Under the pieces are notes generated by a model. The model was not told the DNA's origin. It was given only the letters and a program-made list of their open reading frames with translations, and ran no database searches. From Bacteroidota bacterium (GTDB lineage Bacteria > Bacteroidota > Bacteroidia > Chitinophagales > LD1): 64,000 nucleotides of DNA. The DNA is taken from assembly GCA_947475165.1 (NCBI GenBank), contig CANJLD010000002.1, forward strand, positions 62,001 through 126,000, in the 5' to 3' direction. The position numbers and the translations under genes are program-made. Shown one piece after another: positions 1 through 64,000 of the stretch. The first letter of the stretch is position 1; every line of letters starts with the position of its first letter.

Positions 1-1
1 T

Positions 2-1303
2 CCTACTTTAGGTTCAGGTCTTAGCCAGTTTGCCGGACACCCGCTTACTGAAATTCCTTTCCGCGATTTCTTAAACGAAACACCGAATTACCGTTTCTAT
101 GTTCCGGGGCCGGATTCAGCTGCTGATGCTACAGCCGGTTATCCAAACAATTACCAAATGGGAAATTACTGGGTAGGCTCTGACCAGTTTCCTCCAAGCG
201 AACATATTCAATGGCAGAAAATGTATTTGCACCAGAACGGAACTTTAAATGGCAACGCACCAGTGCAGGATGAAGGATACAGATTATATGTAACCGACCC
301 GGATGATCCAATTCTTACAGTAGGTGGTAGCAACATGATTGTTCGTTCACCGGACGGCACGAGAAATTCTCAAAGCCAGATGGAAATGACCGACCCTACC
401 AATGCTCCATATACTATGGACAGAGAAGGGGTAATTCAATTCAACAGCGACCCTATTACCGATTCGTTTACCATTATTGGCTTACCGGTTTGTACGTTGT
501 ATGCTAAAACAAATCCTACAGGGGTTGCCAGCGGACCTACCGATTGCGACTGGAATTTCCGCTTATGCGATGTATGGCCGGATGGACGTGTTTACTTTGT
601 GCAGGAAGGAATTGTAGGTGCGCGCGGAAGAGACTGGGCGCGTGCTTTGGTTGACCAAATGGGAACACCCGGAGCAGCTACTTATGTAAATGGTATAGAA
701 GACCCGGGCGATAAAGACATACCTTACAGCAACATTAACATTGGCGATATATATGAGTATGTATTTAAGATGATGCCTATTGGTTACACGTTTGCAAAAG
801 GACACAAGCTTCGCATTTTGGTTAACTCAAGCAACTATACCCGCTATCAGGCTAATCCTAATTTGCCTTTGGAAGACGGAGAGTTTTTCCGCAGAAAGCC
901 TGGCGATGGTCAGTTCTATATGTTCCAGGGCCAGCAGATGTTTCCTCGTGTAGCTGTTCAACGCGTTCATTTCTCGCCTGAACATCCTACCAGCATCAAC
1001 TTCCCGGTTTATAATTCAGATTATCAATACAACGCAGTTAATCCTATACCGGTTGATTCTAAATTCGATATTTCGGTATTTCCGAATCCGGCTTCTGATA
1101 AAATTCAGATTTTCTCGAACATGCAGGGCGACCACGAGTTGGTTATTACCGATATTACCGGCAGAACTGTATTTACAGGAAGATTTGATGACAACATTAT
1201 TTTGAACACATCTACCTTCGGCAAGGGAATTTATTTTGCTACGGTTACTGATAAGAGCAGTAAAACAGCAGATAGAGTAACTAAGAAATTTATTGTTCAA
1301 TAA
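2..1303 (+). CDS. CocE/NonD-family hydrolase, C-terminal part, with T9SS sorting domain (5' end outside window)
   Basis: The frame is open from the first bases of the window, so the N-terminal alpha/beta-hydrolase domain lies upstream and only about 433 residues are visible. The visible part resembles the jelly-roll C-terminal domain of X-Pro dipeptidyl-peptidase/CocE esterases: a DPDDPILTVGG stretch and the late GHKLRILVNSSNYTRYQANP segment are typical. The last 80 or so residues, starting near FDISVFPNPASDKIQIF and ending in KKFIVQ, form a type A T9SS C-terminal sorting domain. The protein is therefore probably exported across the outer membrane and either released or surface-attached. The substrate (peptide, ester or beta-lactam acyl) cannot be read from this part. 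A strong terminator follows. Confidence 0.8.
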   Translation, partial: PTLGSGLSQFAGHPLTEIPFRDFLNETPNYRFYVPGPDSAADATAGYPNNYQMGNYWVGSDQFPPSEHIQWQKMYLHQNGTLNGNAPVQDEGYRLYVTDPDDPILTVGGSNMIVRSPDGTRNSQSQMEMTDPTNAPYTMDREGVIQFNSDPITDSFTIIGLPVCTLYAKTNPTGVASGPTDCDWNFRLCDVWPDGRVYFVQEGIVGARGRDWARALVDQMGTPGAATYVNGIEDPGDKDIPYSNINIGDIYEYVFKMMPIGYTFAKGHKLRILVNSSNYTRYQANPNLPLEDGEFFRRKPGDGQFYMFQGQQMFPRVAVQRVHFSPEHPTSINFPVYNSDYQYNAVNPIPVDSKFDISVFPNPASDKIQIFSNMQGDHELVITDITGRTVFTGRFDDNIILNTSTFGKGIYFATVTDKSSKTADRVTKKFIVQ

Positions 1304-1322
1304 TTGAATAAAGCGACTGGTG

Positions 1323-1357
1323 AAACGTCCCGCAGAATTGCGGGACGTTTCTTTTTT
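1323..1357 (+). terminator. Rho-independent terminator after the hydrolase gene
   Basis: An 11-bp perfect stem (AAACGTCCCGC / GCGGGACGTTT, arms 1323-1333 and 1340-1350) with a 6-nt loop is followed by a run of six T. It lies 20 bp after the stop codon. Confidence 0.9.
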
Positions 1358-1364
1358 ATATTCG
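1357..1364 (+). promoter_or_regulatory. Possible Bacteroidota -7 box for adk
   Basis: TATATTCG resembles the TAnnTTTG -7 element of Bacteroidota promoters with one mismatch. It lies 21 bp before the adk ATG and directly after the preceding terminator, so a new transcript is expected here. No clear -33 TTG at standard spacing is visible. Confidence 0.3.
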
Positions 1365-1385
1365 CCCCAACAAACAAAAATTGCT

Positions 1386-1961
1386 ATGCTGAACATAGTT
1401 TTATTCGGACCTCCGGGAAGCGGTAAAGGAACACAGGCAGCCAAACTGGTTGAAAAGTATAATCTGGTTCACCTTTCAACCGGAGATATTTTCCGCGCCA
1501 ATATTAAAGGCGAAACTGAATTGGGTAAACTGGCGAAGAGTTATATGGATAAAGGACAACTGGTTCCCGATGAAGTAACGGTGGATATTCTAAAGTCGGA
1601 GGCATCGAAATATGCCGATGCCAAGGGGTTTATTTTTGACGGCTTTCCGCGCACTACTTTTCAGGCGGAGGAGTTAGACAAGTATATGTCTTCGCGAAAT
1701 ACTTCAATTACCCTGATGCTTTCGCTGGAAGTAAATGAGGAAGAATTGAAAACGAGATTGTTGCTTCGCGGCAAAGATTCGGGTAGACCGGATGACCAGA
1801 ACCCGGAGGTGATTCAAAAGCGGATTGATGTGTACAATAAAGAAACCGCACCGGCTAAAGAATTTTATACCAAACAAAACAAGTACAGTGCAGTAAATGG
1901 CGTGGGTGCTATTGACGATATATTTGGTTCGCTTTGCACAGAAATAGATAAGGTGAATTGA
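1386..1961 (+). CDS. adk: Adenylate kinase
   Basis: Cytosolic enzyme interconverting ATP + AMP and 2 ADP. The 191-residue protein starts MLNIVLFGPPGSGKGT, so the Walker A P-loop is at residues 8-16. DGFPRT (AMP/ATP lid hinge) and a very short LID with GRPDD follow, typical of the short-LID form common in this phylum. An upstream in-frame extension to 1320 exists but crosses the terminator hairpin, so ATG 1386 is chosen. It is followed by obg on the same strand, with a heptamer-repeat hairpin in the gap. Confidence 0.96.
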   Translation: MLNIVLFGPPGSGKGTQAAKLVEKYNLVHLSTGDIFRANIKGETELGKLAKSYMDKGQLVPDEVTVDILKSEASKYADAKGFIFDGFPRTTFQAEELDKYMSSRNTSITLMLSLEVNEEELKTRLLLRGKDSGRPDDQNPEVIQKRIDVYNKETAPAKEFYTKQNKYSAVNGVGAIDDIFGSLCTEIDKVN

Positions 1962-1973
1962 ATTTAGATTTTT

Positions 1974-2030
1974 GAATGCTGAGTGCTGAATGGGTTTCAT
2001 TCAGCACTCAGCATTCTACATTCAACATTA
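1974..2030. repeat. Degenerate 7-bp tandem repeats forming a 19-bp hairpin between adk and obg
   Basis: Units GAATGCT, GAGTGCT, GAATGGG are followed after 3 bp by CATTCAG, CACTCAG, CATTCTA, CATTCAA and CATTA. The two blocks are reverse complements, giving a perfect 19-bp stem (1974-1992 with 1998-2016). There is no T run, so it is not a classic terminator. It is one of many heptamer blocks at gene boundaries in this window. Confidence 0.85.
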
Positions 2031-2034
2031 AAAA

Positions 2035-3033
2035 GTGGCTTCAGAAAATTTTATTGATTACGTAAAAATTCATTGCAAAAGCGGCAAAGGCGGAGCGGGT
2101 GCAAGCAGTTTCAGGCGCGAGAAATTTGCCCCCAAAGGCGGACCCGATGGCGGTGATGGCGGCAGAGGCGGTCATATTATTTTGCGTGGCAATACACAAA
2201 TGTGGACGCTGTTACACCTAAAATATCGCAAGCATGTAATGGCGGAGGATGGTGTAAAAGGCATGGGTTCTATGTGCAGCGGCAAGGCTGGCGAAGACAG
2301 AATACTTGATGTGCCGCTGGGAACTATTGCGCGCGATTTTGAAACCGGTGAACAAATAGCGGAGATTACTGAAGATGGTCAGGAAATTATTTTAGTAGAA
2401 GGCGGCATGGGCGGGCGCGGCAACAATCACTTTAAAACATCTACGCATCAAGCACCTACTTACGCGCAACCGGGTATTCCGAATAAAGAAGCGTGGATTA
2501 TTTTGGAGTTGAAATTACTTGCCGATGTAGGTTTGGTAGGTTTCCCTAATGCCGGTAAATCAACCTTAATTTCTGCGGTGAGTAATGCTAAACCGGAGAT
2601 TGCTGATTATCCTTTTACCACCATTGTTCCCAACCTGGGTATAGTAAGTTACAAGGGCGGAAGAAGTTTTGTAATGGCAGATATTCCCGGAATTATTGAA
2701 GGTGCGAGTGAGGGTAAGGGTTTGGGCTTACGGTTTCTGCGCCACATTGAGCGCAACTCTATTCTACTTTTTATGGTGCCGGTGGATAGCAACGATGTGC
2801 TGAAGGACTATAAAATCCTGCTTTCGGAACTTGAAAAATATAATCCGGAGCTGGTTGTTAAAGACCGGATTCTCGCCATTACCAAATGCGATTTGGCAGA
2901 TGCCGAACTGCTCAAGATGATTGAGAAAGAAATAAAGACAAAACTTAAAGGCACTAAACTCATTTTTATTTCAGCCGCTACCAATTACAATATCGATAAG
3001 CTAAAAGATGAGATTATGAAGAAGTTGGGGTAA
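2035..3033 (+). CDS. obg: GTPase Obg (ribosome-associated)
   Basis: 332-residue Obg GTPase, which assists 50S ribosome maturation. The glycine-rich Obg fold occupies about residues 1-158 ([27 protein letters not shown]). The G domain follows, with GFPNAGKST (G1), [12 protein letters not shown] (G3) and TKCD (G4). Start is GTG at 2035: the conserved [11 protein letters not shown] begins there and no ATG precedes it in frame. There is no C-terminal OCT domain. Its stop codon abuts base-to-base the stop codon of the convergent TonB-like gene. Confidence 0.96.
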
Positions 3034-3456
3034 TCAATCCAGCTTAAAACTTACCGGCAAATTAAAATAGACCTTGACTGGTTTGCCCCGTTGTTTAGCG
3101 GGTTTAAACTTAGGCAACAATTTTACCACACGCACTGCTTCTTTATCTAAACCGGGGCTCACTCCGCGTGCCACCACTATATTTTCAATCGAGCCATCTT
3201 CCAGTATTACGAAACGCAACAAAACTTTGCCCTGAATATTATTATCACGTTCCATTTGCGGGTACTGAATGGTGCGCTGAATAAACTTTAAAAATTCAAA
3301 ATCGCCATCCGGAAATTCCGCAGGCTGTTCTACTAAGGCGAAAACAGGCGTTTCAGTTTTTTCTTTAGCCTCCGGTTTGGCTACAGCAAAAGTGTCGGTC
3401 TGTGCCGAAAGGTAAACCGGAATTATAAAGAAAAGGATGGATAGATATTTCTTCAT
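3034..3456 (-). CDS. TonB C-terminal-domain protein (energy transducer-like)
   Basis: 141 residues from ATG 3456: a signal peptide (MKKYLSILFFIIPVYLSAQ) followed by a TonB C-terminal domain in which YPQMERDNNIQGKVLLRFVI and DGSIENIVVARGVSPGLDKEA are the recognisable conserved parts. Proteins of this type in Bacteroidota are secreted or periplasmic carriers of a TonB domain, often without the N-terminal TM and proline-rich arm of true TonB, so energy transduction is uncertain. An in-frame start at 3504 would add 16 poorly supported residues. The gene is transcribed away from the 21-bp repeat array at 3538. Confidence 0.8.
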   Translation of the reverse strand: MKKYLSILFFIIPVYLSAQTDTFAVAKPEAKEKTETPVFALVEQPAEFPDGDFEFLKFIQRTIQYPQMERDNNIQGKVLLRFVILEDGSIENIVVARGVSPGLDKEAVRVVKLLPKFKPAKQRGKPVKVYFNLPVSFKLD

Positions 3457-3537
3457 AACTATAAAAGTATGGAAAGTGAGGAAAGTAACAACCATCAGAT
3501 GCATATTACATAGGCGTTCTGCTTTTATGTTTTAATT

Positions 3538-3986
3538 CAATAGAATAATCAAATTATTGCATTGAATGACATAGAGAAGGGATTGAATGATAAGTATAGG
3601 GGATTGCATGACCATATTACGGCTTTGTATAAAAATAGTTTGGAGTTGATTGATATCTAGATGGTATAACATAATCATTATATAATATAAAAGAAACAAA
3701 ATGTTTAATTTAGTAATTAATATTTGCGAAAGTATAACAGAGTAATGGGATAGATTGAGTAACAATAAGGGTCTGATACTGTTCAATTGAGTGCTTATCT
3801 GAATAAAAAAATTCTGAGCTCATTCAATGAAGATATGTAGTCATTCAATCACATTATTTAGTCATTCTATCAAATCAACAAATTGTTCAACAGAAGTTCG
3901 AAAGCAATTAATTGAGTTTTGGGGTCAATCAGGAAAGATTCGGAGTCAAACAAATGGGTTAGGGAGTTAAACAAATCACCTTTTAC
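3538..3986. repeat. Two opposed arrays of degenerate 21-bp tandem units upstream of an HTH gene
   Basis: Left sub-array: seven consecutive 21-bp units starting at 3538, 3559, 3580, 3601, 3622, 3643 and 3664. Several carry the core GGATTGAATGA or a close variant. Right sub-array: eight consecutive 21-bp units starting at 3819, 3840, 3861, 3882, 3903, 3924, 3945 and 3966. The first units have GTCATTCAATC, the reverse complement of the left core, and later ones drift to GTCAATCAGG and GTCAAACAAA. The middle (3685-3818) holds weaker copies with small indels. The last unit ends 11 bp before the ATG at 3998. 21 bp is two helical turns, so repeated binding sites would fall on one DNA face. There are no spacers, so this is not CRISPR. 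Confidence 0.8.
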
Positions 3987-3997
3987 CAATATAAACT

Positions 3998-4378
3998 ATG
4001 AAAAAGAAGGCCACACTTGAGAAAGACATGCTGCATATCGGCACAATTGTTCGGGCAATAATGAAGGAACAGCGAGTAACCCACCGTAAACTTGGGCGAA
4101 TGCTGGGCTGGCATACTACCACCGTTACCATGATGCTTAAAAGGCGCATCTGGAGCATAGCCGAACTGGTGCAGGTAGGCAAAGCACTCAATTCAGATTT
4201 ACTGAAATACTTTTACCCCGTACCACCGGTACCGGTAGTACCGGTTACCCAGCTTGAAGCTGCAAAGCAGGAAAACGAAAACCTGAAGAAAGAACTGGCA
4301 GAAAAAAACGAAGAGCTTTTTAAGCTGCGCACAGAGAATGCGCTGTTCCGCGAGATGATGAAAGGAAAAGCGGAGTAA
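3998..4378 (+). CDS. Small helix-turn-helix protein with C-terminal coiled coil
   Basis: 126 residues. Residues about 12-65 (LHIGTIVRAIMKEQRVTHRK through the helix GWHTTTVTMMLKRR) look like a Cro/C1-type HTH, with the recognition helix around HTTTVTMML. A proline-rich linker (PVPPVPVVPV) leads to a charged heptad coiled coil (ENENLKKELAEKNEELFKLR), suggesting a dimer. The gene begins 11 bp after a 21-bp repeat array, so the likely role is binding those repeats, as an autoregulator or a nucleoid/partition-type binder. That role is inference from position; I recognise no named family member. Confidence 0.75.
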   Translation: MKKKATLEKDMLHIGTIVRAIMKEQRVTHRKLGRMLGWHTTTVTMMLKRRIWSIAELVQVGKALNSDLLKYFYPVPPVPVVPVTQLEAAKQENENLKKELAEKNEELFKLRTENALFREMMKGKAE

Positions 4379-4405
4379 GTTTTTTCTTTCATCTTCGCTC
4401 TGTAG

Positions 4406-4437
4406 TCATTCTCAAATTCTCATATCCTCAATTTGTC
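4406..4437. repeat. Degenerate 8-bp tandem repeat over the start of the EamA gene
   Basis: Four octamers: TCATTCTC, AAATTCTC, ATATCCTC, AATTTGTC. The TTG start of the next gene lies inside the last unit. A related octamer block occurs at 31215-31254. Confidence 0.65.
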
Positions 4438-5329
4438 AACTTCTTCTTCCCACCATAATCTTCAAAACTGGATTCTTCTTGCGCTGCTCACTATTATTTG
4501 GGGCACTTCGTATATCCTTATAAAAAAATCGCTGCTTGGTTTTACGGCTATTGAGTTAGCGTGTTTGCGCGTAAGTATTTCGGGTTTGGTGGCACTGCCG
4601 CTGGCATTGCGCGCCCTGCAAACTATCAATCGCGATAAATATTGGACTATACTTTTAGTAGGAATTTTCGGAAGCGGTGCACCGGCATTTCTGTTTTCAA
4701 TTTCAATGACCCATAGCGGAAGTGCAATCAACGGCATACTCAATTCTCTTTCGCCTTTATGGACGCTCATTATCGGCTTCTATCTATTTAAAGTAGCTAT
4801 CTCTTCGCAAAAAATTCTGGGAGTTATTATTGGTTTTGTTGGTGCGCTGGTTTTAGTGTTAGGGAAGACCGGTGCGAGTTTAGAAGTAGACGTGCTCTAT
4901 AGTTTGCTGCCGGTGATAGCTACATTTTGTTATGGCATGAGCAGCAACATCACCAAACAAAAACTGCAAAACCAGAACGCTGTTTACACCACCGCACTTG
5001 CCATGTGTATGATTGGCTTGCCCGCGCTCACCGGTTTGTTCTTTACCGGTGCGCCCGACAAAATTGCAAGCGGAACAGTATGGTTTCCGTTGGCGTGCAT
5101 AGCAGCACTTTCCATTTTCGGAACGCTGATTGCCTGGATGCTTTTTTACCGCTTAGTGCAACGCACCGATGCCCTGTTTGCCGCCAGTGTTACTTATCTA
5201 ATCCCGATAGTAGCCATAGGCTGGGGCTTACTTGATGGAGAAATTCTTTCGCTCATTCAAATTGGCGGAATGGTGCTGATTTTGGTGGGAGTGTATTTTA
5301 CAACCAAGCAAGTGGCGAGTGGTAAGTAG
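4433..5329 (+). CDS. EamA-family (DMT) transporter
   Basis: 298-residue inner-membrane protein with about ten hydrophobic segments in two five-helix EamA halves. The first half opens with WGTSYILIKKSL and the second with FCYGMSSNITKQKL, as in drug/metabolite transporters that export amino acids or small metabolites. No ATG precedes the first membrane helix, so TTG at 4433, inside an octamer repeat, is the likely start. The last residues (QVASGK) are encoded by the start of a heptamer repeat block, suggesting the C-terminus was remodelled. Substrate is unknown. Confidence 0.88.
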   Translation: MSTSSSHHNLQNWILLALLTIIWGTSYILIKKSLLGFTAIELACLRVSISGLVALPLALRALQTINRDKYWTILLVGIFGSGAPAFLFSISMTHSGSAINGILNSLSPLWTLIIGFYLFKVAISSQKILGVIIGFVGALVLVLGKTGASLEVDVLYSLLPVIATFCYGMSSNITKQKLQNQNAVYTTALAMCMIGLPALTGLFFTGAPDKIASGTVWFPLACIAALSIFGTLIAWMLFYRLVQRTDALFAASVTYLIPIVAIGWGLLDGEILSLIQIGGMVLILVGVYFTTKQVASGK

Positions 5330-5384
5330 CGAGTAGTAAAAGGCCGTTAACCACTTGCTACTAGCTATTCACTACTCGCTGTTA
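5308..5384. repeat. Inverted heptamer tandem repeats between two convergent genes
   Basis: Top-strand units GCAAGTG, GCGAGTG, GTAAGTA, GCGAGTA, GTAAAAG (5308-5342) are followed by ACCACTT, GCTACTA, GCTATTC, ACTACTC, GCTGTTA (5350-5384), roughly complementary to the first block. The stop codons of both convergent genes (5327-5329 and 5365-5367) fall inside. It can fold into a long imperfect hairpin and may act as a two-way terminator, though no T run is present. Confidence 0.75.
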
Positions 5385-5748
5385 CACTAATCTCCACTCT
5401 CGCCCCTTTCGGCAATCCCGAAACTTCCACCGTTTCGCGCGCAGGAAAATTACCGGTAAAGTACGAAGCATAAACAGCATTTACTCTGGCAAAATCGTCC
5501 ATGCTTTTTAAAAAGATGGTTGTTTTTACCACGTTGTGAAAAGTAACATTCGCAGCTTCCAGAATGGCTTCTATGTTTTTCATTACGCGGTGTGTTTCAT
5601 CTTCAATGCCGGTGGTAATTAAATTTCCTGTTCTGGGGTCAAGCGGAATTTGACCGGAAACAAAAAGTAAATTTCCTGTTTTCACTGCTTGCGAATACGG
5701 ACCGATAGCCGAAGGTGCTTCGCTGGTTTCGATAATATTTTTTTGCAT
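5365..5748 (-). CDS. ridA: RidA-family (YjgF/YER057c) enamine/imine deaminase
   Basis: 127 residues from ATG 5748 (MQKNIIETSEAPSAIGPYSQ). The fold signatures AIGPYSQAV, LLFVSGQIPLD, NIEAILEAA and the late FPARETVEVSGLPKGARVEI with the substrate-binding Arg are all present. RidA proteins hydrolyse reactive 2-aminoacrylate and related imines made by PLP enzymes. The reading frame continues upstream to 5901 without homology, so the family-length start is used. It is divergent from the gene at 5837, with a near-perfect palindrome between them. Confidence 0.94.
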   Translation of the reverse strand: MQKNIIETSEAPSAIGPYSQAVKTGNLLFVSGQIPLDPRTGNLITTGIEDETHRVMKNIEAILEAANVTFHNVVKTTIFLKSMDDFARVNAVYASYFTGNFPARETVEVSGLPKGARVEISVTASSE

Positions 5749-5794
5749 AGAGATATTTAAGAGAAGAAAAATTATTTTGTGCCGTAAATATAAT

Positions 5795-5823
5795 CCGTGC
5801 CACGGTTTTAAACCGAGGCACGG
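5795..5823. repeat. Near-perfect 14-bp palindrome in a divergent intergenic region
   Basis: Arms CCGTGCCACGGTTT (5795-5808) and AAACCGAGGCACGG (5810-5823) pair with a single mismatch around one central base. It lies 14 bp before the ATG at 5837. It could be an operator or a dispersed palindromic element; a single copy here cannot distinguish these. Confidence 0.6.
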
Positions 5824-5836
5824 ATAAAAAGCAAAT

Positions 5837-6559
5837 ATGAAGATTTTAGTAACCGGAGAACCCATACGTGCAGAAGAACTGAAAGCAAAACTTTCTACCA
5901 TCTCAGATTTGGAAGTTGACTACAGCGATGGCGATGAAGACGAAGATTTTAAAGAATACGACTGCATTTTCGATTTAAACTTTGATGACGACCCTTCCAA
6001 CCTTCCGGTCTATGCCTCCATGCGCGACAGACCCGTTTTTGTAAATGCAGTAAAGTTAAGTTTAAATGAAGCCGCGTTTGTAGGAGGAGAAAAAGTGAAA
6101 TGTCAGCTCTTTGGCATCAATGCATTGCCAACGTTTATCAGTCAATCTAAGTGGGAGGTGAGTTTGTTCCGCAAGTTTCAAACGCCCGAATTGGATGCGC
6201 TGATGAAGAAGTTTGGTATTGAATACTTACCGGTAGAAGACCGTGTTGGTTTAGTAAAACCGCGCATCATTTTTATGATTATTAATGAAGCCTGCTACAC
6301 TTTACAGGAAGGCACTGCAAGTATTGAAGACATTGATACGGCTATGAAGTTGGGAACAAATTATCCGTTTGGTCCTTTTGAGTGGTGCGATAAAATAGGC
6401 ATCACTTCGGTGTTTGAAACGCTGGCGGCTTTGTATGAAGATACAAAAGACGAACGCTACAAAATCTGTCCGCTGCTGAAAACAAAATATTTGCGCAACG
6501 AGACTTTTTATAAAAGGAAGAAGGAAGAGAAAGTTGCTAAGGAAGAAGATTGGTTTTAA
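5837..6559 (+). CDS. 3-hydroxyacyl-CoA dehydrogenase family protein, C-terminal domain intact, NAD domain degenerate
   Basis: 240 residues. From about residue 125 the protein matches the 3HCDH C-terminal domain (VGLVKPRIIFMIINEACYTL, then YPFGPFEWCDKIG). The first ~110 residues are shorter than the usual Rossmann domain, are rich in Asp/Glu (DYSDGDEDEDF), and have no GxGxxG. NAD-dependent catalysis is therefore doubtful. It could be a substrate-binding paralogue. It lies just upstream of a polysaccharide deacetylase gene in the same direction (14-bp gap). Confidence 0.78.
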   Translation: MKILVTGEPIRAEELKAKLSTISDLEVDYSDGDEDEDFKEYDCIFDLNFDDDPSNLPVYASMRDRPVFVNAVKLSLNEAAFVGGEKVKCQLFGINALPTFISQSKWEVSLFRKFQTPELDALMKKFGIEYLPVEDRVGLVKPRIIFMIINEACYTLQEGTASIEDIDTAMKLGTNYPFGPFEWCDKIGITSVFETLAALYEDTKDERYKICPLLKTKYLRNETFYKRKKEEKVAKEEDWF

Positions 6560-6573
6560 CCCAAATCGTGTCT

Positions 6574-7899
6574 ATGAATAAAGTGCTTGTCTACACCGAC
6601 CAAACATCTGCCCGCCTTAAATACACGTTCGATTTAATGTTGAGCGATTTGCTCGGGTTGGATTATGAGTTAACGCACGATAAAGATTTGTTTGCTGCTT
6701 ACTCAAACCCGAAGTTCTCCTATTCTTCATTACCAGTTGGCGATGAACTTTTTTTTGAAGCAGCAGATTTATTGTTTGAGGTAGTCAACAAACCACAGCC
6801 CATCAACTTTTGCGAGTATGAGAAATTAAGGGGCTTCTATCCGGTGAGCGAACGTTCCCGTATTCCATTCGATATTTTTGCTTCTACATTTTTTATGGTT
6901 ACGCGTTACGAAGAACATTTCCCTTACCATAAAGATAAATACGACCGGTTTCGACCCACCGGTAGTATGAATTGCAAAGGCGGACATCTGGAAAAGCCAA
7001 TGGTGAATTATTACGCACTCGAACTCTCCAAAATTTTTACTGAAAAACATCCTTCGCTTGTTGTCAAAAAGAAGTCTTTTGAATACATCCCAACGTTTGA
7101 TATTGACATGGCGTATTCGTACCGCAATAAAGGCATTTTGAAAAATGCCGCAGGTTATCTGCGCTCATTTATACTTTCAGATTTTACGGAAATGAAGCAG
7201 CGGTTTCGCGTGCATAGCGGAAAAGAAAAAGACCCGTTTGATACCTACGATTACATATTTCAAACGTGCCGCAATAATTTGTTGAAGAGTGTTTTCTTTT
7301 TTCTGCTTGGCGATGAATCGCGCTTTGATAAAAGCATTCCTTTCGATAACGAAGCCTATCGTGAACTGATAAAATCTATTGCCGCAAAAACCGAAACCGG
7401 AATTCACCTTTCGTATAAAAGCCACACATCAACCGGACGCACGCGCATGGAAATTGAACGGCTTGAAAAAATTATCGATAAAAAAGTTGTCCGCAACCGG
7501 TTCCATTATCTGCGCTTTTATTTTCCCGATTCGTATCAGCGGCTTGTGAACATCGGAATTACTGAAGATTATTCCATGGGCTATGCTTCACGAAATGGTT
7601 TCCGTGCCGGCATTTGCACGCCCTATTATTTTTTCAATATCCGTAAGAACGAGACCACTGGTTTAAAAATTTTTCCGTTTGCCTTCATGGATAGCACCTT
7701 TGCCCATTACCATAAAACCGATTCGGAAACTGCACTGAATGAAATACGACAGCTAATGCGTTACGTGTACGAAACCGGTGGAAGTTTTTACGGCTTATGG
7801 CATAACAGTTCTTTTACCGGATCTAAGGAATGGAAGGGCTACCATCATGTCTTTGAAACAGTGGCAGAAGAAGCTTCCTCCCTCATGCAACACGAATGA
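6574..7899 (+). CDS. Polysaccharide deacetylase family protein
   Basis: 441 residues from ATG 6574. The central part starting at YIPTFDIDMAYSYRNKG has the paired aspartates of the NodB/polysaccharide-deacetylase fold. TGIHLSYKSHTS supplies the H-x-S-H metal-binding-like motif, and HYHKTDSE and GLWHNSSF lie further on. The N-terminal ~160 residues match the extra domain seen in the long Bacteroidota members. There is no signal peptide, so it probably acts on a cytoplasmic glycan or lipid-linked intermediate. Its stop overlaps the next start (ATGA), so the two are translationally coupled. Confidence 0.8.
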   Translation: MNKVLVYTDQTSARLKYTFDLMLSDLLGLDYELTHDKDLFAAYSNPKFSYSSLPVGDELFFEAADLLFEVVNKPQPINFCEYEKLRGFYPVSERSRIPFDIFASTFFMVTRYEEHFPYHKDKYDRFRPTGSMNCKGGHLEKPMVNYYALELSKIFTEKHPSLVVKKKSFEYIPTFDIDMAYSYRNKGILKNAAGYLRSFILSDFTEMKQRFRVHSGKEKDPFDTYDYIFQTCRNNLLKSVFFFLLGDESRFDKSIPFDNEAYRELIKSIAAKTETGIHLSYKSHTSTGRTRMEIERLEKIIDKKVVRNRFHYLRFYFPDSYQRLVNIGITEDYSMGYASRNGFRAGICTPYYFFNIRKNETTGLKIFPFAFMDSTFAHYHKTDSETALNEIRQLMRYVYETGGSFYGLWHNSSFTGSKEWKGYHHVFETVAEEASSLMQHE

Positions 7900-8810
7900 A
7901 CGGACTCCGCATTTTAAAGCGCAAAGAAATTGATGAGCAAAAATGGAATGCACTCATTCATGTTTCTTTGCAATCATTGCCGTATGCACTCAGCTATTAT
8001 TTAGATGCTGTAGCAGAAAACTGGGAAGCTGTTGTGTTGAATGATTACGAAGCAGTATTCCCTTTAGTGTGGTTGCGGAAATTCGGATTCAAATGTTTGT
8101 ATCAGCCTTATTACTGTCAGCAATTGGGTGTATTCAGTAAGAAAAATTTGAGTGCGGCAACAATGAAAGAAATGCTGATAGCAGCGCAAGCATTTCCCTA
8201 CGTCAACATCAACTTAAATCCTTCTGCAAAAATCATTGCCGGTGAGTTTGCTTTAAAACAGAAAAAAAATCTGTTGCTTTATTTGAACAAGGAATATACA
8301 ACTCTCTGGAAAAAATATTCTGAAAACCATCGCAGAAATATTTCAAAAGCAGAAAAGAATAAGTTGAATTTTTTCGAAGATGTAGAGCTGAAACAGTTTC
8401 AAAAATTTTATCTCGAAAATGTAAACCGCGCAAAAGAAAATTTCAAACCACAGCACGAAAAAATATTCAAAGCAATTACCAAAACACTACTCGCAAACGG
8501 AACAGGTAAAATAGTTGCAGCAAAAAATGAAGAAGGAAAATTAACGGCTGCGGTTATGCTGCTCGTTCATCAAAACAGAATCATTGCCATAATTAATACC
8601 TCATCGGCTCAGGGAAAGAGAAACGGAGCTTCGCATTTTCTTTTTGATAAGCTCATTCAGAAGGTTTCTTCTACTGAAAATATTTTAGACTTTGAAGGTT
8701 CGTCCGTTGCCACCATTGCTCGTTTTTACGAAGGTTTTGGCGCGCGCGAAGAGACCTTTTATAATTACCACACCAATATAATCAGCAAACTAAGCCAACG
8801 TTTTCGATGA
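7896..8810 (+). CDS. GNAT/FemAB-like acyltransferase
   Basis: 304 residues. The arrangement resembles two GNAT folds as in FemAB-like proteins: an N-terminal half ending near LGVFSKKN, then the HRRNISKAEKN segment and a C-terminal acetyltransferase core (GKIVAAKNEEGKLTAAVMLL, FEGSSVATIARFYEGFGA). Such enzymes add amino acids or acyl groups to cell-wall precursors or glycans. ATGA overlap with the deacetylase gene suggests both modify the same surface glycan. The specific acceptor is not known. Confidence 0.72.
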   Translation: MNGLRILKRKEIDEQKWNALIHVSLQSLPYALSYYLDAVAENWEAVVLNDYEAVFPLVWLRKFGFKCLYQPYYCQQLGVFSKKNLSAATMKEMLIAAQAFPYVNINLNPSAKIIAGEFALKQKKNLLLYLNKEYTTLWKKYSENHRRNISKAEKNKLNFFEDVELKQFQKFYLENVNRAKENFKPQHEKIFKAITKTLLANGTGKIVAAKNEEGKLTAAVMLLVHQNRIIAIINTSSAQGKRNGASHFLFDKLIQKVSSTENILDFEGSSVATIARFYEGFGAREETFYNYHTNIISKLSQRFR

Positions 8811-8889
8811 AAAACGCATCATCCTTATGAACTGTTTGGTGAAATATTATTTTTATCTACTTTTAGCAGCCCTAAATAAAATCTTTCGC

Positions 8890-9918
8890 ATGAGAAAAAT
8901 TTACTCTGCCCTGTTTGTTCTGATGTTTAGCACTTGTGCGTATGCGCAAGACATTCACTTTTCGCAATACCAGGCATCTCCACTCACTCTTAATCCTGCA
9001 CTTACAGCTAATATTAACGGAGTGTTTCGTGTAGCGGCTAATTACCGCAACCAGTGGTTTACTATTCCTACTTTAAATTCTGTGGCTCCGTATCAAACAT
9101 ATCAGTTCTCTTTTGATGCGCCTATTTTGCGCGAGCGTTTAGGTAACGATGGTTTTGGTTTTGGCGGTGCATTTTATGCCGATAAAGCAGGCGATGGCGC
9201 GTTGACAACCTTCAGCGGTTTGGTTTCGGTAGCTTATCATAAAGCGGTTGACCGGTATGGTAAAGGAAGAATTTCGTTAGGTATTCAGGCTGGTGTTGTT
9301 AGCAAACAAATAAAAATGCAGAACCTGATTTTTGAAAGTCAGTTAGATAATTTCGGATGGAACACTTCACTATCAAATGGCGAAAGCAATTTCAACAACA
9401 AAAACATTTTGTATGCCGATGTAAATGTGGGTGCTCTTTGGACACACGCGCCAAAAGATAATTTCCGTTACTACCTTGGCTTTTCTGCCAACCACGTATC
9501 GCGTCCTCGCGAATCTTTTTTACAGGACACCCGCAACCGGTTGAATGTTCGTTTTAATGCCAATGCTGGAATGGAAATTTTCCTGAACAGAGATTACTCT
9601 TTCAGTTTGACTCCTACCTTCCTCTTTATGATGCAGGGTAATGCACAGCAATATAATTTCGGCTTAGGCTTAAACTATTGGGTAAACGATAACGTAGCAA
9701 TTTTTGGTGGTGCCTGGTATCGTGTAAAAGATGCCGTGATATTGAACATAGGTGCCGAGTTTTACAACATGCGTGTGGGCTTAAGCTACGATGTAAATCA
9801 TTCGAACTTACGTGCCGCTACCAAGGCACAAGGCGGTTTAGAAGTTTCGCTGATTTATATTTTCAAGAAAGAAAGACCGCAGGCAATTCAATACGAAAAA
9901 TATTGCCCTAATTTTTAA
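8890..9918 (+). CDS. Type IX secretion system membrane protein, PorP/SprF family
   Basis: 342 residues from ATG 8890, signal peptide MRKIYSALFVLMFSTCAYAQ, then the family hallmark DIHFSQYQASPLTLNPALTA and a beta-barrel ending YIFKKERPQ. PorP/SprF proteins are outer-membrane partners that attach secreted T9SS cargo to the cell surface; SprF serves SprB. The window encodes a SprB-repeat adhesin (18708-23168) that could be a client, though the genes are not adjacent. An in-frame start at 8827 would place 21 residues before the signal peptide and is rejected. Confidence 0.92.
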   Translation: MRKIYSALFVLMFSTCAYAQDIHFSQYQASPLTLNPALTANINGVFRVAANYRNQWFTIPTLNSVAPYQTYQFSFDAPILRERLGNDGFGFGGAFYADKAGDGALTTFSGLVSVAYHKAVDRYGKGRISLGIQAGVVSKQIKMQNLIFESQLDNFGWNTSLSNGESNFNNKNILYADVNVGALWTHAPKDNFRYYLGFSANHVSRPRESFLQDTRNRLNVRFNANAGMEIFLNRDYSFSLTPTFLFMMQGNAQQYNFGLGLNYWVNDNVAIFGGAWYRVKDAVILNIGAEFYNMRVGLSYDVNHSNLRAATKAQGGLEVSLIYIFKKERPQAIQYEKYCPNF

Positions 9919-9949
9919 AGAAGCTGGCTGCTTTTGTAACAAGAACATT

Positions 9950-10408
9950 TTATTTGCTCTGAACCGATTTCTCATTCATTGCCTTTAATCTCTTGCAAAG
10001 CGTTTTAATAATTCCCTTTGCCACCTCAATCCGGCTTTCCATCAATTCGTAGAACGGTTCCTGGTCAATTTTTAATAGCAAACTTTCGGTTTGTGCGGTG
10101 GCACTAGCAGAACGCGTTTCTGTATCAAGCATAGAAAGTTCACCGAAAAAATCGTTCTCCCTTAAAATGGCGAAAGTGTGTTCGCCTTTATGAATTTTCA
10201 CCTCCCCTTTAAAAATAATATACATACAATTCCCCTCATCACCTGACAGAAAAACCGTCTTACCTTTCTCAAACTCTTCTTCTTCTAAAATTTCCGCCAG
10301 TTCCGCCAAAACAGTTTCAGGAGTTTCTTCAAACAGCGAAAGCGATTTCAAGAGCAGCACTTTTTCAATCAGTAAGAGTCGTTGTTCTTTGTGGTTCGTA
10401 ACAGACAT
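9950..10408 (-). CDS. Cyclic-nucleotide-binding domain protein without HTH
   Basis: 152 residues, essentially one cNMP-binding domain. FEKGKTVFLSGDEGNCMYII and the phosphate-binding cassette FGELSMLDTETRSASA retain the Glu and Arg that bind the cyclic nucleotide phosphate. No DNA-binding helix follows, so it is not a Crp-type regulator by itself. It starts 1 bp after the Npt/HEAT carrier stop codon, strongly suggesting it regulates or partners that membrane protein. Confidence 0.85.
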   Translation of the reverse strand: MSVTNHKEQRLLLIEKVLLLKSLSLFEETPETVLAELAEILEEEEFEKGKTVFLSGDEGNCMYIIFKGEVKIHKGEHTFAILRENDFFGELSMLDTETRSASATAQTESLLLKIDQEPFYELMESRIEVAKGIIKTLCKRLKAMNEKSVQSK

Positions 10409-10409
10409 A

Positions 10410-13166
10410 TCAATTCATTTCAGCTAAAACTTTCTGTGCGGTTTCTTTCAGCAATATATCATTTTCTTTTTCTGCCTTTTCAAGCCAACCGGCTTTCTCT
10501 TTTCCTGTATAAAAAATTACAGAGTGCAATGCCGCGGCTTTTGTCCACCGGTGATAATGATGATGCTTGTTGTTTAAAATATCATCCACCATTTTTTCGT
10601 ATGTCAAATGCTCTTTGAAGTAAACCTGCATTGCATTACATTTTTCGCCTACCGTTCCTGGTTCAAATATTTTATTGAACTTCAATGAGATCTCTTTCGG
10701 TACTTCAATTTCTATTACTTCCAAAGCATTGGCTATTCCCTCTCTCTTTTTCATTCCGAATGCACTTTTTGCTTTCATCATTTTCTCTTTATCGTAAACA
10801 AAAGAAAAAAGCAACAGAAGTGAATCGCGGATTTCATTCAACTCAAGATGCAGTGCGTCCACCAATATTTTTGTGGTCTTAATTTTCTCTGCTTCCTGAA
10901 TCATGAATAGAATTTTTGTTGAAGAAGAGATGTAATGATTCATCAACTCCACGTGTTGCGCACGGTTGTGCGGCTGCAATTTGAATTCGCATAAATGAAG
11001 TGCGTGGAAAATATCTGAACGAAGCGCGGGAGTTTTCCAAACCAATTCATCCAGTATTTTGGCGGCATTTTCAGAGCCAACTCTTCCGCAAAGCAAAATC
11101 AATTTTGATTGCTGCTGCCGTGAAAGACTTTCATTAGTAAGCGCATTGCTGATTTCTTTCAGTGAAACATCTCCGGCTTCGTGCAGCGCATCTACAATCA
11201 GTTTTTCGTTTTTGTGCTGCAGAAACATTTGCATCAACGGCTGAATCAATCGCTCATTTTTTACTTTTCCTGCGGCAACAATTGTCGCTTTAATTACTTC
11301 TTCATTTCCGTCTTTTAATAAATCAAGCAGCGGCTTATAGAAAGATTGCACGCCAAGCTCGCCAATAATATCGGCTGCCATTTTTCGCTCTCCAACACTT
11401 GTTGAAGAAATAAGCAATAGCAAACGTTGCCCGGCTGTTACCACTGCACTTATTCCTCCGCTTGTCATCAATCCGGTGATGGCAGATTTCATTAACTGGT
11501 GGTCTTTGTCTTCTACAAACACATCTAAGTTTTCCAACTCATCAGGCTGTAACATGCACTTTGCTTTTACTGCTTCGGGCAAGAGTTCGGTATCTGTTCT
11601 ACCGGCAATTATTTTTTCAATTTGCGGAAGCGCTGCAAGAATTTTTTTCCGTTCAGCAAGCTTGATAGCTTCCATCCGCACTTCCTGTTTCGGATGGTCA
11701 ATCGCTTTCAGCACCAGTTCCTCCTTATCTTCCGAATATTGTTTCTCAATCAAATTCAAAATGTAAATTGCTTCGCCACGCTCACCGGTCGAAATTTTTT
11801 CGAGCAAAACATTTCTTGTTTTATCATCTCTCAAATCAATTTCATTGCCAATGGAGTAGCGTCTGTTAAGTGCGGTGACGAGTGTTTTCACATACTCGCG
11901 GTCAACTAAAAAAATCATCACCACCCAAACTACCAGCAACACAAAAAGTAAATACGAAAGCAAAATCAAATCAACTTTGCCCGAAAGCTTTACCAAAGTA
12001 TAAAGCATAATTCCGCTGAAGGCAAGCGCAAAAGGGTCCATCACACCTTTTACAATCGTGTGTCCTTTCAAACGCAAATGCGATGAAAGTGGCTGCATGA
12101 GCGAAAGAAATATCGGGTCTTGAAGCGATGTTTTCAAAACCTCGGTGATGATGAACATTAGCCCGAAAAAATAAACTACTGTATGATTGCTCAACGAGAA
12201 AAATGAAAGCACAATAAAACTGATAAGAAACACCAATAGAATTGCAGGGCTAACCAACAACGAACCTTTTGTGCCGAGAATGTTCGCTAACCTACCTGTG
12301 AGAATAATGCGAATAAAAATGGCGAGTATTCTTCCGCCAACAAAAAACATGGAGATGGTGCTGTAGAGTTCTGCATCGCTCATCATTTCATGTTTTATTT
12401 CGGCATAAAACGAAAAGCTGATGATGGTAACGCAGGTCATTACAATAAAGGAAAGCAAGGCCACAAAGGCAATCATCCGATTGCCGAAAAAGCTTCTGAC
12501 AATATCGCGCCAACTCTCTGTTGCGTGATTGTTGGTGTGTGCATGTTCATGCGCCACATGCACATCGAGCTTACCGGTATTTTTTAAACGGAAATAGAAA
12601 ATGAGCGACAGCAGAATTGAAATAGCAGAAAGCGCGATGGTGTTTTCGGCAGAAAAAACTTTGACTAAAAACGGAACCAGTGAATAACCAATCAACTTAG
12701 CAGGAATATCACCTGCGCCAATCATTCCGAACAATCGTTTACTTTGACGTATATCAAATTGCAATGCGGCAAGTCCCCAAAACTCCAGATTGGTGAGCAG
12801 ATAAATAACGTAATACCAACTAAGCATTGCGAAAAGAAACCACGATGAATTGCTGTCGGAATATTTTATGCTGAACAAAAGAATACTGGCGGAAACAAAC
12901 AGAATGATAAGGGGCACCAGTTTTTTTATGGAGAGCGCATGCTCTACTTTGCTGTATCCGTAGCCGACCACCCACAACAATACTGCAGAGAAAAGATAAA
13001 CCTTAGGCAGACCCAGCACATTAAAATGCTTAATAAAAAGCGCCAGCACTACCGAGTTGAAAATGGCAACTCCCGCTCCTTGAAAAAATTGAAGCCCGAA
13101 GAGATTAATAACTAAACCGGACTCATCGCTGCGGATATTGAAAAGCTGTAGGATGCGGTTTTTCAT
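10410..13166 (-). CDS. Npt1/Npt2-like (ADP/ATP translocase family) membrane protein with C-terminal HEAT repeats
   Basis: 918 residues. Residues ~1-430 contain about 12 hydrophobic helices in an MFS-like/nucleotide-transporter fold (start QFFQGAGVAIFNSVVLALF). A histidine-rich loop (HVAHEHAHTNNHA) lies between helices 6 and 7. From ~450 on the protein is soluble and helical, with HEAT-type units such as HPKQEVRMEAIKLAERK and ADIIGELGVQSFYKPLLDLL. Free-living relatives of Npt nucleotide carriers have this layout, but the substrate is unknown. The cNMP-binding gene follows after 1 bp, so regulation by cyclic nucleotides is plausible. Confidence 0.72.
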   Translation of the reverse strand: MKNRILQLFNIRSDESGLVINLFGLQFFQGAGVAIFNSVVLALFIKHFNVLGLPKVYLFSAVLLWVVGYGYSKVEHALSIKKLVPLIILFVSASILLFSIKYSDSNSSWFLFAMLSWYYVIYLLTNLEFWGLAALQFDIRQSKRLFGMIGAGDIPAKLIGYSLVPFLVKVFSAENTIALSAISILLSLIFYFRLKNTGKLDVHVAHEHAHTNNHATESWRDIVRSFFGNRMIAFVALLSFIVMTCVTIISFSFYAEIKHEMMSDAELYSTISMFFVGGRILAIFIRIILTGRLANILGTKGSLLVSPAILLVFLISFIVLSFFSLSNHTVVYFFGLMFIITEVLKTSLQDPIFLSLMQPLSSHLRLKGHTIVKGVMDPFALAFSGIMLYTLVKLSGKVDLILLSYLLFVLLVVWVVMIFLVDREYVKTLVTALNRRYSIGNEIDLRDDKTRNVLLEKISTGERGEAIYILNLIEKQYSEDKEELVLKAIDHPKQEVRMEAIKLAERKKILAALPQIEKIIAGRTDTELLPEAVKAKCMLQPDELENLDVFVEDKDHQLMKSAITGLMTSGGISAVVTAGQRLLLLISSTSVGERKMAADIIGELGVQSFYKPLLDLLKDGNEEVIKATIVAAGKVKNERLIQPLMQMFLQHKNEKLIVDALHEAGDVSLKEISNALTNESLSRQQQSKLILLCGRVGSENAAKILDELVWKTPALRSDIFHALHLCEFKLQPHNRAQHVELMNHYISSSTKILFMIQEAEKIKTTKILVDALHLELNEIRDSLLLLFSFVYDKEKMMKAKSAFGMKKREGIANALEVIEIEVPKEISLKFNKIFEPGTVGEKCNAMQVYFKEHLTYEKMVDDILNNKHHHYHRWTKAAALHSVIFYTGKEKAGWLEKAEKENDILLKETAQKVLAEMN

Positions 13167-13182
13167 AGGGGTTGTGAGATGG

Positions 13183-13704
13183 CTAAGATAAATTTTTCTT
13201 CGCCTTATCTGCCAACTTCTTCTTGTAAAAGTCCTTTGTTGCTATATAAACCGATTTGGTAAACGTGGCATACACTTTCCCGTTTTCATCTTCATAATGC
13301 AAAGGCAATTCGAAACTGTACTCACCGCGCATTTCAACGTGATGCTTTACATCATCAATTAATTCATCGGAAATAAGAAATCTGCATTTTACTTTTTCTA
13401 CAATTGGTTTTACAAATTTCATGCTTGCACCTTTGTCCCACACCACATAATTTCTGCCGAGTACTTCCATAAACAGTAACATAAAATACGGGTCAACCGA
13501 AGAGTAAATGCTTCCGCCATAAACTGTGCCTACGCGATTGCGCGTGCGGATATTCAACTTCAAACTAACATGCAGTTCTTTATAATCGCCTGCAATAAAT
13601 TCTACCTTGCTACCGGTGCACCAAATGCAGGGCCAGAAATTAAATGCCCAACGTAAATTGCGGGAACGAGAGGATTCATTTTTATCGGTTGGATACTGTT
13701 TCAT
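13183..13704 (-). CDS. DUF4442 hotdog-fold (thioesterase-like) protein
   Basis: 173 residues. The stretch VGTVYGGSIYSSVDPYFMLL followed by LGRNYVVWDKGASMKFVKP is diagnostic of DUF4442, a hotdog-fold family related to acyl-CoA thioesterases. No catalytic residue can be assigned with certainty. It lies 16 bp upstream of the Npt/HEAT gene in the same direction and is divergent from the M29 aminopeptidase. Confidence 0.85.
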   Translation of the reverse strand: MKQYPTDKNESSRSRNLRWAFNFWPCIWCTGSKVEFIAGDYKELHVSLKLNIRTRNRVGTVYGGSIYSSVDPYFMLLFMEVLGRNYVVWDKGASMKFVKPIVEKVKCRFLISDELIDDVKHHVEMRGEYSFELPLHYEDENGKVYATFTKSVYIATKDFYKKKLADKAKKNLS

Positions 13705-13726
13705 GTGAAGGATATTTTGAAGTTTA

Positions 13727-13734
13727 TATTTTCG
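13727..13734 (+). promoter_or_regulatory. Possible -7 box for the M29 aminopeptidase gene
   Basis: TATTTTCG, close to the Bacteroidota -7 consensus TAnnTTTG, lies 22 bp before the ATG at 13757. The same box occurs before 18708 and 57180. Confidence 0.35.
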
Positions 13735-13756
13735 ACCGCGCTAAAAAACAAACTCT

Positions 13757-14863
13757 ATGTCGAACCTGATTCGGGAAAAATATGCAAAGCTGTTAGTTAA
13801 CTATTGTTTGGCTGTAAAGAAGAACGATAAAGTCTATATCAATTCATCGTATTTAGCCGAGCCATTGTTGCAACAATTGGCTAAAGAAATTTACATAGCC
13901 GGAGGCATTCCGGTGTTTAATATCGAGCTGCAAGGCATTAATGATTTGGTTTTGCAGTTTGGCGAAGAGCATCAGCTTAGTTGGGTGAACCCGATGAAGA
14001 AATACATTATGGAGAATTTTGATTGCTACTTAAATATCCGCGCACCATTCGAAAAGGGTGATGATGAAAAGGAAGCAGCCGATGTAACGAAGTTCAAACT
14101 GCATCAAAAAGCGCAACAGGAAATCAATAAAATTTATTTCGAGCGAACCGGCAACGGAAGTATGCGCAGATGTTTGTGTCAGTATCCAACACCAGCCGGT
14201 GCCGATGACGCGCGGATGAGTTTAGAGGAGTATGAAAAATTTGTTTACCAGAGTTGTAATTTGTTTGAAGAAAACCCCGTTGACAAATGGCTGGAGGTTC
14301 GCAAAACGCAACAGGTTTATGTTGACTATTTAAATAAAGTTGACAAGGTTCAATACCTAGGAAAGAACATTGATGTTTCGTTTTCGGTGAAAGGAAGAAC
14401 GTGGATTAACAGCGATGGACATGCCAACATGCCGAGCGGTGAAGTTTTTTCTGCACCAATAGAAGACAGCGTGAACGGAAAAATTTATTTTAACTACCCT
14501 ACCATATACATGGGTAAAGATGTAGCCGGTGTTACGTTGGAAGTAAAAGACGGAGAAATTATTTCGTGGACTGCAGAAGAAGGAAACGATGTGCTGGATA
14601 AAGTTTTTTCGATTGAAGGCGCGCGCAGGTTTGGCGAAGTGGCCGTGGGAACCAACTACAATATTCAACGCACATCACGCAATATTTTGTTCGATGAAAA
14701 AATTGGCGGCAGTATTCATATGGCGGTAGGGCAAAGTTACCACCAGTGTGGAGGCAAAAACGAAAGCACCGTGCATTGGGATATGATTACCGATATGAAA
14801 AATGGCGGACAGATAATTGCCGATGGCGTGAAGATTTACGAGAACGGGTATTTTCTGATTTAA
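13757..14863 (+). CDS. M29-family aminopeptidase
   Basis: 368 residues, the normal length for M29 (aminopeptidase T/S type), cytosolic dinuclear metalloenzymes that remove N-terminal residues from peptides. Expected metal ligands are visible: Glu in GEVFSAPIEDSVNG, Glu in RRFGEVAVGTN, and His/Asp in GQSYHQCGG and STVHWDMI. N-terminal LVNYCLAVKKNDKVYI and AEPLLQQLAKE fit the family. It stands alone on the plus strand and converges on a broken SRPBCC gene only 2 bp away. Confidence 0.9.
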   Translation: MSNLIREKYAKLLVNYCLAVKKNDKVYINSSYLAEPLLQQLAKEIYIAGGIPVFNIELQGINDLVLQFGEEHQLSWVNPMKKYIMENFDCYLNIRAPFEKGDDEKEAADVTKFKLHQKAQQEINKIYFERTGNGSMRRCLCQYPTPAGADDARMSLEEYEKFVYQSCNLFEENPVDKWLEVRKTQQVYVDYLNKVDKVQYLGKNIDVSFSVKGRTWINSDGHANMPSGEVFSAPIEDSVNGKIYFNYPTIYMGKDVAGVTLEVKDGEIISWTAEEGNDVLDKVFSIEGARRFGEVAVGTNYNIQRTSRNILFDEKIGGSIHMAVGQSYHQCGGKNESTVHWDMITDMKNGGQIIADGVKIYENGYFLI

Positions 14864-14865
14864 GT

Positions 14866-15303
14866 TCAATCCATTCGCGCAAGCTCTGCTTCTAACCGGT
14901 CAAAGTTTTGTTCGTTGCTTGGCAGGCATATTGGCTTTAGCTGGTTGCAAAGTTCTTCGCTTTCAAAAATCATTCTGAAACCAAATTTTGTTTTTCCTTC
15001 TGCTTCTTCAAATGTTATAGCCATTTGAAATTTGGGGTTAGAGATATGGTTGAAAACGATCCTCTCGTTCTCTATAATTTCTACAAAGTCACTTTCGTTT
15101 TCATAGTTAGCTCCACTGGGGCCGTGCATGGTAAATTTCCATTTGCCGCCTGCGTGTAAATCAAATTCATAAAATGTATTTGTAAAACCTGCCGGTCCCT
15201 ACCAGTTTTTTAAATGTTGTGTATCTGGAAATGCTCGGTAAACTTTTTCGCGTGGTGCGTTAATAATTCGTGTTGAAATAATTTCGTTGGCAGAAGATGT
15301 CAT
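14866..15303 (-). pseudogene. AHSA1/SRPBCC-domain protein interrupted by one in-frame amber codon
   Basis: Reading from ATG 15303 gives MTSSANEIISTRIINAPREK, continuing to QHLKNW, then TAG (15199-15201), then GPAGFTNTFYEFDLHAGGKW and on to the natural stop at 14866, all in one frame. AHSA1 relatives have two tryptophans followed by GPxGFT here, so the stop replaces the second Trp codon (TGG to TAG). Everything else is intact at about 145 residues. Internal reinitiation at Met 15129 would make only a fragment. It is the last gene of a minus-strand cluster and starts 2 bp after the esterase stop. Confidence 0.8.
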
Positions 15304-15305
15304 GA

Positions 15306-16760
15306 TTATTGTTTTATAATTTTTTTGGTTTGTGTGCCAATTTTTACGAAATAAATTCCGTCAGCCAAGTTTACAGTTTCAAGTTTATAGTTTATAGTTG
15401 AAACAGCCGCGTTCATAATTTTTCTTCCGCTTAAATCGTAAACAGAAAGTTCTTCGCCAACTAATTCATTAGGAATAGAAATACTCAACACATCGTTCAC
15501 CGGGTTTGGCTGTATTTTAAAATCTAAAATCTCACTTCTAAAATCTAAAATGTCAGTAGGTATTGCGCATTGATAATTAAAAAACTCCAGCGTGCGTTTA
15601 TCATAGTCGCAAAAAAACTGGTGGGCAGAATACATTACATCTACCTGAGTAGCCATAAAAAGTTTATCGGTAGCCGCCAGCGTAAGATACTGCGGGTACG
15701 AAGCCGGTGAAGCAAGAATTCTTGCACCAATAGTATCGGTAGCATACAGCAAATACTTATCGGCACTCAACAAATTGTTGTTCTGCAATTCAAGATAAAG
15801 ATTGTTCGACTTAGTTTGCGTAACCGTAGGACTGCGCATAAACCGCTGCGGGTATACTGGCGAGTGGTCGAACAAAAAATAGCGCGAACAAATACCACGG
15901 CTTACCAGCGTGTTGTGATTAGCCAGTGCTTCGGCATTGCCAGCCGCGCCCACATTGGGGTGATTATCGTATTTAGCCATGCACCATTGTATAGGCACGG
16001 TAGTTATGCTTGCCAGCGCATTGCCTGCCTGCGCGCAATACGAAACCGCTGCTGTCCAGTTAAAGTAGGAAGCCGCAGTAGCCGAAAAGGCACCACCGTT
16101 ACTCATGCCTACAGAAAAATAATTAGTGGAAGCATTGGTAATGCCGCGTTGTTTAAACGTGTCAATCACAGCTTGAATATTGGCAAAATCAACATTGGTA
16201 GCATCGTAAGGCACGTAGTTCCATTGGTTGGTTTTTCCATTTCCGTTCAAATCAGTTTGCTTAGTGGTTTCTTCCGATTCTGTAATAACGAAAGCAAAAG
16301 TATCGGCTACGGCATCGTGCAGAAATTGCACATAGTCGAACAGTGTTGTCCAATTAGAAGCTTGACCACCGGTGCCGTGAAAACAAAAAATTACCCCTTT
16401 GAAGTTGGGCGGAAAATACGAGTACACTTCTTTCAGTGTATCGCGCCCCATAATGCTTGCGTGATTAATAGTAAACGAAACGATGGTGCGTGTATGACCG
16501 GTAACCGAAACATTTTGCGAAGGCATAATTACCGTAGTGTGCCACTCATCGGCATATTCTAAAAACTGCACATCGCCTGTCCATTTATCAAAAACATCGG
16601 TAAGCGGAAACTCCTTGCTCCAGACATTTATAGTGTCGCCAGCATTGTAAGTTCCGCCACCGTAGCCATTAGTAACGGTAAGGGTGAATTGCGCGGAGCA
16701 GATGAAAGACATTAGACTAAAGACGATAGACAATACTACAACGAGTTGAAATTTTTTCAT
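15306..16760 (-). CDS. Secreted alpha/beta-hydrolase (PHB depolymerase/feruloyl esterase-like) with T9SS sorting domain
   Basis: 484 residues: a signal peptide, then a short domain of ~75 residues (FTLTVTNGYGGGTYNAGDTI), then an esterase domain with the oxyanion motif FCFHGTGG and nucleophile motif GMSNG (G-x-S-x-G). The catalytic His is probably in AHQFFCDY. The end is a T9SS type A domain (IQPNPVNDVLSISIPNE to TKKIIKQ). Two heptamer repeat blocks are embedded in its coding sequence, at the domain linker and inside the sorting domain. Its start overlaps the upstream membrane-protein stop by 4 bp. Secreted polymer or ester hydrolysis is inferred. Confidence 0.85.
   Translation of the reverse strand: MKKFQLVVVLSIVFSLMSFICSAQFTLTVTNGYGGGTYNAGDTINVWSKEFPLTDVFDKWTGDVQFLEYADEWHTTVIMPSQNVSVTGHTRTIVSFTINHASIMGRDTLKEVYSYFPPNFKGVIFCFHGTGGQASNWTTLFDYVQFLHDAVADTFAFVITESEETTKQTDLNGNGKTNQWNYVPYDATNVDFANIQAVIDTFKQRGITNASTNYFSVGMSNGGAFSATAASYFNWTAAVSYCAQAGNALASITTVPIQWCMAKYDNHPNVGAAGNAEALANHNTLVSRGICSRYFLFDHSPVYPQRFMRSPTVTQTKSNNLYLELQNNNLLSADKYLLYATDTIGARILASPASYPQYLTLAATDKLFMATQVDVMYSAHQFFCDYDKRTLEFFNYQCAIPTDILDFRSEILDFKIQPNPVNDVLSISIPNELVGEELSVYDLSGRKIMNAAVSTINYKLETVNLADGIYFVKIGTQTKKIIKQ
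15368..15402. repeat. Heptamer repeats inside the T9SS sorting domain of the esterase
   Basis: Five 7-bp units on the plus strand: AGTTTAC, AGTTTCA, AGTTTAT, AGTTTAT, AGTTGAA. They encode INYKLETVNL in the esterase. The same heptamer family appears at 31165-31199. Confidence 0.8.
15516..15557. repeat. Heptamer repeats at the linker of the esterase
   Basis: Six 7-bp units: TTTAAAA, TCTAAAA, TCTCACT, TCTAAAA, TCTAAAA, TGTCAGT. They encode the segment around DILDFRSEILDFKIQ between the catalytic and sorting domains. 42 bp keeps the frame. Confidence 0.8.
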
Positions 16761-17158
16761 TTGCCCGAATTGAGTTGTGTTGCTTTGATGCTTTGTTGTA
16801 AACCAATAAGTATGTATAAGAGAAATAAGGCTTCCGCTGCTAACACAAAGCCAGAAGAAAAAACTCCTGCATCGGCAAGATTTTTAAAGTAGCCGTCAAA
16901 CTGCCCGCATAAACTACCTGCAAGTGCCCCGGCTGCTGCGCCCCAAGCTGCTATTAAATACAAAATTGAATTTTGTTTTTGCTTGTAGACTGTGTAAGAC
17001 GCTAAAAGTAAAATGCTGCCAAGCAAATAATCATCGAACCAACGGAAGAAATTTTGGAAGGCGAGTATTTCGTGTATGCGTCTAACAGTTTCGGCAAGCG
17101 GCAAAAACATGCCGAGGAAGACCGCCATGCGCATACTTGTTTTAAGGGATGCGTTCAT
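16757..17158 (-). CDS. Small integral membrane protein, unknown function
   Basis: 133 residues with about four hydrophobic segments (MAVFLGMFLPLAETV; LLGSILLLASYTVY; ILYLIAAWGAAAGALAGSLC; VLAAEALFLLYILIGL). No family recognised. The ATG at 17158 is used; Met10 or Met11 are possible alternatives. It lies between a TerB-like gene (6 bp) and the secreted esterase (4-bp overlap) in one apparent operon. Confidence 0.65.
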   Translation of the reverse strand: MNASLKTSMRMAVFLGMFLPLAETVRRIHEILAFQNFFRWFDDYLLGSILLLASYTVYKQKQNSILYLIAAWGAAAGALAGSLCGQFDGYFKNLADAGVFSSGFVLAAEALFLLYILIGLQQSIKATQLNSGK

Positions 17159-17164
17159 CTGAGA

Positions 17165-17518
17165 CTAAATAGATGTCTCCGTCCATTCATTAAAAAGCTC
17201 ATTGATGAAAATGTTCTCTTCGTACGTAATCCGTTTATCGGCCTTGGCTAAACGAATAGCGTATTCTATCAGTTCGTTTCTTTCTTCTTCGGTGCTATCC
17301 TGATAAAAGTCGGTCATGCAGCTTTGGAAGTGAATCATGTAGTCATCGGTTTTGAGTTTGCTCAGATACTCGGTTTCTTTATCTAAGTTCACTCGCAACG
17401 GGAACTCTTTTTCGAGCCATTGCTCAATTACTAAATCTTCCTCTACAGAAAATTTTCCATCAACGGCAGAGAGTATCATCAAAATGTGATAGCCGGCAAT
17501 AGGTTTATTCTTCTTCAT
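17165..17518 (-). CDS. TerB-like tellurite-resistance-fold protein
   Basis: 117-residue all-helical protein. HILMILSAVDGKFSVEEDLVIEQW and IRLAKADKRITYEENIFINEL are the two acidic helical repeats typical of TerB/DjlA-N-type domains. These bind metal or mediate complexes at the membrane in stress responses; actual tellurite resistance is not implied. It is the first gene of the minus-strand cluster 17518-14866. Confidence 0.7.
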   Translation of the reverse strand: MKKNKPIAGYHILMILSAVDGKFSVEEDLVIEQWLEKEFPLRVNLDKETEYLSKLKTDDYMIHFQSCMTDFYQDSTEEERNELIEYAIRLAKADKRITYEENIFINELFNEWTETSI

Positions 17519-17667
17519 AAAAATTAATTTTTGAACTTGATAAACTTAATATTTTTTTTGCAGAGGAACAGATATAAACGGCAATTATTTCTCCTGAAAA
17601 AATAGCAGCAAAATTCTTTCGCCTTAATTGTTTGGCTACCTTTATTACTTAACCAAACCCAATCATT

Positions 17668-17925
17668 ATGAAATTCAGAGTTAACCACACTATCTCTAAT
17701 CCACAAGAATTTTGGGGAAGAGCACAGAAAGCATTACCTAATCTTCCCGAAGGAATTAAAATTCATCTGGTGCTTCCGAATGAAGCGATGGATAAAGGAA
17801 CATGCGTTTGGGAAGCCGAGTCGTTGGAGAAAATTCAGGAATTTTTAGAAGCCGCTACCGGTGATGTGAGCAAAAATGATTACATGTTAATCAACGAGGC
17901 AAACGCAATGGGTTTGCCGAAATAG
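17668..17925 (+). CDS. Small conserved-looking soluble protein, unknown
   Basis: 85 residues, no signal peptide or membrane segment. The pattern (MKFRVNHTISNPQEFWGRAQ, IKIHLVLPNEAMDKGTCVWE, LEKIQEFLEAATGDVSKNDY) alternates strands and helices as in small ferredoxin-like or stress-responsive alpha/beta-barrel proteins, but I cannot name a family. Codon use matches the neighbours. Its stop is 3 bp from that of the convergent RluA gene. Confidence 0.7.
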   Translation: MKFRVNHTISNPQEFWGRAQKALPNLPEGIKIHLVLPNEAMDKGTCVWEAESLEKIQEFLEAATGDVSKNDYMLINEANAMGLPK

Positions 17926-17928
17926 AAA

Positions 17929-18612
17929 TTACATCACAAATGCTTTCCAAACTACTTCATTTGGAACTGGTGCGGTGATTTCTATTTTTTCTTTTTTTAC
18001 AGGATGGATAAACTCTGCTTTGCGCGCATGTAAGTGAATACTGCCATCTCCATTTCCTCTGCGCGCGCCATATTTTACATCGCCTTTTATAGGGCAATTT
18101 ATTTTTGAAAGCTGCAAACGAATTTGATGATGCCTTCCGGTGAGCGGATTTATTTCGAGCAAGTGGTAGTTATCAATACTCTTCAACCATTTATAATCGA
18201 GTTCACATTTCGAAGTTCCTTTTACTTCTGTATCGTATGCATGAGAAATATTTTTCTGTTCGTTCTTCTTTAACCAATGAGTTAAATGCCCTGAAATGTT
18301 TTCGGGTCTGTTCGCCACTACTGCCCAGTAGGTTTTCTTTATATCCTTAGTTTGAAACATTTCGTTCATGCGCACCAACGCTTTACTCGTTCGTGCAAAC
18401 AAAACAACTCCGCTAACAGGTCTGTCAATTCGGTGGCAAACCCCGAGGAACACTTCCCCAGGTTTGTTGTATTTGTGTGCTATGTATTCTTTCAGCAATT
18501 GCTCTAATGCCTTATCGCCTTTCTTATCGGGCTGCACCAAAACACCTGCAGGTTTGTTTACAGCAATAAGGTGATTGTCTTCAAAAAGAATTTCTAACTG
18601 ATTGTATTCCAT
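17929..18612 (-). CDS. RluA-family RNA pseudouridine synthase
   Basis: 227 residues. The catalytic loop HRIDRPVSGVVLFARTSKAL contains the essential Asp of RluA enzymes. NPLTGRHHQIRLQLSKINCP and GDVKYGA are the other conserved motifs. There is no S4 domain, so it is a minimal RluA-type enzyme that isomerises uridine in rRNA or tRNA. The target base cannot be deduced. Confidence 0.92.
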   Translation of the reverse strand: MEYNQLEILFEDNHLIAVNKPAGVLVQPDKKGDKALEQLLKEYIAHKYNKPGEVFLGVCHRIDRPVSGVVLFARTSKALVRMNEMFQTKDIKKTYWAVVANRPENISGHLTHWLKKNEQKNISHAYDTEVKGTSKCELDYKWLKSIDNYHLLEINPLTGRHHQIRLQLSKINCPIKGDVKYGARRGNGDGSIHLHARKAEFIHPVKKEKIEITAPVPNEVVWKAFVM

Positions 18613-18674
18613 GAATAATGATATAAATAATGTAGCGAAGCTATAAGATGGCGCATATCTGCAAGCAAAAATCT

Positions 18675-18682
18675 TATTTTCG
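18675..18682 (+). promoter_or_regulatory. Possible -7 box for the SprB-type adhesin gene
   Basis: TATTTTCG sits 25 bp before the ATG at 18708 in an AT-rich leader. It matches the box seen before 13757 and 57180. No clear -33 element. Confidence 0.35.
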
Positions 18683-18707
18683 CATCCATTTAATATAAAG
18701 ATATATT

Positions 18708-21700
18708 ATGAGAAACATTTTACGCCAAACGCATAAATTATTTGTTGCGTTACTGCTGATAAGTTCAGCTATTGATTTAAGCGCACAACTGGTAACTATT
18801 CCTGCCGCCAATACGAACGGTACCGGAGTTACCGCCACTAATGCACGTAAACCTTACGGCTGCTATTTCGGTTACGAGCGAACGGCTTTGATTTATCTTC
18901 AGTCGGAAATCGGCACTACCGGCAATATTAACTCCGTTGGGTTTTATGTAAACGCCATTGCTGCTCCTGCGGCATCTACTCCCGTTAATATTTACATGAA
19001 GCAAACCAGTGTTTCTGACTTTACAGTAAGCGGAACGGATATAGCTACCGAATTTGCCGGAGCTACTTTGGTTTACAGCGGAAATGTTCTTGCATCAGAA
19101 TTACTAACGGGGCAATGGATTACAAAAACGCTTACCACTCCGTTTAACTATACTGGTGGAAATAATCTTGAAATATTAGTAGAAGCCAATTTTGGTGGTA
19201 CCGGTGGCGAAGGCTCTGCAGATAAAACTTTTAGATGCGATAATTCATCCACTCCAAATTATCGTTTTCAATACTGGCTTCAAGATAACAGCGCGCCAAC
19301 CGGTCTTGGTACAACAACCTTTAACAGAACTAACGTGCAGTTAAATTTTGCCCCTTCCGCTGCGTGCACAGGTCAGCCAACTGCGGGAAATACTATTTCT
19401 TCTGTGAATCCTGTTTGTCCTTCTCAAAACTTTACTCTCTCTGTTTCTGGCGCTAACAGTAATACCGGAATCACATACCAGTGGATTTCTTCAACAAGCG
19501 GAACATCTTATTCAAACATTGGAGCGGCAATAAATTCAACTTACTCAGCCTCACAGACCAACGCTACATACTATCGCTGCATAGTTACCTGCTCCAATAG
19601 CGGACTAAGCGATACCTCGGTTGCTTTACAGGTTACCATGAATACACTTGCCAATTGCTATTGCACAGTTACCAGCAATTGCGGTGTAGATGATGAAATT
19701 GACACCGTAATTTTTGCGGGTATCAATAACTATACTTCCTGCACAACCGGTGGTTATACTTTTTATAATTCTCCTTCTGCTTCGGTGCAGTTGTCGAACA
19801 CCTATCCTATTTCAGTTTATGTAACTAATGGGGGAACAGAAAGCGTAGGCGTTTGGATTGACTATGACCACAGCGGAACTTTTGATGCTTCAGAATATAC
19901 TTTCCTTGGTTCAGCAACCGGTGGCGTGTTTTTCAATGGCAATATTACTATACCGGCTAATGCCGTTCTTGGCAATACGATAATGCGCATACGCGACAAA
20001 TTCGGCTCAACTACTATTACCAGTGCAGATGCCTGCCAGATTTATACTTATGGCGAAACTGAAGATTACGTAGTGAATATCAGCGGTGCTGCCGTATGCG
20101 CTACACCTCCGGTTGGTGGTGTGGCAACAGGTCCTGCTACGGGTGTGGTAGATGCCGTTTACAACTATTCAGTAGCCGGCTCTACAGGAAATATTCAATG
20201 GCAGTATTCAACCACCTCCGCTACTGGACCATTCACAGATATTATTGGCTCTAACGCTAGCACTGCACAGCTTATTTTTAATGGTGCCGCTACTTTCTGG
20301 ATTCGCGCTTACCTTACTTCACCGGGCTGTAGTCCTGATTCTTCCAACGCAGTGCAAACGGTAGTTACCTTACCCGGTGATGATGTTTGCGATGCTGTTA
20401 CTTTGAATTTTGGAACAAACGGATATTTCAATACTTATCCTGCAACAACACAAGCGGGTGAGCCTACGCCACCGGCTACAGGTTGCCGTGTATTGAATGG
20501 CTGGTGCGACAGCACTATTACCAACACGCTTTGGTTTAAATTTATTGCGCCTGCTTCGGGCAGGGTAAGAATTCAGTCTCCTGATTTTGATACGCAACTG
20601 GCATTGTGGGATGCACAAAACTGTGCTTCTATCCTAACCGGTGGAGCAATACTTGTAGCAGCGAATGATGATGATTCTCTTGCTGTTAATCACGGTGGGG
20701 TAACATGGTCGTCTTATATTGATTCTGCCATTTGTTTAACTCCAGGCAAGACCTACTACGTGCAGTTAGATGCTTACAGCAACCCTGCCAATACTGGTGA
20801 TTCAACGAGAATTATTCTAACAGATTTAGGAGCAGGACCCAATGCTTCGTTCACTAATCTTGCTGCTACTTATTGTGTTACAGCGCCAGCAGTTACTTTA
20901 ACTCCAACTACTACGGGCGGAACATTCACCGGTACAGGTATTACAGGAAGCACCTTTACTCCTGCCACAGCGGGCGTTGGTGGGCCTTATATAATTACTT
21001 ACGCGCTGTATGCTTGTTACAAATCTTCTGATACAGTAACCAATGTAAACAACGGACCTTCAATTTCTGTAACCGGTATTACTGCAGTAAGCTGTAATGC
21101 AGGAAACGATGGAGCCATTGACATAAGCGTAAGTGGTGGTTCAGGAAATTATACTTACAACTGGAGCAACAATTTACACACAGAAGATATCTCGGGTTTA
21201 ACTGCGACTTCTTATACCGTTTCAGTTATTGACAACAACAGCTCATGCTCTGCTACTTCAGGTGCATTAACGGTGAGCGAGCCAACGGCACTTACCCCTA
21301 CACTTGATTCAGTAGTGAATGTAAAATGCCATGGTGCTGCTACCGGTGGAATTTATATTTCGATTACAGGAGGAACTACTCCTTACACTTATAATTGGAG
21401 CAACGGCACGCACAATCAAGATTTAACCGGTGTGGTTTCAGGCAGTTATAGTGGAACTGTTATTGATGCACATGGTTGTACCTACAGCAGTCCAACTGTT
21501 CCAATTACTGAACCAACAGCCATAGTTGTTACGCTTGATTCAACGTATAGTAACTTATGCAGTGCCAACAACGGAGCTGTTTATATTACAGTAAGCGGAG
21601 GAACTGCAGGTTACTCATATAGCTGGAGCAACAGTGCCACTTGGGAAGATATTACAGGACTTACTTCGGGCACTTATATAGTTACGGTGACTGATGCTAA

Positions 21701-23168
21701 CGCATGTATTGCTGCTCCTGTTTCAGGAACTGTTGTAAGTGTGAACCCTTTAACAATTACTGTTAATGCGGTAACAGATGTTAATTGCCATAGCGGAAAC
21801 ACCGGTGCTATTGATGTAAGTGTAAGTAACGGTTCTGGAAACTATACTTACAACTGGAGCAACGGAACACATAACGAAGATGCCTCAGCACTTACTGCCG
21901 GCAGCTATACACTTACGGCTATTGATAATGGAAATACTTGTTCGGCAGCATCAAGTGCAATTGTGGTTACCGAGCCGGATACTTTAATTGTTACACTTGA
22001 TTCTTTAGTAAATGTAAAATGCCACGGAAGCAACACCGGTGGAATTTATTTGACACTTGTTGGTGGAACGCTACCTTATACTTTTAACTGGAGCAACGGA
22101 ACACACAATGAAGACTTGACCGGAGTTGGTGCAGGATTCTATTCAGGAACTGTTACAGATAATAAAGGCTGCACCATCAGCAGTCTGCTAGTTCCTATTA
22201 CAGAGCCTGCCGCACTTACGCTCGCTTACGATTCTGTTCATTCCGTTCTATGTCATGGAGATGCCAATGGCGCAGTGTATATAACCATTGCAGGAGGAAC
22301 TGCACCTTACTCACCGGTATGGAGCAACAACACAACCCTGGAAGATAACACAGGACTTATTGCCGGAACGTATACCGTTACGGTAACTGATGCTAATGCC
22401 TGCACTGTAGCTCCTGTTTCGGGAACAGTGAACGATGCGGTTGCAATTAACTTTACACTCGATTCGGTTATTGCAGTTGCCTGCTTTGGCGAAAACAACG
22501 GTGCGGTTTATACTACGCTTAGTGGTGGCACGGGCAGCACTTCAATTGTTTGGAGCAATAGCTCTTCTACCGCAGATATTATTGGTTTGGTTGCCGGAAC
22601 TTATGTGGCAACGGTTACCGATGCCAACGGTTGCACAGCTACTGTTTCCGGAACGGTAACTGCTCCATCATCAGCTTTAACTGTTTCTTCGGTTTCTACC
22701 GACCAAAATCAAGGAACCAATAATGGTGCGGTGAATGTAGCTATCAATGGCGGAACCGGTCCTTACGCCTCACAATGGAGTAATAATGCAACCACCGAAA
22801 ACATCAGCAACCTAGCTGCAGGGATTTATAGCTGTACTATTACCGATACTAACGGTTGCACAGTTACTATTACCGATACTGTGAACCTGATTACCGGAAT
22901 CACGAACCTTCAAAACTCTTTTGCGGTAAATGTTTACCCGAACCCTACACAGGCTCAGGTGTTTATTGATTTGAGTTTAACAGCCACCGGTAATGTAAGC
23001 GTTGAGGTTTACAATATTGACGGGCAGTTAGTTCGCCTGTTTGAGCAGAAGAATATACTTACTGCTAAATTTGAAGTGAACTTTGCAACGGAAGCTGCCG
23101 GAGTTTACTTTGCTAAAATTAAAGCGGGCGATGCCACAATTACTAAACGAATTGTAGTAGCGAAATAG
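18708..23168 (+). CDS. Giant secreted adhesin with GEVED domain, eight SprB-like repeats and T9SS sorting domain
   Basis: 1486 residues with a signal peptide ending near SAIDLSAQ. Order: a beta-rich N-terminal domain (to ~220), Ig-like segments, a GEVED domain (GVWIDYDHSGTFDASEYTFL to GETEDYVVNI, ~380-450), a further secreted domain (DDVCDAVTLNFG to YVQLDAYSNP, ~560-700), then eight ~70-residue SprB-like repeats from ~785. Most repeats have V-x-C-H-G, YTYNWSNGTHNEDLTG and GTYTVTVTDANAC. A T9SS type A domain (NVYPNPTQAQVFIDL to KRIVVAK) ends it. SprB-type proteins act in gliding or surface adhesion. No partner genes are adjacent; the PorP/SprF gene is 9 kb away. Confidence 0.9.
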   Translation: MRNILRQTHKLFVALLLISSAIDLSAQLVTIPAANTNGTGVTATNARKPYGCYFGYERTALIYLQSEIGTTGNINSVGFYVNAIAAPAASTPVNIYMKQTSVSDFTVSGTDIATEFAGATLVYSGNVLASELLTGQWITKTLTTPFNYTGGNNLEILVEANFGGTGGEGSADKTFRCDNSSTPNYRFQYWLQDNSAPTGLGTTTFNRTNVQLNFAPSAACTGQPTAGNTISSVNPVCPSQNFTLSVSGANSNTGITYQWISSTSGTSYSNIGAAINSTYSASQTNATYYRCIVTCSNSGLSDTSVALQVTMNTLANCYCTVTSNCGVDDEIDTVIFAGINNYTSCTTGGYTFYNSPSASVQLSNTYPISVYVTNGGTESVGVWIDYDHSGTFDASEYTFLGSATGGVFFNGNITIPANAVLGNTIMRIRDKFGSTTITSADACQIYTYGETEDYVVNISGAAVCATPPVGGVATGPATGVVDAVYNYSVAGSTGNIQWQYSTTSATGPFTDIIGSNASTAQLIFNGAATFWIRAYLTSPGCSPDSSNAVQTVVTLPGDDVCDAVTLNFGTNGYFNTYPATTQAGEPTPPATGCRVLNGWCDSTITNTLWFKFIAPASGRVRIQSPDFDTQLALWDAQNCASILTGGAILVAANDDDSLAVNHGGVTWSSYIDSAICLTPGKTYYVQLDAYSNPANTGDSTRIILTDLGAGPNASFTNLAATYCVTAPAVTLTPTTTGGTFTGTGITGSTFTPATAGVGGPYIITYALYACYKSSDTVTNVNNGPSISVTGITAVSCNAGNDGAIDISVSGGSGNYTYNWSNNLHTEDISGLTATSYTVSVIDNNSSCSATSGALTVSEPTALTPTLDSVVNVKCHGAATGGIYISITGGTTPYTYNWSNGTHNQDLTGVVSGSYSGTVIDAHGCTYSSPTVPITEPTAIVVTLDSTYSNLCSANNGAVYITVSGGTAGYSYSWSNSATWEDITGLTSGTYIVTVTDANACIAAPVSGTVVSVNPLTITVNAVTDVNCHSGNTGAIDVSVSNGSGNYTYNWSNGTHNEDASALTAGSYTLTAIDNGNTCSAASSAIVVTEPDTLIVTLDSLVNVKCHGSNTGGIYLTLVGGTLPYTFNWSNGTHNEDLTGVGAGFYSGTVTDNKGCTISSLLVPITEPAALTLAYDSVHSVLCHGDANGAVYITIAGGTAPYSPVWSNNTTLEDNTGLIAGTYTVTVTDANACTVAPVSGTVNDAVAINFTLDSVIAVACFGENNGAVYTTLSGGTGSTSIVWSNSSSTADIIGLVAGTYVATVTDANGCTATVSGTVTAPSSALTVSSVSTDQNQGTNNGAVNVAINGGTGPYASQWSNNATTENISNLAAGIYSCTITDTNGCTVTITDTVNLITGITNLQNSFAVNVYPNPTQAQVFIDLSLTATGNVSVEVYNIDGQLVRLFEQKNILTAKFEVNFATEAAGVYFAKIKAGDATITKRIVVAK

Positions 23169-23191
23169 TAACCGATCATTAGTTTTCAAGC

Positions 23192-23226
23192 ACAAAAGCC
23201 CGAACTTCAATTCGGGCTTTTGTTTT
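23192..23226 (+). terminator. Rho-independent terminator after the adhesin gene
   Basis: 13-bp perfect stem (arms ACAAAAGCCCGAA at 23192-23204 and its complement at 23211-23223), 6-nt loop, then a T-rich tail. It lies 24 bp after the stop. Confidence 0.9.
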
Positions 23227-23268
23227 TAACGCCAATAGTTTTCTATATTACGCATCAAACGAACAGCT

Positions 23269-24288
23269 ATGAAGGGAATATACGTCGTAAAATACGGGGA
23301 TGCAGAAGAAGCTTTTGAAGTGCGCGAAACTCCTAAGCCTGTGCCCAAGCCGGGCGAGGTGCTGGTAAAAGTAGAGGGCTTCGGGCTGAATTTTGCCGAT
23401 GTAATGGCACGTAAAGGAATGTATGAAGATGCCCCGCCCATACCAAGTTTGATTGGTTATGATGTGGTAGGCACGGTGGAGCGTGTAGGCTCTAACGTTA
23501 CTCATTTGTTTGAAGGTGATCGGGTAACTGCCCTCACCCGTTTTGGCGGTTATGCCGAGTTTGCGCTTACCGATGCACGGGCAGCCGCAAAAATAAGCAG
23601 CGCCATGACCGTGCCGGTTGCCACAGCACTTACCACTCAGTTCTGCACCGCTTATTACTGCGCAGCAGAAGTAGTGAATTTGTTTGCCGGTGACCGTGTG
23701 CTGATTCACTCCGCAGCAGGTGGCGTGGGAACTGCTTTGATGCAATACGCCAAGTTAAAGGGTTGTGAGATTTTTGCTACCACCGGCAGTTCGTCTAAAG
23801 TTGAAATGCTGAAACAGATGGGCGCGCAACATGTAATTGACACCAGCAAAGTAGATTTTGATGAATACATAGACGATGCAACCAAAGGCGATGGTGTAGA
23901 TGTAATTTGGGATGCTGTAGGTGCCGATTTTATTCGCAGAGGAATTAAAATACTTGCACCGGGCGGACGCATTGTTTGCTACGGAGCTGCACAGATGACC
24001 GATGCCACCAATATTTTTTCGAAAATTTCGAAGGGCTTGCAGTTTGGTATTTACCACCCTGCGCAGTTTATGATGAACAGCAAAAGCCTGATTGGTGTAA
24101 ACATGCTTAAGATTGCCGATGGTAAACCCGAAGTATTGAAACGCTGCCTTGAAAATGTGGTGCGCTTAGTAGACGAAGGCATTTTAAAACCACAGGAAGG
24201 AAAACTGTTTAAAGCCGCAGATATTGCCGAAGCACATAAATTTTTAGAAAGCCGCAAGAGTACCGGTAAGGTGGCTTGCGAGTGGTAG
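23269..24288 (+). CDS. Medium-chain dehydrogenase/reductase, zinc-independent quinone oxidoreductase (VAT1-like)
   Basis: 339 residues. N-terminal GroES-like domain (PKPGEVLVKVEGFGLNFADV, IPSLIGYDVVGTVERVG), then a Rossmann domain with GDRVLIHSAAGGVGTALMQ and the NADPH-type loop near TTGSSSK. The catalytic and structural zinc cysteines of alcohol dehydrogenases are absent, placing it with quinone/enone reductases. It is a single-gene transcription unit, with terminators on both sides. Confidence 0.9.
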   Translation: MKGIYVVKYGDAEEAFEVRETPKPVPKPGEVLVKVEGFGLNFADVMARKGMYEDAPPIPSLIGYDVVGTVERVGSNVTHLFEGDRVTALTRFGGYAEFALTDARAAAKISSAMTVPVATALTTQFCTAYYCAAEVVNLFAGDRVLIHSAAGGVGTALMQYAKLKGCEIFATTGSSSKVEMLKQMGAQHVIDTSKVDFDEYIDDATKGDGVDVIWDAVGADFIRRGIKILAPGGRIVCYGAAQMTDATNIFSKISKGLQFGIYHPAQFMMNSKSLIGVNMLKIADGKPEVLKRCLENVVRLVDEGILKPQEGKLFKAADIAEAHKFLESRKSTGKVACEW

Positions 24289-24303
24289 AGAGAAAACAGA
24301 AAT

Positions 24304-24336
24304 AAAAAAGGGGCAATAAACATTGCCCCTTTTTTA
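24304..24336. terminator. Rho-independent terminator, likely bidirectional
   Basis: A 14-bp perfect stem (AAAAAAGGGGCAAT and complement, arms 24304-24317 and 24322-24335) with loop AAAC has A and T runs on both sides. It serves the convergent oxidoreductase and M61 genes. Confidence 0.92.
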
Positions 24337-24355
24337 TTTCTGTTTTACAAGTTCA

Positions 24356-26188
24356 TCATTCCTGATGCAAAATAAACTTACGCATAGCAATTTGCGCATC
24401 ACTGAGTTTTTCTGTTGATGCACCAATGTAATTATGCATGGTCATGGTGCCTTTTTGCGGTCTGCCCTTTAAAGTTTTAGTTACTCCGTTTCTTTTTATG
24501 CCTATGGCAATTTCTTTATCGCTTTCGTTAAACTTAAAGTAGTCGCTGAATTTTTCGCTTACGTTTTCGGCAGTTATATCGCTCCAGTTAATGGTGAGCA
24601 ATACATCGCCATTTTGTAAGCCGAAAATATTATCGCTTACTCCGCTGAAAACAAGCGAAGATGTTTTCTCATCAAAATCAACTCCAAAGTAGCCGCTCAA
24701 ATAAACATCCTTCACTTTTTTTACCGCAAACTCCCATCCTATTTTTCCGAACAGTGTTTCCATATCGGGTGTAGAGGTGCCGATGATGTAAGCATCAATA
24801 AAGTTTCTGATTTCGGGGTGTGTGAACTGAACTATATCATTAAAAAGCTGCTCATCGTTAAACGGTTTAGTGGCTCCGTATTTTTTAGCCAGTTCAAACA
24901 TTACACTGCGCAGATTTTTTTCGCCTTTGGTTAAATCGGCAATCTGAATATCGAGCAGCATGGCAAGCACCGCACCTTTGGAGTAAACGCTTTCATACAG
25001 TATTTGGTTTTTAGGGGTAATTACATTGCGACTCATATCGGTCATAGAAAAAGGCCCGAAATCTTCAGTGGTGTTTACTTTGCTGCGCATGGTAATTCTG
25101 AATTCTTTTTCAGAAACTATTCCGCCTTGCAAAGGAACGAGCTGCGAAAAATATTCGGTAACGCCTTCATACATCCATAAGTGCTGCGACATTACCGGAT
25201 TCAGAAAATCAAAATTGGCAATTTCCTGACTGTGCAGGTTAAGCGGAGTAAGCAGGTGTAAAAATTCGTGACCGCAAACGTGTACTACGGTTTCTTTTAA
25301 ATCAGTTTCGTTTTTTGTTTCTGGCAAATAATAAAACGAAGAGTGGTTATGCTCCAGCGCACCGTAGCCGCTTAAGCCTGCCGATTTTACTTTCGCTTCT
25401 TTTGCCGGGTCTTCGTAATAAAAAATAAAATGGTATTCGTTAACCGGTAGGCCTTTCAAAAACTCGTTTAGTGCTGTGCCCAGCGGAGTGAGGTATTCTT
25501 TTATCTGTTTTGCTTTTACCACACCGGTGGCAGAATACACCGAAATTTTTACGTTGCAGCCTGCCACCAGCATAGAGTTGGTATCGGGCACGCAATACAT
25601 CAACGGATTATCTGCCAGAAAAACATAATCGGGCGCGTTGATGATATCGGTGTTTTTATCCTTCGGGGTTTTGGTCAGGAAACCGGAGCCATACATTTGT
25701 TCGGGTTTGGTAACTTCAATTTCGAAAGGATTCATTTTATAGCCATCGAAATAGCCGAAGAAACAAAACGTGTTTACCGCAAAGTTTTGTCCAGCTTCGA
25801 TGTTTGAGCCTCCGGGCTGAAACACAAAATTCTTTTTGTTCTTGGTGTCCCAGGTATCGTCAACCAGATACTCGATACGCGCAAGGGATTGCGCGCTGTA
25901 GATGTAAAACTTATTGAACTCCTTTTGCTTGGTCTTTAATTTTTTACCAGCATTGTCGTAAGCGGTAAATTTGGTAATGAACCTTCCGTAATCTTTTACC
26001 GCATAGCTTCCCTGCACGGCTTTGGGCATAATAAAGAGCAGTTCGTCTTTATCTGTTTTGGGCGGCACCAGCGCAACCTTTACCTGGTCTTTTACCACGT
26101 TTACTAAATCAAGTTTGTACTGATAGGTGTTTTGTGCAAATGCAAAATTAGCTACCAGATAAAAGGTCAGAATCAATTTGCTCTTCAT
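24356..26188 (-). CDS. M61-family (glycyl aminopeptidase-type) metallopeptidase with PDZ domain
   Basis: 610 residues from ATG 26188, signal peptide MKSKLILTFYLVANFAFAQ. The N-terminal beta domain is followed by a thermolysin-like core with HEFLH (within HVCGHEFLHLLTPLNLHSQE) as HExxH and the third ligand Glu in MYEGVTEYFS. A PDZ-like domain (LSGYFGVDFDEKTSS, LQNGDVLLTINW) is C-terminal. Probably periplasmic or secreted peptide turnover. The frame extends upstream to 26263, but that would place 25 residues before a clean signal peptide. Confidence 0.92.
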   Translation of the reverse strand: MKSKLILTFYLVANFAFAQNTYQYKLDLVNVVKDQVKVALVPPKTDKDELLFIMPKAVQGSYAVKDYGRFITKFTAYDNAGKKLKTKQKEFNKFYIYSAQSLARIEYLVDDTWDTKNKKNFVFQPGGSNIEAGQNFAVNTFCFFGYFDGYKMNPFEIEVTKPEQMYGSGFLTKTPKDKNTDIINAPDYVFLADNPLMYCVPDTNSMLVAGCNVKISVYSATGVVKAKQIKEYLTPLGTALNEFLKGLPVNEYHFIFYYEDPAKEAKVKSAGLSGYGALEHNHSSFYYLPETKNETDLKETVVHVCGHEFLHLLTPLNLHSQEIANFDFLNPVMSQHLWMYEGVTEYFSQLVPLQGGIVSEKEFRITMRSKVNTTEDFGPFSMTDMSRNVITPKNQILYESVYSKGAVLAMLLDIQIADLTKGEKNLRSVMFELAKKYGATKPFNDEQLFNDIVQFTHPEIRNFIDAYIIGTSTPDMETLFGKIGWEFAVKKVKDVYLSGYFGVDFDEKTSSLVFSGVSDNIFGLQNGDVLLTINWSDITAENVSEKFSDYFKFNESDKEIAIGIKRNGVTKTLKGRPQKGTMTMHNYIGASTEKLSDAQIAMRKFILHQE

Positions 26189-26298
26189 GGGCGTGTTGTT
26201 TTTGTTGGTATGAAGAAAAATAAAAGCTTGAGAAAAGAAAATTCTCTGAACACATAGGCACATGGAGAAATGGAACTGATTGTCACACCCCGTTTATT

Positions 26299-26371
26299 GC
26301 GTCATTGCGAGGCTCTGCGAAGCAGTCTCGACTTTCGCGCGTAGGGATGAAACCTTCGCTCACAATGACGC
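26299..26371. repeat. Dispersed palindromic repeat of the CATTGCGAGG type
   Basis: Ends GCGTCATTG and CAATGACGC are inverted, and the interior GCGAGGCTCTGCGAAGCAGT matches a repeat seen in many bacterial genomes. A second, inverted partial copy is at 41226-41255 (about 26 of 30 bases). The right end touches the stop codon of the next minus-strand gene. Confidence 0.75.
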
Positions 26372-26844
26372 TACTCCTTTTCCGCTTCCCGCTTCAACGC
26401 CCCCGTCTGTCTTTCAAAACCATCCTGCAGATCGGCCAGCGGAATAAACATTTTCAGCAAACCGGTAAATTCTTCGCGGGTGCTATAGGCAGTACTACCA
26501 TCCGTTAGTTCTTCTAACCAATGATAGCGCGTGGCGTGCACCAAACTCAGCGTATGCAGCAAACCGGTGAACCGGTAGCTCCAGTACGCGCGCTTTACAC
26601 CGGTGCTATCGGCATAAGGTAGTTTTGTGTCGGCTATAATTTCGTCAGATGATGCTCCTTTGCCATTTCGCCATTTTACAAACAGTTTCATTTTATTGCC
26701 CGGCACAGCCGCATCACCTTCGGCTTCGGCATTTACTACAAACGGATTCCAGGTTTTGTAATTACTGGTATCAAGCAGAACTTTCCATACTCTTTCTATA
26801 GGGCCATTAATAATAATATTGACTTCAGCTGCTATTGGTTTCAT
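26371..26844 (-). CDS. SRPBCC (START-like) family protein
   Basis: 157 residues with the START/polyketide-cyclase fold pattern: IIINGPIERVWKVLLDTSNY and KTWNPFVVNAEAEGD, later YRFTGLLHTLSLVHATRYHW. These proteins bind a hydrophobic ligand in a central cavity; ligand unknown. It runs codirectionally with the TauE/SafE gene, 24 bp downstream. Confidence 0.82.
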   Translation of the reverse strand: MKPIAAEVNIIINGPIERVWKVLLDTSNYKTWNPFVVNAEAEGDAAVPGNKMKLFVKWRNGKGASSDEIIADTKLPYADSTGVKRAYWSYRFTGLLHTLSLVHATRYHWLEELTDGSTAYSTREEFTGLLKMFIPLADLQDGFERQTGALKREAEKE

Positions 26845-26868
26845 GCTTCTATTTAAGATAAATCTGTT

Positions 26869-27621
26869 TTACTTAAAAAACCAAACGTAAACAGTAAGCG
26901 AAAGAATGAGGCTCACCATAATGCGCTTCATCCATACTTCATCTACCGTTACGCTCCACCGGCTGGTGAGCCATCCGCCCAGTGAGGTACCGGCACTCAT
27001 TACTAAGCCGTAATACCAGCTAATATTTCCTTTCCAGATAAAAACAGCGAGAGCTGCTATAGTATAAATAAGCGTGATAGAAACTTTGTAGTAGTTTGTT
27101 TTGCTGATGCCGAACCGGTGCAGCAAAAGTGCCGGTGCCATTAAAAAGAATCCGGAACCGGCTTGTATAAAGCCTCCGTAAATGCCTATAAAGAAATAAA
27201 GAATCAGTCCGGTTATTTTGTGTTTTAGTTCAACTCTTTCCTTTTCTTCACCGGTAGCTTTCAGCGGATTTACCAGTGTAATAAAAAGAAAGAGCAACAT
27301 CACCCCTGCCAGTATTTTGTTAAAAACCTCTGCCGGAATTTTTACAGCAAACAGAGCTCCGACAATGGCACCGGGTACACAGGCTATTGCCAGCCACCAT
27401 TTGTAGCTATCGCTTTTTATCCCCTTGCTCTTAAAACCGCGAGCCGAAAAATAGCTCTGAAAAATAATCGGTATCCGGTTGGTGGCGTTGGCTTCTACCG
27501 AGCTAAGCCCGCAGAACATAAAAGCCGAAAGCGAAACCAGCGAACCGGCTGCCGAAATGGTATTAATAAACGCCACGGCAATACCGGCAATAAAAAGAAT
27601 GAGCAGGTGAATAATTTCCAA
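26869..27621 (-). CDS. TauE/SafE-family sulfite/anion permease
   Basis: From the proposed TTG at 27621 the protein is 250 residues, normal for TauE/SafE, with about eight membrane helices in two halves (SVEANATNRIPIIFQSYFS; GIYGGFIQAGSGFFLMAPAL). The family exports sulfite, sulfoacetate or other small anions. The frame continues upstream to 28074 but overlaps a divergent gene and has no TauE homology, so the start lies near 27621. GTG about 40 bp upstream is an alternative. Confidence 0.82.
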   Translation of the reverse strand: MEIIHLLILFIAGIAVAFINTISAAGSLVSLSAFMFCGLSSVEANATNRIPIIFQSYFSARGFKSKGIKSDSYKWWLAIACVPGAIVGALFAVKIPAEVFNKILAGVMLLFLFITLVNPLKATGEEKERVELKHKITGLILYFFIGIYGGFIQAGSGFFLMAPALLLHRFGISKTNYYKVSITLIYTIAALAVFIWKGNISWYYGLVMSAGTSLGGWLTSRWSVTVDEVWMKRIMVSLILSLTVYVWFFK

Positions 27622-27644
27622 GAGGTCGAATATAAGAATGCTTA

Positions 27645-27675
27645 GAAGTTCCACCTTTTTGAAAAGTGGAACTTC
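27645..27675. repeat. Hairpin in the TauE/SDR divergent intergenic region
   Basis: Arms GAAGTTCCAC (27645-27654) and GTGGAACTTC (27666-27675) are perfectly complementary, with a near-complementary interior. It lies in the 5' region of both divergent genes and could be an operator or leader hairpin. Confidence 0.55.
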
Positions 27676-27744
27676 TTCTTCGAATGAATTAGACAATAAA
27701 TCTAAACGTGTTGAGAGCGGTGAACGCCTGCTCAATTCAATTCT

Positions 27745-27752
27745 TATTTTTG
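27745..27752 (+). promoter_or_regulatory. -7 promoter box for the SDR-type gene
   Basis: TATTTTTG is an exact match to the Bacteroidota -7 consensus TAnnTTTG, 5 bp before the ATG at 27758, implying a very short leader. No -33 TTG at the usual distance was found. Confidence 0.4.
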
Positions 27753-27757
27753 GACGA

Positions 27758-28429
27758 ATGCAAAAAACGGCTTTAGTAATTGGTGCAACCGGTTTGGTGG
27801 GCGAACAGTGTGTGAATGAACTACTGAATTCTGTTGCATACGGAAAAGTAATAGTGCTGGTGCGCAGAAAGCCCGAAATAAAACACCGGAAGCTGGAAAC
27901 CATCATCACCGATTTTGAAAACCTTGATGCTATAGCCGCGCAATTAAAAGCCGATGATGTGTTTTGCGCTATGGGTACCACTATTGGTGTAGCAGGAAGT
28001 AAAGAAGCATTTCGCAGAGTAGATTTTGAAATTCCGCTGAAGGTGGCGCAGTTTGCCAAACAGAACGGTGCCACAAAATTTTTGCTGGTTTCATCTATGG
28101 GGGCAGATGCTTCTTCGGGAATATTCTACAATAAAGTAAAAGGCGAACTGGAAGAAGCACTGAAAAAATTGAAATACAACTGGCTGATTATTTTCCGTCC
28201 ATCGCTTTTACTTGGCGACCGTAAAGAAAAGCGCACCGGTGAAGCCATTGCCCGCTTTGCGTTCGATAAGCTTTCTTTTCTGTTTGCCGGTCCTTTAAAA
28301 AAATACAGCGGCACACCGGTTTATGTATTGGGCAGGCTGATGGTAAAATTGGCACAGGAAACTGTTCCTTCTTCGGTAGAAAGAATACCGGTAATACGCA
28401 TTATTGAAAACGAAGAGATTTTGAAGTGA
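27758..28429 (+). CDS. Atypical SDR / NAD(P)-binding oxidoreductase (HTATIP2/YbjT-like)
   Basis: 223 residues from ATG 27758. VIGATGLVGEQCV is the GxxGxxG nucleotide-binding loop, KFLLVSSMGAD the central strand with the SDR Ser, and FYNKVKGELEEAL the YxxxK-type active-site helix. WLIIFRPSLLLGDR follows. Such proteins act as reductases or NADP(H) sensors. The frame extends upstream to 27638 through the intergenic hairpin without homology. Its stop overlaps a possible upstream start of the CapA gene (TGATG). Confidence 0.86.
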   Translation: MQKTALVIGATGLVGEQCVNELLNSVAYGKVIVLVRRKPEIKHRKLETIITDFENLDAIAAQLKADDVFCAMGTTIGVAGSKEAFRRVDFEIPLKVAQFAKQNGATKFLLVSSMGADASSGIFYNKVKGELEEALKKLKYNWLIIFRPSLLLGDRKEKRTGEAIARFAFDKLSFLFAGPLKKYSGTPVYVLGRLMVKLAQETVPSSVERIPVIRIIENEEILK

Positions 28430-28435
28430 TGGAGA

Positions 28436-28470
28436 ACAGACGACAGACGACAGACGACAGACGACAGACG
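28436..28470 (+). repeat. Five perfect copies of ACAGACG ending at the CapA ATG
   Basis: Units at 28436, 28443, 28450, 28457 and 28464, with no mismatch. The next base is the A of ATG 28471. A second start, ATG 28429, lies upstream and is in frame only with the present copy number, so slippage by one unit would uncouple it. Confidence 0.92.
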
Positions 28471-30423
28471 ATGAAAGTTTTCCTTCCTCGTCCTGTTTTC
28501 ATAGCCCTCATCTTTTTACTTTTTATTCAACCGGTGGTTGCACAGGAGAAAGAACCTCCGCTTATCACGTTCAAGTTGCGGATGCTGCAACAGAAGCACA
28601 ATGATGATATAGAGAAGATTGATTCGTTTGCCAAGCTGCATTTAATGATTGCAGGCAATATCTACCAAACCGAAAAACACGCTGCTTACGCTTACGATAA
28701 AACCACCGGTAAATACGATTACAGAAGTGAGTTGAAATACATTCAGCCTATTCTCAACCTTGGTGATGTTACCATTGCTAACATTAAAACATCGTTCAGC
28801 AACAACACAAAAAACATGTTTTCCTCGCCCGATGAATTCGGACTGGCGTTGAAATATGCCGGAATAAATGTGGCGCTGCACGCCAATGTACATACCGCCA
28901 ACATAAGCAAGGCAAACTTAAAACGCACCGATGAAGTGCTGGATGAATACGACATTCTTCACACCGGTGCTTTTATGGATAATATTCAGCGCAACGGCAA
29001 CTATCCGCTTATCATCAACAAAAAAGGTTTCCGCATTGCGGTGCTCAATTACACCAACCTCACCTCGCGCCCCACTATCTCGCGCGATTTTGTGATTAAC
29101 GAAATTGATAAAACCACCATCGACCGCGATATGCGTCTTGCTCACGCTTACAAACCCGATTTCACTATCGTGTATTTCGATTGGGGCGCAAACATGCAGG
29201 ATCTTCCATCGTACGCGCAGCAGGAACTTGCGCAATATGTTTTTCAGGCAGGAGCAAATCTGGTGGTAGGCACGCATCCCAATACACCTATGCGTATTGA
29301 TATGATGAACTACAGTTACAATGGCGAAGTGCGCGAAGGCATTATTGCATACTCCCTCGGAAATTTGGTGAGCAGCAACGAAGAAATACGCAACCGGAAC
29401 GGTTATGTGATTGATATGGAAATTCAGAAAAACAATTTTACTACCGAAACGCATGTAAGCGATTGGGGTGTAATTCCTGTTTATACTTATTACGATACTA
29501 CCACCATTCGCGGAATAACAAAAGTATTTTCGGTGCCGTGCGCTAATGTGGAGAGCGGAGATATTTTTCCCAACATTGCTTACATAGAAAAACGAAGAGC
29601 GGTAAACAGCGCGTATGAAGTGCGTAAACTTTTGGGCAACATAGCCGATGAAATTCAATACAATCTGAACGAGTTGATTGTAAACAACGTAGAGGAAAGC
29701 ATCAACATTACCAATGCATCGCTCAACAACAAATACAACCCAAAGAGTGAAAATGATGTGAAGCCGAGCGATGCACCGGTGCTGCCGGTGGCTACTGACG
29801 GCTCTAACAATCCGCCTTCGCTCGCTTTGCTTTACGAACAACCAACCGAAGCAAAAGCACCGGCACCGGTCAGCAAGAAAGCTGAAAAGAAAACCGAAAA
29901 AGATAATTCGTACTTAACCAGCAAGAAAAAAGCGGAAGCTGTTTTTGGAGATGCAAACACAAAAGAAACAGCACCGGTTCAAAATACGGTGGTGGAAAAT
30001 TCAAACAACAATACTGTTGCCGAAAACTCTCCTCCTATTAAGAAAGAAAAGTCGGTAAAAGAAAAAGTGCAGGAAACGGCAGTCGAAATTTCTTCGCAAG
30101 ATGCAAACGGAATTTCTACTAATGCAAATGGCGGACTTACCGGCACGGTAGAAATGACGAAAGCAAAAAATTTGGATTTACGGGTAGATACGTTTTACCG
30201 CATACAGTTTTACGCGCTCAAAACTTTTATTCCGCTTGATACGAATTACTATACGCACTTAAAAGGCTACGAAATACGCGTAGAAGAAGGCTTGTATAAA
30301 TATATGCTAGGCATGTACAAGAGTTACCAGGAATGTGAGGCCTATTGGAAAAGCCAGATTCAGCCCCGCTACAAACAAAGTTTTATTGTGAAATTTGTTG
30401 ACGGCAAAAGAATTGTAAAATGA
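28471..30423 (+). CDS. CapA-family (PGA_cap) metallophosphoesterase-like protein with C-terminal SPOR-like domain
   Basis: 650 residues from ATG 28471 (signal peptide MKVFLPRPVFIALIFLLFIQ). CapA/poly-gamma-glutamate-type domain motifs: LMIAGNIYQTEK, SPDEFGLALKYAGINVALHA, YFDWGANMQ, VVGTHPNTPM, AYSLGNLVSS. A low-complexity Lys/Glu/Asn region (~450-570) follows. The last ~75 residues (FYRIQFYALKTFIPLD to SFIVKFVDGKRIVK) resemble a SPOR peptidoglycan-binding domain. Capsule function is not shown here. An alternative start at 28429 would translate the ACAGACG repeat. ATGA overlap with coaX. Confidence 0.85.
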   Translation: MKVFLPRPVFIALIFLLFIQPVVAQEKEPPLITFKLRMLQQKHNDDIEKIDSFAKLHLMIAGNIYQTEKHAAYAYDKTTGKYDYRSELKYIQPILNLGDVTIANIKTSFSNNTKNMFSSPDEFGLALKYAGINVALHANVHTANISKANLKRTDEVLDEYDILHTGAFMDNIQRNGNYPLIINKKGFRIAVLNYTNLTSRPTISRDFVINEIDKTTIDRDMRLAHAYKPDFTIVYFDWGANMQDLPSYAQQELAQYVFQAGANLVVGTHPNTPMRIDMMNYSYNGEVREGIIAYSLGNLVSSNEEIRNRNGYVIDMEIQKNNFTTETHVSDWGVIPVYTYYDTTTIRGITKVFSVPCANVESGDIFPNIAYIEKRRAVNSAYEVRKLLGNIADEIQYNLNELIVNNVEESINITNASLNNKYNPKSENDVKPSDAPVLPVATDGSNNPPSLALLYEQPTEAKAPAPVSKKAEKKTEKDNSYLTSKKKAEAVFGDANTKETAPVQNTVVENSNNNTVAENSPPIKKEKSVKEKVQETAVEISSQDANGISTNANGGLTGTVEMTKAKNLDLRVDTFYRIQFYALKTFIPLDTNYYTHLKGYEIRVEEGLYKYMLGMYKSYQECEAYWKSQIQPRYKQSFIVKFVDGKRIVK

Positions 30424-31157
30424 ACCTGGCCATAGACATAGGCAACACACAAATCAAATTCGGTCTGTTTAAAAAAGACGAACCTGACTGCCGTCAGGCA
30501 GGTCCGGTAGCTGTTTATGCGGGAGAGGACGCACTTGATGAAATTCTTTCGAAGCATGAAATTAAAAACGCCATTATTTCCAAGACCGGTGCAAACGAAA
30601 GCATCGAGAATAAACTGAAACAGAAAGACATTCAGGCGGTTATTCTTTCGTCCAAATTAAAGATGCCGATAACGGTTCTTTACAAAACTCCCGAAACACT
30701 CGGGGCTGATAGAATTGCCGGAAGTGTTGCCGCCAACTTTCTTTATCACGATAAAAACATCCTCAAGATTGACTTCGGAACCTGCATTACTTACGATTTT
30801 ATAAACGCAAAAAGCGAATACCTGGGTGGTGCCATTGCCCCGGGTATGATGATGCGGTTTAAATCGCTACACAATTACACGGCTAAACTTCCGTTAGTAG
30901 ACCCTATGCAGTTTACTACGTTTGAACTTACCGGCACCGATACCGCTACTTCCATTTTAAGCGGAGTGGTAAACGGAATAAAAGAAGAGGTAACCGGCAT
31001 AATAAAACAATACGATTCGCGTTTTGGAAACCTGACCGTTGTAGCCACCGGAGGCGATATGCTTTTGTTTGCTACTCTGCTTAATTGTGAGATATTTGCC
31101 CGCCCTAATTTAGTGTTAGAGGGTTTGAACCGTATTTTGAATTACAATCTCGAATGA
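30420..31157 (+). CDS. coaX: Type III pantothenate kinase
   Basis: 245 residues of the CoaX fold: MNLAIDIGNTQIKFGLFKKD (phosphate loop 1), KTPETLGADRIAGSVAA, IDFGTCITYDF with the catalytic Asp region, GGAIAPGMMMR and VVATGGD. First step of coenzyme A biosynthesis. Residues ~21-28 (DEPDCRQAG) are encoded by an imperfect palindrome and look like an insertion in a surface loop. It overlaps CapA and the next OMP gene by 4 bp each, in one operon. Confidence 0.95.
   Translation: MNLAIDIGNTQIKFGLFKKDEPDCRQAGPVAVYAGEDALDEILSKHEIKNAIISKTGANESIENKLKQKDIQAVILSSKLKMPITVLYKTPETLGADRIAGSVAANFLYHDKNILKIDFGTCITYDFINAKSEYLGGAIAPGMMMRFKSLHNYTAKLPLVDPMQFTTFELTGTDTATSILSGVVNGIKEEVTGIIKQYDSRFGNLTVVATGGDMLLFATLLNCEIFARPNLVLEGLNRILNYNLE
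30483..30502. repeat. Palindromic insertion inside coaX coding sequence
   Basis: CCTGACTGCCGTCAGGCAGG folds with 8 of 10 pairs. It is in frame (encoding the PDCRQAG region) and falls between the first strands of CoaX, where other CoaX proteins vary. It resembles the CCTGCC...GGCAGG palindromes dispersed in Bacteroidota genomes. Confidence 0.6.
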
Positions 31158-32488
31158 AAAAAGCAGTTTTCAGTTTCAAGTTTCAAGTTTCAAGTTTGCT
31201 GATGCGCTGCGTTTTCATTCTCGCATTCTCGTATTCTCATATTCTCACATTTTCTCAGGCTTCATCGCCATATTCTCGCTTTGGCTTGGGTTATATTCAC
31301 TCCCCGGTTTTTTCGGCTAACAAAGCCTTGGGGGAAGTAGCTGCCCCCTACGCCAGCGGAATAAATATCAATTACGCCAATCCGGCTTCGTATGCATCAC
31401 TTACCCGCACTACTATCGAAATAGGAATGAATGTAGAAGGCGCAAAAATTCGTGCAGGAGACTCTACTTACACGGCTAATCAGGCGGGCATCAACCATTT
31501 TGCGTTGGCGTTTGTTCCCACGCCTAAGCGAAACAACTTTGCCTTCAGCCTTGGTTTGCTTCCTTACTCGCACATCAACTACACCTTTATTCAGAATTTT
31601 AATGACACTGCGCTCGGACCATTTCGCCAGTTATACTCCGGCAAGGGTTCTTTGTATCAGGTATATATAGGTGGCGCGTATAAGGTGAAGGGGTTTTCTA
31701 TAGGTGCAAACCTCGGTTACCTTTTTGGCAAATTAGATTATCAAAAAGCCATCACCTTTCCTGATTCGCTTTATGCCAGCACTACGCGTAACATCACGAG
31801 CATGAACGTGAAAAGTTTTATTTACACGGTTGGCGTGCAGTATCAAAAATTGATTTTTCACAGCAGTAATGAACCGGATGCCCGCACAGATATCTTTATG
31901 ACGTTTGGTGCTTACGGCTCGGGCGGAATGAAAATGAATGCGAAGGTTTCTAACTATTGGGACCGGTACACCATTGACCCGCTGCTTGGCGTGCTTGCTG
32001 ATACCATAGACGGGGATTTTAATAAGAAGGCAACCGTGAACCTGCCGTTTAATATTGGTACCGGTGTAATGTTTGGCAACGAGCGCTACTGGTTACTGGG
32101 AGCCGATTTCAAGTTTATGAACTGGGATAAATATTCTACCCCGCTTAATAATGGTGGCCTGAGCAATAGCTGGAGAATATCGTTTGGCGGACAGATAACT
32201 CCGAAGTATGATGAAGTAGATAAGAAGAAATATCTGAGCAAAGTGCAATACCGCGCAGGAGTTTACTACGGCAAAAGCGAAATCAACTTTAACGGAAACC
32301 AGTTGAGCGAAGTAGGCGGAACTATTGGTTTGGGAATTCCTTTTAAAACAGTAGCGCACTTAAACCTGACCGGTGACTTCGGCTCGCGCGGTGGAAGCGA
32401 TAAGGCAACCATACGCGAAACTTACTACCGCGTTACCTTCGGTTTTGTATTAAACGATATCTGGTTTATCAAACGTAAATTCGATTAA
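31154..32488 (+). CDS. Outer-membrane beta-barrel protein (FadL/OmpP1-like fold)
   Basis: 444 residues; a secreted barrel beginning after SQASSPYSRFGLGYIHSP, with NYANPASYASL, a typical FadL-like N-terminal pattern, and many aromatic-ending strands to the last FVLNDIWFIKRKFD. Probably a channel for hydrophobic or small solutes. The start (ATG 31154, overlapping coaX) or Met17 are possible. Almost the whole signal peptide region is encoded by heptamer then octamer tandem repeats. It is followed 1 bp later by lptC. Confidence 0.82.
   Translation: MKKAVFSFKFQVSSLLMRCVFILAFSYSHILTFSQASSPYSRFGLGYIHSPVFSANKALGEVAAPYASGININYANPASYASLTRTTIEIGMNVEGAKIRAGDSTYTANQAGINHFALAFVPTPKRNNFAFSLGLLPYSHINYTFIQNFNDTALGPFRQLYSGKGSLYQVYIGGAYKVKGFSIGANLGYLFGKLDYQKAITFPDSLYASTTRNITSMNVKSFIYTVGVQYQKLIFHSSNEPDARTDIFMTFGAYGSGGMKMNAKVSNYWDRYTIDPLLGVLADTIDGDFNKKATVNLPFNIGTGVMFGNERYWLLGADFKFMNWDKYSTPLNNGGLSNSWRISFGGQITPKYDEVDKKKYLSKVQYRAGVYYGKSEINFNGNQLSEVGGTIGLGIPFKTVAHLNLTGDFGSRGGSDKATIRETYYRVTFGFVLNDIWFIKRKFD
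31165..31254 (+). repeat. Heptamer and octamer tandem repeats encoding the OMP signal peptide
   Basis: 31165-31199: AGTTTTC, AGTTTCA (three copies), AGTTTGC. 31215-31254: TCATTCTC, GCATTCTC, GTATTCTC, ATATTCTC, ACATTTTC. Translated they give VFSFKFQVSSL and FILAFSYSHILTFS, which supply the hydrophobic core before the predicted cleavage at SQ. Confidence 0.85.
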
Positions 32489-32489
32489 C

Positions 32490-33074
32490 GTGACCATTGA
32501 CCAACGACCATTGACTATTGCTTGTCGGCTGTTGTCTATTGTCTATTGTCTATCGTCTATCGTCTGTCTCTCCTCCTGCAACAACTCTCTTGAAGAAGCC
32601 AAACTGATTGTATCGCGTGCTAACGTGAACATTGAGAAAGGAAAAGATGTAGAAATAAATTATTCCGATAATGGTGTGGTGCGCATTCAGGCATCGGGAC
32701 CAACTGCCACACGCTTTAATACCGAAAAACCTTACCTCGAATTTTCGGACGGCATAAAAATTCTTTTTTACAACACTGCGCATGATGTGGAAAGTACGCT
32801 TACCGCAAAGCACGCCACGGCTGTAGAAAATAGCCACTCCATGACGGCCCGCGACAGTGTGGTGGTAGTAAATAACAAAGGCGAGGTGCTGAACACCGAT
32901 GAGTTGATTTGGGATGAAGAGAAAAAAATAATCTACAGCAACTCGTTTGTAAAAATTTCCACCACCGATGAAATTATTTACGGCACCGGTATGATTGCCA
33001 ACGAAAATTTTTCCGATTACACCATTAAGCACATTACCGGAAAAATAAAGGTAAAGACGAGCGAGTTGGAGTAA
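32490..33074 (+). CDS. lptC: LPS export ABC transporter periplasmic protein LptC (lipoprotein)
   Basis: 194 residues if started at GTG 32490, right after the OMP stop (TAA 32486-32488). Mature part NNSLEEAKLIVSRANVNIEK, then repeated beta strands typical of the LptC/OstA slipknot fold (LEFSDGIKILFYNT, LNTDELIWDEEKKIIYSN, IYGTGMIANENFSDYTI). CLSSC forms a lipobox, so it is probably a lipoprotein rather than a TM-anchored LptC. The N-terminus up to about Val25 is encoded entirely by 11 heptamer repeats. It bridges LPS transfer from LptB2FG to LptA. Confidence 0.85.
   Translation: MTIDQRPLTIACRLLSIVYCLSSIVCLSSCNNSLEEAKLIVSRANVNIEKGKDVEINYSDNGVVRIQASGPTATRFNTEKPYLEFSDGIKILFYNTAHDVESTLTAKHATAVENSHSMTARDSVVVVNNKGEVLNTDELIWDEEKKIIYSNSFVKISTTDEIIYGTGMIANENFSDYTIKHITGKIKVKTSELE
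32493..32569 (+). repeat. Eleven heptamer units encoding the LptC signal peptide
   Basis: Units in order: ACCATTG, ACCAACG, ACCATTG, ACTATTG, CTTGTCG, GCTGTTG, TCTATTG, TCTATTG, TCTATCG, TCTATCG, TCTGTCT, with no gap. Read in frame they give TIDQRPLTIACRLLSIVYC and on to LSSIVCL. Confidence 0.92.
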
Positions 33075-33079
33075 AAAGA

Positions 33080-33203
33080 CCACCCCTAAATCCCCTAAAG
33101 GGGACTTAAAAGACCACCCCCAAACCCCCTAAAGGGGGCTTAACAGCCAAAGACAAAATTTTGCATTTCTGTATTAAGTCCCCTTTAGGGGATTTAGGGG
33201 TGG
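33080..33203. repeat. Palindromic repeat cluster: two direct copies and one inverted copy
   Basis: Copy 1 (33080-33109) and copy 2 (33114-33143, slightly diverged) read CCACCCCTAAATCCCCTAAA then GGGGACTTAA. Copy 3 (33174-33203) is the inverted form. Each copy holds the mini-hairpin TCCCCTAAAGGGGA. The first copy starts 5 bp after the lptC stop. Part of the family also at 33393, 33478, 42415, 42838, 50659 and 50763. Confidence 0.9.
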
Positions 33204-33210
33204 TGTGATT

Positions 33211-33265
33211 TGTCACAGAATTGTCATTTTTTTCTCCCATCGCGTTTTTTTACAATTCTGTGACA
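33211..33265. repeat. 14-bp perfect inverted repeat with 27-bp loop
   Basis: Arms TGTCACAGAATTGT (33211-33224) and ACAATTCTGTGACA (33252-33265). The loop contains long T runs. It lies between the palindromic repeat cluster and the possible small RNA; its role is unknown. Confidence 0.7.
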
Positions 33266-33317
33266 CTTCTCATTTTTGGGTAACGTAAATTCGTATTGTA
33301 ATTCGTTCGTTTTAGCT

Positions 33318-33386
33318 GACCGGCTTTGAACCTATGAAAATTAATGCTGGTCGTCCCCCGGTGAAGAAATTCATCGGGGGTTTTTT
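33318..33386 (+). ncRNA. Possible small non-coding RNA, two hairpins ending in a terminator
   Basis: Hairpin 1: GACCGGC (33318-33324) pairs with GCTGGTC (33346-33352) around a 21-nt loop. Hairpin 2: CCCCCGGTGAA (33355-33365) pairs with TTCATCGGGGG (33370-33380), loop GAAA, then six T. No open reading frame leads into this terminator: lptC ends 280 bp earlier and repeats intervene. A start somewhere around 33280-33310 is guessed. No RNA family assigned. Confidence 0.4.
33355..33386 (+). terminator. Rho-independent terminator of the possible small RNA
   Basis: 11-bp GC-rich stem with a GAAA loop and a T6 tail (33381-33386). One G-T wobble in the stem. Confidence 0.85.
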
Positions 33387-33392
33387 AACCCA

Positions 33393-33506
33393 CCACCCCT
33401 AAATCCCCTAAAGGGGACTTAAATACAAACAGCCGGTGAATTTTTATCATCGGCTGTTTGTATTTTGTATTGGCTGCTAAGTCCCCTTTAGGGGATTTAG
33501 GGGTTG
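33393..33506. repeat. Inverted pair of the palindromic repeat around an inner hairpin
   Basis: The left copy (33393-33422, plus) and right copy (33478-33506, inverted) enclose 55 bp. That interior folds by AAATACAAACAGCCG (33421-33435) pairing with CGGCTGTTTGTATTT (33451-33465). The right copy ends 3 bp before the stop codon of the minus-strand gene at 33510. It has the layout of a short non-autonomous element. Confidence 0.88.
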
Positions 33507-33509
33507 TTA

Positions 33510-34496
33510 CTACTCTACATTAGTAAACGTAATTTTAAAATGCGAAGGCCCTACACCCACATTGCGGATATTTAAAAAATCGCCCGAGGTGTTTAAACCG
33601 GTTAGTGTTGCAAACTCGGCCAAGGTTTTGGTTACTGTGCCAATGGCTACATCAAACAGGGGAGAGCCCGGAACGTAAGCTAAGTTAGGCGCAGCGCTGG
33701 CATACAACTGCACCGCGTTACCGGTTATTTCAATTACTGCTTCCGATGCCGGTGTTGGCGTTATACCGGTTAAATCTATATACACTATTGCCGGACCAAC
33801 CACATCGCCTTCGCGCTCGGCATTGTTACCGGTGCCACCTCCGGTTGGGTTATCGTCAATACCGCGGTTGCCTTCGTATTCATCAAACAAATCGTTATCG
33901 GCAGTTCCTTTAAGCACGCGCATTTGTGCATCTAAAGTTTCGTTTAAAAAATCATCAGTGTCAGCCATCAGCGCATCTACTTTTTTGCCCTGCGCTGCTT
34001 TTGCACTCACTTTGCGCTTAGGCAATTCAAGAATAGCCAGATACTGCTGCGCTTTTAAATTAAGGTTGGTTATATCGGTAGCAGTAATACCGTGCGGTGC
34101 CAGTGCCGCACCGGCTAAACTGGCTAACCGGTGAACCTGCATGGCTTGTGCATAAGCCACTCTATCGTGCGCGCTAACAAACTCTGTTTTAGTAAAATAA
34201 ATTTCGCCCTGGCTACCGGTGTCGCCCAGTGTTTTGTAATACGCAGCTCCGCCTCCGCTTATGCGCAATGCCAGCGTGGTCATTTCATCGCGCTTTATTT
34301 GCTTGGCTTCGGTGTAACCGGTAGTGTCTGCCGTGGCAAGGGCATCGGCTTCAAAGATGTCGGCAAGCAAAACATCTAAATCGGTTTTGTAATCGGTAAT
34401 AATGCTGAAGAGCGCGGCTAACACCGCCAGTTTTTCGGCAAGAAACTGCTGCACTTTTAAATACATGCCCACCTTCGCTTCCTGTTTGTCGTTCAT
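33510..34496 (-). CDS. Unknown protein, helical N-terminal part and beta C-terminal part
   Basis: 328 residues from ATG 34496 (MNDKQEAKVGMYLKVQQFL). An in-frame start at 34523 is less likely because the A-rich leader typical here precedes 34496. Residues ~1-200 are helical (LAVLAALFSIITDYKTDLDV; LNLKAQQYLAILELPKR). A Gly/Asn linker (NPTGGGTGNN) follows, then a beta domain ending FKITFTNVE. No signal peptide and no recognised family. Codon use (many GCC, ACC) differs a little from neighbours. It is divergent from the 21-bp array and HTH gene. Confidence 0.65.
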   Translation of the reverse strand: MNDKQEAKVGMYLKVQQFLAEKLAVLAALFSIITDYKTDLDVLLADIFEADALATADTTGYTEAKQIKRDEMTTLALRISGGGAAYYKTLGDTGSQGEIYFTKTEFVSAHDRVAYAQAMQVHRLASLAGAALAPHGITATDITNLNLKAQQYLAILELPKRKVSAKAAQGKKVDALMADTDDFLNETLDAQMRVLKGTADNDLFDEYEGNRGIDDNPTGGGTGNNAEREGDVVGPAIVYIDLTGITPTPASEAVIEITGNAVQLYASAAPNLAYVPGSPLFDVAIGTVTKTLAEFATLTGLNTSGDFLNIRNVGVGPSHFKITFTNVE

Positions 34497-34654
34497 ATTG
34501 TTATTAGTTTTAGTGAGCCGCAAACATTTGAAAAACGTATTACGTAATTTTTAATACTGTTTTATTTTATGTAGTATTTATTTTTAAGAAATTATTACGG
34601 GTTTTCTGCCGCTATCTTTTATTTTCTTAAACCCAACAAGGCTTTAGAACTATT

Positions 34655-34885
34655 CAGGTAACATAGTTTTGCTGACAGGTCAAATAGTTTTGCTGACAGG
34701 TCAGATAGTTTTACCGCGAGGTCAAATAGTTTTGCTGACAGGTCAGGTAGTTTTACCAAAAGGTTGCATTTTTCAACCATTAGGTTTAACTATTCTACCA
34801 AAAGATAATATAATGAAACATTAATATTCATTTAACCGACCAAAAGGTAAGCTTGTTTTACTTTTACGCCATATAGTTTTATCAA
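34655..34885 (+). repeat. Eleven in-phase 21-bp tandem units (left sub-array, HTH locus 2)
   Basis: Units start every 21 bp from 34655 to 34865. The first five are well conserved around AGGTCAAATAGTTTTGCTGA, with a variant ending TTTTACCAA. Later units drift but keep phase: the unit at 34844 has AAGGTAAGCTTGTTTTAC and the one at 34865 has CCATATAGTTTTATCAA. No intervening spacers. Confidence 0.88.
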
Positions 34886-35039
34886 AACAAGGTGTGGATG
34901 TAAAAATATAAGCAGTAGAAATAAAAAAATTGACAAGATGACTTTAAAAACAATGTTTAGCTGTCAATTAAACCGGTATACAATCGAAATGAAAAGTAAT
35001 TGAACCAGTGAATATCCTTCACCATGCAGAGGAAACCAG

Positions 35040-35102
35040 TTGTGGTATAGCAAAAATGAATCGCGGTATAACAAAATTCACCTGCGGCATTAAAAAAATA
35101 AC
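35040..35102 (-). repeat. Three 21-bp units in opposite orientation (right sub-array, HTH locus 2)
   Basis: Units at 35040, 35061 and 35082 share GGTATARCAAAA or its variant. The reverse complement of the middle unit (GTTATACCGCGA) aligns with AGTTTTACCGCGA of the left sub-array, so the orientation is inverted. The last unit ends 16 bp before ATG 35119. Confidence 0.75.
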
Positions 35103-35118
35103 CTAACCCTTTTATAAA

Positions 35119-35463
35119 ATGAAACTAAACGTAAAACAACTGCTCCGCGAACGACAAGTTTTAAAGCCGCATGGTTTTTTAGTTAAGAACGGTTTTAAAA
35201 AGCACGAAGCCGTAGCCCTGCTTAAAGACAAAGCCGACCGCATTCAGTTTAAGCACCTATCGCAACTGTGCCGCATTTTGTGGTGCACGCCCGACCAGCT
35301 TTTTGTATTAGATAAAGCCGAAGAAAAAGCACCCCTGCCGCCCAACCACCCTTTGCACAAACTGCAAGCCCGCACCGATGCGCCCGATATAATAAAGAAG
35401 CTGCGCCAACTGCCCCTCGAAAAGCTAGAGGAGTTGGGTAGGTTTTTGGAGGAGGGGAAGTAG
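35119..35463 (+). CDS. Small XRE/Cro-type helix-turn-helix protein
   Basis: 114 residues. Residues 1-65 are a Cro/C1 HTH: MKLNVKQLLRERQVLKPHGF, KNGFKKHEAVALLKDKADRI (recognition helix) and FKHLSQLCRILWCTPDQLF. The tail (PLEKLEELGRFLEEGK) is helical and may dimerise. It begins 16 bp after a 21-bp repeat array and is divergent from an unknown gene. Binding to its own repeats is inferred from position. It is followed by a strong terminator, so this is a one-gene unit. Confidence 0.85.
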   Translation: MKLNVKQLLRERQVLKPHGFLVKNGFKKHEAVALLKDKADRIQFKHLSQLCRILWCTPDQLFVLDKAEEKAPLPPNHPLHKLQARTDAPDIIKKLRQLPLEKLEELGRFLEEGK

Positions 35464-35469
35464 AAGTTC

Positions 35470-35505
35470 GCTTTTTGTACTGAACTTTTTTTCAGTACAA
35501 AAAGC
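35470..35505 (+). terminator. Strong hairpin terminator after HTH gene 2
   Basis: 15-bp perfect stem (arms 35470-35484 and 35491-35505, GCTTTTTGTACTGAA and complement) around CTTTTT. T and A runs lie inside the stem. Confidence 0.75.
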
Positions 35506-35572
35506 GCAATAGTTGGGGTGTGAGAATCAGGTATTTATGTTTAGACTTGCGTATATATCTAAGTTAGCGGCA

Positions 35573-35616
35573 ACCTTTGACGCAAATTTTTGACAAGGTT
35601 GTGTAGGGTAGTCGCT
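35573..35616 (+). other. GTTAGCGG core-like motif plus shared 17-mer
   Basis: GTTAGCGG (35573-35580) is followed 20 bp later by TGTGTAGGGTAGTCGCT (35600-35616). The same pair, in the same order, occurs at 41098-41105 and 41131-41147 next to the attC-like site. This may be a cassette boundary whose other half is lost. Confidence 0.5.
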
Positions 35617-35664
35617 TAAAGACAAAATACAAAAACAAGGGCAAAGCCCATCGGCTATGCTTCA

Positions 35665-35725
35665 GCAAAATAAAAGAGATGATGCTCGTCTATTTATTAA
35701 ACTTGAATCATCCCTTTTATTTTGC
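35665..35725. repeat. 19-bp inverted repeat (one mismatch) upstream of the small Cys-motif gene
   Basis: Arms GCAAAATAAAAGAGATGAT (35665-35683) and its near complement (35707-35725), 23-bp loop. It is in the gap 35506-35845, which otherwise holds no gene that I can support. Confidence 0.6.
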
Positions 35726-35845
35726 GCTGACGCGCAAACAGCCAAATACAAAACAGCCAACAGCCGAACCCTAATTAGTACATTTGGGTTAGCAACAAAA
35801 TCCTATTTGGTGCTTTCGCAACCGTGCATTAGTATTGCCACTGCT

Positions 35846-36217
35846 TTGAAAAAGATACTCGCTATATTTTTGTCTGTAATTATCCTCTCACATGTGTTTG
35901 TGAATGTAGGTCTTGGGATATATTATCACCTCAACAAAGCGTACATCATCCAAAAACTTTGCGAGAACCGGAGCAACCCGAAACTACATTGCAACGGACA
36001 TTGCTATTTAAGTAAGCAGTTAAAGAAAGCCGAAGAAGGGGAACAAAAACAATCAAAGAATATTTTGAAAGAGAAAGAGGAAACAATTTCGAATAAAACC
36101 GAAACGGTTTCTGCTGTTTACTTTCCAACTTTTTCACACACGGCATTTAAACCTTATCTATTCTCTTTTTTGGTTTCTTACTACAGAAACGATTTGGTAA
36201 AGCCCCCCACAGTTTAG
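35846..36217 (+). CDS. Small membrane-anchored protein with CENR...HCNGHCYL cysteine motif
   Basis: 123 residues from TTG 35846. One N-terminal hydrophobic segment (MKKILAIFLSVIILSHVFVN) is followed by CENRSNPKLHCNGHCYLSKQ, a Cys-His pattern, then a Lys/Glu-rich helix and a second hydrophobic stretch near the end. The frame is open from 35657, but that part covers an inverted repeat, so the later start is preferred. The cysteine cluster suggests metal or redox chemistry. I cannot name the family. Confidence 0.55.
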   Translation: MKKILAIFLSVIILSHVFVNVGLGIYYHLNKAYIIQKLCENRSNPKLHCNGHCYLSKQLKKAEEGEQKQSKNILKEKEETISNKTETVSAVYFPTFSHTAFKPYLFSFLVSYYRNDLVKPPTV

Positions 36218-36245
36218 AACCCCATTTTTCTTTTTTTGCTACATC

Positions 36246-36283
36246 CTGTTTCGGCATAATGCTGAAACAGTGAGTTTATTTTT
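36246..36283 (+). terminator. Probable terminator hairpin before the 800-residue gene
   Basis: CTGTTTCGGCAT (36246-36257) pairs with ATGCTGAAACAG (36259-36270) with one wobble, and TTTATTTTTC follows. Confidence 0.55.
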
Positions 36284-36307
36284 CTAAACTTTTAAATCAA
36301 TAAAAAC

Positions 36308-38710
36308 ATGAAATCTGTTTTCTCATTACGTATACTTCTTTCAATTCTTTCTCTTTCTCTTTTTACCTACTCATCATTTGCCCACTACAGCCCTCGTGGC
36401 TTAACCGGTGGCTCTGTTCATGTAGCTATTCAGTATAATGGCATAGTTTATTTAGGCACACAAGATGCCGGTGTGTTCGAAAGCACCAACAACCAGTTGG
36501 TGGCATGGAGACAGCGCGCGGTAGGTCTTAAAAGTGGAAACATAACTGCATTGGCACACAGCGGCAGACAACTGTATGCCGCCACTGCCGACAGCGGTAT
36601 CTTTATTTTCAACGGAGCGCAAGGCAGCGATTTATACTGGAATAAAATCAATAACGGCTTAACTAACCTTAGTATTCTTTCTTTAGCAACAGTTGATACT
36701 AACACCATTTTAGCAGGCAGCAACGGTGGCGGTTTATTTAAAACTTTCGACAAAGGACAGAACTGGACAGCCATCAATAGCAATCTTCTTAACGGAAAAG
36801 AAATTACTGCCCTCACCAAAGGAGGCACTCGTTTCTTTGCACTTGTAGCTGATGGCGGTGTGTTTGCTTCTGATGACAGCGGTGCAACCTGGGTTGACCT
36901 GAATGATGTAAATACTTTGAACATTATTGAAACCGAACACTTCACTTACAATACTGTTACTGATGAACTGTTAGTTTCAAATGAGAATGGCTTGTTTGTT
37001 CTGGCTTCAGCAAGTACTACTAATACGCCTGCATATACTGCCGCACAAACCGGATTGCCAACCGGTATTCATATTCACGGCTTAGACAACAACGGAACTA
37101 ACTGGTTTCTTGCCTCGCATGATGGTGTGTTTAGTGCTGTTACCGGCACTATAAGTTGGTCGGATGCTAATGCAGGTTTGCCAAGCACAGATGTTGGCAC
37201 TATAGTAGCCATAGGCGATACAATTATAGCCGGCATGCACAAACTCGGTGCTTTTAAATCGAATGCAGCTATTATCAACTGGTCGGCTAACAACGCAAGT
37301 TTGGCTAACATCAATGTAAATTCTGTTGCCGGTCTTGGCGACTCACTTGTAATTACAGCTACTGAATATGGAGTAACATTTAGTAAGACTATTGGCTTAA
37401 ATCCGGTTATCCGCAATAACGGACTTACCGATAGCTTAAACGTAAACGATGTAACTATTGCAGCCGGAAATATTTTCTATGCAGTTACCACTAATGCCGG
37501 TGTTTTTGTAAGTGTAGATTCAGGTTTGAACTGGACAACACAAAACAACGGGTTAACTTTGCTGAACATCAAACACATTATTACTGCCAACGGCAGAAAA
37601 TATATAATTGATGCGGCAGGAAAAGTTTATCAGGCAGATTTAGCTGCAACTACATGGGTAGGTATTAATACCGGACTACCGGTTAATGCAGTTGCCACTT
37701 CGCTCGGGTTCTATGCCAACCAGTTAATTTTAGGAACTTACGGTGATGGTGTGTTTGTAAAACACCGCGATTCAACTTCATGGGCTGCATTCAACACCGG
37801 GTTAACCGATTTAAACGTTACCGGTGTTACTTCTTCTGCCGGAAAAATATTTGCGGGAACCGATGGCTCGGGCGTATTTGTAACCAATGCAGGCACAGCT
37901 GCGTGGGCAGCAACCGCACCTATATCCATTCCACATTTAACTGCCGTTCCATTAGACCCAACGCACATTCAATACGTAACCGCAGTTAAAGATTGGGTAG
38001 TGGTAACTTACCGTGGTGGAATTGTAGGAACATTTGATGGCGGTGCTACCTGGGAACCGGCAGGAAATCAGAACAACATACCAAGTTATGCTGATATCAA
38101 TAAGGTAAGTTTTGTAAGCAGCCGAGTATTCCTTACAACGCCAACAAACAACACGCACAGCGGTGGCATCAGTGAATTGGAACTTGTTGATACGTTATTA
38201 GTAATAAACGAACAAACCGTTAATGCGCCAATAGCAGGCATTACCAGTTTCCATGATATTACAAGCAACATCAAATGGCAAATTAGCGCGGCTGATTCAT
38301 GGGTTACTTTAAGTGTTGATTCCGGCAACTGGAGCAAAACAATTACCATACAGGTAGCGGCTAATACAGGCGCACCTCGCACATCTACAGTTACCTTAAC
38401 CGATGGCGGTTCGCGTATTCGCACCGTTACTGTCAATCAGGATGGAGCTTCTGGTGTTTCAAATGTTGCAGAAACACACACACAAGTATTTCCAAATCCG
38501 TTCAGCAATCAGTTAACCGTAAAAGCTTCAGTTACTGAAAATACTTTTGCGGTATTGCAGGATATAACCGGTAAAACTATCAGCACCACAAGAATGAATG
38601 CCGAAGTAACCAATATCAGCACTTCGTCATTAGCTAAAGGTGTTTACCTGTTGAACATAGTAAGCAACGGTAAAATAACCAGCACACAAAATGTAGTTAA
38701 AGCCGAATAA
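36308..38710 (+). CDS. Secreted beta-propeller (BNR/Ycf48-like) protein with BACON and T9SS domains
   Basis: 800 residues, signal peptide ending SSFAH. Residues ~30-630 hold propeller blades with motifs such as GLFKTFDKGQNWTAI, GVFASDDSGATWVDL, VSVDSGLNWTTQNNGL and GTFDGGATWEPAG (Asp-box type). Residues ~640-710 (ITSNIKWQISAADSWVTLSV to TVTVNQDG) are a BACON carbohydrate- or mucin-binding-like domain. The end (QVFPNPFSNQLTVKAS to TSTQNVVKAE) is a T9SS type A signal. Surface binding is inferred; no enzyme residues seen. Confidence 0.87.
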   Translation: MKSVFSLRILLSILSLSLFTYSSFAHYSPRGLTGGSVHVAIQYNGIVYLGTQDAGVFESTNNQLVAWRQRAVGLKSGNITALAHSGRQLYAATADSGIFIFNGAQGSDLYWNKINNGLTNLSILSLATVDTNTILAGSNGGGLFKTFDKGQNWTAINSNLLNGKEITALTKGGTRFFALVADGGVFASDDSGATWVDLNDVNTLNIIETEHFTYNTVTDELLVSNENGLFVLASASTTNTPAYTAAQTGLPTGIHIHGLDNNGTNWFLASHDGVFSAVTGTISWSDANAGLPSTDVGTIVAIGDTIIAGMHKLGAFKSNAAIINWSANNASLANINVNSVAGLGDSLVITATEYGVTFSKTIGLNPVIRNNGLTDSLNVNDVTIAAGNIFYAVTTNAGVFVSVDSGLNWTTQNNGLTLLNIKHIITANGRKYIIDAAGKVYQADLAATTWVGINTGLPVNAVATSLGFYANQLILGTYGDGVFVKHRDSTSWAAFNTGLTDLNVTGVTSSAGKIFAGTDGSGVFVTNAGTAAWAATAPISIPHLTAVPLDPTHIQYVTAVKDWVVVTYRGGIVGTFDGGATWEPAGNQNNIPSYADINKVSFVSSRVFLTTPTNNTHSGGISELELVDTLLVINEQTVNAPIAGITSFHDITSNIKWQISAADSWVTLSVDSGNWSKTITIQVAANTGAPRTSTVTLTDGGSRIRTVTVNQDGASGVSNVAETHTQVFPNPFSNQLTVKASVTENTFAVLQDITGKTISTTRMNAEVTNISTSSLAKGVYLLNIVSNGKITSTQNVVKAE

Positions 38711-38719
38711 CAAGTTACT

Positions 38720-38755
38720 AAAGAAGGGAGAGCAATCTCCCTTCTTTATTTTTTA
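38720..38755 (+). terminator. Rho-independent terminator after the propeller gene
   Basis: 12-bp stem AAAGAAGGGAGA / TCTCCCTTCTTT (38720-38731, 38736-38747), GCAA loop, then TATTTTTT. Confidence 0.9.
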
Positions 38756-38774
38756 TCCTTACTAAATTGCGGAT

Positions 38775-39635
38775 ATGAAAAACAGAATTTTGTTACTGTT
38801 CATGCTTGTTTCTGTTGTTGCAATGTTAACCTCAGGCGTGAGAGATATTACTTCCAATGCCGCACCGCTTGGCAGCACCGGTGCACCTGGTGAAAACACA
38901 TGTGCTAAAAGTACATGCCATACAGGTAGCAGCATCAATTCAGGAAAAGCGTTGCTTGATATTAGTTTCAACAACACAACTTATCAGCCAAACGAAACTT
39001 ACAACATCACCGTTTCACTTCAGCAAACAGACATTCAACGTTTCGGGTTTCAGTTGTTAGCACTCAATAGCGATAACGAAAACACCGGAATTTTTATCAT
39101 AACCGACAGCACCCGCACACAAACACAAGAAGGAATTGGTGTTTACGAAGGAAGAAACTACATCACTTACAAATACGCAGGAACGGAACCCTATTTCTCA
39201 GGGCTTGGGCGGTGGACTTTTCAATGGAAAGCTCCGGCAACCTATCAGGGCGATGTAACTTTTTATGCCGCTGCAGTTGCAGCGAATAACGATGCAACAG
39301 ATTTCGGGGATACGGTTTATACCAAACAAGTTTCAATACAAGCTGCTGTTACCTGGGTTAAAAAAGTTACGTCAAATCAACTTGGTATCAATGTCTTTCC
39401 CAATCCAACTGCTTCGATACTGCATATTCGTTATGTAGTTTCAAAACAATCAGATACGCAGATTACACTAACCAATTTGCTTACACAGAAAATTTCAGCT
39501 TCTGTTTTTCGTGCAGATAATGCAGGAGAGCAAAACGCAACGATAGATGTTTCGCAAATGTCCGGTGGCATTTATCTTCTTACAGTTGTTTCAGGCGATA
39601 AAATGGAAACGCAAAAAGTAATGATAGCAAAATGA
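38775..39635 (+). CDS. Choice-of-anchor V-type secreted protein with T9SS domain (first of pair)
   Basis: 286 residues, signal peptide, then STGAPGENTCAKSTCHTGSS, which looks like a modified CxxCH with wider Cys spacing. A beta-sandwich (YQPNETYNITVSLQQTDIQR to GDVTFYAAAVAANND) like the reelin/choice-of-anchor V domain follows, then a T9SS type A domain (INVFPNPTASILHIRY to TQKVMIAK). Function unknown; possibly a secreted haem- or surface-binding protein. The stop overlaps the next gene's ATG, and that gene encodes a paralogue. Confidence 0.82.
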   Translation: MKNRILLLFMLVSVVAMLTSGVRDITSNAAPLGSTGAPGENTCAKSTCHTGSSINSGKALLDISFNNTTYQPNETYNITVSLQQTDIQRFGFQLLALNSDNENTGIFIITDSTRTQTQEGIGVYEGRNYITYKYAGTEPYFSGLGRWTFQWKAPATYQGDVTFYAAAVAANNDATDFGDTVYTKQVSIQAAVTWVKKVTSNQLGINVFPNPTASILHIRYVVSKQSDTQITLTNLLTQKISASVFRADNAGEQNATIDVSQMSGGIYLLTVVSGDKMETQKVMIAK

Positions 39636-40510
39636 GAAAACTATACATCGCATTTACACTGCTTGCTGCTGCGCTACTTTTTTCATCGGCTCGTACCGGT
39701 GAGCCGCAAGGTCACAGTACGGATGGTTCGCGCAAAAGTGCCGGACCACCCAGTTGCTATGCCGGTGAGTTACCGCTGCTTGCCACCTGTGGTTCTGCGG
39801 GCTGCCATGACGACTCACCTTTGAATACAGGCACAGCAAAACTGAATCTTGATTTGGGCGGTGCCAATGTAACCTATACTCCCAACCAGCAATACACCAT
39901 AACCATATCCCTTTCGCGCAGTGGTTTAGTGCGCGGAGGTTTTCAGATAGTGGCGTTACAGGATAATGACATCACCAAATCACCCGGAATAATTACTCTG
40001 TCGGAACCCAACCGTACTCAACGAATTGATGCGGCTCACCCTCATGTGGGACCATGCTCAACACAAAATAAAGTATGGATTGAACATACCGATGACGGAA
40101 TTGATGATGTAGTAAATGATACTATACAGTGGCAGTATAACTGGTTGACACCTGCTACCGATGTCGGCAACATCACTTTTTATTTAGCCGCCATTGATGC
40201 CAACAACGACCTGGATAATACCGGTGATTTTGTATTTAAACTTTCCAAAACCATTTCTGCAAATGCTTTAAGCATTCAAAGTATTTCTAAACCTCGCATA
40301 ACTATTTTCCCGAATCCTGCTGACAAATTCATTCAGGTGGAAACAGAACAGCCGGTTACTATCTGTATCACTAATTCACTTGGTCAGGTAATACACAAAG
40401 AACATCTTCAATCTTCTTCATCAATTGATATTTCTGATTTAGAAACTGGTATCTATTTTCTTCTTGACGAAAACAATGCGCTGCTTACGCGGTTCGTAAA
40501 AATCAACTAA
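39632..40510 (+). CDS. Choice-of-anchor V-type secreted protein with T9SS domain (second of pair)
   Basis: 292 residues. Same plan as its upstream neighbour: signal peptide, LLATCGSAGCHDDSPLNTGT (C-x4-CH pattern), a beta domain (YTPNQQYTITISLSRSGLVR to GNITFYLAAIDANNDLDNTG) and T9SS type A (ITIFPNPADKFIQVE to LLTRFVKIN). 4-bp overlap shows co-translation of a tandem duplicate. Divergence is high, so the duplication is old. Confidence 0.82.
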   Translation: MRKLYIAFTLLAAALLFSSARTGEPQGHSTDGSRKSAGPPSCYAGELPLLATCGSAGCHDDSPLNTGTAKLNLDLGGANVTYTPNQQYTITISLSRSGLVRGGFQIVALQDNDITKSPGIITLSEPNRTQRIDAAHPHVGPCSTQNKVWIEHTDDGIDDVVNDTIQWQYNWLTPATDVGNITFYLAAIDANNDLDNTGDFVFKLSKTISANALSIQSISKPRITIFPNPADKFIQVETEQPVTICITNSLGQVIHKEHLQSSSSIDISDLETGIYFLLDENNALLTRFVKIN

Positions 40511-40525
40511 AGGAAACAAATACTT

Positions 40526-40618
40526 ATGCTTCACTGGATAAAAGAGAATATAGAAAAAATCATAATAGGGGTAACACTTTTACTTATGTTTCTGGCAATG
40601 GTTTTTCTTTCGAAATAG
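40526..40618 (+). CDS. Possible 30-residue single-pass membrane peptide
   Basis: ATG 40526 to TAG 40618 encodes MLHWIKENIEKIIIGVTLLL and then MFLAMVFLSK: a short amphipathic N-terminus and one membrane helix. It is 15 bp after the previous stop, preceded by AAAGGAAACAAA. Small size makes it uncertain. Confidence 0.35.
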   Translation: MLHWIKENIEKIIIGVTLLLMFLAMVFLSK

Positions 40619-40935
40619 GATTGATAAAAGTTAGGTTCATACGACACAGACGGAAACGCAATTCATTCGTCCACCTTCGCAAACAAGTTGGTCGCTAACG
40701 CAATTTTCTCGACTTGGAAAACAGTTTAGTGTGCTTGGACAACAACTCCTATCACTGGACAGACAAACAGCCCGACAAATACATCCACCCAAATGCACTC
40801 CCATTTTGTTTTCTCTATTTGTTAGATAAAGGATTTAAAACAAAAAGAGAGCGCATTGCCGCGCAGGGGTTTCGCCTTTCATTTGACAGTGACGCGCTTC
40901 GTTGACAGGCAAAGAAAATGTCCGCTTTGATTTTT

Positions 40936-40963
40936 ACGTGATGTCCACCGGTGGACATCACGT
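40936..40963. repeat. 28-bp perfect palindrome without spacer
   Basis: ACGTGATGTCCACC joined directly to its reverse complement GGTGGACATCACGT. Not followed by T on either strand, so not a terminator. It lies 8 bp before the attC-like site. Confidence 0.85.
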
Positions 40964-40970
40964 AAGGCAG

Positions 40971-41105
40971 CCGCTAACATCGGGTTAAATGAAATGGCGC
41001 GGGAAGTCATAAGGGTTAAGTTTCACTTTCTTATTTTAGTTTAGTGTTTGCGGACAGGAAGCGCGTTTTAATGCGCCACTTCATTAACCCGTCAAACGTT
41101 AGCGG
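40971..41105. other. attC-like integron recombination site (no integrase in window)
   Basis: Outer ends CCGCTAAC (40971-40978) and GTTAGCGG (41098-41105) are complementary. Inside, CGGGTTAAATGAAATGGCGC pairs with GCGCCACTTCATTAACCCG, leaving an unpaired spacer on one side (TCAAAC) and an extra unpaired base in the other arm. The centre is a variable loop. This asymmetric stem with bulged bases and 135 bp length is what attC sites look like, though the core differs from the strict RYYYAAC/GTTRRRY consensus at two positions. Confidence 0.5.
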
Positions 41106-41181
41106 TCAATAAAAATCCTCAATACAGGTTTGTGTAGGGTAGTCGCTAATACAAAATACAGGTTCGTCTTTATTTTTAGCC

Positions 41182-41205
41182 CTTGTTGGTGTTATCACCA
41201 ACAAG
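41182..41205. repeat. 10-bp perfect hairpin
   Basis: CTTGTTGGTG, loop TTAT, CACCAACAAG. No T run follows. Probably a dispersed hairpin element. Confidence 0.6.
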
Positions 41206-41225
41206 CAGGCGGCACTCAACGAAAG

Positions 41226-41255
41226 GAGATTGCTTCGCAGCGTCTCGCAATTACG
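41226..41255 (-). repeat. Partial inverted copy of the CATTGCGAGG-type repeat
   Basis: GAGATTGCTTCGCAGCGTCT and onward matches the reverse complement of 26300-26329 at about 26 of 30 positions. Confidence 0.65.
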
Positions 41256-41347
41256 TGTTTCAGTTTTCACTTCTTACCCTCCGCAAAGTTTTATTATCCG
41301 GTTAAACTTTTCCCGTTTATTTTCATCTAATAATAAACGCCCCCCTT

Positions 41348-42460
41348 TTGCGCATAGCCCTTCCTGCCATTTTTCTGCTATTGCTTTTTACCGGTGCGGC
41401 AAGTGCACAGGTGCCTGATAGCACCCAATACAAATTCATTTCGCTCGATAGTTTAAGCGATGAAGATTTGGCTTTGCTGGAAGAGTATAAAGATTCGTTT
41501 ATGCTGGAGGTGAAAGAAATTAAATCGGCAATGCTTTTCAGGAAACGCAAACCTATTGACACTACTGTGGCATTAATGAACCGGAGCAGCCATTTTGAAA
41601 TTGGTTTGAATGTAACCGGTCCCGTTTTATCTAACGGCAGAAACTCGGGGCTGACCGGTGTCCTATTTACACCCACCGTAATGTATTACCACAAGTGGGG
41701 TTTGTATGCGGTAATGGGTATGAGCTTTTTTACCGATACCACTATTACCCATTCTGCAAAAGTTCCTTCGCTGTTTATTTCACCGGGTTTCAGCCGTGTG
41801 TTTTTTAAGCGGTGGACTTTCAATATTGCCTACGCCCGCAATTTTATTTTCTATGGTTACGATATACAGAAAGGGCTGCTCAATAATTCGTTTACGCTCT
41901 ACAACAGTTTCGATTTTTGGCGGTATATCACCGTATCGGTAAATGCGGGAATTAGTTGGAGCAGCAACCTGAACAGCAAAAAATATTTGTTGATAGACCG
42001 CCCCACACCGCTACCGGATAAGAAAATTTATTACCGCACTATAACTACCGAAGCCGGACAGAGTTATGCGGCTACCATCGGCATTTCGTTGCGCAAAGAT
42101 TTTTGTTTTTACAACGTAATGGGCGCAAAGATGTTTACGCTTACACCGGACGTGTATTTTCTGTTCGGGCACGATAACACCACACTCCTGACCCGTGCAG
42201 TGCGGTTAAAAGATATTTTAACCTACGATAAATTTTTTGGCTTCTTAAATGTAGAACCGGGCTTTACCGTTGACTGGCGAATACGAAATCTTGAACTGTT
42301 TGCATCGTTCCACTGTGCCATTCCTTTTAATGAATACGACAGCGGTTTAAAAACACGTATTGCAAATCCGAAGAAGTATTATCCGTATGGTGAGGGAGGG
42401 ATAAAGTATCTCTTCACCCCTAAATCCCCTAAAGGGGACTTGAAAGGCAAAAACCTATGA
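41348..42460 (+). CDS. Outer-membrane beta-barrel protein with repeat-derived C-terminus
   Basis: 370 residues from TTG 41348. Signal peptide MRIALPAIFLLLLFTGAASA, an acidic region (SLDSLSDEDLALLEEYKDSF), then a barrel with alternating aromatic strands (GRNSGLTGVLFTPTVMYYHK; YITVSVNAGISWSSNL). No named family. The last residues (FTPKSPKGDLKGKNL) are translated from the left copy of the palindromic repeat, so the original C-terminal strand or tail has been replaced. Its stop overlaps the DUF559 start (ATGA). Confidence 0.7.
   Translation: MRIALPAIFLLLLFTGAASAQVPDSTQYKFISLDSLSDEDLALLEEYKDSFMLEVKEIKSAMLFRKRKPIDTTVALMNRSSHFEIGLNVTGPVLSNGRNSGLTGVLFTPTVMYYHKWGLYAVMGMSFFTDTTITHSAKVPSLFISPGFSRVFFKRWTFNIAYARNFIFYGYDIQKGLLNNSFTLYNSFDFWRYITVSVNAGISWSSNLNSKKYLLIDRPTPLPDKKIYYRTITTEAGQSYAATIGISLRKDFCFYNVMGAKMFTLTPDVYFLFGHDNTTLLTRAVRLKDILTYDKFFGFLNVEPGFTVDWRIRNLELFASFHCAIPFNEYDSGLKTRIANPKKYYPYGEGGIKYLFTPKSPKGDLKGKNL
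42415..42442 (+). repeat. Left palindromic repeat copy
   Basis: CACCCCTAAATCCCCTAAAG followed by GGGACTTG. It is within the OMP coding sequence. Confidence 0.92.
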
Positions 42461-42852
42461 GTAAGTTGAGCATGTTTTATGGGGCAGATGTAATGGTGTT
42501 TGAGAATGCAAAAAAACTGCGGGAGAACATGACTGGTGCAGAAAGGAAATTGTTTGAACAGTTATCGAAAAACAAATTAGGAGTAAGATTCAGGGCTCAA
42601 CATCCTATTTGGCTTTATGTAGTTGACTTTTATTGTCACCGGGCAAAGCTGGTTATTGAAATTGATGGAGACATTCACTTTAATGAAGAAGCACAAAAGG
42701 CAGATGATGAAAGAGCGAAGGCAATAGAAGACCTTGGACTAAAAGTAATTCGATTTACAAACGAAGAAGTTTTCAAAAACTTAGAAGAAGTAATAGCCGA
42801 AATAACCAAGCTGGTAAACGAACGAGTATCTACGGGATTAAGTCCCCTTTAG
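42457..42852 (+). CDS. DUF559 (Vsr/PD-(D/E)xK-like) endonuclease-domain protein
   Basis: 131 residues covering the whole domain: FENAKKLRENMTGAERKLFE, RFRAQHPIWLYVVDFYCHRA with the Asp, LVIEIDGDIHF with the Glu/Asp pair, and GLKVIRFTNEEVFKNLEEV. DUF559 proteins are predicted nucleases of the Vsr/restriction fold; biological role poorly known. The start is 14 bp after the left repeat, and the stop codon (TAG) plus the last residues (GLSPL) are encoded by the right repeat, so gene and repeats form one unit. Confidence 0.9.
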   Translation: MSKLSMFYGADVMVFENAKKLRENMTGAERKLFEQLSKNKLGVRFRAQHPIWLYVVDFYCHRAKLVIEIDGDIHFNEEAQKADDERAKAIEDLGLKVIRFTNEEVFKNLEEVIAEITKLVNERVSTGLSPL

Positions 42853-42867
42853 GGGATTTAGGGGTGG
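42838..42867 (-). repeat. Right palindromic repeat copy (inverted)
   Basis: TTAAGTCCCCTTTAGGGGAT then TTAGGGGTGG. It supplies the DUF559 stop codon and ends 1 bp before the EnvC stop codon. Confidence 0.92.
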
Positions 42868-42868
42868 A

Positions 42869-44176
42869 TTAATTAGCCAGCCAGCCCTGCGGGTCCATCT
42901 TATCTTTTCCTTTCCAAATTTCTACATGCACCTTGGTAAGGTTTTCGGCTTTATCTACATGAAGTTTGCCCAGCGATTGTTTGGTAGTTAAAACCTGACC
43001 GGTCTTTACCAATACGTTTTCGATGTTGGAATACACCGTAAAATATTCGCCGTGTTTTACAATCACACAGTTTTGTGTGGTAGGAAGAAAAAAAACACTC
43101 ACCACCGTTCCGCCAAAAACCACTCGGGCTTCGGCACCGGCTTCGGTCTGTATATCCACTCCGTTGTTCTCTACCATTACACCCTTCAGCACCGGATGCT
43201 CGTGTTTGCCGAAAGAGGCAACAATGTGTCCGCGCAAAACCGGCCAAGGCAGTTTACCCTGATTACTCGAAAAGTTTTTCGACAGTGCCTGCTCTGCCGG
43301 TGTAAGCGGCATGGTTTCGTTGCTTCCTTTTTTAACGGCAACATCTTTTGTAGTTCCCACATTGCGTTTGGCGGCTTCGCGCGCCTGCCGTATTTCTTCT
43401 TCAATAATTGTTTGAATGCGATTGTTGAGCTGAGCCATCGCTTTGTTTTTTTCCTGCTGTGCTTTGCGCAGCTTCCTTTCTTTTTCTAATAATAAAGCCA
43501 CCGCTGCATCTTTTTCTTTTCGCTCGTTTTCTAATTCTGCTTTTTGTGCGGTTTGTTTTACCAGCAAATTTTCTTTCTCCTGTTTGTTCTCCTGCAAATC
43601 TTCCTTTTTTACTTCCAGCTCTCCTATATTTTGCTGAATCATCTTCGCCTGACCTCTCCGGTACTCGGCAATTTTCAGCAGGTAATTGTATCTGCGTATG
43701 CCATCGTAAAACGAATTGGACGAAAGCAAAAACACCACCTGGTTTTGTAGCGTAAGGTTCTGATAACTCTTGCGAAGCATACCGGCATATTCCGTTTTCA
43801 TTTTTTCTACTTCGGCAGCCTTCTTCGAAATCTGTTCGGATGTTTCAGTAATGGTTTCGTCTAAATCATCAATCTGGTTATTGATGTTGCCAATCAGCCC
43901 CTCGCGCGATTTTATTTTGGCTTGCAGCGCAAGAATTTCGCCCATGCTCTTCTGCTTTTTCGCGCTGTTGTTTTTAATAGCAGCTTCTATCACTTTAATT
44001 TCATCCTGCAGCTTTTTCATTTGCTGCTGAAGCTGTTCCTTTTTCTGTTTGGGAGTTTGGGAGAAAGCGGCAGTAGGCAGTAGGCAGCAGGCAATAAGCA
44101 GTATGCAATAGACAGTAGGCAAAAGCAGTAGCCTCCTATTTATTTCGTATTTCGTATTTCGTATTTCGTATTTCAA
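42869..44176 (-). CDS. envC: EnvC-like murein hydrolase activator (coiled coil + LytM/M23 domain)
   Basis: 435 residues from TTG 44176, overlapping the DUF4292 stop. A signal peptide (LLLLPTVYCILLIACCLLPT) encoded by heptamer repeats, then a long coiled coil (~40-260), then an M23 domain from LPWPVLRGHIVASFGKHEHP. The metal-binding H of HxxxD is replaced (NNGVDI), and HxH is reduced to KVHVEIW, so it is probably a non-catalytic activator of amidases at division, like E. coli EnvC. It is the last gene of the 49697-42869 operon. Confidence 0.87.
   Translation of the reverse strand: MKYEIRNTKYEINRRLLLLPTVYCILLIACCLLPTAAFSQTPKQKKEQLQQQMKKLQDEIKVIEAAIKNNSAKKQKSMGEILALQAKIKSREGLIGNINNQIDDLDETITETSEQISKKAAEVEKMKTEYAGMLRKSYQNLTLQNQVVFLLSSNSFYDGIRRYNYLLKIAEYRRGQAKMIQQNIGELEVKKEDLQENKQEKENLLVKQTAQKAELENERKEKDAAVALLLEKERKLRKAQQEKNKAMAQLNNRIQTIIEEEIRQAREAAKRNVGTTKDVAVKKGSNETMPLTPAEQALSKNFSSNQGKLPWPVLRGHIVASFGKHEHPVLKGVMVENNGVDIQTEAGAEARVVFGGTVVSVFFLPTTQNCVIVKHGEYFTVYSNIENVLVKTGQVLTTKQSLGKLHVDKAENLTKVHVEIWKGKDKMDPQGWLAN
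44068..44176 (-). repeat. Two heptamer blocks encoding the N-terminus and signal peptide of EnvC
   Basis: 44142-44176: four ATTTCGT units and a fifth degenerate one covering the start codon. 44068-44123: CGGCAGT, AGGCAGT, AGGCAGC, AGGCAAT, AAGCAGT, ATGCAAT, AGACAGT, AGGCAAA. On the coding strand they read as CTACTGC/CTATTGC units giving PTVYCILLIACCLLPTA. Confidence 0.9.
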
Positions 44177-44907
44177 TCGACTCTCTTATACTTTTCATTC
44201 GCCTCAAAAGGGAAATTTAATTCTTCGTTAACCTGCGCTTTCGTTATCTCCATGCTCAGCATCATCGTTGCGGCATCACGGTGTATGATGATGTTTCGCT
44301 TATAACTAAACGGTTTTTGGTTTAAAGAATTATACGAGTCAAAAGTAATCGTCATGTCCTGCTTAAGCAGCTTGTCTTTCAACAGAATTTTTTTGATGGT
44401 GTAGCTTACGCTGTCCACCCACACCTTCTCCAGCAGCTTATCCGATTCCATATAAAGAACATAACTACTGTCTTCTTTAGTAACAGATGTGGCTTTTTCG
44501 TTTATCGAAATTTTTTGACCGGCAAGTATCTGTTGCAGCATTTCAAAATTCACGGGCATCAAAATCCAGCTTTGAATAAAGTTGTAATCGCGCACCATGT
44601 GTTCGCTGGTCATTTTATTTACCAGCCGAAATGAGTCCGGTGATATAAGCACACGCGCACCTTCAAAACCAAACATGCCCAGGCTCATCCAAATCAAACT
44701 GTCCTTCCTTAAGCGAATGCTTGCGTTGAATTGTTGCGCGGTGTTGCCGTCATCCCAGGTCAGGTTACATCTTTCCGAAAGTGTTTTGTATTGAATTTGA
44801 TTGGCAACAACTTTACTATATACCGAATCAAAATTCACCTGCAAAGAATCCTGTGCGAAAGCACCGGAAAATAAAAACAGGAAGAGAAATGTTATTCTGA
44901 AATTCAT
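44173..44907 (-). CDS. DUF4292 family periplasmic/lipid-associated protein
   Basis: 244 residues from ATG 44907 (MNFRITFLFLFLFSGAFAQD). The family body is recognisable: YKTLSERCNLTWDDG, IRLRKDSLIWMSLGMFGFEG and ARVLISPDSFRLVNKMTSEH. It probably has a LolA/LolB-like fold that binds lipoprotein or lipid; this is inference. It sits between a TPR protein and EnvC in the dut operon, an order common in Bacteroidota. Confidence 0.87.
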   Translation of the reverse strand: MNFRITFLFLFLFSGAFAQDSLQVNFDSVYSKVVANQIQYKTLSERCNLTWDDGNTAQQFNASIRLRKDSLIWMSLGMFGFEGARVLISPDSFRLVNKMTSEHMVRDYNFIQSWILMPVNFEMLQQILAGQKISINEKATSVTKEDSSYVLYMESDKLLEKVWVDSVSYTIKKILLKDKLLKQDMTITFDSYNSLNQKPFSYKRNIIIHRDAATMMLSMEITKAQVNEELNFPFEANEKYKRVD

Positions 44908-44942
44908 GTGAAGCATTGGATAAATAACGTGCCAAATAGAGC

Positions 44943-46700
44943 TTACTTTATGTATTTGCCTTCAGAAATCTTCTTATCAATAGTAGAAGAATCGGTGCCG
45001 AGGTCTTTTGCCTGCTTCCAGTATTTTAAAGCTTCTTCTTTATTCCCTAATTGAAAAAGAATATCACCGTAATGCTCTAAAATAGTTCCGCTTTTATCGC
45101 CACCGGCTTTCATGGCTTTTTCCTGCCATTCTTTAGCACCGGTAAAATCATTCAGCTGAAAAAGTATCCATGCGTAGGTGTCTAAGAAAGAACTGTTGTC
45201 CGGTTCTAATTTGTTGGCGTATGCACTCATCTGTTTTGCTTTCTCCAGATTTGCTTTGCGTATGCTCAAATAATAACTGTAGTTATTCAGCACATAAGAA
45301 TTTTCTGCATCCAATTTCAGCGACCGGTCGTAAGCCGTATCACTTTCGGCAACCTTGCCTAATTCATGATAAACATCGCCAAGGTTTGCTAAAAACTGCG
45401 CCCGCACTTTATCATTATGGCCACTCATTTTTTCACCACGAGAAAAACTCTTCACTGCTTTTTCAAGTTCTTTATTCTGCATTTCAGCCCCACCCTTAAA
45501 CAAATAAATGATGGCCTGATTAGGGAAAAGCTCCATTGCATCGTTGCAGGTCTTATCCAAATTTATCCAGTCTCTTTTCTGATTGTAAAGCAACATTACC
45601 TGTTGCCAAACCTGAAACACATCTTTATTAAGCGACAGCGATTTCAAATATGCTTCAAGTGCTTTATCATTTTGATTATCGAGATAATACAAATCAGCTT
45701 TTATGGCAAACCCTTTTGCTTCATCAGGATGTGTGGTTGTTAGAATTTCAGCAAGGTCAAAAGCGTCTTGCTTTTTATCTTTCTGCATATCCCAGTATTG
45801 CAGATAAGGGAAGAGAATTTTGATTTTGGTATCTACATCTACTTTCTCATTAGCAAAAACCTTCTTAATGCTTTCTAAACTTTGCTGTTCGTTTCCGCTT
45901 TGCATTCCCAAATCAGCAAGCGCGAGTGATGCCTGTGCATTGTCCGGTTCTTTCTCCAGAACTTTTTTGTAAAGCTCGGTAGCTTTTTCTTTCATCCGGT
46001 TAGCGCGATACAAATCGGCTTGCATCATCAGGTAATCTGTTTCACCGGGAAACTCATCAACCAGTTTTTGAATTTCATTTACCGCATCGTTGAATTTGTT
46101 CAGGCGCAAAAACAAATTCTTTTTCTCCATCACCACATTCTCATCCAGTCCAAAATTCTTTTCAAACTGCTCGTATGTTTTTATCGCTGCCTCAAACTGA
46201 CCTGTTTTAGATTGCAGAAATCCCAAGTTGAGATAGTATTCAGGATTGTTCTGAAATTTCGAGATGAGCGTTTTAAAAACATCAGTCGCTTCTTTCCCCT
46301 TGCCCTGACTCATATAAACACTCGCCAGCATTTCCAGATACCATTTATTGTCAGGGTCTAAACGGGTTGCTTCTGTTGCTTCTTGTTCCGCATCAGCCAA
46401 CTTACTTAAGCCGGTATAAATCTGCGCTAACTGAAAATGCGCGTTTGCATTTTTATCATCAACAGCAAGAACCTCTTTGTAATTTTTGATAGCTGTTTCC
46501 CAGTCTTCCGTCACTTTAGCTTTTTCCGCTTCCATGAAAAGGCCTTCTACTTTTTGCTGGTCAGCTTTGTCGAGTGTAGAAACCTGTTCTTTATCGCCTT
46601 TCTTTTTCTTCTTCTTTTTTTCTTTCTCGGCAGGCTGAGAAAATGCTTCGCAGGAAATAACGAGAGAAAGAAAAATTAATATGGTTGAGAAAAATTTCAT
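44943..46700 (-). CDS. Tetratricopeptide-repeat protein
   Basis: 585 residues, signal peptide (MKFFSTILIFLSLVISCEAF), a Lys-rich stretch (EKEKKKKKKKGDKE), then about 12 TPR units such as AHFQLAQIYTGLSKLADAEQ and YYLNLGFLQSKTGQFEAAIK. A periplasmic scaffold; in this operon it may link envelope assembly proteins. No enzymatic domain. Confidence 0.88.
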   Translation of the reverse strand: MKFFSTILIFLSLVISCEAFSQPAEKEKKKKKKKGDKEQVSTLDKADQQKVEGLFMEAEKAKVTEDWETAIKNYKEVLAVDDKNANAHFQLAQIYTGLSKLADAEQEATEATRLDPDNKWYLEMLASVYMSQGKGKEATDVFKTLISKFQNNPEYYLNLGFLQSKTGQFEAAIKTYEQFEKNFGLDENVVMEKKNLFLRLNKFNDAVNEIQKLVDEFPGETDYLMMQADLYRANRMKEKATELYKKVLEKEPDNAQASLALADLGMQSGNEQQSLESIKKVFANEKVDVDTKIKILFPYLQYWDMQKDKKQDAFDLAEILTTTHPDEAKGFAIKADLYYLDNQNDKALEAYLKSLSLNKDVFQVWQQVMLLYNQKRDWINLDKTCNDAMELFPNQAIIYLFKGGAEMQNKELEKAVKSFSRGEKMSGHNDKVRAQFLANLGDVYHELGKVAESDTAYDRSLKLDAENSYVLNNYSYYLSIRKANLEKAKQMSAYANKLEPDNSSFLDTYAWILFQLNDFTGAKEWQEKAMKAGGDKSGTILEHYGDILFQLGNKEEALKYWKQAKDLGTDSSTIDKKISEGKYIK

Positions 46701-46721
46701 TGAAAACTGATGCAGAATTTT

Positions 46722-47729
46722 TTACTGCTTTAAAGAATTGTAATCGCCCACACTTAAATCTTCCATTCTGCCTTCAAGTTTAGTATTATTCCCAATCATT
46801 GAGTTTTCAATTAACTTATTTTTCAGAATGGTCTTACTTTGAATAATGCAGTTCTTCACCACGCTGTTTTCAATCACCGTGCCTTTGCTGATAGAAACAT
46901 GCGGACCCACCACCGAATTTTTCAGCACCACATCATCTTCTATATAACAAGGATGCACAACTACTGAATTTTCCATAATCACTTTATCACTCACCAGTTT
47001 CTCGTTCTTTATTAACTCCAAAATCCGCTGATTAGTATAAACCGTAGCATCTTTATTTCCGCAATCGAGCCACTCCAATACTTCGCCTTTGTAAAACTTC
47101 GAACCTTTCTTCTTCATGTTCTCCATCGCATCGGTCAACCAAAATTCACCGCCTTTCTGAATGTTATTGTCGAGAAGGTATTGCATTTCATCGCGCAAAT
47201 ATTTTCCATCGTTGAAATAGTAAATGCCGATGATGGCGAGGTCAGAAACAAATTCTTTCGGCTTCTCTACAAGATCTGTAATCACTCCAGCCGCATTCAT
47301 TTTTACTACACCAAATGCCGAAGGATCTTCTACTTTCTGCACCCAGATAATTCCGTCTTTCGAAGCATCAATTTTATAATCGGCACGGAAGAGCGTATCG
47401 GCAAAAGCAACAATCAAATTGCCCTGCAGAAAATCGCCCGCGCATAAAATAGCATGAGCAGTTCCAAGCGGAACATCCTGATATTTGATAGTGCCCGGCA
47501 CACCGGCATTTTTCGCTATCTGCAGTAATTTTTCTTCCACCGCTTTTCCAAAATCTTCGCGGATAATGAAAATGATGTCTTCAATTTTCTGGTCGGTGCT
47601 TCTAATTAAATCATTCACCAATCTTTCTACAATCGGCTTGCCGGCAATAGGCAGCATTGGTTTTGGAATAGTAAGTGTGTGTGGTCTTAAGCGGCTTCCC
47701 CAGCCCGCCATCGGGATGATAATTCTCAT
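46722..47729 (-). CDS. Sugar-nucleotide pyrophosphorylase (nucleotidyltransferase + left-handed beta-helix)
   Basis: 335 residues. MAGWGSRLRPHTLTIPKPML is the NTP-transferase loop with the catalytic Lys, followed by KPIVERLVNDL and IIGIYYFNDGKYL. A C-terminal hexapeptide helix (IENSVVKNCIIQSKTI) follows. It activates a sugar-1-phosphate (glucose- or mannose-1-P type) for surface polysaccharide synthesis; the exact sugar is not assignable. 21 bp from the TPR gene and 18 bp from dut. Confidence 0.88.
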   Translation of the reverse strand: MRIIIPMAGWGSRLRPHTLTIPKPMLPIAGKPIVERLVNDLIRSTDQKIEDIIFIIREDFGKAVEEKLLQIAKNAGVPGTIKYQDVPLGTAHAILCAGDFLQGNLIVAFADTLFRADYKIDASKDGIIWVQKVEDPSAFGVVKMNAAGVITDLVEKPKEFVSDLAIIGIYYFNDGKYLRDEMQYLLDNNIQKGGEFWLTDAMENMKKKGSKFYKGEVLEWLDCGNKDATVYTNQRILELIKNEKLVSDKVIMENSVVVHPCYIEDDVVLKNSVVGPHVSISKGTVIENSVVKNCIIQSKTILKNKLIENSMIGNNTKLEGRMEDLSVGDYNSLKQ

Positions 47730-47747
47730 TTTATTTCGTTTGTAGTT

Positions 47748-48179
47748 TTACTTTCCTGTTGAACCAAATCCTCCTTCACCTCTTTTCGTTTCATTCAATT
47801 CTGTTACCTGAATCAATTCAGCCTTTTCGTGCTTGGCAATTACCATTTGCGCAATTCGTTCTCCGGTTTTTACTACAAAGTCTTCATTGCTTAAATTGAT
47901 AAGCGCAATTTTTATTTCTCCGCGATAATCGCTGTCAATAGTTGCCGGAGTATTCGGCAAACTTATTCCGTGTTTAAAAGCGAGTCCACTTCTCGGGCGA
48001 AGTTGCGCTTCATAGCCTTCCGGCAATTCAATAAACAAACCGGTTGGAACCAATTTTCTGTCGAGCGATTTCAATACAATTTCTTCTTCAATAAATGCGC
48101 GTAAGTCCATACCCGCAGAGCCGCTTGTTTCGTAAGCGGGTAAAGGGTTATTGCTTTTATTAATGATTCTGATTTGCAT
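47748..48179 (-). CDS. dut: dUTP diphosphatase
   Basis: 143 residues, the trimeric Dut fold. Motifs: [53 protein letters not shown] and the C-terminal arm [11 protein letters not shown]. It hydrolyses dUTP to dUMP, preventing uracil incorporation. In the flippase-dut-nucleotidyltransferase operon. Confidence 0.97.
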
Positions 48180-48197
48180 TGGGCGTAAATATAAAAT

Positions 48198-49697
48198 TTA
48201 GATATAGGCAGATGATGTGGCGCGATTGAGAAGTTTCCTTCCGTCCTCAAACCAAACAAAAATTAAAAATGCAAACATGTAAATGCTGCTTAACATAAAA
48301 GGAGGCAATTGTTTTACCATCGGTAAATGTTCGTTCGTCATGGTAAACGAAAAATAGAAAAGCAGCGCGATGAAAAAATATTTAAAGAAGCTTTTCAAAT
48401 CGTATTCAACCGGATAATATTTTTGACCGAGCACATAAGAAACAACAGCCATACTCGCGTAACAAGCCAGTGTCGCCCACGCGCTCGCCATGTATCCGTA
48501 TTTAGGAATAAACACAATATTTAAAACAACAGTAAGCACTGCGCCACCAATAGAAACAAAAGAGCCGAGCAAAGTTTTGTCTTTTAGCTTATACCAAATG
48601 GAAAGATTGACATACACACCCAAAAACAAATTCGCCATCAGCAAAATAGGCACCACAGGTAAGCCAACGCGAAAATCTTTACCGATAAAATATTTGAAAA
48701 TATCGATGTAGAGTGTAACCAGAAGAAAAATGGAAACGCAAACAATCACAAAGTATTTCATCACATCGGCATAAACCTTTGTTGAGTTTTTTTCTTTGGC
48801 ATGCGAAAAGAAAAATGGTTCAGCAGCATAGCGGAACGCCTGAATGAAGAGCGTCATCAGAATAGAAAGTTTGTAGCACGCTCCGTAAATGCCAAGCTGC
48901 TCCATGTTTGTATGCGCATCAAACGGAAGAAGAAATTTCAGAATTGCTCGGTCTAACATTTCGTTAATGATTCCTGCAAAGCCGATAATGACCATTGGCA
49001 AAGAATACCTCAACATCTTTTTCAAAAGCGCGGTGTCTATTCCACCTAAAATACCTTTCAATTGCGGAGAAAGCAAAAGCAACTTCAATGAACTCGCAAT
49101 CAGGTTCGAAATAAAAATGTACCCAACTCCAATTTCAGGATTATACAGTTTGCCGAAAAACGAATTCGCATCTGCTTCAAAAGCACGTTTACAAACCACA
49201 ATGAAAAAGAGATTGAGCAGAACCGTAAATCCAATCTCTGAAAATTTTATCACCGCAAAATGCAATGCTTTGTTCTCAGAACGCAAACGTGCAAATGGGA
49301 TGGATGCAACAGAATCAAAAACAAGAATCAGCGCGAACCAATAAAAATACTCGTGGTGCTCGGGATATTTGAGCGCGGTAGAAATTGGAGAAACAAAAAC
49401 AGCAATCAGTAAAATGAAAACAACATTTGCAATCAAAATAAAATTAAGTGCGGTAGAATAAACTTTTTCCTTCGCATCAGAATCTTGGCTGAAACGAAAA
49501 AACCCGGTTTCAAATCCGAAGACTAAAAGTGCTCCAAGAAAACCGGTGTAAGCATAAAACTCACTCACAACGCCAAACTCCGCTTTATTAAAAGTGTAAG
49601 TGTAAAGCGGCACCATTAGATAATTCAGGAATCTTCCAAGGATACTGCTGAGTCCGTAGATGGCGGTTTGCGATGCGAGTCGTTTAATCGGGTTCAC
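48198..49697 (-). CDS. Polysaccharide flippase (Wzx/MATE-like, MVF superfamily)
   Basis: 499 residues with about 14 membrane helices. N-terminal MNPIKRLASQTAIYGLSSIL and GRFLNYLMVPLYTYTFNKAE are typical of oligosaccharide flippases. Likely translocates lipid-linked sugar units; the nucleotidyltransferase in the same operon fits. First gene of the minus-strand operon. Confidence 0.9.
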   Translation of the reverse strand: MNPIKRLASQTAIYGLSSILGRFLNYLMVPLYTYTFNKAEFGVVSEFYAYTGFLGALLVFGFETGFFRFSQDSDAKEKVYSTALNFILIANVVFILLIAVFVSPISTALKYPEHHEYFYWFALILVFDSVASIPFARLRSENKALHFAVIKFSEIGFTVLLNLFFIVVCKRAFEADANSFFGKLYNPEIGVGYIFISNLIASSLKLLLLSPQLKGILGGIDTALLKKMLRYSLPMVIIGFAGIINEMLDRAILKFLLPFDAHTNMEQLGIYGACYKLSILMTLFIQAFRYAAEPFFFSHAKEKNSTKVYADVMKYFVIVCVSIFLLVTLYIDIFKYFIGKDFRVGLPVVPILLMANLFLGVYVNLSIWYKLKDKTLLGSFVSIGGAVLTVVLNIVFIPKYGYMASAWATLACYASMAVVSYVLGQKYYPVEYDLKSFFKYFFIALLFYFSFTMTNEHLPMVKQLPPFMLSSIYMFAFLIFVWFEDGRKLLNRATSSAYI

Positions 49698-49853
49698 TTA
49701 ATTTTTTGTATTTCTACTAACGCGAAGTTGTTTCTTTTATGATAAACACAAAGCGCAGTTTTCAAGAAACATATTACAAGTAGTAACTTTTATAATACAT
49801 AGTCGTATATGTATACTACCGGAATATACCCGTGAACTATTGATACTTAGTGT

Positions 49854-50666
49854 ATGAAATCGCTTTACTTTTTCTTTTTGATGCTTTCCATCTTTTCTGT
49901 CTCCGCACAGCAAACGGAATATGTGAATGGAAAGTATGAAGGCGAAACTAAAAACGACAAAAAACAAGGACGCGGTCAAGCAATTTATTACGATGGTTCC
50001 ATGTATGACGGCATGTGGGCAAACGATATGCGCAATGGTGTAGGTCGCGCAATTTTTAAGGATGGCTCTTCCTATTATGGCGATTGGAAAGATGACAAGA
50101 GGCAAGGTCGCGGCAACTATGAATTTCCAAATGGCGATAAATACATTGGTCAGTTTGCGAACGATGAAATGAACGGATGGGGAACTTACATGTATGCCAA
50201 CGGCAATAAATACATTGGCGATTTTATAAACGGAATTATAACCGGTAGCGGAACTCTTTATTACGCATCCGGTGAGCGTTACGAAGGCAATTTTGTGAAC
50301 GGAAGAAAAACCGGTAAGGGAGTTTACTATTACAAGAACGGAAACATTTATGATGGATACTTTATTGCCGATAAAAAAGAGGGCTTTGGCAAGATGACTT
50401 TAGCCAATGGCGACCAATACACCGGTGAGTTTAAAGATAATTCGCGCACTGGTAAGGGCAGTTTTGTTTGGTTTAATGGCGATAGATACGAAGGCGAATT
50501 TCTGAATGGACAAATGCACGGCTTCGGAACATTCGCATGGGCTGATGGAGAAAAATACACCGGCACATGGACAAAAAATATTCGTGACGGTCAGGGAACT
50601 TTAGTAACCATAGACGGAGAAGAAAAGATGTTGGTGTTTGCGAATCGAGAAAAACAAAACCCCTAA
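49854..50666 (+). CDS. Secreted MORN-repeat protein (paralogue 1)
   Basis: 270 residues, signal peptide MKSLYFFFLMLSIFSVSAQ, then about nine MORN units such as YYDGSMYDGMWANDMRNGVG and YEFPNGDKYIGQFANDEMNG. MORN repeats bind lipids or proteins. About 60% similar by eye to the gene at 51497; rnhB lies between them. Its last codons and stop (NP, TAA) come from a palindromic repeat copy. Confidence 0.88.
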   Translation: MKSLYFFFLMLSIFSVSAQQTEYVNGKYEGETKNDKKQGRGQAIYYDGSMYDGMWANDMRNGVGRAIFKDGSSYYGDWKDDKRQGRGNYEFPNGDKYIGQFANDEMNGWGTYMYANGNKYIGDFINGIITGSGTLYYASGERYEGNFVNGRKTGKGVYYYKNGNIYDGYFIADKKEGFGKMTLANGDQYTGEFKDNSRTGKGSFVWFNGDRYEGEFLNGQMHGFGTFAWADGEKYTGTWTKNIRDGQGTLVTIDGEEKMLVFANREKQNP

Positions 50667-50791
50667 ATCCCCTGAAGGGGACTTAATACAAAATGCAAAT
50701 CCGCGTATGCGGATTTTTTATTTCGTTCAAGCAAGCACAACATTTTATTTTAGCCATACATCAAAGTCCCCTCCAGGGGATTTAGGGGTTT
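50659..50791. repeat. Inverted pair of the palindromic repeat around a terminator, between MORN gene and rnhB
   Basis: Left copy 50659-50686 (AACCCCTAAATCCCCTGAAG...), right inverted copy 50763-50791, 76-bp interior. The left copy supplies the MORN stop codon. The right copy ends immediately before the rnhB ATG. Confidence 0.9.
50697..50720 (+). terminator. Rho-independent terminator inside the repeat pair
   Basis: AAATCCGC, loop GTAT, GCGGATTT, then a T run. It ends the MORN transcript. Confidence 0.85.
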
Positions 50792-51391
50792 ATGCTACTT
50801 CCTTTTTACCAAAACAAATTGATTGAAGCCGGTTGCGATGAAGCCGGACGCGGCTGTTTGGCAGGACCGGTGTTTGCTGCTGCAGTAATTCTACCCAAAG
50901 ATTTTAAAAATGAAGTGCTGAACGATTCAAAAAAACTTTCGCGCAAACAGCGCGAAGAGTTGCGAATCATTATCGAAAGGGAAGCGATTGATTTTGCAGT
51001 GATGAGTATAAACAACAACAAGATTGATGAAATAAATATTCTCAACGCTTCCATCCTTGCTATGCATGAAGCATTGAGCAAACTAAAAAGGAAGTTTCAG
51101 TTCATCATTGTAGATGGAAACAGATTCAAGCCGTTCAAAAAAATCCCGCATCAAACAATTGTAAAAGGCGATGGAAAATATTTGAGCATTGCCGCGGCTT
51201 CTGTTCTTGCTAAAACATATCGCGATGAATTTATGGAGCAGCATCATCATCAATTTCCCATTTACGATTGGCTCAACAACAAAGGCTATGGAGTAGTGAA
51301 ACACCGCAAAGCAATTATCGAATTCGGACACACACGTCTCCACCGCAAAAGTTTTGTGCTGAAAGAAATGGAGATAAATCTCTTTACCTGA
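50792..51391 (+). CDS. rnhB: Ribonuclease HII
   Basis: 199 residues. AGCDEAGRGCLAGPVFAAAV holds the DEG-like catalytic Asp/Glu pair, VDGNRFKP the third Asp, and AAASVLAKTYRDEFM the fourth. It removes ribonucleotides from DNA and RNA-DNA hybrids. The ATG directly abuts a palindromic repeat, so its leader is repeat-derived. Confidence 0.96.
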   Translation: MLLPFYQNKLIEAGCDEAGRGCLAGPVFAAAVILPKDFKNEVLNDSKKLSRKQREELRIIIEREAIDFAVMSINNNKIDEINILNASILAMHEALSKLKRKFQFIIVDGNRFKPFKKIPHQTIVKGDGKYLSIAAASVLAKTYRDEFMEQHHHQFPIYDWLNNKGYGVVKHRKAIIEFGHTRLHRKSFVLKEMEINLFT

Positions 51392-51496
51392 GCTTTTTTA
51401 CAAGCTGCACTTTTTGTTTCTTATCGCACCTCTTGTATTTATCACTTTCCGAAATCCTCTCTGAAACCTTTGTTTTTTCATAGCGTTCTCTCAAGT

Positions 51497-52315
51497 ATGA
51501 AAAAATATTTCTCTCTGATAGTAGTGATTGTTGTTTGTCTGATGAATGTTTCTGCACAGGATTCTGAAATTATTGTAAACGGCAGTTATGAGGGCGAATA
51601 CAAAGGCGGCAAATTAGATGGCTATGGAAAAGCAATGCTGAACGATGGCTCTATGTACACCGGTCAATGGAAAAACGATATGCGAAATGGAACCGGTCGC
51701 GCAGGTTTCAGAGATGGCTCAGCTTACTATGGCGATTGGCAGAATGATAAAATGCACGGCACCGGAACTTATGAGTTTGTAAACGGTGATAAATACTCGG
51801 GAACATTTGTGAATAGCTTAATGCACGGACACGGCACTTACACTTTTGGCAACGGCAATCGGTATGTCGGAGAATTCGTTCACGATAAAATGACTGGCAC
51901 CGGTAGCATTCTTTACATGAATGGCGACCACTACGAAGGCAATGTGGTAAGCGGAATTAAAGTAGGCAAGGGGAAATATTTCTATCGTAACGGGAATGTA
52001 TTTGAAGGCTATTTTGCTTTCGACAAAAAAGAAGGTTTCGGAACTATGACTTTTGCCAACGGTGACACCTACACCGGAGATTTCAAAAACAACAACCGCA
52101 CCGGTAAAGGCGTTTTTGTTTTAGTCAGTGGCGATAAATACGAAGGCGAATTTTTAAATGGTATGATGCACGGCAAAGGAATTTATACCTGGGCAGACGG
52201 TGAAAAATACACCGGCTCATGGCACAACAACCAGCGAGATGGACAAGGTAAGTTGATTACAAAATATGGAGAAGAAAAAATTCTCACTTACGAGAACGGA
52301 AGCAAACAAGAATAG
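51497..52315 (+). CDS. Secreted MORN-repeat protein (paralogue 2)
   Basis: 272 residues from ATG 51497 (MKKYFSLIVVIVVCLMNVSA), then about nine MORN units (GSMYTGQWKNDMRNGTGRAG; YEFVNGDKYSGTFVNSLMHG) and an end TYENGSKQE without any repeat-derived tail. Same architecture as 49854-50666, indicating duplication around rnhB. An in-frame start at 51470 precedes the signal peptide and is rejected. Confidence 0.88.
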   Translation: MKKYFSLIVVIVVCLMNVSAQDSEIIVNGSYEGEYKGGKLDGYGKAMLNDGSMYTGQWKNDMRNGTGRAGFRDGSAYYGDWQNDKMHGTGTYEFVNGDKYSGTFVNSLMHGHGTYTFGNGNRYVGEFVHDKMTGTGSILYMNGDHYEGNVVSGIKVGKGKYFYRNGNVFEGYFAFDKKEGFGTMTFANGDTYTGDFKNNNRTGKGVFVLVSGDKYEGEFLNGMMHGKGIYTWADGEKYTGSWHNNQRDGQGKLITKYGEEKILTYENGSKQE

Positions 52316-52341
52316 ATTTCCTCCCTATAACAATATATCAG

Positions 52342-52370
52342 ATGCCATCCCGAGCCAAAAGGGATGGCAT
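52342..52370. terminator. Hairpin between convergent MORN and YbhN genes
   Basis: ATGCCATCCC (52342-52351) pairs with GGGATGGCAT (52361-52370), loop of 9 with AAAA. Weak T tail, likely shared by both genes. Confidence 0.6.
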
Positions 52371-52377
52371 ATCTGTT

Positions 52378-53430
52378 TTAGGAACTTGCCGCAATTTGTT
52401 TAGCCCACTTAGGCAACACAATCAAGCCGAGAATTAAATACAGATAATAAGAATACAGCCGCCACACCAGCGCAATAGCAGTTGATAAACCCACCGGCAT
52501 AAACTCGCAGTTCAATGCAATGAAAGAAAGCTCTGCCACACCACTGGCACCGGGCGTAGATGGAATACTCGTAAAAATCCATAGCACATATTGTCGCGAA
52601 AGCGCGGTGAGAAAACTGAAATCAGTAACTGCAAAAGCATAGAACAGCGACACCGCCAGCATATACCGGCTCACCCAATTAATGAGCGTAGCAACCGACA
52701 TCTTCATCCAAAATGAAAACGGTTTGTTCTTAAATTCATTAGCGGTCAGTTCAATTTCATCGCCTACAAAAATCAATCTGCTTTTAAACCGTGTTAAAAT
52801 TTTTACTTCGGCTAGCTCGTGAAAAAAAATTTTAGTAGCATGGGGCATAATAAAAAGTGCCGTACCGAGAAAAGTGCAGGCAGAAAGTATCAGCAGATAG
52901 CCAACCCACGCATAATCGGCAAAGCCGCGAATGCCTTGCATAATTTTGTGCCCTTCTAAATCAGCACATACAAACGAGAACGAAAGAATATCATTCCCAA
53001 TAAAAAAATAGAGCACACCAAACACAATAACAAATGCCAGGTTATCGAAAAAACCATTCAGCATAAGCACCGCCACACTTCTGCCCGAACTGATGCCGCT
53101 TTTAATAAGCAGATAAAGTACAAACGGCATCACACTAATTTTGGGCGTAATACAAACACCAAATTCCCAAAGCGTAATGGTTTGAAATGTTTTGAGCAAG
53201 CTTAATTGGTTGCCGGTGCTCAGCCGCATTTTATACATAAACGCAGCATCGCGACAAATAACCGTAACTGCTGCAAGCAATAATCCAATCACTAATTGTT
53301 GTGATAGATGAACTGAGTGAAGTGCTTCCAGATTAAGATTAGTAGCAATCAGATAAGCCGAAACACTCACCCCGATTCCAATAGGCAGAATCAGTTTCCA
53401 TAAGTTAATAGGATTAGCGTTTTCGCTCAT
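52378..53430 (-). CDS. Lysylphosphatidylglycerol synthase/YbhN-like integral membrane protein
   Basis: 350 residues, about seven to nine TM helices. CRDAAFMYKMRLSTGNQL and SIPSTPGASGVAELSFIAL are the motifs of the LPG_synthase_TM (UPF0104/YbhN) family, membrane flippase-like proteins. The soluble aminoacyl-transfer domain of MprF is absent. Substrate unknown. Confidence 0.85.
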   Translation of the reverse strand: MSENANPINLWKLILPIGIGVSVSAYLIATNLNLEALHSVHLSQQLVIGLLLAAVTVICRDAAFMYKMRLSTGNQLSLLKTFQTITLWEFGVCITPKISVMPFVLYLLIKSGISSGRSVAVLMLNGFFDNLAFVIVFGVLYFFIGNDILSFSFVCADLEGHKIMQGIRGFADYAWVGYLLILSACTFLGTALFIMPHATKIFFHELAEVKILTRFKSRLIFVGDEIELTANEFKNKPFSFWMKMSVATLINWVSRYMLAVSLFYAFAVTDFSFLTALSRQYVLWIFTSIPSTPGASGVAELSFIALNCEFMPVGLSTAIALVWRLYSYYLYLILGLIVLPKWAKQIAASS

Positions 53431-53478
53431 GCGCTAAAAATAAAAAACCCGCTCGCTTGAGAGGGCTTCTTGTATTTC

Positions 53479-53513
53479 ATTCAGCATTCCGAATTCAGAA
53501 CTTCGCATTAGTT
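53479..53513. repeat. Heptamer repeats at the scpA stop
   Basis: ATTCAGC, ATTCCGA, ATTCAGA, ACTTCGC, ATTAGTT; the scpA stop codon (53508-53510) is inside. Confidence 0.6.
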
Positions 53514-54296
53514 TTCTTGTCCTTCCAACACAATCTCTTTCTCTTCACTCGGGCTCGATTTCTCTAACCAGAAATTATTGTACCCATCACCGATGGTAAT
53601 TTTTATTTGCTGCTCCTGAATTAACTCTAACACCGAAAGGAAAACGAAAATTGCATGAACGCGATTCTCCACTCCTTCAAATGCCTGTTCGAAATTTGTT
53701 TTGCTGCCGGCTTTAATTTTTTCAAGCAGCACCATCTTTTCTCCGCTAATAGTGTAAGCCGGTGATTCAACCATATGAACTACTTTCTTATTCTTCTCAC
53801 GTGCTAACCGGTCAAGCACATTCTGGAAAGATTTGAGCAAACGGAACATCGTCAGGCTCTGCATTTCAAATTCTGTTTCAAATAAAGTCGCTATCTCCTG
53901 ATTTTCATGAAGAGCATTTCCACGCTTAGAAATATTCTGACGGTCTTCTTCCAGCTTGCGCATGGTTTCAGTTGCCTCTTTAAACTTCTTGTATTCAATC
54001 AACCGGCTCACCAGTTCATCGCGCGGGTCAAGTTCTTTTCCGGTAGCAGGGTCAAGTTCTTTTCGCGGCAAAAGCATCTTCGCTTTTATCCGCATCAAAG
54101 TAGCAGCTACCAAAATAAATTCACTCGCCACCTCAATGTTGAGCGTTTCCATTTTATGGATGTATTCCAAGAAATCGGTAGTCAGTTTAAAAATCGCAAT
54201 GTCATAAATATCCAATTCATCGCGCTCAATAAAAAACAGCAAAAGGTCAAATGGGCCTTCAAACTGCGGCAACTTTATTTCATATGTATCTTGCAT
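53508..54296 (-). CDS. scpA: Segregation and condensation protein A
   Basis: 262 residues. KLPQFEGPFDLLLFFIERDE is the kleisin N-terminal motif, LEYIHKMETLNIEVASEFIL follows, and the C-terminus holds the winged-helix (FVFLSVLELIQEQQIKITIG). Forms SMC-ScpAB for chromosome organisation; scpB and smc are not in the window. Confidence 0.93.
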   Translation of the reverse strand: MQDTYEIKLPQFEGPFDLLLFFIERDELDIYDIAIFKLTTDFLEYIHKMETLNIEVASEFILVAATLMRIKAKMLLPRKELDPATGKELDPRDELVSRLIEYKKFKEATETMRKLEEDRQNISKRGNALHENQEIATLFETEFEMQSLTMFRLLKSFQNVLDRLAREKNKKVVHMVESPAYTISGEKMVLLEKIKAGSKTNFEQAFEGVENRVHAIFVFLSVLELIQEQQIKITIGDGYNNFWLEKSSPSEEKEIVLEGQEN

Positions 54297-54300
54297 CTCC

Positions 54301-54328
54301 TGTATTTTGTATTCTGTTTTTTGTTACT
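54301..54328. repeat. Heptamer repeats upstream of scpA
   Basis: TGTATTT, TGTATTC, TGTTTTT, TGTTACT, starting 4 bp from the scpA start. Confidence 0.55.
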
Positions 54329-54364
54329 CCCCTCTCCATTAAAATGGAGAGGGGCAGGGGGTGA
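54329..54364. repeat. Second type of palindromic repeat between recQ and scpA
   Basis: CCCCTCTCCATT (54329-54340) pairs with AATGGAGAGGGG (54343-54354), followed by CAGGGGGTGA. It ends 2 bp before the recQ stop codon. Different sequence from the CCCCTAAA family but the same placement. Confidence 0.75.
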
Positions 54365-54366
54365 GG

Positions 54367-56571
54367 CTAATTCGCCAATTCACTCATAAACTTAAGCCGC
54401 ATCAACTGTAAATTTTCCATTTCTATATCATCGCCTTTAAATTCTTCATAGGCAGCTTCTAACGAATCGGTTTTTGCTGTGCGGAAGTATTCATAAATAT
54501 CCGTTATCAAATCTTCATCAATTATCGTTTCCAGATAATAATCAATATTCAATTTGGTACCCGAATTCACAATCGTTTCCAGTTCATGAATCAACTCCGG
54601 ACGTTTCTTGTTCAGCATCTTAGCAATATCATCAATCGAAATTTTCTTATCAATCGCCTGTATGATTCTGATTTTATCGCCACTCTTATTCACCACACCC
54701 TTCACCACAAAATCTGTCGGACGTTCAATATCATTCTCCTCCACATACTTTTTTATCGCCTCAATAAACTTCTTGCCGTAGCGTTCAGCCTTGCCCTTAC
54801 TCACACCACCTATGTTGCAAAGCTCCTCCATCGTAATAGGATACTTGGTTGCCATTTCTTCCAGCGATGTCTCCTGGAAAATTACATATGGAGGAAGGTT
54901 CAATTCCTTGCCCACCTTCTTCGTCAAATCTTTCAGAAGGTTCAGTACCTGCTTATCGAGCACACCGCGTTTTTCCGCGCTGTCTTCTACCACCACTTCT
55001 AATCCTTCATCCTGATAATTGTGATTCACAGAAACCTTCATTACCCGCGGCTTACGCAAAAACTCCTGACCGCGTGCCGTAATTTTAAGCAATCCGTATT
55101 GCTCAATATCTTTTTCAAGCAAGCCCGCCATTAAGGCGTGACGCATCACCGAGTTCCAGTGGTGCTCATCTTTATCTGAACCCTTACCGAACCACGACTG
55201 CTTATCGTAATTAAAGTCCGTAACCTCTTTTCCTTTTTTGCCAATCAACAATTTGGTTACGTATGGCAAATCGTGATTTTCCTTCACCGCCTTAATAACC
55301 GAAAGTGCCAATGTTGTATCTTCTGTTACATCCAGCTTCTCTTTCGGATTCTTGCAGTTATCGCACATGCAATTGCAATCCTTCGCGTTGAATTCTTCTC
55401 CGAAATAATGCAACAGGAACTTTCTCCGACACTCCGCACTTTCAATGTAAGCCACCGTTTCGTTAATCAACTGAATATTGCGTTCGCGCTCTGCCACACT
55501 TTTATCGCGCAACAATTTTTCCAGCTTGCCAATATCTTTGTAAGAGAAATAAACCACACACTCACCGCCCAATCCATCTCTTCCACCGCGACCGGTCTCC
55601 TGATAATAGTTTTCGAGGCTCTTCGGAATATCGTAGTGAATCACAAACCGGATATCCGGTTTGTCAATTCCCATTCCGAAGGCTATGGTGGCTACAATTA
55701 TTTCCAAATCCTGCATCAAAAACGCATCCTGTGTTTGGGTGCGCACTTTGCCATCTAATCCTGCATGATACGGTTGTGCCTTTACACCATTCGCACGTAA
55801 CACCTCCGCCAAATCATCACAAGTCTTCCGGTTAATTACATAAATAATTCCGCTCTTGCCCGGTCGCTGTTTAATAAACTGAACCATGTTCTTAATGGCA
55901 AGCTGAGGTGTTTTCTTGGTGCGTACCTCATAAAATAAATTAGGGCGGTTAAAGCTCGAAATAAAAACATTCGGCTTCTTCAGCTCTAAGGTTTTCACAA
56001 TATCGCTCTGCACTTTGGGTGTAGCGGTAGCGGTTAGCGCAATAATTGGAAACTTCTGCCCCAGTGCGGTAATAATTTCGCGTATGCGTCTGTACTCCGG
56101 TCTAAAATCATGTCCCCATTCCGAAATACAATGTGCCTCATCTACAGCAATAAAACTCACCTTCACCTCCTTAAACAAATCAACCGTATCCTGCTTGGTG
56201 AGCGTTTCCGGTGCTACGTATAGCATTTTGGTTTTGCCGCTCTTAATATCCTTTATCACCACATCGCGCTGGGTTTTGTTCAGCGATGAATTCAGAAAAT
56301 GCGCAATGCTATCGTGCTCGCTGTAGTTGCGAATCAAATCCACCTGATTCTTCATCAGGGCAATCAAAGGCGAAATAATAATTGCCACTCCCTCGCTCAT
56401 CAGCGCGGGCAACTGGTAGCAAACCGATTTTCCGCCACCGGTGGGCATAATCACAAACGTATCCTTACCCGCCAGCACCGACTTTATCACCGCCTCCTGC
56501 GTTCCCTTAAACTTGGTAAAGCCGAAAAACTCCTGTAGCGCCTCGGCCGGTGTCATATCTGCTATCTCCAT
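54367..56571 (-). CDS. recQ: RecQ-family ATP-dependent DNA helicase
   Basis: 734 residues. Walker A PTGGGKSVCYQLP, DEAH in VDEAHCISEWGHDFRPEY, helicase C-terminal with QETGRGGRDGLGG, a zinc site (ECRRKF, DCNCMCDNC), RQC winged helix and HRDC-like segments further on. Unwinds DNA in recombination and repair. The last ~100 residues (DKIRIIQAIDKKISIDDIAK onward) extend beyond E. coli RecQ, as in other Bacteroidota. Confidence 0.96.
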   Translation of the reverse strand: MEIADMTPAEALQEFFGFTKFKGTQEAVIKSVLAGKDTFVIMPTGGGKSVCYQLPALMSEGVAIIISPLIALMKNQVDLIRNYSEHDSIAHFLNSSLNKTQRDVVIKDIKSGKTKMLYVAPETLTKQDTVDLFKEVKVSFIAVDEAHCISEWGHDFRPEYRRIREIITALGQKFPIIALTATATPKVQSDIVKTLELKKPNVFISSFNRPNLFYEVRTKKTPQLAIKNMVQFIKQRPGKSGIIYVINRKTCDDLAEVLRANGVKAQPYHAGLDGKVRTQTQDAFLMQDLEIIVATIAFGMGIDKPDIRFVIHYDIPKSLENYYQETGRGGRDGLGGECVVYFSYKDIGKLEKLLRDKSVAERERNIQLINETVAYIESAECRRKFLLHYFGEEFNAKDCNCMCDNCKNPKEKLDVTEDTTLALSVIKAVKENHDLPYVTKLLIGKKGKEVTDFNYDKQSWFGKGSDKDEHHWNSVMRHALMAGLLEKDIEQYGLLKITARGQEFLRKPRVMKVSVNHNYQDEGLEVVVEDSAEKRGVLDKQVLNLLKDLTKKVGKELNLPPYVIFQETSLEEMATKYPITMEELCNIGGVSKGKAERYGKKFIEAIKKYVEENDIERPTDFVVKGVVNKSGDKIRIIQAIDKKISIDDIAKMLNKKRPELIHELETIVNSGTKLNIDYYLETIIDEDLITDIYEYFRTAKTDSLEAAYEEFKGDDIEMENLQLMRLKFMSELAN

Positions 56572-56894
56572 AAACCTGAATTTAAATTACGTAAACCTTC
56601 TACTCAAATTAACTGCTGTTTGTTTCTGCCTCAATATAAGAACCTTTTTCAAAAAAGGATGGCGAATTTAAAAACAACTTACGAAGCAAAAAAGAGCTTG
56701 GCAATTATTAAGAACCAACAAATCAGATGCTGTAAAACCGAAATAATTATGCTTATTCAAAATCGCCCTCTGGTGAAACCAGCAAAGTCCATCCACAAAG
56801 AAGGCTACACTGGATCCACTCCATATTTTTAATTTGGCGTTGTACTAGACAACCGTTTTTGCTTTCTACTGCCTACTTTCCTTACATTCGCGCT
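56572..56894. other. 323-bp gap with no supported gene
   Basis: Promoter region of recQ on the left. A 70-codon open frame (56620-56832, plus) has no recognisable homology or signal and I do not call it. TTTTTCAAAAAA near 56650 is a small hairpin. Confidence 0.5.
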
Positions 56895-57116
56895 ATGAAA
56901 ATTCTCCAATACTTTGAAAAGGCATGGATTGTTGCAGCCGCTTCTTCATTTGTAGTTTGCCTTTATAAGCTAGTTACCCTTCAGGTTTTCGATAACCGCG
57001 TTTACTTCCCGCTTTTCTGTGGGCTCTTCTGTATTTTAATTTGGTTCAACATTCGGGGGCAACGCAAATTCCGCGATAAAATGTTTGGAGGTAAAGAAGA
57101 AAAGCCGAATGAGTAA
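56895..57116 (+). CDS. Small membrane protein, unknown
   Basis: 73 residues from ATG 56895: MKILQYFEKAWIVAAASSFV, a second TM (YFPLFCGLFCILIWFNI) and a basic tail (RGQRKFRDKM). Family not recognised, but codirectional small genes before the CNNM gene suggest co-transcription. TACATTCG, a possible -7 box, lies 4 bp before the start. Confidence 0.65.
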   Translation: MKILQYFEKAWIVAAASSFVVCLYKLVTLQVFDNRVYFPLFCGLFCILIWFNIRGQRKFRDKMFGGKEEKPNE

Positions 57117-57125
57117 ACCATTTCC

Positions 57126-57174
57126 CGTTTTCTGTATTTTGTTTCGTATTTCAAAATTCGTATTTCCTATTTTC
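57126..57174 (+). repeat. Seven heptamer units before the CNNM gene
   Basis: CGTTTTC, TGTATTT, TGTTTCG, TATTTCA, AAATTCG, TATTTCC, TATTTTC. The last unit forms most of a TATTTTCG -7-like box, so the repeat may create the promoter. Confidence 0.75.
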
Positions 57175-57175
57175 G
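57168..57175 (+). promoter_or_regulatory. Possible -7 box inside the heptamer block
   Basis: TATTTTCG 4 bp before the ATG at 57180; transcript would be almost leaderless. Confidence 0.3.
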
Positions 57176-57179
57176 ACTA

Positions 57180-58442
57180 ATGGAACCGGTTGCCATTTTT
57201 ATTGCCTTATTGTTAGTCGCCTTTTTTTCGGGTATCGAAATTGCGTTTGTATCTGCCAACAAACTGCGCGTTGAGCTGCTGAAAGAGAAAGGCTCTTCAA
57301 GCGCAAAAATTATTTCCAACTTTAATCAGAATGCTTCGCGCTTTATAAGCACCATGCTCATAGGGTTGAACATTTCATTAGTGCTTTTCGGAAGTATTAC
57401 CGCTAATTATTTTACGCACGAAAATTTTTCGTTCCTGCCCACCGGTGAAATTGCGCTGCTTGTTGTGCAAACTATCTTCACCACTTTCATCATTTTAGTT
57501 TTTGGCGAGCTGCTCCCTAAAATTCTTTTTCGCGTTAACTCCGACCAAACGCTGTTGTTGTTTGCTTACCCCGCACAGGGCGTTTACCTTTTATTAAAGC
57601 CACTCTCCGGTTTGTTTCACTCCATGTCGCGCTGGTTAATTAAACTGGTAGTGGGTTACGATTTGGTAGAGGGCAAACAATCGTTCACCAAAGAAGACCT
57701 GGAGTATTTAGTAAAGGAAACTGCCGTAACCGATGGCGATGGTCACGATGAAGCCGACCATTTGAATTCCGAAATTTTTGAAAAAGCTCTTTACCTGAAA
57801 GATGTAAAAGTGCGCAACTGCATGGTGCCGCGCCCCGAAATTCAGGCGGTGGAAATAAACGAAGGCATTGATGCATTGAAGAAAAAATTTGTAGAGACAA
57901 AACTGTCGCGCATTATTATTTACGATGATGTTATCGATAGAATTATTGGCTACGTGCATCATTTTGATTTACTGAAAGCCGACCAATCATTCAAACAACT
58001 CGTTCGCCCCATACAGGTAATTCCAGAAACCATGACCGCGCGAGATTTGATGTTGCAGTTTATCCGCGACAAAAAAAATGTAGCCTGGGTAGTAGATGAA
58101 TACGGTGGCACAGCCGGTATTATCACCCTCGAAGATTTGATGGAAGAAATTTTTGGAGAGATAGAAGATGAACACGATGAGGAAGCACTAACCGAGAAAA
58201 AAATTTCGGATAAAGAGTTTATGCTCTCCGGAAGATTGGAAGTTGATTATCTGAATCAGGAATATGATTTGGAAATTCCCGAAGGCGAATACACTACGCT
58301 CTCCGGTTATATCATCAGCGGCTTCGAAGATATTCCCGAACCGGGAGTATCTATCGACCTCGATAACTTTCACATCCGCATCCTACGCGCCAGCGATAAA
58401 AGAATTGAGCTACTTAGTTTGAAAATTAAGAACGAAGAATAA
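57180..58442 (+). CDS. CNNM/CBS-domain transporter (HlyC/CorC family; GldE-like)
   Basis: 420 residues: DUF21/CNNM membrane domain with about four helices (residues ~1-185; FFSGIEIAFVSANKLRVELL), a CBS pair (VRNCMVPRPEIQAVEI; WVVDEYGGTAGIITLEDLME) and the CorC_HlyC C-terminal domain (EYDLEIPEGEYTTLSGYIIS). Related proteins move Mg2+/Co2+ or, as GldE, support gliding motility; which role applies is not clear. Confidence 0.9.
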   Translation: MEPVAIFIALLLVAFFSGIEIAFVSANKLRVELLKEKGSSSAKIISNFNQNASRFISTMLIGLNISLVLFGSITANYFTHENFSFLPTGEIALLVVQTIFTTFIILVFGELLPKILFRVNSDQTLLLFAYPAQGVYLLLKPLSGLFHSMSRWLIKLVVGYDLVEGKQSFTKEDLEYLVKETAVTDGDGHDEADHLNSEIFEKALYLKDVKVRNCMVPRPEIQAVEINEGIDALKKKFVETKLSRIIIYDDVIDRIIGYVHHFDLLKADQSFKQLVRPIQVIPETMTARDLMLQFIRDKKNVAWVVDEYGGTAGIITLEDLMEEIFGEIEDEHDEEALTEKKISDKEFMLSGRLEVDYLNQEYDLEIPEGEYTTLSGYIISGFEDIPEPGVSIDLDNFHIRILRASDKRIELLSLKIKNEE

Positions 58443-58452
58443 TTAAAACAGA

Positions 58453-58505
58453 AGCCACGAATTACACGAATTAAAGAGCAACTATAATTCATGTAATTCG
58501 TGGCT
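58453..58505. terminator. 21-bp hairpin between convergent genes (dispersed GCCACGAATTACAC element)
   Basis: AGCCACGAATTACACGAATT pairs with its near complement at 58485-58505 with one wobble. TCTTTTCTCCC follows. A related sequence is at 62911-62989. Confidence 0.7.
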
Positions 58506-58517
58506 TGTCTTTTCTCC

Positions 58518-59888
58518 CTATCTTTTTAACGGCAACAAATCAATTTGAGGACCGGCCTCAAAACGCAGGTCAGAGAATTTTGATAGCCTGCTTCCTATTT
58601 GCATATCCGCCACATTGCAGGTAATACTCCACTGAAAAGAAGTACTCGAAGTTCCTCCGTTTAGTTCCACCACATCAAAACCGTGTGTGGTTTTGTTAGT
58701 TACATAAACTCCTTTGCAATCGCCTTCTAATTGAACAAACACACGCAAAGGATGCTTTTCGTTTATCACAATATTCTTGGCAAGTATCGGGTCAATTTCA
58801 ATATGCATTTTTCCGTTCACCAATTGCCCTTGTCCATAATCCTGAAAATAAAACTCTGGTGTTTCCGGTGCATGAAGGGTAACTGCATTGCCGTTTAAGT
58901 CCGGAACAGAAGTAGAAACCATACTGGTAACATTGCTCCAAATCTTATAATGATTGTTAGCCGCTGACCATGCCTCAACCAAAGTGGTGTAAGAGCCATT
59001 GCTTCCCACAAAATAACCAGCCGCAGTTTGAGTATTTATCGTTGTACTGATTTGTGCGCCAGCCACACCGTACTGAAAACCGGTAAAAGCACCACCTGCA
59101 CCACCAACGGGGCCAACACCGCCAACGTTGTTGGCAATTCCTACTACTCCATAAGCATTTGAAACATCTGTTGCCTTACCATAAACACCATACCCTTGGC
59201 TACCCGGAGCAAAACCATACAAACCGGTAAGCGAACCAAAGAACGCACCGCCCGAGCCACCGCTTACAAGCGTATAAGAAGCCACATTATTTCCTACCCC
59301 TAAAATACCGGTACCGGTATTACTTAAATTAGAGCCATAAACACCAAATCCATTCGATTGCTGTGTAGCGCCATAAACACCATTACCGGTGCTTGCACCA
59401 ACAGTAGCAGTATTCTGACCGGTAAGCCCAATACCCGCAGCATTAGTATTTGAACTTACAACAGCCGAAGTAACGTTGGCTGCACTTACCTGTAATGGAT
59501 AGGTGGGGGTCGTTAAACCTATGCCCACATTACCGGTTCCTGAAAAACTAAGATTGCGACCCGCCAACGGAATATCTGTATTGGTTGTAAGCGCACCGCC
59601 CAATTCAATATCATTGTTAGCTAAAACATATTGAACGCCATTGCTGGCTGCCGAAGTTCCTGAACCAGCCGGTCCGGTAGCACCGGTAGCACCTTGAGTT
59701 CCTATTCCTGTAGCCCCGGTTGCACCAGTAGCACCGGTTGAACCGGTTGTTCCATTAGAGCCTGTATTTCCTGTTGCACCAGTTGGGCCCGTATTGCCAT
59801 TTGCGCCCGTGGCACCGGTTGCACCAGTTGCTCCTCCACCAGAACCCGTTGCGCCTGTTGGACCCGTAGCACCGGTTGGGCCTTGCAA
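58518..59888 (-). CDS. C-terminal fragment: G-T/A-x collagen-like repeats and tail-fibre-like domain
   Basis: Up to 456 residues from a TTG that is only a convenient start: the frame continues open to the frameshift near 59933. About 20 G-x-y triplets ([13 protein letters not shown]), then a beta-rich region with [20 protein letters not shown], typical of Bacteroidota surface/tail-fibre-like proteins, and a C-terminal part ending [13 protein letters not shown]. No ATG start supports that it is a piece of a longer gene. Confidence 0.7.
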
Positions 59889-59902
59889 ACCAGTAGCTCC
59901 AT

Positions 59903-60367
59903 CTAAACCAGTATTACCGGTAGCTCCTGCAGGCCTGTTGCTCCGGTTGGTCCGGCTGGACCTGCTGCGCTGTTTCCCGCAAACAAAGCGTAAGGAACAC
60001 TAAGTAATTGGTCGGCTCCCATACTAACGTAAGTGCTGCCACCGGTTGGGTCAATTTCTACTTGCAGATATTTGTCTCCACTTCCCCAGTTAATGGTCAG
60101 CATGCTTCCGCTAACTGTAGTTCCTCCGCCAATTGCTGCGGTAAACAAACCAAACTGATTAGTGATTTTAGATTGTGTTTCGCTGTAAAGCACCGTACCG
60201 GTAGCACTGTTATCGCGGATAGTGAACCGGAGAGAAATATTCTGGTTCGGAATTATAGCTCCGGCAACCGTGCGGGCTACTGCCTGATAATTTACTTTTT
60301 GTGGTGCTTGTGCAAAAGCAAATTGAACGATAAAGAATCCCGCGATAGCGAGTAGTGTATTTTTCAT
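59903..60367 (-). CDS. N-terminal fragment of the collagen-like secreted protein
   Basis: 154 residues: signal peptide [20 protein letters not shown], a beta domain ([41 protein letters not shown]) common at the start of these proteins, and the first G-x-y triplets. After [12 protein letters not shown] it runs out of register (ELPVILV) and stops, as expected for a frameshift. Confidence 0.75.
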
Positions 60368-60399
60368 TTGTATATTTTTTAGAGGGACGAAAAATAAAA

Positions 60400-62904
60400 C
60401 TATTCCTGAAAGTAAACCCGCTTAACACGAGCTGAAATACCGGTGAGCATTTCGTAAGCAATTGTTTCTGCTGCTTCGGCTACTTCTTCTACCGTTGGGT
60501 TTTCGCCAAACACAATTACGTCATCGCCTTCCTTTGCATTCAATCCGGTGATGTCGAGCATGGTCATATCCATACACACATTGCCGATTACCGGTACAAG
60601 TTTTCCATTCACTAACATTCGTCCGACTTTGTTCGAAAGCTTTCGGCTTAAACCATCGGCATAACCGATTCCAACAGTGGCAATGGTTTTGTCTTTAGAA
60701 ACTTTTCCTACTCTGCCATAACCAACGGTGTCGCCTTTCTTTACATGCTTGATTTGCGAGATGGTTGTTTTAAGTGTAGAAACATTCATCAGTTTGCCTT
60801 CTACTTTCAGTGATGAATCAATGCCATATAAACCAATACCGAGGCGAACCATATCGAATTGCGATTTGGTGTGGCGCGTAATGCCATTGCTGTTTAAAAT
60901 GTGGTGGAGAATTTTGTAGTCGAACTCATTGCAAACCATTTTGCTCATGGTTTCAAAATTTTTGATTTGTTCTTTGGTGAACTCGTCATACGCTTTGTCC
61001 TCACTAGCAGCCAGGTGCGAAAACACCGAAGCAATTTGAAAATGGTGATTTGATTTGATGCGCTCTATTAATTCAGGAATTTCATCTTTAGTAAAACCGA
61101 GCCGGTTCATCCCTGTCTCCAGTTCGAGATGAATTTTGTATTTACTGTCATCACCATTTCGCAGTAGCGCAAGCACTTCCGAAAACCGATCGTGTAAACT
61201 CAATGAATAAATTTCCGGTTCAAGATTGTAATGAATCATAGTTTCAAAACTCCGCTGCTCGGGGTTCATCACCATAATAGGAAGCGTGATTCCATTTTTA
61301 CGCAACTCTACTCCTTCATCGGCATAGGCCACTGCCAGATAATCAACGCGCGCAAATTGCAACTGGTTGGCAATTTCAAAACTTCCGCTGCCATAGCTGA
61401 AAGCTTTTACCATAGCCATAATTTTTGTTTCAGGTTTCAGCAGCGATTGATACACCTTTAAATTATGTGTAAGCGCGTTGAGATTAATTTCGAGAACTGT
61501 CTCATGCGCTTTCTTTTCCAGAAATTTTCCGATTACCTCGAACCGGAACTTGCGCGCGCCTTTCAATAAAATTACTTCGTTGTTGAACGTTGACGAATCG
61601 AGTTGCTTTAAAAAATCATCGGTGCCTTCATACGTTTCAACTTGCAGTGATTCATTTTTTTCAAACAGTTTTTTCTGCCGGTTAAGCGAAGTGCCTATTC
61701 CTATTAACCTGTTCACTTTGCTTTCTTCTAACAACGCTCCAACTTCTGAATACAAATCAATCTCTCCTCTCCCGCTTTGCAAAATATCAGAAAGAATCAC
61801 TGTCTTTTTTGGATGTTGATTCTGTTGCTTCAAAAAATCTATCGCAATTTTCAGTGAGCCTATATCCGAATTGTAGGTGTCGTTAATCAACGAACAATTA
61901 TTAATCGCATCGCGCATTTCCAGCCGCATCTGAATACCGGTAAGGTGTTTCATGCGCTCGCGTATCACTGAAAAATCTTTTCCGAGATATAACATTACAC
62001 AGACACAATGAATCGCATTTTCTACGCTCGCTTTATCGGCAAACGGAATATCGAAATCCAATTCTTTATTTTGGTAGATGCAATGAATAAACGAGCGATT
62101 ATCTTTTTGCATCGCACTCGTTACCTGCACATCAGCTTCGCCACTCATACTCCAGCTCATCGCCTTCACCGGTTCATCGCGGAAAGAATTTATCTCGCCT
62201 AAACTTTGATTAATATCGGGATAGTCTTTACTGTAAATCAGCACATCGCATTTGCTGAAAAGAGTGAGTTTCTCTTTTGTTTTGTGCTTTATATTCAGAA
62301 AGCCTTCACTATGTGCTTCGCCCACATTGGTGAGCACGCCTATTGACGGACGAATAATTTTTTCGAGCTTCTGCATCTCGTCCGGTTCCGAAATTCCGGC
62401 TTCGAAAATACCGAGCGTGTTTTCGTTATTGATTAACCAAAGCGAAAGCGGAACACCCACCTGCGAATTATAACTCTTCGGGTTGCGGACAATGTTGTAA
62501 TCTTCATGCAGCAATTGATAGAGCCATTCTTTTACAATTGTTTTCCCGTTGCTGCCGGTAATGCCTATAACCGGTAAACTGAATTTGCTGCGATGGTTGC
62601 CTGCCAATTTTTGCAAAGCGGTAATGGCATCCTTTACCAAAACAAAATTGGCCTCCGAAAAATTTTCGGTGTTCTGTTCTTTGGTAACCACAAAATTGCG
62701 GACACCTTTTTTGTATAGCTCCTCTATGTAATGGTGCCCGTCTAGCTTCTGTCCGCCCAATGCAAAAAACAAAGTTTGCGCGGGATGAATGAGTTTGCGC
62801 GAATCAAGCAGTAACTCGTTTACAGAAGTTTCTTTCTTGTTCTTCGACAACAATTTTCCGCCAACTGCTTTTACTACCTCCGCTATTTTGTACTCCGTCT
62901 TCAT
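60400..62904 (-). CDS. murF-alr: Bifunctional MurF ligase / alanine racemase
   Basis: 834 residues. N-terminal half (~1-450): MurF, with ITGSNGKTIVKEWL P-loop and NDTYNSDIGSLKIA. C-terminal half: alanine racemase with PLP lysine in MAMVKAFSYGSG and the catalytic Tyr region GDTVGYGRVG. It makes D-Ala and adds D-Ala-D-Ala to UDP-MurNAc-tripeptide in peptidoglycan synthesis. This fusion is characteristic of Bacteroidota. Confidence 0.96.
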   Translation of the reverse strand: MKTEYKIAEVVKAVGGKLLSKNKKETSVNELLLDSRKLIHPAQTLFFALGGQKLDGHHYIEELYKKGVRNFVVTKEQNTENFSEANFVLVKDAITALQKLAGNHRSKFSLPVIGITGSNGKTIVKEWLYQLLHEDYNIVRNPKSYNSQVGVPLSLWLINNENTLGIFEAGISEPDEMQKLEKIIRPSIGVLTNVGEAHSEGFLNIKHKTKEKLTLFSKCDVLIYSKDYPDINQSLGEINSFRDEPVKAMSWSMSGEADVQVTSAMQKDNRSFIHCIYQNKELDFDIPFADKASVENAIHCVCVMLYLGKDFSVIRERMKHLTGIQMRLEMRDAINNCSLINDTYNSDIGSLKIAIDFLKQQNQHPKKTVILSDILQSGRGEIDLYSEVGALLEESKVNRLIGIGTSLNRQKKLFEKNESLQVETYEGTDDFLKQLDSSTFNNEVILLKGARKFRFEVIGKFLEKKAHETVLEINLNALTHNLKVYQSLLKPETKIMAMVKAFSYGSGSFEIANQLQFARVDYLAVAYADEGVELRKNGITLPIMVMNPEQRSFETMIHYNLEPEIYSLSLHDRFSEVLALLRNGDDSKYKIHLELETGMNRLGFTKDEIPELIERIKSNHHFQIASVFSHLAASEDKAYDEFTKEQIKNFETMSKMVCNEFDYKILHHILNSNGITRHTKSQFDMVRLGIGLYGIDSSLKVEGKLMNVSTLKTTISQIKHVKKGDTVGYGRVGKVSKDKTIATVGIGYADGLSRKLSNKVGRMLVNGKLVPVIGNVCMDMTMLDITGLNAKEGDDVIVFGENPTVEEVAEAAETIAYEMLTGISARVKRVYFQE

Positions 62905-62910
62905 CTGTAT

Positions 62911-62989
62911 AAGCCACGAATTACACTAATTCTCACGAATTGTTTTAAAGACAATTTTATCCTTCATGTAAATTCATGTATTTCGTGCA
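62911..62989. repeat. Second GCCACGAATTACAC-type element, 5' of murF-alr
   Basis: AAGCCACGAATTACACTAAT and a partial inverted counterpart CATGTATTTCGTGC at the other end. It fills the gap between divergent murF-alr and the Kir gene. Confidence 0.6.
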
Positions 62990-63003
62990 GTAAAAATTTA
63001 AGC

Positions 63004-63978
63004 ATGAGCAAAATAAGAAACGCTATTGACCGGATGAAAGCCGGTGAAGATATTGGGCTTGACCGCAGCGGACAATCGGGACGACAAAGAACTGTTAATC
63101 CGGATGGCAGCTATAATATGGAGAGAATAACCGGACGTGTGTTCGGAAATTTTAATCCCTTTTATTGGGTTATTACCACTTCGTGGGCACACTATTGGTT
63201 AGTGGTTTTTGGTTTTTATGGGGTAATGAATGTAATGTTTGCCTCTGCCTATTATTTTATTGGCGTTGATCAACTAAGCGGAATGCAGGGTAACGATGCG
63301 TTTACCCAATGGCTGTATTGTTTTTTCTTTTCGGCACAGTCATTCACCACAGTAGGTTACGGAGGAATACATCCGGTAGGAAAACTGGCAAATGTAGTGG
63401 CCACCCTAGAAGCATTCATCGGGTTAATGACTTTTGCATTAGCTACCGGCACGCTATATGGGCGTTTTTCTAAAGCAGTTCCGCGCATTAAGTACAGTAA
63501 AAACATTTTGATTGCACCCTATAGGGATATTACGGCTATGCAATTTATGGTAGCAAATGAAATGGAGACTGCGCTGATGGAGGTAAATGCAAAGGTGAAT
63601 TTAAGCTGGATGGACGAAGATGAAAAAGGTAATCCAATTCGAAGATTTCAGCAGGGAAAACTGGAGTTTGATAAAATTGCCATGTTCCCAACCAGTTGGA
63701 TAATCAATCATCCTATTGATGAGGAAAGTGCGCTCTTTGAAAGATCGTTGGAGGAAATTAAGAAGATGGATTTTGAGGTATTTGTAGTCATCAATGGTTT
63801 TGATGATACCACTTCGCAAACCATTTACAGCCGTCATTCGTTTATTGCCGAGCAGTTTATTTACGGGGCAAAATTCCGCAGGCCGTTTCAGATAAATGAG
63901 GAAGGACGGATTGTAATGGACTTAACCAAGGTGGGCGAATACGATTTGGTGCCGATAGAAAAGCAACTGACGGCTTAA
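63004..63978 (+). CDS. Inward-rectifier (KirBac-type) potassium channel
   Basis: 324 residues. Two TM helices (WAHYWLVVFGFYGVMNVMFA; LEAFIGLMTFALATGTLYGR) flank a pore with the selectivity filter TVGYG. The cytoplasmic IRK domain follows (ILIAPYRDITAMQFMVANEM; MFPTSWIINHPIDEESALF). Moves K+ across the inner membrane, gated by cytoplasmic ligands. The window ends 22 bp after its stop. Confidence 0.94.
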   Translation: MSKIRNAIDRMKAGEDIGLDRSGQSGRQRTVNPDGSYNMERITGRVFGNFNPFYWVITTSWAHYWLVVFGFYGVMNVMFASAYYFIGVDQLSGMQGNDAFTQWLYCFFFSAQSFTTVGYGGIHPVGKLANVVATLEAFIGLMTFALATGTLYGRFSKAVPRIKYSKNILIAPYRDITAMQFMVANEMETALMEVNAKVNLSWMDEDEKGNPIRRFQQGKLEFDKIAMFPTSWIINHPIDEESALFERSLEEIKKMDFEVFVVINGFDDTTSQTIYSRHSFIAEQFIYGAKFRRPFQINEEGRIVMDLTKVGEYDLVPIEKQLTA

Positions 63979-64000
63979 ACTTTGCAGCCGGAAGAATTTG

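Follow-up and report, generated by a model that had tools for sequence, protein, structure and literature searches.

Arrays of 21-bp units in a Bacteroidota genus, apparently an undescribed class of chromosomal loci, often beside genes for small HTH proteins and other protein families

Direct-repeat arrays upstream of a DNA-binding gene or operon are a hallmark of the ParR/parC partition systems, where the repeats measure 11 bp in R1, 20 bp in pSK41 and 17 bp in pCW3. According to the account in PMC9426499, ParR assembles on the repeated sites and each ParR tested bound the repeats of its own family only; the systems described there are plasmid-borne, have a ParM motor, typically use ribbon-helix-helix proteins and vary in repeat length from one to the next. 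The arrays reported here have the same upstream placement but are chromosomal, are associated with Cro/C1-like, winged-helix or unclassified proteins, and keep a fixed 21 bp across unrelated families. The StbA/stbDRs system of R388 likewise combines direct repeats around the promoter of its own operon with copies of the motif at other promoters, and StbA gives stability without needing the putative motor StbB (PMC3098194). As presented in that source, it is a single plasmid system with 9-bp repeats two bases apart, whereas the arrays described here amount to many different systems in one genome. pSK1 Par, RacA and RocS are composed of an N-terminal HTH and a coiled-coil oligomerisation region and serve in DNA segregation or anchoring; their HTH is described as MerR-type and winged, and their C-terminal part as disordered or membrane-binding (PMC11500499). 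P0001, the protein encoded next to the first of our arrays, looks Cro/C1-like and has no Pfam match to a MerR-type winged HTH, to DUF536 or to a C-terminal anchor. We know of no 21-bp arrays for pSK1 Par, RacA or RocS.

Iterons, the direct repeats at plasmid origins such as that of R6K, are spaced about two helical turns apart and are bound by the product of the adjacent gene. Unlike our arrays, they belong to an origin and serve Rep initiators as binding sites; the proteins scanned from the window and from the two further array-associated families, C and E, gave no Rep domain. Cro/C1-type (XRE) autoregulators such as SinR and P22 C2 have the HTH fold in common with the proteins at our two loci (by Pfam for P0002, by profile and a weak Foldseek match for P0001), but act on a few dimeric operators, not on long head-to-tail arrays in exact two-turn register. 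We know of no system with a density of about 30 loci per Mb in which several unrelated protein families have one fixed unit length in common. A literature search of titles and abstract openings, with few subscription journals and no bioRxiv preprints, returned nothing on 21-bp arrays in Bacteroidota. The arrays are apparently a large, undescribed class in a Bacteroidota genus.

Two such loci, A and B, are present in the window, the 64,000-nucleotide stretch of DNA that was analysed (Table 1). Both lie between divergent genes, as proposed in the preliminary description, and both show an exact lag of 21 bp, the top one among lags 14-63. Lag-21 identity over the intergenic stretch of locus A was 47.9%, compared to 29.6 +/- 2.0% in dinucleotide shuffles, and at locus B (34524-35118) it was 49.0% compared to 28.6 +/- 1.9%; neither value was reached in any of 2000 shuffles. 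At locus A, 7 of the 13 matches to TTGAATGA with up to 2 mismatches are in one phase, both exact matches being among them, and the remaining 6 are out of phase. The phase is kept over a gap of 105 bp (5 x 21 bp, 3646 to 3751). The reverse core TCATTCAA has 6 of its 12 approximate matches in one phase, and the two sub-arrays are more similar when compared opposed (0.57) than parallel (0.32). At locus B all 7 matches to AGGTCAAATAGTTTT with up to 4 mismatches are in one phase (34656 to 34740, 34845, 34866), again across 105 bp (5 x 21 bp, 34740 to 34845). Its middle stretch is oriented like the left one (0.59 vs 0.44), and its right stretch matches in neither orientation (0.18 and 0.30). Locus B is thus one orientation plus a weak third stretch, so that the opposed sub-arrays first ascribed to both loci are found at A and are unsupported at B. 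The unit sequences of the two loci do differ, as had been stated. RNA folding of array A is no better than that of shuffles (z 0.35), that of array B is modestly better (z -2.1, equalled by 9 of 200 shuffles), and Rfam gave no match within the window at gathering scores. Between the genes to the left of locus B, window positions 33074-33512 carry 34-bp repeats and stretches around AAGTCCCCTTTAGGGG.

Table 1. Features of loci A and B (positions in the window).
Feature	Position	Strand	Description
Intergenic stretch of locus A	3505-3997		between divergent genes
Locus A left sub-array	3541..3667	+	21-bp units, core TTGAATGA at 3541, 3562, 3583, 3604, 3625, 3646; another in-phase core at 3751
Locus A right sub-array, opposed	3820..3987	-	core TCATTCAA at 3820, 3841, 3862, 3883, 3925, 3946
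P0001, family HTH-A	3998..4378	+	Cro/C1-like HTH at the N-terminus, coiled-coil-like helix of 43 residues at the C-terminus; proposed to bind array A
Divergent neighbour of locus A, TonB C-terminal domain protein	3034..3504	-	flank, not considered part of the system
Intergenic stretch of locus B	34497-35118		between divergent genes
Locus B array	34645..34887	+	units of 21 bp, AGGTCAAATAGTTTT..., strong between 34656 and about 34770, then drifting yet in phase to about 34887
Locus B third stretch	35002..35106	no strand	weak 21-bp rows (GGTATAACAAAATTC) adjoining the HTH gene
P0002, family HTH-B (Pfam HTH_26), short tail	35119..35463	+	proposed to bind at locus B
Divergent partner at locus B	33510..34496	-	328-aa protein resembling array-associated family E by eye

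P0001 has no HTH match in Pfam. Its family profile matches Cro/C1-type domains such as P22 C2 (E about 0.001), and its single-sequence model (pLDDT 79.8) consists of an HTH-like bundle and one 43-residue C-terminal helix. In Foldseek, Cro/C1-type proteins were top-ranked with this model, yet the best E-value was only 0.014. Profile and model together suggest that P0001 is a Cro/C1-type HTH protein ending in a single long helix. The Pfam match of P0002 is to HTH_26 and exceeds the cutoff (27.5 vs 22 bits). Of the small HTH gene with a helical tail that both loci had been said to adjoin, the HTH is found at both and the tail in the P0001 model. The two proteins gave no BLASTP alignment and an hhalign probability of 2.3%, at variance with the idea of one family. 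Judged from their sequences, A and B form one class of locus rather than one protein family, no relation between their HTH proteins being demonstrable. No ParA- or ParM-type motor was found among the locus A neighbours scanned (Obg GTPase, TonB_C and EamA proteins) or among the two scanned at locus B, which also lack a Pfam match. The divergent 328-aa protein of locus B has no library match, and its AlphaFold model (mean pLDDT 36) is unusable.

Families were seeded from array-bearing genes, and further members were found by protein similarity alone. The P0001-family alignment (A1) has matches in 12 of the 18 genomes of the genus, and P0002 has matches in 26 of 60 genomes. An array was counted as present for HTH-A, HTH-B and family E when 21/42-bp periodicity reached z >= 6. 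Among 42 HTH-A places, 8 had no locus and 3 partial ones (L065-L067) were dropped; of the remaining 31, L002 had too little upstream DNA. Arrays are found upstream of 21 of the 30 testable HTH-A genes and downstream of 0/17, and upstream of 12/14 divergent HTH-B genes and downstream of 0/14. Among the other multiples of 3 tested as lags, none attains z 6 upstream of any of these HTH-A or divergent HTH-B genes. Only 3 of 25 conserved HTH-B orthologues pass the threshold; when these are pooled, the top lag is 21 (mean z 2.42), followed by 42 (1.77) and then a value of 0.56, the orthologues not being independent. Outside the genus, one of 15 HTH-A homologues reaches the threshold (L108, z 6.0), while L110 and L113 reach z 5.2, L110 with a control lag at 4.7. 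The 21-bp periodicity anticipated upstream of HTH homologues is therefore borne out for most HTH-A and divergent HTH-B genes but not for most conserved HTH-B genes or for HTH-A genes outside the genus. Homologues with no strong array number 9/30 in family A, 2/14 among divergent B genes, 22/25 among conserved B orthologues and 14/15 among the outside-genus A genes. An HTH-A sub-group with a KVHIGEKI-like N-terminus (L006, L007, L014, L063, L072) has no upstream array at z 6 and forms a natural comparison group. The related HTH-A genes L122 (G000 C16) and L123 (G000 C37) have near-identical arrays, both at 109-501 of their contig, which suggests a duplicated segment that broke the assembly. HTH loci were also found in records CANJVG010000035.1 (isolate RH-23may17-913) and CAIYOV010000430.1 (isolate LJ_bin-3609), both Bacteroidetes metagenome-assembled genomes.

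Two other protein families carry arrays more regularly. Family C is a 238-aa protein with a coiled-coil-like N-terminal stretch, a repetitive linker and a winged-helix-like C-terminal domain, for which the domain scan gave weak wHTH/MarR matches under cutoff. Its array lies within the coding linker of its own gene. All 16 rows of the genus search (15 genes) have a 42/21-bp array (z 6.9 to 22.8), placed inside one open frame in 13/15, the other two frames being interrupted or split. When the 13 arrays in open frame were pooled, close paralogues L191 and L194 included, lag-42 identity was 0.640/0.634/0.615 at codon positions 1/2/3. In protein-repeat controls from the same genus, several of them from one gene, position 3 was the lowest in 13/14, in two only slightly; the exception is L171 (0.46/0.22/0.29). 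Since the third codon position of family C is about as conserved as the first two, unlike that of the controls, the repeat is kept at the DNA level.

Family E is a protein of 200-250 aa for which scans of Pfam, NCBIfam, PADLOC and PDB gave no consistent relatives and no recognised DNA-binding domain; individual members had scattered Pfam matches (best E 0.0096). Of 40 genes, 3 with <260 bp upstream and 4 with too little downstream DNA were excluded from the respective counts; arrays (z >= 6) precede 36/37 testable genes and follow 0/36. Family E is present in 2/247 genomes drawn across the phylum and in 7/30 of the family. In G216, from another class of the phylum, 10/11 family E genes have upstream arrays. 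Self-palindromic units, defined by a score above 0.54 (the 95th percentile of column-shuffled matrices), occur in 26/36 E arrays, 4/21 HTH-A arrays and 0/16 HTH-B arrays. A symmetry that depends on the family would be expected if different proteins bind the units.

The frequency of arrays was determined by scanning lags 14-63 at z >= 7 over 1.187 Mb of the host genome, G000. Two signals at lag 63 that passed the threshold were left out because they are repeats in the coding sequence of long ORFs (840 aa, C1 226k; 1247 aa, C8 147k). The sample holds 35 arrays of 21, 42 or 63 bp (24 in 787 kb and 11 in 400 kb), or about 30 per Mb, which extrapolates to about 114 in the 3.88-Mb genome. Their surroundings are ordinary chromosomal genes, and the contigs that carry them reach 317 kb in length. 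Six adjoin HTH-A or HTH-B genes, 2 are inside family C genes, 5 are next to family E (3 family E, 2 E-like by eye), 3 accompany other small genes of 80, 155 and 282 aa, following rather than preceding the 155-aa one, and 19 have no obvious owner gene. With 29/35 arrays elsewhere than beside HTH-A/B, and with arrays at families C, E and others, small HTH proteins as such are not what defines an array; arrays beside unrelated genes were an outcome that the preliminary description had itself named as speaking against it. An array is contained in 31 of 130 intergenic gaps of 250-1200 bp between the ORFs called in this analysis. Ownerless arrays lie in convergent gaps in 10/19 cases, compared to 17/97 array-free gaps of 250-1000 bp (p 0.002; 9/16 when only gaps up to 1000 bp are taken), a test made once the pattern had been noticed and based on ORFs of at least 100 aa. 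Relatives within the genus had 5 arrays in 100 kb (G010), 3 in 100 kb (G004), 1 in 67 kb (G005), 1 in 100 kb (G009) and 0 in 100 kb each (G016 and G007), so array density varies strongly even inside the genus. G018, of the same family, had none in 100 kb outside a 404-aa ORF, and G031, of the same order, had 0 in 100 kb.

The unit length of 21 bp, claimed as fixed for the two loci, proved to be a general rule across the class. Over 49 array pieces the mean z is 9.1 at lag 21, 11.0 at lag 42, -1.6 at lag 10 and -1.4 at lag 11, and neither identity nor AA/TT phasing at 10-11 bp was found in them. Since 21 bp is two turns of B-DNA, this exact spacing with no 10-11 bp component points to identical sites on one face and not to DNA bent by phased tracts; intrinsic curvature is ruled out as the basis of the arrays. 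Outside ORFs >=344 aa, every signal with z >= 7 in the 787-kb host sample and the relatives' samples is at 21/42 or 41/43 bp, while the other 400-kb host sample, counted irrespective of ORFs, gave five signals at lags 15, 24, 51 and 54. A unit length varying freely between loci, the feature of minisatellites (VNTRs), was not observed. Coiled-coil heptads in coding DNA were rejected as an artefact, the window arrays being intergenic and the third codon position of family C about as conserved as the others. Four lag-21 signals at G000 C2 (40.1k, 40.5k, 94.5k, 223.4k; z 6.2-6.9) were left out as under the counting threshold; three are in long ORFs or heptad-rich coding DNA and the fourth is near 7-bp repeats. 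A regular 30-kb spacing of the C2 arrays fails for all eight taken together.

Some repeats of other lengths were also noted. Arrays of 41 bp, close to four helical turns, occur in the host at C3 (about 81.9k and 251.0k) and C1 (124.9k), and the two on C3 look like one unit on opposite strands. A 43-bp array at C2 51.6-51.85k, about 10 kb before base 1 of the window, precedes an E-like-looking 396-aa gene. Tandem repeats of 7 bp, one third of 21 bp, are found in the window at 28436-28471, 44141-44174, 15368, 15518, 31168, 32532 and 44069; two are perfect (ACAGACG x5.1 and TATTTCG x4.9).

Each unit sequence had been taken as specific to its HTH protein, and a consensus that tracks the recognition helix had been named as the check. 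Over 37 HTH-linked arrays, the more alike two proteins are, the more alike their units (Mantel r 0.495, 0/5000 permutations): mean unit similarity is about 0.31 at protein scores below 0.4, 0.63 at 0.6-0.8 (n 14) and 0.75 at 0.8-1.0 (n 6). This set counted 60 coding bases as upstream and thereby has one HTH-B array (L052) more than the position counts. The correlation for the 36 family E arrays is 0.276 (0/5000 permutations). Five HTH-A loci from three genomes, with recognition helices 91-100% identical, have similar units (0.63-0.99). Among 14 close pairs, unit-by-unit homology is kept in 8 at p < 0.05; shared descent explains part of the tracking, which is not separable from it. In the other 6 pairs, unit-by-unit homology is undetectable and consensus similarity is kept, as in L259/L252 (0.82), L078/L084 (0.59), L230/L232 (0.68) and the apparently orthologous L008/L009 (consensus 0.86, unit-by-unit p 0.44).

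The recognition helix gives a partial r of 0.11 with the unit given the rest of the HTH, compared to 0.47 the other way round. Since it adds so little, co-evolution of helix and unit is unproven; the consensus follows the helix no further than general relatedness, and a recognition-helix code is not supported beyond it. Similar helices can go with different units, as in L001/L003 (0.24) and in L010 compared with L013, L124 and L082 (0.27-0.32). The upstream region of L010 has two sub-arrays with different units, to which its low similarity is partly due; the proximal one gives 0.43-0.52 with these three and is nearest to the unit of its relative L013 (0.52). Units are mostly private to their locus and follow the protein among close relatives; at least 17/40 arrays share their unit with another place in the genome.

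These shared units were found by comparing 40 arrays (the 35 of the sample and 5 from other contigs or stretches) to the host genome by BLAST (E <= 1e-3). At least 13/40 match another place in the genome (6/23 and 7/17, with the best 40 of 54 and the best 40 of 51 candidates scored); one of them, C2:126.7k, matches arrays of paralogous HTH-A genes. Matrix comparison added two pairs that BLAST did not list (0.85 and 0.83; shuffled columns gave at most 0.61 in 20 rounds), and it is the two methods together that give the figure of 17. The remaining 23/40, locus A among them, have no partner among the matches scored. For locus B, the match is an array at C15:85.4k (E 5e-6; matrix 0.72; 1 outside match by pattern, 0 for the reversed-pattern control), which lies about 350 bp upstream of a gene. 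The array next to family E at C3:186.5k is found again on C12 (36.7-36.9k; L298 about 2115-2325), flanked there by two ORFs that we take to encode malate synthase and isocitrate lyase, and lying before the latter. The partner places C7:162k, C10, C11, C13, C27 and C34 are BLAST matches only. The locus-A core pattern with up to 3 mismatches has 180 genome matches, mostly scattered, compared to 88 for the reversed control. C23:23.0k was rejected as a partner of locus A: its cores are in phase, but matrix similarity is <=0.40 and BLAST support is absent. Universal pairing, in which each ownerless array would be expected to have a partner, was likewise rejected with at least 17/40 paired, and with 23 arrays lacking a detected partner, bridging may not be general.

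On balance we lean towards the reading that the arrays are mostly private multi-site DNA platforms, bound by dedicated proteins and serving mainly to cluster or bridge chromosomal sites. With one unit every 21 bp, every copy would show the same face of the DNA, and a dedicated sequence-specific protein would bind the copies side by side, the coiled-coil or helical tail of the binder holding neighbouring subunits together. Side-by-side binding is the simplest reading of the two-turn spacing, of the DNA-binding and coiled-coil-like architecture of families A and C, and of the place of the arrays at the gene start. In HTH-A, HTH-B and the winged-helix family C, the gene that adjoins or encloses the array most likely encodes this binder; DNA binding by family E is itself presumed. 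A protein patch upstream of its own gene should limit its expression, and the position of the arrays thus points to autoregulation for A and B, and for E if E binds DNA. The main role of the class would nevertheless be to cluster or bridge addressed sites rather than to act as ordinary operators, which fits better with arrays in family-C coding DNA, often between convergent genes and in distant matching copies. A bolder version, which we hold only as a speculation, has about a hundred address arrays, each with its own small protein and many repeated at a distance; matched arrays would be pulled together, folding the chromosome by sequence-addressed staples, and unrelated families would have converged on the two-turn geometry.

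Plain multi-operator autoregulation, in which a protein represses its own and the divergent promoter via many weak sites and the distant copies are a small regulon, is a serious though less probable explanation. The arrays of A, B and E are upstream of the start codon and not downstream, the HTH-A profile matches repressor-type domains, and both the C15 partner array and the C12 array, before the presumed isocitrate lyase ORF, have a gene after them. It sits poorly with family-C arrays inside coding sequence and with 10/19 ownerless arrays in convergent gaps; promoter-like matches around locus A (4) are also no more than in shuffles (4.3 +/- 2.3), by a pattern from which Bacteroidota promoters differ. 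That the arrays are a satellite-like by-product of little function, left by an amplification that copies 21-bp steps from an arbitrary seed, seems unlikely to us. Some arrays are very regular and ownerless, with a 42-bp alternation like that of a young tandem duplication, most sequences are private, as seeds would be, and arrays of 41 and 43 bp exist; but such a process does not account for the upstream placement at E, A and B genes, for a consensus kept in 6/14 pairs with no detectable unit-by-unit homology, or for the dominance of one period outside long ORFs.

The spacing common to very different units and gene families might instead reflect a general factor that reads helical phasing or DNA shape, with no dedicated protein per array. 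We consider this improbable: 10-11 bp identity and AA/TT phasing are absent, a reader of phasing only needs no repeated private sequence, and both the symmetry and the sequence of the units go with the gene family and with close relatives. Least plausible, and in our view hardly credible, are centromere-like partition sites of integrated or former plasmids. As described in PMC9426499 and PMC3098194, the plasmid centromeres of ParR/parC and StbA have a similar anatomy, in which the repeats precede the gene or operon of the protein that binds them. The arrays, however, number about 30 per Mb among ordinary chromosomal genes, and the window neighbours scanned include no ParA- or ParM-type motor. 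P0001 and one family-E protein had no match among 72,556 plasmid records (PLSDB), nor did that family-E protein among 50,697 phage records or P0001 among viral contigs; the formerly mobile unit considered in the preliminary description is not supported by these searches.

The arrays suggest many separate protein-and-address pairs on one bacterial chromosome, and they draw attention to a third protein family, E, whose genes retain such arrays in a different class of the phylum. To our knowledge, little is known of nucleoid architecture in Bacteroidota. Should every array have a protein of its own that binds it, one genus would offer dozens of natural, mutually distinct protein-and-site pairs of one geometry. 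Such pairs would let the divergence of DNA recognition be read, and would be a candidate for sequence-addressed chromosome organisation.
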